Below, one piece after another: positions 1 through 24,303 of a stretch of 24,303 nt of DNA (positions are counted from its first letter, which is position 1; each line of letters begins with the position of its first letter). Source of the stretch: a virus; IMG/VR virus record IMGVR_UViG_3300033148_001956, positions 1 through 24,303 of that record. The stretch is one strand, 5' to 3'. The notes beneath the pieces are model-generated. The model saw nothing but the letters and a program-made list of their open reading frames with translations. It was not told the origin of the DNA and did no database searches. The position numbers and the translations under genes were made by a program.

Positions 1-24
1 AATGTTTAAAATTGTTTCAATCAT
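1..24 (-). CDS. Possible start of next gene, cut by the window edge
   Basis: ATG at 24 opens the frame MIETILNI and runs off the window edge, 8 nt after the stop of the glycine-rich gene. Spacing and orientation fit the operon. Eight codons are too few for any family statement. Confidence 0.35.
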
Positions 25-32
25 ATATGAAT

Positions 33-1037
33 TTATGAAAATTGTAAATTTTGAACTACATAACTATCGCCTGCACCGCCTGCTCCGCCTGCACCGCCGT
101 TATCAACGCCACCACTGCCACCCGCTCCGCCTGAACCTGCTGTAACAGTTTTAGTTACGCCATTATCAGTCAATGTTCCATTATAAAGAATATAAATTTG
201 ACCAGCTGAACCGCCACCACCACCACCTCCACCATAATTTCCACCAGCTGAACCTGCTGTTCCATTACTGCCAGCCACAGTTAATGTTGATGAAGCTCCA
301 AATGTTAAATTTCCAGCGACTTGTAATATAATAATACCACCGCCTGCACCGCCTGCTCCGCCATTTACAGTATCGTGACCTGTTCCACCGCCTGCTCCGC
401 CTGAACCAACAGCATTAAAAATAGCACATAAATTTTGGTCTATATGTTGATCATATCCTGTCAATGCAGAACCACCTGTTCCAGCTATCCCTCCACCACC
501 TATCTGTGTTCCATTACTTCCAGCTGATTGATGTCCACCTCCACCTCCACCTCCACCAGATTGATTGCTACCACCTGCTCCTCCTCCTATTCCATTATGA
601 GTATTGCTATCAAAAAAATTAGCTTTATATCCTTGCGTCCCAGCTGTCCCACCTCCGCTTCCTGTCCCACCCGCACCCGCCACTCCTCCTTTTCCTGCCA
701 TACTAATTGTTCCATTTATTACTACATCACCATTTACTTTTATCCATAATATACCTCCACTGGATGCTACATTCGTTGCTCCTAATGTTTGTCCAACATT
801 GATAGTTAAAGAACTGTATTGTTTGATTAAAACATTTGCAGAATTAAAATTTAAATTTTCAGAACTTGAAATAGTCTTTACTCCATCTGAACCATCCCCA
901 CCAAAAGCCAAAGATAAAAACGAATAATCAAATTTACCACTTGCGTTTAATTTTGCTACTTTGCCAGAATCGCCAGCCCCAGCTGATGAACTTATAAAGT
1001 CTGAAGCGATTGCGTCTGATCCTGCTGATATTGACAT
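33..1037 (-). CDS. Glycine-rich tail fibre / adhesin-like protein
   Basis: A 334-residue protein with fibre-like N-terminal attachment segment (IASDFISSSAGAGDSGKVAK, then LNASGKFDYSFL). After a short beta region (about 55-115), long glycine runs fill much of the rest (GGGGGGGG near residue 165, GGNYGGGGGGGGSAGQ, GGAGGAGGAGG). Such repeats occur in phage adhesins, for example gp38 of the S16 type, where polyglycine II helices present receptor-binding loops. Non-glycine insertions (HNGIGGGAGG, TGYDQHIDQNLCAIF) would be the variable loops. The gene is the last full one in the window and lies 4 nt after its neighbour, so it is the best candidate for receptor binding. The binding target is unknown. 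Confidence 0.72.
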   Translation of the reverse strand: MSISAGSDAIASDFISSSAGAGDSGKVAKLNASGKFDYSFLSLAFGGDGSDGVKTISSSENLNFNSANVLIKQYSSLTINVGQTLGATNVASSGGILWIKVNGDVVINGTISMAGKGGVAGAGGTGSGGGTAGTQGYKANFFDSNTHNGIGGGAGGSNQSGGGGGGGGHQSAGSNGTQIGGGGIAGTGGSALTGYDQHIDQNLCAIFNAVGSGGAGGGTGHDTVNGGAGGAGGGIIILQVAGNLTFGASSTLTVAGSNGTAGSAGGNYGGGGGGGGSAGQIYILYNGTLTDNGVTKTVTAGSGGAGGSGGVDNGGAGGAGGAGDSYVVQNLQFS

Positions 1038-1041
1038 ATGA

Positions 1042-1260
1042 TTAAGTTATTAATTTTTTAAAATTCATTTTTTGGAGGTCTTTTTGTTTTTCAATAATTT
1101 TCGTTTTGCCTCCCATATTTATGCTAATTACTTTATGCTCATAACTCAACCGTTTAATAAAACGGACGATCCATATTTCTGCGTCCATATTTAATTCGTC
1201 TTGATCAAATTCCGCTTCCACTGTAAATTTAATTATTTTTTTTCCTCTTTTTTTTGGCAT
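1042..1260 (-). CDS. Small charged protein (72 aa)
   Basis: A 72-residue, Lys/Glu-rich protein, with MPKKRGKKIIKFTVEAEF at the N-terminus and mixed strands (AEIWIVRFIKRL) and a helical end. No family is recognised. It lies 4 nt from both neighbours in the tail-tip region, so co-translation is expected. Possible roles are a fibre chaperone or a small tail component. Confidence 0.6.
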   Translation of the reverse strand: MPKKRGKKIIKFTVEAEFDQDELNMDAEIWIVRFIKRLSYEHKVISINMGGKTKIIEKQKDLQKMNFKKLIT

Positions 1261-1264
1261 AAAT

Positions 1265-1909
1265 TTAGTTAACTGTATATTGTACGGCCACCGTCATTGA
1301 TTCAGTCGCTAACTTCGTCCATCCCCCTGTTAAAGCGTGAGTGAATAGCTGTCCTGTATCCGCGCCTGCCGCGCCATCTATGAAAGTACCGAACTCTTGG
1401 TATGTTCCGTTTGTGTCTGATTTGCTATAAAAGAAATCAATAAAAGCGTCCTCATCTGAATAGTCAACGGACGCTGTAACTTTTCTGAATACTTCTGTAT
1501 TAAGTGTTGTGTCTGAATTCGCTGGTGCTGTTGCGCTTGATCCAAGCGCGCCATAATTTATCACGCCAGTATATGTCAAAGTATTTGCTAATCTTTGAGC
1601 AATCACAGAACGACCGACTATTGCGATTAAATTAGTTATTTCATATTCTCTAACTTGAAAAAGTTTTTTTAATTCTGCCACCATCTCTAAATAAATTTTG
1701 CGGTGTTTTCTTAATTTAAACAAAAATGCTTTTGCCAGCATTTCCCTTTGCGCCAAACTAATTAAATTTGAAAAATTCAAAATTGGTTTTTTTAAAATAT
1801 GCTGTTCTATTTCAGTTTGAATTTCAATCGATCTTTTTGATCGCATATCAAAAACCGAAGCGATATGCTTTCCAATAATTTTAAATTGTGACTTGTTTTC
1901 TTTTTTCAT
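1265..1909 (-). CDS. Tail-tip structural protein
   Basis: A 214-residue protein. The N-terminal 95 residues are basic and helical (IKNK-type composition, QREMLAKAFLFKLRKHRK). The C-terminal 120 residues are beta-rich, with NLIAIVGRSVIAQRLANTL, INYGALGSSATAPANSDTTL and a Gly/Thr-rich end, a pattern common in phage tail proteins encoded after the hub. The start is taken at ATG 1909, 10 nt after the hub stop; TTG 1933 would overlap the hub gene. Its part in attachment is likely but the family is not named. Confidence 0.65.
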   Translation of the reverse strand: MKKENKSQFKIIGKHIASVFDMRSKRSIEIQTEIEQHILKKPILNFSNLISLAQREMLAKAFLFKLRKHRKIYLEMVAELKKLFQVREYEITNLIAIVGRSVIAQRLANTLTYTGVINYGALGSSATAPANSDTTLNTEVFRKVTASVDYSDEDAFIDFFYSKSDTNGTYQEFGTFIDGAAGADTGQLFTHALTGGWTKLATESMTVAVQYTVN

Positions 1910-1919
1910 AATTTTAAAG

Positions 1920-3437
1920 TTATCCCCACTCAAACAAATCCCAGACCGCTTTTTTTGTAGCGCTTGGAGCCCACTTAAATGGCGGAGTTACATTCGTGCG
2001 GATTATCGCTTCCGCGATTGTTATTGATTCTGAAACGCTTCTCAAATTACCGTCTTTTGTTATTGTTTCCTCTATTGTCATGGTTTCAGCGATTGCTTCT
2101 ATCCTGTCAATTTCCTGAGTATCCAATTCCACATCCTCTTTGCTTGCCAGCGATTCCAGCCACTCTTTTACTCCTGTTAATTTACCTCCGAACTTCACAC
2201 TATAATTATACTCTATATTTGTCCCATCTCCTAATAAATTGATATTAACTTCTTGTATTAAATACTCTGTGTCGCTATTTATATTCCATGTCGGCAGGTT
2301 TACTGTTAGAAGTTGACCCGGTATAAATATCGTCCCTGCTTGTAATAATCCTGTTCTGGTTCTAAATTCTCCAAGTATCAACGGATCCGCGTATTCTCCT
2401 AAAATTTTAAGCGCTCTTTGTCTGGCTTCTTTTTTTGATTTAATGCTTGGTTCTTTGAACGAATAAGCGTGTATACCGTCTCCGCCCTCTATCACTTTCA
2501 TGGCCGCGATGCTGGTCGCGCTTTTCAAAGAAACAATTATCGGAACTTGATATTTATAACTGACTTCTATTTCGTCGCCTGTTCCCGGCGTTCCTGTTGT
2601 GGCTGTACAGCGAATATACTTTTCCTGATAATTAAACATAAAATCATTTCCTGTATCTTCGTCCAATGGATCAATGCCATAATTTTTACTAACTGTATTT
2701 AATTTTATGAATTCCATTGTTGTCGGTTTTTCTCTTAATATCCATTCCCTTGCTTTCCCGTCTCCTTTGAATGTCTGGCTGAAATAACTTGAGGTTTCTT
2801 CTTTTCCCCCTTTTATAATTATGTAATTTTTAACTTGACTTACATCGTATTGAATGCCAATATCTAAAAAATTGTTACTGCTATCGGTTATGCTCTCAGT
2901 GGCCGCTGTGTATAATTTTGATTGAAAATAAACCTTTTTGTCATATCCTATCCACCATTCATATCCAGTTTCTTTAGCCAATTTTTCAAAACATTTACGG
3001 AGATTTATATGATCAAACGCAATTGTATTAATTGTTGGTCCAGTCTGTATGTTATCGGTATTTAACGAATATCCGCTATCAACATATTCGCTGAGTAAAT
3101 CCTCCGCTATATACTCAAGCGTTTGATTGGCATAACTTTTCTGCGCGTTTTTGTTTACTAAAATCCAACTGTAATCTGCCGCCTCCACTTCGTAAATAAA
3201 CATTTGCCCCTCTCCTACTTCTAACGGATTAACTTTTGTGATATAACCACCAAATAAATATCTTGATCCGTCTTTTAATACAATTTCCTTGCCTTCTTGA
3301 GGGATGCTCTCGCCTGACTTTTTTGTGATTGTTAAATTAAGCGTATTAACTTTACTGGCCAATCGCTCTTTTATTTTTGCCGAGTTGGTTTTATACTGTG
3401 GCAAAAAATCAGCACCGTTGATTGTTAATGTCAACAT
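1920..3437 (-). CDS. Baseplate hub / tail-associated protein
   Basis: A 505-residue protein located directly after the tape measure, as hub proteins of siphophages are. The first 230 residues (SGESIPQEGKEIVLKDG, YLFGGYITKVNPLEV, FIYEVEAADYSWIL, CFEKLAKETGYEWWIGYDKK) follow the fold pattern of gp27-like/lambda J N-terminal hub domains. Later parts contain phage tail beta domains and an acidic helical end. I chose ATG 3437, which starts 1 nt after the tape measure stop, in place of the TTG at 3449. It likely forms the tail-tip ring and initiates tail assembly. Confidence 0.75.
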   Translation of the reverse strand: MLTLTINGADFLPQYKTNSAKIKERLASKVNTLNLTITKKSGESIPQEGKEIVLKDGSRYLFGGYITKVNPLEVGEGQMFIYEVEAADYSWILVNKNAQKSYANQTLEYIAEDLLSEYVDSGYSLNTDNIQTGPTINTIAFDHINLRKCFEKLAKETGYEWWIGYDKKVYFQSKLYTAATESITDSSNNFLDIGIQYDVSQVKNYIIIKGGKEETSSYFSQTFKGDGKAREWILREKPTTMEFIKLNTVSKNYGIDPLDEDTGNDFMFNYQEKYIRCTATTGTPGTGDEIEVSYKYQVPIIVSLKSATSIAAMKVIEGGDGIHAYSFKEPSIKSKKEARQRALKILGEYADPLILGEFRTRTGLLQAGTIFIPGQLLTVNLPTWNINSDTEYLIQEVNINLLGDGTNIEYNYSVKFGGKLTGVKEWLESLASKEDVELDTQEIDRIEAIAETMTIEETITKDGNLRSVSESITIAEAIIRTNVTPPFKWAPSATKKAVWDLFEWG

Positions 3438-3438
3438 A

Positions 3439-4881
3439 TTAAGCTTCAATATTATTATTTAAAATTACCCCTCTCAAGATGCGCTCTATCTGATTTTCTA
3501 TTCGCTCTAAATCATCATCGCTCCTAACTATAGGATTATTTATATTCGTGATAATTGTCGCTCTGCCTCCTCCTCCTACTTTGGATCTTGGTATAATTTT
3601 TTCTCCTCCATGCGCCATTATCGGAACTGCTTGACTTGGCACACCCGGCACAATTCCGCCGTGCTGAAATCCGAGAGCACTCTTTGCTTTGCCAAAAACA
3701 CCGCTTGCAAAATCACCTGTCGCTTTGATTGGTTTTGACACAATGCTTTTCATTTTATTCCATAAATTAATTGCTTTTTCTACTTTTTTTCCTATCCAAT
3801 CAACCGCGCTACCAACTGTATCTTTTATTTTTTCCCATATAATTGCTCCTGCTACTTCAAGCGCCCACCAATTATCAATTATTTTTTTTACAAAAAATAT
3901 TAAACTTCCTATTACTACAATGACTAATCCAATCGGTCCAGTCAAAAGCGTAAAGCCAGAAATAATTGCTGGCAAAGCCAAACCAAGTAAACCAATCACG
4001 GCAACTAATGCGGTTAATCCTGCCGTTGCTATTATAATTGTTTTTGTAAGTTTTGGATTTTCTTTTATCCATTTTATTACAATTTCAACAATAGGAGTAA
4101 TTTTTCTTAGCAAATCATTAAGAACAGGCATTACTGTCGTTCCAATAGTAACTTTCAAATCAGCCCATTCAGCATTTTGTTTTTGAATTGCCCCGCTTAA
4201 TCCTCCAGAAGACACTGCAACATTTCTGTATTTTTCTTCTCCTTGCTCCAATACGGCATTAAGAATAGCTGTTTTTTGTTCGACGATTGTTAATTCGTTG
4301 GCGGTTTTTCCTAAACTTTCCGCATAATCACTATAAACTACACCTGTTTTTAAAACGATTCCCAAATTATCTAATATCATAGGAGAAGCGCGTCCAACAC
4401 CAGTGACTAAACTTTCAAACATAAATTCAACATCCTGTCCTGTGGCTCTGGAGGCCTTTTTAGCAAGTGTTGCCATTCTTGTAAAATTCGCCCCAAAATC
4501 TCCCATTGATTCTTTACCAATCAATGATCCTGCCTTTACTGCTTTTTGAATAATATCCATATTTGACACAGTTCCTCTGGTCGCCTCTTTTACTCTCTCA
4601 ATAATTTCTTCACTGCCAACACCAAAATCTTTTGCCATACCGTTCCAAGCGTCACTAACGCTTTCAAATCTGCCTGCTTCTTTTGCAAATTTTCCAACAC
4701 CAATGGCAAGACCAGTAAAAGCCACGCCTCCAACAGCCGACATTTTTTGAAAAGTTGGTTTCATTTTATCCATACGCCCTTTAAAAGTCTGCATGTCTTT
4801 TTGTATTTTTGCAAAAACTTTGTCTGTTTTATTTTTAGCATCTATTACAATTGTCATTGAATTGTCGCCAAACATAGCCAT
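3439..4881 (-). CDS. Tape measure protein
   Basis: A 480-residue protein that sets tail length and is threaded through the tube. The N-terminal region (about 1-270) has the TP901-type helical repeat pattern, with RFESVSDAWNGMAKDFGVGS, then repeated helices and AESLGKTANELTIVEQKTAIL. Residues about 275-335 form hydrophobic membrane-like helices, as is usual for tape measures. The end carries HGGIVPG and HGGEKIIPRSKVGGGGRA. At about 1.5 angstrom per residue it predicts a tail near 70 nm, on the short side. Start ATG 4881 has AAAGGAT upstream, a rare SD-like site, and lies 5 nt after the chaperone T stop. Confidence 0.93.
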   Translation of the reverse strand: MAMFGDNSMTIVIDAKNKTDKVFAKIQKDMQTFKGRMDKMKPTFQKMSAVGGVAFTGLAIGVGKFAKEAGRFESVSDAWNGMAKDFGVGSEEIIERVKEATRGTVSNMDIIQKAVKAGSLIGKESMGDFGANFTRMATLAKKASRATGQDVEFMFESLVTGVGRASPMILDNLGIVLKTGVVYSDYAESLGKTANELTIVEQKTAILNAVLEQGEEKYRNVAVSSGGLSGAIQKQNAEWADLKVTIGTTVMPVLNDLLRKITPIVEIVIKWIKENPKLTKTIIIATAGLTALVAVIGLLGLALPAIISGFTLLTGPIGLVIVVIGSLIFFVKKIIDNWWALEVAGAIIWEKIKDTVGSAVDWIGKKVEKAINLWNKMKSIVSKPIKATGDFASGVFGKAKSALGFQHGGIVPGVPSQAVPIMAHGGEKIIPRSKVGGGGRATIITNINNPIVRSDDDLERIENQIERILRGVILNNNIEA

Positions 4882-4886
4882 ATATT

Positions 4887-5416
4887 TTATCCTTTATTTT
4901 TTAATTCTTCCTGCTGTGATTTTGTCGCATCAATCTTCATTCGTTCTATTATCAAATCTATAAACCACGACGGCTGAGATTCATAAGTAAAGTAATCCCA
5001 GCCGTATTTTTCACAAATTATTATCATTATCATTTGACCAGTAATTCTTCCCGCTATGTAATCTAATTTTGTTTTTCGGAGGGCTTTTTTTTTTCTGAAA
5101 GTTTGTCAATATACTCTTTAATTTCTCCAAAATCAACAGCTGGCAAATCAAGTATTTTATTGACAATATCATCAGTTTTGTCATCTATTGATTTAACAAC
5201 CGTTTCTATAGATCTGTCTTCAGCCATTGCTATCTGTTTGCTTTTCATTGTAGTTCCAATTTCTTGCTCTTTTCCGACTTGTTTCAATTGTATTTCGTCA
5301 AAAAAAACTTCTTGAATATGTCGCAATTCACGACCTGTTATATAAGTACTGACTTTTATTTTGTAGCCATTACTTGTTTTTAAAATCTTTGTTTCTCTTT
5401 GGTTTTCTTCTCCCAT
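4887..5416 (-). CDS. Tail assembly chaperone, frameshifted long form (gpGT-like)
   Basis: Ribosomes slipping -1 on A-AAA-AAG (codons 110-111, inside the A10-G run at 5084-5094) enter an open frame that reads ALRKTKLDYIAGRITGQMIM then runs 65 residues to a stop at 4887-4889, 5 nt before the tape measure gene. The zero frame is GAA AAA AAA AAG CCC. The resulting product is 176 residues. The extension contains KYGWDYFTYESQPSWF, the type of T-domain seen in siphophage chaperones, which recruits the tail tube protein. This explains an otherwise empty 180-nt gap. The join is 111 residues of G, then 65 of T. Confidence 0.88.
4970..5005 (-). other. 12-bp hairpin inside the chaperone T frame
   Basis: Arms 4970-4981 and 4994-5005 pair over 12 bp with one G-U wobble and a 12-nt loop, the most stable hairpin seen near the slippery site. 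It begins about 78 nt after the slip, too far for a usual stimulator; it may slow ribosomes at long range, affect RNA stability, or just reflect the coding of YGWDYFTYESQPSW. Confidence 0.4.
5063..5416 (-). CDS. Tail assembly chaperone, short form (gpG-like)
   Basis: A 117-residue protein between the tail tube and tape measure. Helical, with TGRELRHIQEVFFDE near residues 27-41 and a charged tail KLSEKKKPSEKQN. It is the unshifted product of a gene organised like lambda G/GT: the short chaperone coats the tape measure protein during tail assembly. The in-frame stop (TAG at 5063) comes seven codons after a run of ten A. A -1 frameshift at that run continues into a 65-residue T domain. Confidence 0.85.
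   Translation of the reverse strand: MGEENQRETKILKTSNGYKIKVSTYITGRELRHIQEVFFDEIQLKQVGKEQEIGTTMKSKQIAMAEDRSIETVVKSIDDKTDDIVNKILDLPAVDFGEIKEYIDKLSEKKKPSEKQN
5084..5094 (-). other. Programmed -1 frameshift slippery site
   Basis: Ten A followed by G on the minus strand, with zero-frame codons AAA AAG preceded by A: the classical A-AAA-AAG heptamer known from dnaX and phage tail chaperones. No strong stem begins within 10 nt; a 12-bp hairpin occurs further downstream at 4970-5005. Confidence 0.85.
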
Positions 5417-5444
5417 AAAATTAATATTAAATTAAATTAAATTA

Positions 5445-6449
5445 TTAAGATGGTGTGTATGTTGCGTCAGCAGCATTTTCTTCTTCGTTGGTTACTAATG
5501 CTTGAATCGCGTATGTTTCTGTTGCGTTATATTCAACTTCAAATTCTTGAGTTAAAACTAATAGACCGTCAATGTTGAATTCTTTTGGCGGTTTTGTCAA
5601 TACTAATCTGGCAAGGTTTATTCTGATTTCCTCATATTTTGTAGCACCGATTAAAGCACCTGTCATCTGAATGACTGCCGCGTTTTTAGTGTTAGCTTTA
5701 TATTTAGCCAATTCGGTTGCGTCTTCAAAATGTAATGAATAACTTCCAGTAATTTTTTGTCTGCCCGGTATTATGCTTCCTGCCAATGCTTCATTGCTTC
5801 CGCTCATGAATGCTTCGTCAAGCATTATATTATTATTAATGTTTAATGAAAATGATTTGACCGGTGTCGCGCTTTGGCTCGCCGCATCAGTGACGCTTGT
5901 GCCGAATTTAATTGTCACTTGATGATATGCGAATTCTGTTTCGTCTGTGTATGCTTCTGTGACCGTTCCCGTGTCAGGATACATGCTGATAATGTCCGCA
6001 GTCATTTTTGCGTAATCATCGCCGACTTCTATTGCCAAAGTATTAATTATGCAATTTGCATATCTCTCAGTAATAATCGCGCCTTCTTCAGATAGCAAAG
6101 TAAATGACTTGTGGCTTGCATTGCTGTTCTGTTCGCTGATTGTATGTTGCCATACTCCAGCTTCAAGCAACGCTGTCGCGACTGTTCCCCCTAAAGCTAA
6201 ACGCAATAAATAAGGAGCGATCTCAACATTAGGTACAACACTCAATGATCCCTCTCCGTATTTTCTACGGATCATGCTATTTGACGATTCATTCCGAACA
6301 CCTCTTGCCGCTGTAAATAATGATTTTTCAACGATTGGATTCATACTAAAATCCAGCCATTTTGGATAGATTGCCGCAGTTATCGCAGTCCCAGCAGCCA
6401 CTTCTATCCCAAGTCCTATATTAACTTGTGTCCCGCTTGTTTTAGCCAT
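5445..6449 (-). CDS. Major tail tube protein
   Basis: A 334-residue protein that polymerises to form the non-contractile tail tube. The N-terminus MAKTSGTQVNIGLGIEVAAG and the strand pattern through WLDFSMNPIVEKSLFTAARG, with the repeated beta domain and a Thr/Ala-rich end, match siphophage tail tube proteins. The flanking order (terminator, tube, chaperone, tape measure) is diagnostic, and no sheath gene is present, so the tail is siphovirus-like. Two similar halves suggest a tube domain plus an added Ig-like or second tube domain. No SD is visible. Confidence 0.85.
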   Translation of the reverse strand: MAKTSGTQVNIGLGIEVAAGTAITAAIYPKWLDFSMNPIVEKSLFTAARGVRNESSNSMIRRKYGEGSLSVVPNVEIAPYLLRLALGGTVATALLEAGVWQHTISEQNSNASHKSFTLLSEEGAIITERYANCIINTLAIEVGDDYAKMTADIISMYPDTGTVTEAYTDETEFAYHQVTIKFGTSVTDAASQSATPVKSFSLNINNNIMLDEAFMSGSNEALAGSIIPGRQKITGSYSLHFEDATELAKYKANTKNAAVIQMTGALIGATKYEEIRINLARLVLTKPPKEFNIDGLLVLTQEFEVEYNATETYAIQALVTNEEENAADATYTPS

Positions 6450-6471
6450 ATATTTTTAATTAATTATTAAA

Positions 6472-6627
6472 TTATTTTTTATCAATTTTCTCAACTGGAT
6501 TGATATGCCTATTCGCAAGAATGGCTTTCGCAATATCCTTGTCTTCAGGCAATTCTTTAATTTTCCCTTTTTTAACAGACCAGCCAAAAGAAGGAAAGCT
6601 AATTGTTTTTTTTGATGTTACTTTCAT
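6472..6627 (-). CDS. Small protein before the tail tube (51 aa)
   Basis: A 51-residue frame filling the gap between tail terminator and tail tube: it starts 4 nt after one gene and ends 22 nt before the next. It begins MKVTSKKTISFPSFGW and continues VKKGKIKELPEDKDIAKAIL. This short strand-helix layout resembles tiny connector-region proteins, such as DUF2635 at the same place in Mu-like genomes, but I cannot assign it to a family. Expressed protein is likely because it is packed with normal spacing and phage-like codons. Confidence 0.6.
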   Translation of the reverse strand: MKVTSKKTISFPSFGWSVKKGKIKELPEDKDIAKAILANRHINPVEKIDKK

Positions 6628-6631
6628 ATAA

Positions 6632-7129
6632 TTATCTTAATTGAATAAAAGATGCGACAAATTCTATCTGACATTCCATAGCCCACATATCTGGTGCGCG
6701 CTTGCCGATGGTCATTCCGTAGTCAGCTCGCGTGATAGTGGTTAGATCGGTTCGTAAATTTTTGGCTGCGTCTACTATTAAATTATTACGCAGAATATGG
6801 AGAATGGAATCAGTCTTTAATTTTAAAGTATCCGATTCTCTACCTTCAATTATATTATACAATGAATTTATTCCCGGAGCAAATTCTTTATCGTCTTTTA
6901 TGTCTGCGCGAATATCTGTAATCACAGTTAAAATCATTGCGATGCCGTGTTCGTCTTCAGCGTTTGATAATTTGCCAATTCGCGTTTCATTTTTACTAAT
7001 AATCAAAGCTGGCAAATTGCTTATTGGAACGCGTATCGGATCTCCAATATAAAATGCTTTGAATATATTTGTATTCGCTTTTATCAAGTCTATGTAGCTT
7101 TTAATAATCGGATCATTATATGGTTGCAT
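6632..7129 (-). CDS. Tail terminator-like protein (Mu gp37-like position)
   Basis: A 165-residue protein with an N-terminal helix (IIKSYIDLIKANTNIF), then DPIRVPISNLPALIISKNETRI, which is the common opening of tail terminator/minor tail proteins (a short helix followed by strands with a buried P-A-L-I). It caps the growing tail tube and joins it to the head. Its place between the gpG-like gene and the tail tube supports this. No catalytic motifs. Confidence in the exact family is moderate. Confidence 0.7.
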   Translation of the reverse strand: MQPYNDPIIKSYIDLIKANTNIFKAFYIGDPIRVPISNLPALIISKNETRIGKLSNAEDEHGIAMILTVITDIRADIKDDKEFAPGINSLYNIIEGRESDTLKLKTDSILHILRNNLIVDAAKNLRTDLTTITRADYGMTIGKRAPDMWAMECQIEFVASFIQLR

Positions 7130-7130
7130 A

Positions 7131-7577
7131 TTATTTTAATTTTTTTCTAAAATAAGTGTGAAATATTTTTTGAACCAGCTCTCTTTGCTGATGCCCGAGT
7201 TTCAACATTACGCGTCTTGGCAGTTTATGTCTTGGTTTATTGCTCTGATGATATTTAAAATAAACAGCTGAATTCCAGATTGCCGCCATGTCTGATTTAT
7301 AAAGCGTTTTAAACGATCCGCGCATTTTGCCAGTTGCTTCCAAAATTCCCTTGCCCGGATATTTACGCGCCTTGACTGCCGCGTATGCTGAATCAAGCGG
7401 TTTCCAATTTTCGCCGATGACATTACCTTTTGTCTCAAATACTTCTCTTGAATATATATTTTTTAATTCTTCGGCTGTCTTTTTAAATGCTGGTTTCCAA
7501 TCTTTGAGTTCTTTTTCTATGCCTCGTAATTTACGGGATAGTTGTTTCTCGCCTTCAATTGAAAAATTTAATTCCAT
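7131..7577 (-). CDS. Virion morphogenesis / tail completion protein (Mu gpG / P2 gpS-like)
   Basis: A 148-residue basic protein of the phage virion morphogenesis family. It shows the usual N-terminal helix pair (EKQLSRKLRGIEKELKDW), the SREVFETKG(N)..GENWKPLD segment near residues 43-62 and the ATGKMRGSFK strand near residues 81-90, then a Lys/Arg-rich end. Family members complete the tail or head-tail joint. It lies 1 nt after the connector and 1 nt before the tail-terminator-like gene. Length is normal. Confidence 0.85.
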   Translation of the reverse strand: MELNFSIEGEKQLSRKLRGIEKELKDWKPAFKKTAEELKNIYSREVFETKGNVIGENWKPLDSAYAAVKARKYPGKGILEATGKMRGSFKTLYKSDMAAIWNSAVYFKYHQSNKPRHKLPRRVMLKLGHQQRELVQKIFHTYFRKKLK

Positions 7578-7578
7578 A

Positions 7579-8499
7579 TTAAAATTTATCGCTCATACTA
7601 AATTTAGTAAAATCATCGTCTCCGTCTTCTATGGAGTCATCTGGGTAACCTTTGAGCCTGCTAACAGTTGAGCCAGCTTTGGCTAATTCTGCGTTATCTG
7701 AATCAAGTAAAATCTGTTTACTGTTTTTAATTGCTTTTAATAAAGCGCGCGCTTCTCCCAACCATTTTTTACCTTCGCCGTCAACTCCCATTTCCTCATA
7801 ATCAATATAACCTGCCGCAAGCAATATACAAATTCTTTTTATAAGATCAGGGATCTCTGACAATGGCAAACTATAACTGGAAAAGATTATTGAATTTATT
7901 TCGCTCTCTGCTTGTTTCCTTTTAGCTTCAATGCGACCGTCATCTATAAACGGATTGTCTGCCAATCCTGCGTGTTTCCTAATTGCAAAAATTGACGCAT
8001 AGCGTTTGCTGTCGTCTGCAAGGACTGCGTCAGCATCGTCTTTTGAAGTTTCGTCTGTTGTTGTGCTATTATAATAAGTCGCTTTGAAATATGTATATCC
8101 CTCCGTGCCAGTGTATTCTAATTGCGTGCCTTGTGGATCATCCACTTCAATATCAACTGGCGAGCCATCATCTGTCAATTCGTTATAAGTTCCTCCCTCC
8201 GATGTCGCGCCATAAATTTTGCGTTTATTATATCTGAATACTGTGATTGATTCGCCTTTTTTATGATCAAACTTCAAAGTGGCCACTTGAACATTCGTGT
8301 TGCCTGAAACAGCCGCGTTGATTTGCTCTAACTCACAAATTTCTTTTCCTTCCGTTCCAATAACTATAAAAGTATTCTCAGCCATTCCGCTATTATTTTT
8401 TAATGTCAGTGAAACATTTGAGCCAGCCGAAGCGTCAGCGTCCAACTCTGTTCGCTCTATTTTAATAAAATCTTCTGTTATTGCTATTAAATTTTTCAT
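7579..8499 (-). CDS. Head-tail connector with Mu gp36-like (DUF1320) domain
   Basis: A 306-residue protein. Residues 1-160 form a beta-rich domain with Asp/Thr-rich loops, common on phage connector or ancillary virion proteins. Residues about 180-265 (KRKQAESEINSIIFSSYSLP, LIKRICILLAAGYIDYEEMG) match the DUF1320/Mu gp36 helical family, adaptors that sit below the portal. The C-terminus is acidic. It starts on ATGA with the NKTIL gene and is 1 nt from the gpG-like gene, so the modification cassette runs without break into the connector genes. The extra N-terminal domain makes it about twice the usual DUF1320 length. Confidence 0.78.
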   Translation of the reverse strand: MKNLIAITEDFIKIERTELDADASAGSNVSLTLKNNSGMAENTFIVIGTEGKEICELEQINAAVSGNTNVQVATLKFDHKKGESITVFRYNKRKIYGATSEGGTYNELTDDGSPVDIEVDDPQGTQLEYTGTEGYTYFKATYYNSTTTDETSKDDADAVLADDSKRYASIFAIRKHAGLADNPFIDDGRIEAKRKQAESEINSIIFSSYSLPLSEIPDLIKRICILLAAGYIDYEEMGVDGEGKKWLGEARALLKAIKNSKQILLDSDNAELAKAGSTVSRLKGYPDDSIEDGDDDFTKFSMSDKF

Positions 8500-8672
8500 A
8501 GGATTGTTTTGTTATTTTTTGTTTTTAAAATGGTTTTGTTTTTTTCTGTCGTCAAAATTGTTTTATTTTTTGTCGTCATCAGAACAACTCCCTTTTTCCA
8601 AACTCTTTTTGCAATTTTAAAAAAACGCAGAACGCTATTGAATTGAATTGTATTAAATGATATATTATTCAT
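8496..8672 (-). CDS. Small basic protein with three NKTIL repeats (58 aa)
   Basis: No known family. ATG at 8672 overlaps the glycosyltransferase stop as ATGA, and its own TGA overlaps the next ATG as ATGA. Both junctions indicate a real, translationally coupled gene; an alternative TTG start at 8690 is unnecessary. The first half is a basic amphipathic stretch (VLRFFKIAKRVWKKG). The second half has three near-repeats of 8-9 residues, each ending NKTIL, so three N-K-T sites stand in a row. The repeats could be modified or bind something periodic; there is no evidence for either. Composition is strongly Lys/Thr/Asn. Confidence 0.6.
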   Translation of the reverse strand: MNNISFNTIQFNSVLRFFKIAKRVWKKGVVLMTTKNKTILTTEKNKTILKTKNNKTIL

Positions 8673-9874
8673 TTTTTTATATGGTGCCAACCCTTGATTT
8701 TAGGATTAACACTTGATAAATATAATTGATATAAATCGTCAAACCAACGCTGGAATTCTAACCTGACATTATCCATTAAAAATCTTTCAGCGTATTTTCT
8801 TATTTCCTTGTGATTGACATTTTTTGCTTGTTTCGCCGCATTGACAAAATCCTGTAAAGTATTGCATCTAAATCCTATCTTCCCGTCCAGCACATCAGGA
8901 ATCGTTCCCGGAAACACAGCAAAGTTAGTTGTAATTGGTGGAGTGCCTGATAGCATACTTTCAATATGCGTTCCCGCGAAACATTCCATATATTCTGTTG
9001 GCGTAAAAGTCGCGATTGCTTTTGCCATTAACTCTTTTCTTTGTTTAACATTCGCAAATCCTACATACTCCCAGTTGCCTTTTGGTATTTCAAAATCGGG
9101 ATCTGTCGTTGCTGTTAAATTTCCGTTAGGCAAAACAACACCGCCTTGCCCGACAATTTTTAATTTCGCGCCGATTGCTTCACAGGTTTTGTATGCCGTT
9201 AAAATTCCTTTCCGTCTTATCATCCTGCCAATAAATAAATAATATTTTTCTTTTTTATCTGAGTATGTAAAATCTTTGGGATCAAAATAGTTGGGAATAA
9301 CTCTGTCATAATAATTACCATTTACGCATTGTCTTGGGTGTTCGCTTCCGTATGTAAAATTTTGAATGTATGCGCTCTCAAACGCTCTAAAATTCATATA
9401 GCTTCCTCTGTAACCTATACCCGGCTCACAAGATAAATACAATTTTACAGCGTCTACAATCGGTTTAAAAAAATATCCCTGAGTGCATAAAAGAAAATCA
9501 TCAGGTTTTTTTCTCTTGTTTATTTCGCTTATGCAATTAGCATAATATTTTAATGTTGATTGTTTTTTGGCTGTATTAAAATCGTGCTTAAAATCTGTAT
9601 TCGTCCAATCATAGCCTATTTCAAATCTGTTATCTCCGTCTCCGTAGTCTTTACGAATGTCTTCTAACTTATGCGTTTCAACAAATTTTAAATTTTTGCT
9701 ATTGCAATATTTTTCAACATTGCTCCCCTCGCTTCCATAAAAATAAACTGTGTGGCCTAAACTTGTAAGCATCTTCGCAAGTTTCAAATTCTTTTGCGTA
9801 AACGCACAAGACATATATTCTGTACTTTGTGGGAGATGAACCAATGATAATAAATGAAATCTAAATTTTTTCAT
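8669..9874 (-). CDS. GT-B glycosyltransferase (GT4-like)
   Basis: A 401-residue retaining glycosyltransferase of the GT-B fold. The N-terminal half has the Rossmann-like start (LKLAKMLTSLGHTVYFYGSEG split at 30-50). The C-terminal half has YLFIGRMIRRKG (212-223), KIVGQGG (239-245) and the E-x7-E donor motif, E297 to E305 (ECFAGTHIE), followed by SMLSGTPPITT. I chose ATG 9874 over 9898: AAAGGAAAC lies 5-13 nt upstream, one of the few SD-like sites in the window, while 9898 has none. It overlaps the methyltransferase by 14 nt and the next small gene as ATGA. Likely acts in the host cytoplasm on a virion protein or lipid-linked glycan; donor and acceptor are unknown. Confidence 0.88.
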   Translation of the reverse strand: MKKFRFHLLSLVHLPQSTEYMSCAFTQKNLKLAKMLTSLGHTVYFYGSEGSNVEKYCNSKNLKFVETHKLEDIRKDYGDGDNRFEIGYDWTNTDFKHDFNTAKKQSTLKYYANCISEINKRKKPDDFLLCTQGYFFKPIVDAVKLYLSCEPGIGYRGSYMNFRAFESAYIQNFTYGSEHPRQCVNGNYYDRVIPNYFDPKDFTYSDKKEKYYLFIGRMIRRKGILTAYKTCEAIGAKLKIVGQGGVVLPNGNLTATTDPDFEIPKGNWEYVGFANVKQRKELMAKAIATFTPTEYMECFAGTHIESMLSGTPPITTNFAVFPGTIPDVLDGKIGFRCNTLQDFVNAAKQAKNVNHKEIRKYAERFLMDNVRLEFQRWFDDLYQLYLSSVNPKIKGWHHIKK

Positions 9875-10463
9875 AGTTGTTTCCTTTAAAAATTCCATAG
9901 TAGGCGCGTCCCACTGCTGGATATTGATTAAGTTGCTCTACTTTCCCAGTTCCGCCCAACCACCCATTTAATTTCTTTTCTGTTAAATTATGAATATGTC
10001 CTTCTGAAATCCCTTCGTCTATCCATTCAAAAATATGAATTACTTTGCTCATTCTTTTTGCATTACTTATTATTTTAGCAGGTTTTTCAGTATGTTGCAA
10101 GCAATTATAAATCAACGCAATATCATAATTCCCTTTTGTCAAATTCTCTGCTTTCATTTGCAAAAAACAAATCCCTGCTTCTGCATATCTCATTTTAATC
10201 CAGCCCGCATAATTAAGAGGATCAAGGACGATCCTTTCCTTTGCCTGCGACTTTAATAAAATTGACTGCTCGCCTCCGCCTATGTCTATAACTTTTTTGT
10301 CGCCAAAAAACCAGCCTATCTGATTAAAGTAGTCTGTCTTATAACAATCCAATCCCATTTTAGAAGCGTAAATATATTGCTTTGTTTCTTCATTATAAGT
10401 GCAAAATTGTTGCTTTTTGTGCCAAATCTTTTCAAAAATCTGGGCTTTTTTCCATTCAGTCAT
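9861..10463 (-). CDS. SAM-dependent methyltransferase
   Basis: Class I methyltransferase of 200 residues. Motif I is VIDIGGGEQ (58-66), the acidic ribose-binding residue is likely D81 (VLDPL), and the post-motif strand is DIALIYNCLQH (114-124). The fold resembles small-molecule or sugar methyltransferases found in glycan clusters rather than DNA methyltransferases; no NPPY or DPPY motif is present. It lies between the CBM-like gene and the glycosyltransferase and overlaps the latter by 14 nt, which argues that both act on the same product. The substrate is inferred to be a sugar and is not shown by the sequence. The stop is TAG. Confidence 0.82.
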   Translation of the reverse strand: MTEWKKAQIFEKIWHKKQQFCTYNEETKQYIYASKMGLDCYKTDYFNQIGWFFGDKKVIDIGGGEQSILLKSQAKERIVLDPLNYAGWIKMRYAEAGICFLQMKAENLTKGNYDIALIYNCLQHTEKPAKIISNAKRMSKVIHIFEWIDEGISEGHIHNLTEKKLNGWLGGTGKVEQLNQYPAVGRAYYGIFKGNNYEKI

Positions 10464-10467
10464 AAAA

Positions 10468-11769
10468 TTAAATTATATTTTGAACAATGTTTGTTGCTCC
10501 GCCCGCCACAGTATAATCTATTTCTAAAATAGCGGCATCAGCTTGAGATTTTGCATAATCATATACATCAACTTTTTGTGCACCTCCTTGCTCTGTTGCT
10601 AATGCAGCAAATTTTATATTATTACTTGAAGCCCATCCTGTCCTATTTACTATTTCTTGAACAATATCTGTAACTGTAATAGTATTCCAACCTGTTGAAG
10701 ATGGAGCCCAAGCTGTTTTAGCAGTTGTTTTAGTAATATTTCTTGGAGCTGCTGTTCCAGCCCCCCACGCTCCTGCATTATCAACATCATCAGCATAAAT
10801 ATATCCTTCAGGAGTAAAATTTATATTTTTTACTTGTAATTTCAAATTTGCTAAATCTATTGTTGCCCCTTGTGGAACTCCTATTGTTTGAAATCTAAAA
10901 CCTAATCCTCTATAAGTAGATGGAGTGTTTATTGCAAATCCTGACATAGTGCTATTAGTATAATACCAACCATAATCACTTCCAAAGGAAAACATCTCGT
11001 TACCATCATCAGCATTATTAACTATAAGTTCTGTAATATCTGGCACATCAATTACAAGCGGATATTTTATCTTATCAACAAATTCTTTAATTCTTGTTTT
11101 TGAATCTTTTACCTGAATAGTCTGTTCAAAAAATGTTTCTTTTAAAATATAACTTTTTTTATTTTCAATTATCTGTTCATTCAATATTTCTTTTTTTAAT
11201 CTAATTTTATCTCCATCTTCATCAATCCCTTTATGAATTGCGTTTATTTGTAAATTAATATCTTTATCTTCTTCAATTTCCCATTCCCATTCCTTTGAAA
11301 CATTTGCATTTGCTATTTTTTTAAAAAATTGTATTCCAGCAGATTTTATATCTAAACGAATATCAAAATCTTGAATCACATTGCTCCAAACAATTTTGCT
11401 ATTTACATCATCAACCACAGGATTAAGATTAAATTTACTTACTTGTTTATCACCAACAGATTTTAATTTTATTCTGACTATTCCTGATTGTTTAGAACTA
11501 TATATAATTTCTAATCCGCTTTTTAAAATTTCCAAATTGTAAGGTGCTTTATTTATAACAAATTTATCTCCTTTATCTTCAAGAGTTAAATCAGTTTCTT
11601 TCCATTGTTCATTATCATTTTTTAAATCTTCCTTATAATGAATTGCTCCCATCATCTTTCGCAACTTAAACTTTCCTCCGCCCATTGCAAAAGTTTTAGA
11701 GCCTAATGTCCGTTTTTCAATAACTTCAACACTTCCTTTTGGTTTTTCTATTAAACTTGCTGGTTTCAT
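10468..11769 (-). CDS. Large virion-like protein with CBM96/DNRLRE-like C-terminal domain
   Basis: A 433-residue, beta-rich protein. The N-terminal 250 residues (GGGKFKLRKMMGAIHYKED, WKETDLTLE, IQDFDIRLDIKSAGIQFFKK) resemble structural proteins of uncultured phages but have no domain I can name. Residues about 285-420 (GLGFRFQTIGVPQGATI, then ITVTDIVQEIVNRTGW, AAILEIDYTV) follow the pattern of DNRLRE/CBM96-type carbohydrate-binding domains. It starts as ATGA on the sulfotransferase stop and ends 4 nt before the methyltransferase. Its place in the cassette suggests it binds a glycan on the host or on the fibre. There is no signal peptide, consistent with a virion part. Confidence 0.65.
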   Translation of the reverse strand: MKPASLIEKPKGSVEVIEKRTLGSKTFAMGGGKFKLRKMMGAIHYKEDLKNDNEQWKETDLTLEDKGDKFVINKAPYNLEILKSGLEIIYSSKQSGIVRIKLKSVGDKQVSKFNLNPVVDDVNSKIVWSNVIQDFDIRLDIKSAGIQFFKKIANANVSKEWEWEIEEDKDINLQINAIHKGIDEDGDKIRLKKEILNEQIIENKKSYILKETFFEQTIQVKDSKTRIKEFVDKIKYPLVIDVPDITELIVNNADDGNEMFSFGSDYGWYYTNSTMSGFAINTPSTYRGLGFRFQTIGVPQGATIDLANLKLQVKNINFTPEGYIYADDVDNAGAWGAGTAAPRNITKTTAKTAWAPSSTGWNTITVTDIVQEIVNRTGWASSNNIKFAALATEQGGAQKVDVYDYAKSQADAAILEIDYTVAGGATNIVQNII

Positions 11770-12353
11770 ATACCAATAGTTAAATCCTCTAACTTAAATC
11801 TATATAATTGAGGATTAACTATTGATATTGCCTTACTAACATCAATAGGCAATCCAAAATCTTTTAATTTAGTAAATTCTTTTAACGGATTATTTATTAC
11901 ATTTCTATATTGCAAAATAATTAAATCCATATCACTGCGAACATTTATCAAATCAATAGTGTCTTGCATTAACTCATCATATTGTTTTAATGTTGGCGGA
12001 GCTTGCGTATTAAAAAATGCTTCAAATGACTGTCTTATCTCCTCCGTATCTCTTTTCATAAAAACAATTTTATAATTTCCAGCACAAAATTTTGATATTC
12101 CGCCCCATAAACATTTTAATAACTTTCCCTCATACATTTTTGGAAATCCGTATTGTTGATATTCCGTTCTATCTAATTCGTAAAATCCGTTAAGATTTGG
12201 CTTATAATCTTTGTCGCCATGCTGTTCATTCATTTTATCTCTGTTGGGATTAAAAGCTGTTTCTAATCCCCCTGCTTCCAACGCGCTCATCATCATACTT
12301 GTTCCTGTCCGCATATAACCGCTAACAATAAAAGTTTTTTTAAAATTATTCAT
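11766..12353 (-). CDS. Sulfotransferase family protein
   Basis: Probable cytosolic sulfotransferase that moves sulfate from PAPS to a sugar or protein. The 5'-phosphosulfate loop is SGYMRTGTS (11-19), and R101 with S109 (KRDTEEIRQS) gives the R-x7-S pattern of the 3'-phosphate site. No membrane anchor is visible. I chose the ATG at 12353 (195 aa): it overlaps the kinase stop as ATGAATAA and starts directly before the conserved beta strand; an earlier in-frame start at 12425 would lie deep inside the kinase gene. The stop overlaps the next start as ATGA. Pairing with an APS-kinase-like gene supports a sulfation role; the acceptor is unknown. Confidence 0.82.
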   Translation of the reverse strand: MNNFKKTFIVSGYMRTGTSMMMSALEAGGLETAFNPNRDKMNEQHGDKDYKPNLNGFYELDRTEYQQYGFPKMYEGKLLKCLWGGISKFCAGNYKIVFMKRDTEEIRQSFEAFFNTQAPPTLKQYDELMQDTIDLINVRSDMDLIILQYRNVINNPLKEFTKLKDFGLPIDVSKAISIVNPQLYRFKLEDLTIGI

Positions 12354-12705
12354 ACAAATTTGGTTTATCAAAAGGATATTCTTCGCCCTCTTTTCCTCCC
12401 TCAATATATATAAATTTACAATCAATTATTTTTTTAATTTCTTTTCGCAATTCTCCATAAGGACAGATCGTCGCTATAATTATATTATGTCCTTGTTCGC
12501 TTAATACTTTTGCTAATTTTGCTATGCGGATATTTTGCGTTATTCTTCCTTTTCTTGATAAATCTAAATCCGTCCAAACTTCTCTCATTTTATTTCCGTC
12601 TAATAATATTGAATTGCTATAATTAAAAGACGGCTCTGCATTTTTGATTATATTAGCAAGCGTTGTTTTGCCTGCCTTTGTATTTCCTATGATCCAAGTA
12701 ATCAT
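12346..12705 (-). CDS. Mini APS-kinase-like P-loop protein (CysC family)
   Basis: P-loop kinase resembling adenylylsulfate kinase, which makes PAPS, the sulfate donor. Walker A is GNTKAGKT (7-14). The family core follows: LLDGNKMREVW (34-44), the helix with QNIRIAKLAKVLSEQG (57-72) and IIIATICPYGELRKEI (75-90), matching LDGD..R, ENIRR and ISPY..R of CysC. Only 119 residues are present against about 175-200 normally; the substrate-lid segment (DPKGLYKKARAG in CysC) is replaced by a short GGKEGEEY stretch. The D of LDGD is N here. It is 4 nt after the fibre gene and overlaps the sulfotransferase by 8 nt. Supply of PAPS is inferred; another small-molecule kinase is possible. Confidence 0.78.
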   Translation of the reverse strand: MITWIIGNTKAGKTTLANIIKNAEPSFNYSNSILLDGNKMREVWTDLDLSRKGRITQNIRIAKLAKVLSEQGHNIIIATICPYGELRKEIKKIIDCKFIYIEGGKEGEEYPFDKPNLYE

Positions 12706-12709
12706 ATTT

Positions 12710-15085
<2,376 letters not shown>

Positions 15086-15095
15086 AATTCAAAAC

Positions 15096-15451
15096 TTAAT
15101 GGCTTGTTATTTTACCAGCAATGTTTGCACAACAAACCGCAGTTCCGTCAACTTCAACGCTTGCACTTTTATTAGCTGTTATCTGAATCGGTGTTTTGAA
15201 TGTATGATGAAAAACGGTGTTTTGAATGTATGATGAAAAATGCCGTTATTTGTCGCGTCCACTCTGAATTGGGCTTGGAATTTTGTCACTGGTGTTCCCG
15301 CAGTGTCTTCAATAATTTTAATCTGTGCGTCCGGCTTATCAGATGATCCTATAATATCGGTTATTAAAATGCGTTTACCAGCGCCCGGCGCTGCTTGTGT
15401 CGCTGCGGCCGCAGACGCATGAGTATGCGTGACTGAAAATTTTTTAGTCAT
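15096..15451 (-). pseudogene. Head accessory protein broken by a 26-bp tandem duplication
   Basis: As read, the frame opens at 15451 (MTKKFSVTHTHASAAAATQA) and ends early at 15179 with an aberrant tail (about residues 79-90). An exact 26-bp unit occurs twice in tandem (15189-15214 and 15215-15240), shifting the frame by two. Removing one copy restores a 109-residue protein whose end, after NNGIFHHTFKTP, reads IQITANKSASVEVDGTAVC and then CANIAGKITSH, stopping at 15096-15098, 10 nt before the next gene. The restored protein is beta-rich (RILITDIIGSSD) like small phage head proteins. The duplication may be a real mutation, a slipped-strand switch, or an assembly error. As-read truncated product: 90 aa. 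Confidence 0.85.
15189..15240. repeat. Exact 26-bp tandem duplication
   Basis: Two identical, directly adjacent 26-bp copies occupy 15189-15214 and 15215-15240. Each begins CGGTGTTTTGAATG and ends in five A. Because 26 is not a multiple of three, the extra copy shifts the frame of the overlying gene. Confidence 0.95.
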
Positions 15452-15465
15452 AATAATAGTGTTTA

Positions 15466-15496
15466 ATCCCTGCTCCCCAAAAAAGAAAGCAGGGAT
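15466..15496 (-). other. Inverted repeat between head genes
   Basis: ATCCCTGCT at 15466-15474 pairs perfectly with AGCAGGGAT at 15488-15496 around a 13-nt loop, giving a 9-bp stem in the 51-nt gap. On the minus-strand transcript no U-tract follows; on the plus strand ATATTTTTATAA follows. As all genes are on the minus strand it is more likely an RNA processing, stability or protein-binding hairpin than a terminator. Confidence 0.5.
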
Positions 15497-15502
15497 ATAT
15501 TT

Positions 15503-15934
15503 TTATAAATCGTTTCCGTCTTCGGTGCTATTATCATTCCCTTCACGAGGTCTCTCTGATTTTTCTAATGCTTCAATCATCTGATTTTTATCCATTCCGT
15601 TAAAATCAATTTCTTTTGCTTCTAAAATAGAAATCAATTCATCCTCATTCATGTCTTTATATTCTCTCACTTTATCTTCCTCGTCATCGTCTTTGCCAGA
15701 ATTTTCCGATTCTCCATCCTCATCTTTTTTTTTCTCCTCTTCGTTTTTCTTATTCGCGTCTTGAACGCGAGACTCAACCTTTTCCTCTTCTTCTTCTTTT
15801 TCTTTTGTAGGATCAATAATAACGCCGTCCCTAATTAATGGCTGAGCAATGTCTGCGTCTAATTCAATCTCTGAATCGGGCGCATAATCTTTGCCATTAT
15901 GTTTAAGGTTTGTTTGTACTTTGTAATTTTTCAT
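15503..15934 (-). CDS. Head-region protein with acidic linker and HeH/SAP-like tail
   Basis: A 143-residue, very acidic protein. Residues 1-42 (MKNYKVQTNLKHNGKDYAPD, then SEIELDADIAQPLIRDGVI) match a small N-terminal domain frequent in phage head-tail genes. Residues about 43-90 form a Glu/Lys/Asp low-complexity linker. Residues about 93-125 (MNEDELISILEAKEIDF, MDKNQMIEALEK) look like a HeH/SAP/Rho-N helix-extension-helix motif, usually nucleic-acid binding. The gene lies between two probable head proteins, so it may contact DNA near the head or portal. The role is inferred only. Confidence 0.65.
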   Translation of the reverse strand: MKNYKVQTNLKHNGKDYAPDSEIELDADIAQPLIRDGVIIDPTKEKEEEEEKVESRVQDANKKNEEEKKKDEDGESENSGKDDDEEDKVREYKDMNEDELISILEAKEIDFNGMDKNQMIEALEKSERPREGNDNSTEDGNDL

Positions 15935-15957
15935 ACTTTATATATTTAATGGATTAA

Positions 15958-16497
15958 TTAGTCACTAATAACATATTCCACATAAAGCACAAGTTTTCCT
16001 GCGGTCAATGCTTGTACGGCCACAGTCGCAATCAATTCTCTCTCGGCAGTCAATTTAATTTGACTGGCCGCTATTAAAGCAGCGACTTCTATTGCTGTGT
16101 CATGAGCGCTGTCTGCGCCAAGAACTGGGCTACCCGGCAAACACCCTCTCGCTCCTGCATCGTAAACTCCCGGATCAGCAGCACTAATTGCTATTGCCGC
16201 GACAAGATCGTTAGCGCCTTGAACTTTCAATGCAATCGTTCCCGAATCGTCAGCTGTAGTGAATGTTGTAATAACATCATACCAAGCGCGGATAACAATC
16301 GCATTATCAGGCAGATAGACTCCTAATCCGTGAGCGGCTATGGTTTTATTTGAAACGCCGGAACTATCGTTTGCTCCCGTATCAAAAGTCGCTACAGCAA
16401 TTTTTGGAACAGTCAAACCGTCTTTTTTAGTAACGGTTCCCCTCTTCACAAAAAAGTCTATACCTGATATTCGTTTAAATAATTTGTTGAATACCAT
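15958..16497 (-). CDS. Putative virion structural protein (head accessory)
   Basis: A 179-residue protein, mostly predicted beta strands and Ala/Val/Thr-rich (IVIRAWYDVITTFTTADD, GKLVLYVEYVISD). The pattern is seen in many phage virion proteins encoded just after the capsid gene. No named domain is recognised with certainty. Residues 1-20 are basic and hydrophobic (MVFNKLFKRISGIDFFVKRG) but do not form a signal peptide. Head decoration or head-fibre base is the most likely role from position and composition; a connector role is possible. Confidence 0.65.
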   Translation of the reverse strand: MVFNKLFKRISGIDFFVKRGTVTKKDGLTVPKIAVATFDTGANDSSGVSNKTIAAHGLGVYLPDNAIVIRAWYDVITTFTTADDSGTIALKVQGANDLVAAIAISAADPGVYDAGARGCLPGSPVLGADSAHDTAIEVAALIAASQIKLTAERELIATVAVQALTAGKLVLYVEYVISD

Positions 16498-16524
16498 ATA
16501 TGTTTTATTTAAAATTATTAAGTA

Positions 16525-16547
16525 GGGAGGGACGGTATGCCCCTCCC
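16525..16547 (-). other. GC-rich hairpin after the capsid gene
   Basis: A perfect 7-bp stem, GGGAGGG with CCCTCCC, and a 9-nt loop lie in the 57-nt gap after the capsid stop. On the minus-strand transcript it is followed by TACTTAATAATTTT, which is only partly U-rich. It may be a leaky terminator or an mRNA-stabilising 3' end that favours capsid expression over downstream genes. Confidence 0.45.
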
Positions 16548-16554
16548 CATAAAT

Positions 16555-17484
16555 TTAGGCTATAGCATCTTTGATTAAGTAAGCCGCCAACACTGTGACT
16601 GCTTGCTGATCATAGTACATATCGCCGATTCGAACATAGGTACCTCTTCTGTCTTCTTCATCTGTTCCTCTCAATTTCTCAACTTTCTTTTTCTTCCAAG
16701 TATAAGTCATTCCGAATGTTACCATTTTTTTAGCAATCTTCGGAGCGATATAAACTAACCACGCATGCTTGCCCCAGATATAACTCATGCTATCAGTTTG
16801 TCCTTCTGTAGCTGAATTATATCCAGCCGCGCCAATAAGCACATAATCAACATCAAACAATTCTTTCAAAAGGTCAATAGTGATTACGCCTTTTTGGCTA
16901 TATTTGACACGGTCAAGTAAATCTGGATGGTGTTTTAATTTATCGTATACTTGTTTTCCTAAAATCAACACATTCGGTTTTCTAAAAATAGAAGCGTGAA
17001 CGGTTGCTTTAGCTGTTTCAATATCAGTGAACGGATCTGAATTTAAGAAATCGCTCCACTGGGTAGTTCCTGACAAAGTTGTATTCTGAGTTAAATTTCC
17101 TGTAGCTGCCATGTAATCTGCCAGAGCCTTCTCCTTTGAAACTAACAACATATCAGTTGCGTTCTCTGTCGCGTCAATAAGCGGACTTGTCGGAGTGATC
17201 GCATTATCGGTATCTTCGTCCGTGACGAATTGTCTCAATGCGTGATCATCGCAAAAATACGCTGATCCAGTAGTTAAACTAAGTGTTACTTCGTTTGAGT
17301 TAGAACCCGCTGCTCTCAATGTATCGTTGATTCTAAATCTTTCTTTGTCGTATACAAAATGTTTTCCACTTTGTTTTTTAACTTTAAATTCTGGGAAGAT
17401 TTTATCAGCAATATAAGCTTCGTTGCTATAAGCAACAGCTACATTGGTTAACATTGGATCTACTCCTAAATATTTATTAGCCAT
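16555..17484 (-). CDS. Major capsid protein
   Basis: A 309-residue protein starting MANKYLGVDPMLTNVAVAYS, with IADKIFPEFKVKKQSGKHFVYD (split over about residues 26-47) typical of phage major capsid proteins that assemble the icosahedral shell, probably with the HK97 fold. Position after protease and decoration genes and before head accessory genes supports this. The next gene is 57 nt away, and that gap holds a GC-rich hairpin just after the stop. No N-terminal delta domain is apparent, which fits scaffolding supplied by the upstream protease/scaffold gene. Confidence 0.9.
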   Translation of the reverse strand: MANKYLGVDPMLTNVAVAYSNEAYIADKIFPEFKVKKQSGKHFVYDKERFRINDTLRAAGSNSNEVTLSLTTGSAYFCDDHALRQFVTDEDTDNAITPTSPLIDATENATDMLLVSKEKALADYMAATGNLTQNTTLSGTTQWSDFLNSDPFTDIETAKATVHASIFRKPNVLILGKQVYDKLKHHPDLLDRVKYSQKGVITIDLLKELFDVDYVLIGAAGYNSATEGQTDSMSYIWGKHAWLVYIAPKIAKKMVTFGMTYTWKKKKVEKLRGTDEEDRRGTYVRIGDMYYDQQAVTVLAAYLIKDAIA

Positions 17485-17510
17485 ATTTGTAAGGTTAGAT
17501 TAAATTAAAT

Positions 17511-17888
17511 TTACGCTGCAGATAAAGTGAAAATACTTAATTGTATCTCAATAATATCGCCAGCTGCTCCAGCTGTTTCTAAAGCTCTGCCGATTACAAC
17601 ATCTTTATCGGTTGTTGTGGTTACTGCTTTCCCTGCTCCTTCTGTAGTCACTAATGCTCCGATTGCAATAGCTGCGCTTGCTATAACTTTTGTAGTTCCG
17701 TTAAATCTATAACGAGCTGCTTGACCTGATTCAGGAGTATTCTGCAATACACCGACTAAAAAGTCAGTCGCGCTTTCTGCAATTTCTAAATCTCCAGAAG
17801 CATCTAATTGCATAATATAAAATTGTTTTGCGCTTAGGTTTTCTCCTGCTAATAATGTTTTTTCATTATTAATTGTTGATTGACTCAT
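17511..17888 (-). CDS. Capsid decoration protein (DUF2190-like)
   Basis: A 125-residue, beta-rich, Ala/Thr/Gly-rich protein. The pattern of LSAKQFYIMQLD, LVGVLQNTPESGQAARYRF and VIGRALETAGAAGDIIEIQL follows the DUF2190 family of capsid cement proteins, which bind the outer capsid and stabilise it after expansion. It lies directly upstream of the major capsid gene with a 26-nt gap, a standard place for decoration proteins. No signal peptide or membrane segment. The start is the first ATG in frame and gives the usual family length. Confidence 0.82.
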   Translation of the reverse strand: MSQSTINNEKTLLAGENLSAKQFYIMQLDASGDLEIAESATDFLVGVLQNTPESGQAARYRFNGTTKVIASAAIAIGALVTTEGAGKAVTTTTDKDVVIGRALETAGAAGDIIEIQLSIFTLSAA

Positions 17889-17915
17889 ATAAGTAATCGT
17901 TAAATGAATTAGTTT

Positions 17916-19175
17916 TTAAGCGTAAGCTTCATTATATTTTTCTGCGAACGCTGTGTCTGCTTCAAATATCTGGCGTACTGCGTCAGAATACTTAAGCGCT
18001 GAATCTTTTTCTTGCAATTTGCTAACTTTTATACTCAACTCTTTAGCAATTCCGTTAGCACTATCGTCTTCGCCCATATCGCCTATCTCTCCAAACATAC
18101 TAACTTTTGGAAGAGATTTTACAATCTCTCTAAAAATTGTTAACTGTTCGGATTTTAAACTAAGCATAAGTTTAACCACTGCATCCTTAGTTTTTGGAAG
18201 TATTTTGCCTTCACGGTTCTGCTCGTTGAAAACAAATTTTTCCGCTTCGTTTTTAAAATTGGTTTCTCGCAACTCTGCGAATGCCTCTGCTCCTTTATCT
18301 GCTTTTTCTTGAAGTGCTTTAAATTCAGATGCTTTGACTGTGACATTTTTCTCACTGCCTTCTACTTTTCCGTCGCCTTCTTTTTCTTCTCCACCTTTAT
18401 CGCCTTCATCGCCTTCTTTATTCTCTCCGCCTTCTTCTCCGCCTTCGTCTTTATCATCTCCGCCTTCTTTTTCCCCACCTTCGTTATTTTCTCCACCCTC
18501 TTTATTTTCTTCGCTTTCATTTTCTTCGCTTTCTTTTTCTGGAGCCAAATCTTCAGCAAACTTACGAAGATTTTCTGAACTGAGTTCACTCATTTTACTT
18601 TGAAGATATTTTTTTTCTTCTGCATTTAATGAACCAGCTTCTTTTTTTAGAATGTCTTTTAAATTCATATAAGTATTATTAAATTGATTAATTATTGATT
18701 TTTCACTAAACACGATCTGTTTCAAGTCTTTAAAATAAGGCTTGTTTGTCAGCGCTCCGCCGACAAGTACATTCGTATAAACTTCTTGTGTCTCCGGATC
18801 CTCGTATACACGATAGAATTCAGGGCTGAAGTATTTATATTTCTTTTTGGAGAGGAGCTCTTTGCCTTCCTCTGTCCATTCTACTTTAGCCCAAAGGCCA
18901 CCTTCTTTAGCAGTGAGTTTTTTAAACCAACCGATTGCCGGTTTCTCATCGCTAACTTCGTGACCTTCCGTGATTGGAATATCACGACGAACCTTTGCTT
19001 TGAAGTTTTCTACAAATTGTTTAATATCGCGATTAGTTATTTTTATTTTACCATATTGAGTGTGTTCCCACTCCCCTAACGGAACAATATGTATTTCAGA
19101 AGGGATTCCCTTTTCCGCAAAACAGATAGGGAATGATATTGGCAATTTTAAATTTTCTTGTTTTTCTTTTTTCAT
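17916..19175 (-). CDS. Mu gpI-like prohead protease/scaffold
   Basis: Prohead maturation protease with an in-chain scaffold, as in the Mu I family. Residues 25-150 carry family landmarks: ITEGHEVSDEKPAIGWF (68-84), YKYFSPEFYR (113-122) and GGALTNKPYF (139-148). A Glu/Gly-rich acidic linker fills about 211-275, followed by a helical scaffold-like part to residue 419. An internal ATG (M170, 18668) could give a separate 250-residue scaffold, as with Mu I/Z or lambda C/Nu3. The context TACTTATATGA there is identical to the start of the next gene at 17888. The gene sits between portal and decoration genes, as expected. The catalytic residue cannot be assigned by eye. Confidence 0.85.
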   Translation of the reverse strand: MKKEKQENLKLPISFPICFAEKGIPSEIHIVPLGEWEHTQYGKIKITNRDIKQFVENFKAKVRRDIPITEGHEVSDEKPAIGWFKKLTAKEGGLWAKVEWTEEGKELLSKKKYKYFSPEFYRVYEDPETQEVYTNVLVGGALTNKPYFKDLKQIVFSEKSIINQFNNTYMNLKDILKKEAGSLNAEEKKYLQSKMSELSSENLRKFAEDLAPEKESEENESEENKEGGENNEGGEKEGGDDKDEGGEEGGENKEGDEGDKGGEEKEGDGKVEGSEKNVTVKASEFKALQEKADKGAEAFAELRETNFKNEAEKFVFNEQNREGKILPKTKDAVVKLMLSLKSEQLTIFREIVKSLPKVSMFGEIGDMGEDDSANGIAKELSIKVSKLQEKDSALKYSDAVRQIFEADTAFAEKYNEAYA

Positions 19176-19181
19176 AAAATT

Positions 19182-19210
19182 ATTATAACATTAAAATTAA
19201 ATCAATACAA
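19182..19210 (-). promoter_or_regulatory. Candidate internal promoter before the protease gene
   Basis: The 36-bp gap after the portal stop contains, on the minus strand, TTGTAT (19210-19205), a 17-nt spacer, and TATAAT (19187-19182). Six nucleotides separate TATAAT from the ATG at 19175, so the predicted +1 would be the A of the start codon, giving a leaderless mRNA. AT-richness makes chance matches possible. Confidence 0.45.
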
Positions 19211-19211
19211 A

Positions 19212-21641
19212 TTATTTTTCCTTTTTAATAAATCTATTTGCTAAACTGCTTTTTTTAACTATCGGTTTCTTCGGTTGCTTTATTTCGTTTAAAGCATCCC
19301 CCAGTTTAGCTTGTAATGATTTTGGCACTCCTGCTATGGTTGGCTTATCTTCTTCGTCTTGTAATATCTCGACCCATATCCCTCTACAGTTTGTATGGAA
19401 TATCCCCTGTCGCGCGATCGGATCATCCATTTTTACAATTCTGCCGTCCATACTCAAACAAAAATTACAAGTCCTCATATCTAATATCTCCGATCTTTGC
19501 AATGCGTATATTTTAGCAGCGTGCTTTTTAAATGCCTGCCTCCGCCCAATGTTTAGCTGTCCCGCGAGTACCGTCCCTTTTGTCGTCCTGACTAACTGAT
19601 CTATTTTTTTGGCTATTGCTACATCCACCGCTCCTGTCACTTGCGCTGGCGGCCTGCCTTTTTCTAATTGATTGATCAATTCTTTTTTTGCTTCAAACAC
19701 CAAATCGTCAACATGCTTCGTCGCTATCGCGTCTGCCATTAAATCAAGCTGTTTCATATCGTCAGTTGCGTTAGCTGGCGCGCCTACTCCCATTTCACGC
19801 GCCGCATTATTTTTGCCATACTCATAGGCAGATTTCATATAATTTTTGAGCGTCATTCTATATTCTGATTTTAACTTAATACTTAATTCTTTAATTTTGG
19901 CAATATCTTTTTTTCTGACTGCGTCTGATAGCTGGCTGGTATATTTATTTTTTGCCTCTGTTAATATCTCAGTGGTTTCTTTGGAAAAAGCTGCTTCGCT
20001 CTTATCAAGCATATTATTTAAACCATTAAAATTTACTTTCTTTTCGGCAAAGGTCAGCGCTCTCCAACTTTTAAAATCATTCTGTTGCTGAAATATCAAG
20101 CGTTTAATCTCTTTATACTTCTCACTTAATATCGCATTGACTTCGTTAAAAAAATTAGTATCTGAATCAATAGTTTTTATCTTCTCAATGGTCTGGCTAA
20201 TAAAATTTATCTGCTCGGTCATTTTCAAATTACTAATTTTATTTTCTATGCTTGCCCTGATTGTTGCTTTATCGCCTATATCTATAACTCTTTTTTTTTT
20301 AAACTTATTCAGGGTTTCTGATAAGCCAATGTCATCGGTTATGTCATCTTTATTTTTTTTATCAACTTTTTTTTTATCCTTTTTATCGTCTATCTCCTCA
20401 TCCTCCTCGCGCTCAGGCAATCCTAACATTTCACGGAAGTATTGCTCATCATTCTCGCCCGGCTTAATTGCGCCACTCTGAGTCAATCTTTGGTATGCTG
20501 TTGATAACCCTTCAACATCTGCCCTGCTAATTCCCGCATAGGATAATAACGGATATCCATTTTTAAGATTATCAAAATTTAAATCCACTAACTGAGGAAT
20601 AGCATATTTATTAAATACATCTATAATCTGATTTGCTACCGCTTCAAGCGACTGTAAAAATAATTCACTCTGGTCTTGGCTTAATGCCCGTGATCCAACC
20701 GTTCCCGCGCCGAGTTCTAAAAATTGAGCAAGGACAGCTTTTACTATCTCCCTGTTGTGATGAGAGATTGAACTTTTTGGGTCTCTGATGGTATTACCTT
20801 TCATATCCATAAATTCAATTTCGTAATCTGATGGCTCTATGATATACGCTTGCTCATGCGCGCGCAAATTCTTTAAAATCTTTTCAGCTTGTGCTTCGTC
20901 TTTAGGAGTATATCCTTCTGGCATTTTTGCTTTTGGAACTCCTATCGCTTGCCTTTCAAAACCGATTGCTTCAATTTTATAAAAATTATTTTTGTAATAC
21001 CAATGTTTATAAGAAGCTCTCAAAATAGAATTTCCCCACCAATTATCTCCTTCCTTTTCATTTACAAAAACACACAATTTATCCATTGGTATGCTGACTA
21101 ATTCTCCACCTGAAGTCATCTGTTGGATTCCGTTATTTCCATCTTCGGTTTGCCAGTTATGAATACTCTTAGGCATTCGCGGAGCGAGTTTGCGCCAAAC
21201 AATACGCATCTTCCCATTTACTTCTTTTGTGTCAAATACTTTTTCAAAAACCATAACACCATACGGCATCATTAAAAGTGCTTGACGCAAAAGGTCAGCC
21301 CATGTAATTGTCATATATTCAAAAAGCGCGGCATTAATAAAATCCGCGACTTCTTTATCTTGGTCGTCTTCACTGGCAGGTTGAATAAACCAGTTAGCGC
21401 GCCTGATTGGCAGAGAGGTTACTAAAATAGAAGCCTTGACTGTGGCGTCTGATTTTCTCATTTCGTCATACTTCTCTATTCCCTCTGTCCCCTGCAATGT
21501 AGTATTATAATCCTCAGTTATAACTCCGTGAGTTATCTCTATCCCTGTGTCGCCTATTTCCTCTTTGCTTGCCCCTTTTATTTTTTGTGGTTCAGCGGCT
21601 TTTTGTTTGCCAGCTGTAATTTCCAGTCCGAGTATTTTCAT
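19212..21641 (-). CDS. Portal protein (DUF935) fused to MuF-type head protein
   Basis: One 809-residue chain joins two proteins usually encoded separately. Residues about 30-410 match the DUF935/Mu gp29 portal family (for example WADLLRQALLMMPYGVMVFEKVF, QAIGVPKAKMPEG split over 113-242), the dodecameric ring at the packaging vertex. A charged linker (411-437, rich in E, D, K) leads to a long helical region. The C-terminal part ends in the SPP1 gp7/Mu F signature with C725, C728, H749 and C752 (CNFC...HTNC). MuF proteins are minor head proteins carried in the capsid. The gene follows terL after 11 nt. Fusion is natural here: there is one uninterrupted frame across the linker. Confidence 0.94.
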   Translation of the reverse strand: MKILGLEITAGKQKAAEPQKIKGASKEEIGDTGIEITHGVITEDYNTTLQGTEGIEKYDEMRKSDATVKASILVTSLPIRRANWFIQPASEDDQDKEVADFINAALFEYMTITWADLLRQALLMMPYGVMVFEKVFDTKEVNGKMRIVWRKLAPRMPKSIHNWQTEDGNNGIQQMTSGGELVSIPMDKLCVFVNEKEGDNWWGNSILRASYKHWYYKNNFYKIEAIGFERQAIGVPKAKMPEGYTPKDEAQAEKILKNLRAHEQAYIIEPSDYEIEFMDMKGNTIRDPKSSISHHNREIVKAVLAQFLELGAGTVGSRALSQDQSELFLQSLEAVANQIIDVFNKYAIPQLVDLNFDNLKNGYPLLSYAGISRADVEGLSTAYQRLTQSGAIKPGENDEQYFREMLGLPEREEDEEIDDKKDKKKVDKKNKDDITDDIGLSETLNKFKKKRVIDIGDKATIRASIENKISNLKMTEQINFISQTIEKIKTIDSDTNFFNEVNAILSEKYKEIKRLIFQQQNDFKSWRALTFAEKKVNFNGLNNMLDKSEAAFSKETTEILTEAKNKYTSQLSDAVRKKDIAKIKELSIKLKSEYRMTLKNYMKSAYEYGKNNAAREMGVGAPANATDDMKQLDLMADAIATKHVDDLVFEAKKELINQLEKGRPPAQVTGAVDVAIAKKIDQLVRTTKGTVLAGQLNIGRRQAFKKHAAKIYALQRSEILDMRTCNFCLSMDGRIVKMDDPIARQGIFHTNCRGIWVEILQDEEDKPTIAGVPKSLQAKLGDALNEIKQPKKPIVKKSSLANRFIKKEK

Positions 21642-21652
21642 AAATTTTTATT

Positions 21653-23194
21653 TTAAAATTGTTTTTTCATTAATCCGCCTGTGATAGTTTTCTGTTCCTC
21701 TATATTCTTTGCTTGTTTTAATTTTTCTGCATGCTTAGTCAATGGCCAGTGCTGTAAAGCGCACATTAACGAATCTGGTATATGATCATCTTTTTTAACT
21801 GGCTTGTCACTCCCTTCTTGATAGCGGTATCTTTTAAGTTGCCACTTAGCTTCAATCAATCGTTTAGGTATTTTAATCTTTGCTCTCTCAAAATAAGCGC
21901 GAAGATTTCCAACCATACCGTCTTTTTCTTTTCCGAATACTACTTCAATAACCGCACATCGCAATCCAGCTTTTTTCAATGCATTTTTTAAATCTGCGTT
22001 TTCAAACTTTCCAGCCGAGTCGGCATATATAAATCTGTGTCCGCTTTCCTTTACTCTCTTGACAACATACTTAATTATTATTTCACTTCTAACTTGAGTA
22101 AAATTTTTATTCTCTATAAGAATTTTAATACCATCGCGCCACTTCATTAAATCTGTAACTGAGGTCATTGAGCTGAAGCCCCAGTCAATTCCTATTATCC
22201 GTTCTGCGTCTTTAATTATATTATACACCTTTTCTATTTTGTCGTCAAAAATTGAAGCCTCCACATCCTCCGGTTTCAATACCAGCCCAGCCGCGCTCGG
22301 CCTGTTTCCCATGTATTCTACTAAAAACCAATCAAGCGTCGGCTTCTCTCTCCACGCCTGAATAATATTATCAATCGGTATCCAACCCTCATTGTCGCCA
22401 ACCCTTCCCTTTGCCAATTTTTTTAATTTTTGCAAATCTGGTATCTCCTCATTCAATGTCGGATCATTCCATATCCTAAAATCAAAGGATTGTACTATAT
22501 CAAATATATCCCAGCTGAACCGAACATAGCCGAGTTCGTCGGCTTTGTCCCATGTCTCCTGAAAAATACCAAATATCTTATGGAATGTACTGGTCATTAT
22601 TACCAGCTGGTTTTGGCTGGTATTAACCATTGGCAATGCGTCTTTTATCAATTCATCTTTTGTCTCACAAACCTCATCAGCCATCAGGACATCTGGATGA
22701 GGACCGCGAATCTGTTTCGTTGACGCAGTCACGCATTTAAAATAATTTCTATCTTTAGTTTTGGTTTCGCTGATTGTTGGCTCGCCTTTTAAATAATCTA
22801 AAATAACAGGATCAAGGTAGCAGTATTCTGTAAAATAATTATAAACAATTTTTGCCTGCGCTTCCGCGCCACCCATATCTATAACTGATCTATCTTTAAA
22901 AAACCAAAGACAAAAACCGAGCGCAGATAGGAATTTACTTTTCCCCCCGCCTCTCGGTCCCTTGATTATTATTCTCTTTGTTTTGCCCGTCCACGCTGTC
23001 GCAAACATTCTCTTGAATATCTTCGGCCACTTCATTGTCGGCACTCTTGTCTTCATGAAGCTTATCGGTTTGTGTTGGTTTAATTTTTTCAGATCCACAT
23101 TCGTCCTTTCCTTCCATTTTTCCACTTTCGCTATTGTCTCCTTTGGTGTGAGCGATTTCGTTTGCTTCAATAATAATTTTGTTGACTGTGTCAT
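21653..23194 (-). CDS. terL: Terminase large subunit (ATPase/nuclease)
   Basis: Packaging motor that pumps DNA into the prohead through the portal and cuts concatemers. Visible motifs: Walker A GPRGGGKS (79-86), Walker B VLMADE (169-174), coupling motif TST (201-203). In the RNase H-like nuclease half the likely metal ligands are D337 (GIDWGFSS), D392 (YADSAG) and the DDHIPD cluster (469-474). Length 513 aa is normal. The ATG at 23194 lies inside terS; M47 or M54 are alternatives, but Walker A falls inside the terS overlap with any of them. No SD is seen. The stop is followed after 11 nt by the portal gene. Confidence 0.96.
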   Translation of the reverse strand: MTQSTKLLLKQTKSLTPKETIAKVEKWKERTNVDLKKLNQHKPISFMKTRVPTMKWPKIFKRMFATAWTGKTKRIIIKGPRGGGKSKFLSALGFCLWFFKDRSVIDMGGAEAQAKIVYNYFTEYCYLDPVILDYLKGEPTISETKTKDRNYFKCVTASTKQIRGPHPDVLMADEVCETKDELIKDALPMVNTSQNQLVIMTSTFHKIFGIFQETWDKADELGYVRFSWDIFDIVQSFDFRIWNDPTLNEEIPDLQKLKKLAKGRVGDNEGWIPIDNIIQAWREKPTLDWFLVEYMGNRPSAAGLVLKPEDVEASIFDDKIEKVYNIIKDAERIIGIDWGFSSMTSVTDLMKWRDGIKILIENKNFTQVRSEIIIKYVVKRVKESGHRFIYADSAGKFENADLKNALKKAGLRCAVIEVVFGKEKDGMVGNLRAYFERAKIKIPKRLIEAKWQLKRYRYQEGSDKPVKKDDHIPDSLMCALQHWPLTKHAEKLKQAKNIEEQKTITGGLMKKQF

Positions 23195-23624
23195 AAAATT
23201 GTTGTTGTTTATTTTCTGGCAAAACTTTAATTAAAGTTAGCAAATCTTCTTTTGTAAATTCTTGAACCTGTTTAACGATTTGAGTTTTATCCCATCCTAA
23301 AAAATAACTTAGCCACAGCTCTATTGAATACGGATTTCCCTTGACGCAAGAATTCCGCCAACCTGCGAAAACTGAACCTGTATGTTCTCTCCCCCAGTCG
23401 TCTCTAATCTTTTGTATCCGTTTATCAAAGTCATCCCGCTTTTTCCAATCTGATAAAGTATCAGGATGCACATCATATTTCATAGCAAATTGAGCTTGTG
23501 TCTTACATCCATATATTTCCTCGCGCTCATTCATAGGCAAAGCAAACCATTGAATAAATTTAAAATACTCGCTTGACTTGTATGGTTCATTCTCGGTTTT
23601 TATAGGTGGTTGTTTATCACTCAT
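22935..23624 (-). CDS. terS: Terminase small subunit-like protein
   Basis: Likely the DNA-recognition subunit of the packaging motor, which binds the packaging site and hands DNA to TerL. Residues about 41-66 (KTQAQFAMKYDVHPDTLSDW) form a helix-turn-helix like the phBC6A51-type HTH of small terminases. Residues 67-150 are helical and suited to oligomerisation. The last 80 residues are a polar, acidic, low-complexity tail (many E, D, N, K). The gene lies directly upstream of terL, follows the predicted promoter, and its last 260 nt are also read as the N-terminus of TerL in the +1 frame. Length (229 aa) is somewhat long for TerS because of this tail. The call rests on the HTH and position; a general HTH regulator is less likely. 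Confidence 0.82.
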   Translation of the reverse strand: MSDKQPPIKTENEPYKSSEYFKFIQWFALPMNEREEIYGCKTQAQFAMKYDVHPDTLSDWKKRDDFDKRIQKIRDDWGREHTGSVFAGWRNSCVKGNPYSIELWLSYFLGWDKTQIVKQVQEFTKEDLLTLIKVLPENKQQQFYDTVNKIIIEANEIAHTKGDNSESGKMEGKDECGSEKIKPTQTDKLHEDKSADNEVAEDIQENVCDSVDGQNKENNNQGTERRGEK

Positions 23625-23653
23625 TTTTCTAAAATTAGTTTATTTAAAAACAT
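23621..23653 (-). CDS. Possible 10-aa leader ORF coupled to terS
   Basis: Within the promoter leader, ATG at 23653 is preceded by the purine-rich stretch AGAGAAGAGA and opens a 10-codon frame, MFLNKLILEK. Its TGA overlaps the small terminase ATG as ATGA. terS itself has no SD, so reinitiation from this mini-ORF could deliver ribosomes to it. So short a frame may be chance; the ATGA junction and purine tract are the only support. Confidence 0.3.
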   Translation of the reverse strand: MFLNKLILEK

Positions 23654-23671
23654 TCTCTTCTCTATGTTTAT

Positions 23672-23700
23672 ATTATATAAAATTCCGATTAACTTTGCAA
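23672..23700 (-). promoter_or_regulatory. Sigma70-type promoter for the packaging/late operon
   Basis: Reading the minus strand, TTGCAA (23700-23695) is followed by exactly 17 nt and then TATAAT (23677-23672). Predicted transcription start is near 23665, giving a leader of about 40 nt to the small terminase ATG at 23624. It lies in the longest gene-free gap (23625-23719). An imperfect inverted repeat (AAAATCCGATT / AATCGG-A-ATTTT, about 23720 to 23681) flanks the -35 box and could be an operator. Confidence 0.7.
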
Positions 23701-23719
23701 GTATTTTTAAAATCGGATT

Positions 23720-23875
23720 TTATAAATCAAGAATTTTCGCAGGATCCATTGTTATGTCTACTAACTCCTGTGTTCTCTTCTCTATTCTTTTTTCATTCTC
23801 TTTTAATTCTGCTCTCCTCGCTTCTTGCTTTTTTTTGCGTCTTCGCTTCCAGCGCGTACTTCTTTTTTTTAACAT
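23720..23875 (-). CDS. Small Arg/Lys-rich protein (51 aa)
   Basis: A 51-residue open frame overlaps the preceding gene by 7 nt (ATGTTAA), a typical coupled phage arrangement. The N-terminal 30 residues are extremely basic (RWKRRRKKKQEARR), which suggests nucleic-acid binding. The C-terminus (VDITMDPAKILDL) is neutral to acidic. No family is recognised. It is the last gene before the promoter that faces the terminase genes, so it may belong to a different transcription unit from the packaging genes. Confidence 0.5.
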   Translation of the reverse strand: MLKKRSTRWKRRRKKKQEARRAELKENEKRIEKRTQELVDITMDPAKILDL

Positions 23876-24039
23876 ACCCATTCTAAAATTTCCTTTGCTC
23901 TATTCTCTATCACTTCGTCTTTTGTTTTATGCATCCTTTCTAAATCTTTTGTATCTCTCAATAGACTTCTTAATGTTCCCTCTATAAATCTTAATTTTCT
24001 TTTTTCTGCTTCCGCTTTTTTTGTTTTGCCAAATAACAT
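23869..24039 (-). CDS. Small basic helical protein (56 aa)
   Basis: A short open frame encodes a 56-residue, strongly charged, probably all-helical protein that starts MLFGKTKKAEAEKRK and ends EILEWVC. No known domain is recognised. Support for it being real: it starts 10 nt after the upstream stop, its spacer TAAAATAAAATTT before the ATG repeats the spacer of the upstream gene, its stop overlaps the start of the next small gene by 7 nt, and its Lys/Glu/Arg composition matches neighbouring phage small proteins. It could be a terminase accessory or HNH-region remnant; this cannot be told from the sequence. Confidence 0.55.
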   Translation of the reverse strand: MLFGKTKKAEAEKRKLRFIEGTLRSLLRDTKDLERMHKTKDEVIENRAKEILEWVC

Positions 24040-24049
24040 AAATTTTATT

Positions 24050-24283
24050 TTAAATTAAATTATAAACTTTTATACTTTCAATATCATATCCATTAAAAGA
24101 TTCATCTTTTTTTATTGCTCCTTTTTCTTTTAATTCATCAAATTCTTTTTTTTGTTTTTGAACCCAATCAAAAAATAAATCAATCGCTTTTTTTGTTGCT
24201 TCAATTTTATTATTATAATTAGTTCCCCGAATAATAATTGTTTTTTCATCATTAAAGATGAAAACTAAATCTAAATTTCCCAT
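24050..24283 (-). CDS. Small protein of unknown function (77 aa)
   Basis: I do not recognise a family. The product is 77 residues. Its first half looks like a beta-hairpin (LDLVFIFNDEKTIIIRG) and its second half is a Lys/Glu-rich amphipathic helix (about residues 28-58). There is no signal peptide or membrane segment. The start is an ATG preceded by TAAAATAAAATTT, with no Shine-Dalgarno. The stop is 10 nt upstream of the next small gene, in the same orientation as the terminase operon. Position just before the terminase genes suggests a pre-packaging or regulatory accessory gene, but nothing in the sequence assigns a role. Confidence 0.6.
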   Translation of the reverse strand: MGNLDLVFIFNDEKTIIIRGTNYNNKIEATKKAIDLFFDWVQKQKKEFDELKEKGAIKKDESFNGYDIESIKVYNLI

Positions 24284-24303
24284 AAATTTTATTTTAATTA
24301 ATT

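Follow-up and report, generated by a model that had tools for sequence, protein, structure and literature searches.

The genes for the small and large terminase subunits (terS and terL) of a tailed phage, represented by a 24,303-nt IMG/VR virus contig (the window, meaning the whole stretch of DNA that was analysed), share 260 nt in different reading frames, so that the final part of TerS is written over the codons of TerL up to and including its Walker A motif. We consider it highly probable that this is a real and selectively kept terminal terS/terL overlap, in which TerS gained an acidic, disordered C-terminal arm by read-through.

The packaging locus and the geometry of the overlap

The packaging genes of the window all lie on the minus strand, the gene for the portal being followed by those for the head protease and then the major head protein (Table 1). 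On the same strand, a 791-aa tail-fibre-like protein (window 12710-15085) matched families of fibre and collagen-like minor tail proteins many times over, and downstream of its gene the neighbouring ORFs at 11766-12425 and 12346-12705 overlap by 80 nt.

Table 1 Features of the terminase locus in the window
Feature	Position	Strand	Description	Evidence for identity
terS, terminase small subunit	22935..23624	-	229 aa, ATG start	HTH, helical core, position
terL, terminase large subunit	21653..23194	-	513 aa, ATG start	PHROG and fold matches
terS/terL overlap	22935..23194	-	Out of frame, exactly 260 nt; TerL is the +1 frame of TerS	
Overprinted TerS tail	22935..23135	-	Acidic, predicted disordered; residues 164-229 plus stop, wholly from TerL codons	
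TerL Walker A codons	22937..22960	-	GPRGGGKS, TerL residues 79-86	
TerS stop	22935..22937	-	TAA, built from TerL codons AGT-AAA (S86-K87)	
terL start	23192..23194	-	ATG inside TerS codons TAT GAC (Y144-D145), last predicted TerS helix	
Portal gene	19212..21641	-	Gene after terL in the packaging operon; fusion of a Mu-type portal and a MuF-like domain	

The identity of the terL product is firm. It matched the PHROG TerL families (E 3e-25), and its fold is that of the T4 gp17, D6E, HK97 and Sf6 large subunits (Foldseek, E down to 1e-16), with a C-terminal part matching the G20c and P22 nuclease domains (Foldseek). RGGGKS of the Walker A motif was invariant in 15 relatives, as in a P-loop ATPase, and invariant acidic columns (D337, D392 and D470/D474) marked a C-terminal RNase H-like nuclease. 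The start Met was likewise an invariant column across the 15 relatives, and where the overlap precedes Pro43 the TerL frame held 0 stops against 19 expected when TerS codons were shuffled in the 12 long-overlap members described below; the terL start is therefore not over-called. In the core of the long-overlap clade the TerS residue after the Tyr/His at the terL ATG varies (D, G, E or A) and its codon always begins with G, because the terL ATG needs that base. As a separate observation, the terL start in many short-overlap relatives falls on the codons of a conserved TerS F-Y-D motif, often with no evident Shine-Dalgarno sequence.

TerS was identified by several weaker signals in combination with its place beside terL. 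It matched PHROG terminase-small-subunit families weakly (E 0.002-0.009), its homologue L085 matched the Pfam gp3 DNA-packaging family (GP3_package) at 2e-6, just under the family cut-off, and structural searches gave a weak Foldseek match to the phage protein 2ao9 and a BFVD match to a DNA-packaging small subunit (0.02). In a Pfam scan of TerS and TerL no family exceeded its cut-off. Helices were predicted over residues 17-163 of TerS with pLDDT mostly >80, which together with weak HTH family matches gives the protein an N-terminal HTH and a helical core.

A preliminary description made from the letters of the window had placed TerL in the +1 frame of TerS and had the TerL Walker A motif sharing DNA with the last TerS residues. 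The coordinates and frames proved correct, and the ORFs confirmed the sharing: the bases that encode GPRGGGKS in TerL are read in TerS as ...NNNQGTERRGEK followed directly by the stop codon. Predicted peptides of the TerS tail include ...EVAEDIQENVCDSVDGQNK...

Distribution and origin of the long overlap

We compared about 47 related IMG/VR viral loci, together with a scan of genome contigs, and listed the stops in the TerS frame relative to Walker A. A long overlap (242-380 nt) was present in 12 distinct contigs, the window included; additional near-identical copies were left out of this count. All 12 had 0 TerS-frame stops before Walker A, and every other locus had at least one. In 10/12 long members the TerS stop lay +17 or +23 nt from the start of Walker A, and in the two others at +47 and +119. 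In the remaining relatives TerS terminates 4-208 nt before Walker A, within or before the stretch that matches window 22935-23135, and the overlap with terL is mostly ~53-160 nt. The only relative from the scan of genome contigs was a Rhodospirillales MAG, and its overlap is short. A start of terL inside terS is also seen in the short-overlap relatives, for example L004, L010 and L073.

This comparison bears on two rival readings, both centred on a G6-A4 run that lies immediately 5' of the TerS stop. A sequencing or assembly indel in this pair of homopolymers might have falsely joined the frames; 11 other contigs share the same open frame with nearly the same stop position, and we reject this explanation as scarcely credible. 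The preliminary description had also raised a +1 slip on the run that would fuse TerS to the TerL motor domain. The product of such a slip would read GTERRGKS, which by chance fits GxxxxGKS, with TerS sequence in place of the conserved TerL region that precedes Walker A. The run is confined to the window and absent from the other 11 long members, which use in-frame stops, so there is no conserved slippery site for a programmed +1 frameshift. We have abandoned this suggestion as very improbable.

In a TerL tree built from Walker A onward, which excludes the overlap region, 11 long members formed one branch (support 97/87, 97% of bootstraps) with the window as its deepest member; one long fragment and the very divergent L060 were omitted from this tree, and a first tree that included L060 left a single origin of the long overlap unresolved. 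We infer that the long state derived from the short one, a polarity that depends on a root without firm placement. Early termination of TerS in relatives, which the preliminary description had set against the overlap, was found only outside the long clade and so dates the trait without refuting the overlap, which is conserved inside it. L036 (IMGVR_UViG_3300022204_000028), a long branch adjoining the clade in the tree, has an overlap of ~160 nt in which TerS stops 82 nt short of Walker A; it may represent a transitional step.

The position at which TerS stops has a simple explanation. In the +1 frame the TerL codon pairs GGT-AAR and AGT-AAR both read TAA, so that a read-through that avoids earlier stops tends to terminate at the P-loop, and in many short-overlap relatives this latent stop is likewise present at +17. 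The preliminary description had drawn attention to the coverage of the Walker A codons. This coverage is real, and termination of TerS there is largely passive, so that a special role of the Walker A codons is unneeded.

Selection in the TerS frame

When TerL of the window was shuffled synonymously, the TerS frame stayed open in 0.17% of cases (P = 0.0017), with 4.8 stops expected and none present. For the 12 long members together the same procedure gave ~32 expected TerS-frame stops and 0 found, a figure that does not amount to 12 independent tests because the members are related. With the result for the TerL frame given above, both frames have thus been kept open in the long members. The TerS frame stayed open although third positions have diverged strongly among the long members (57% mismatch), and the other alternative frame over the overlap contained many stops.

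TerL third positions are TerS first positions, and base composition there can be compared with the expectation from each phage's own TerL codon usage. The stretch from TerL Pro43 to Walker A is overlapped mainly in the long clade, and in it that clade had more G at TerL third positions than expected (182 vs 138 expected, p = 0.001); the two short groups showed no significant excess (161/152 and 215/202 observed/expected). Asp and Glu in the TerS frame over this stretch made up 18.4% in the long clade vs 12.1% expected (p = 0.0005) and 31% vs 20% in the window alone, and did not depart from expectation in either short group. In the long clade, TerL first-position differences stood to second-position differences in a ratio of 1.14 in the overlap vs 1.34 downstream, with no such shift in the short group SA (1.31 vs 1.32). 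T3 depletion past Pro43 was not significant over the long group (p = 0.18). Similarity in the TerS frame, scored in sliding windows, was raised in the overlap, yet 13.5% of downstream TerL windows reach the same excess, and for this reason we relied on the composition and stop tests instead.

The simplest alternative to selection is that the TerS stop was lost once and that the resulting tail, though translated, has no function and is tolerated on account of its disorder, with the frame held open by inertia. Disordered tails are cheap, the tail residues are poorly conserved, and GGT-AAR/AGT-AAR passively provide the stop at Walker A. A neutral tail would nevertheless have been truncated repeatedly over such divergent lineages, given the number of stops expected and the absence of any, and neither the third-position G excess nor an acidity beyond the needs of TerL would follow. 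We therefore regard a tail of this passive kind as rather unlikely.

A second alternative places the constraint on the bases themselves, through a packaging site (pac or cos) or a structure that governs TerL translation, and makes the open TerS frame a by-product. There are precedents in the pac sites inside terS of P22 and SPP1 (SPP1: PMC6316719), and third positions varied slightly less in the overlap than they did downstream. Such an element would not clear stops from one frame while the other alternative frame keeps many, nor would it favour third-position G and TerS-frame acidic residues over the whole 250 nt, and 57% of third-position comparisons still show a difference. As the sole cause it is improbable; an element of the packaging site or the RNA could contribute some constraint, and would leave the frame-specific stop avoidance and the acidity unexplained.

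The sequence signatures in the two frames instead indicate that the overlap is held by selection on a second frame, beyond what TerL needs, in the long clade only. Because the G excess and the acidity go beyond TerL and codon usage in that clade alone, the TerS tail, overprinted on TerL, is very likely translated and selected. The preliminary description had likewise seen an acidic TerS tail overprinting a constrained TerL region, and this is borne out by its retention in one clade, its absence from the sister groups and the coding signatures of the TerS frame. Residue-level conservation of the tail is modest: between TerS of the window and the other long TerS proteins it amounts to 24-33% overall, and tails in the core of the group share an E(A/T)DNDAQDV-like motif. 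Judged from these patterns, the tail is apparently selected mainly for its presence, its acidity and probably its disorder, and not for a precise sequence.

The proposed acidic TerS arm and comparison with known systems

The AlphaFold model of TerS from the window is folded over ~10-163, where the last helix terminates, and the tail beyond has block-mean pLDDT of 44-58. TerS overlap tails carried a charge of -5 to -11 in 11/12 long members (the tail of L034 is neutral), and the TerL segment before Walker A carried +4 to +17. We propose that in the ancestor of one clade the TerS frame lost the stop codon or codons shortly past the terL start, and that TerS would then have continued, read in the +1 frame over the TerL N-terminal region, as far as the next stop, which the P-loop codons supply. 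The result would be a C-terminal tail of ~60-80 residues, disordered and mostly acidic, lying beyond the folded core of TerS and acting as a flexible arm, which may contact the basic N-terminus of TerL or the portal. Translation of terL would start de novo inside terS, since coupling of a stop to a start is implausible over 260 nt.

The C-termini of the lambda and P22 small subunits bind TerL, and in P22 TerS residues 140-162 bind TerL 1-58 (PMC9611059). By analogy with these two phages, the tail is most likely a flexible arm that docks on TerL or the portal. The P22 and lambda arms (PMC9611059) resemble it in being flexible parts that follow the TerS core and lie beside the same partner, and they are likely functional analogues; they differ in being hardly encoded inside terL (23-26 nt).

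It is conceivable, if doubtful, that the shared DNA encodes both halves of a contact, a basic N-terminal segment of TerL in one frame and, in the +1 frame, an acidic TerS tail as its binding partner. The genetic code would help such complementarity, because an A-first TerL codon such as AAG after a G-ending codon yields GAA, GAT, GAC or GAG (Glu/Asp) in TerS. A basic TerL N-terminus is also present in the short-overlap relatives, so that the pairing of charges is not specific to the long clade and the argument is weak. Should both halves indeed lie in the same DNA, the partners would be locked together in evolution and inherited as one unit.

The preliminary description was right that the overlap is unusually long: annotated terS/terL overlaps are 26 nt in lambda (nu1/A), 23 nt in P22 (3/2) and 4 nt in SPP1 (1/2), and HK97 has none. 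Lambda, P22 and SPP1 share with the window the gene order and strand and the placing of the terS 3' end over the terL 5' start. Here, by contrast, the overlap (260 nt, 242-380 in the clade) reaches the Walker A codons and encodes a whole extra TerS tail. SPP1 terS and terL share AUGA (PMC6316719), whereas in the window TerL must start without stop-start coupling. Viral overprints and terminal overlaps are known, for example phiX174 A/K, with disordered products and stop-avoiding T depletion (PMC8227390). The shifted-frame overprint and the disordered product are common to these cases and ours; the difference is that here an existing packaging protein was extended over the P-loop of its partner, with no new accessory protein. 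A literature search, with limited coverage of subscription journals, found no description of a long terS/terL overlap. The kind of arrangement, a viral terminal overprint with a disordered product, is thus known, and its place and length appear new to us.

A tblastn search with TerL of the window against 50,697 phage records gave no match, and searches of phage records with one long-clade and one short-clade TerL found only the Altiarchaeum virus Altivir_8_HURL (BK059162); among the phage records no cultured long-clade phage was found. This virus, the sole annotated distant relative that we found, has a short overlap only. Its terL ORF (L097, BK059162.1, 488-1843) is open from the ATG at 488, contains LPRGASKS and shares 65 nt, again in the +1 frame, with the CDS upstream of it (1-552); the deposited terL CDS starts at 854 and is thus without Walker A. 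Prodigal limits same-strand overlaps to ~60 nt. Where gene callers impose such limits, terL in phages of this kind is liable to be truncated past Walker A or terS to be dropped, and the terL of the deposited Altivir_8 record is cut short in this way.

The long clade would offer a natural example, shared by all its members, of a packaging protein that acquired a long arm through overprinting of the part of its partner's motor under the tightest constraint, and it may serve as a clean system in which to study the origin of TerS arms and the evolution of TerS-TerL recognition.
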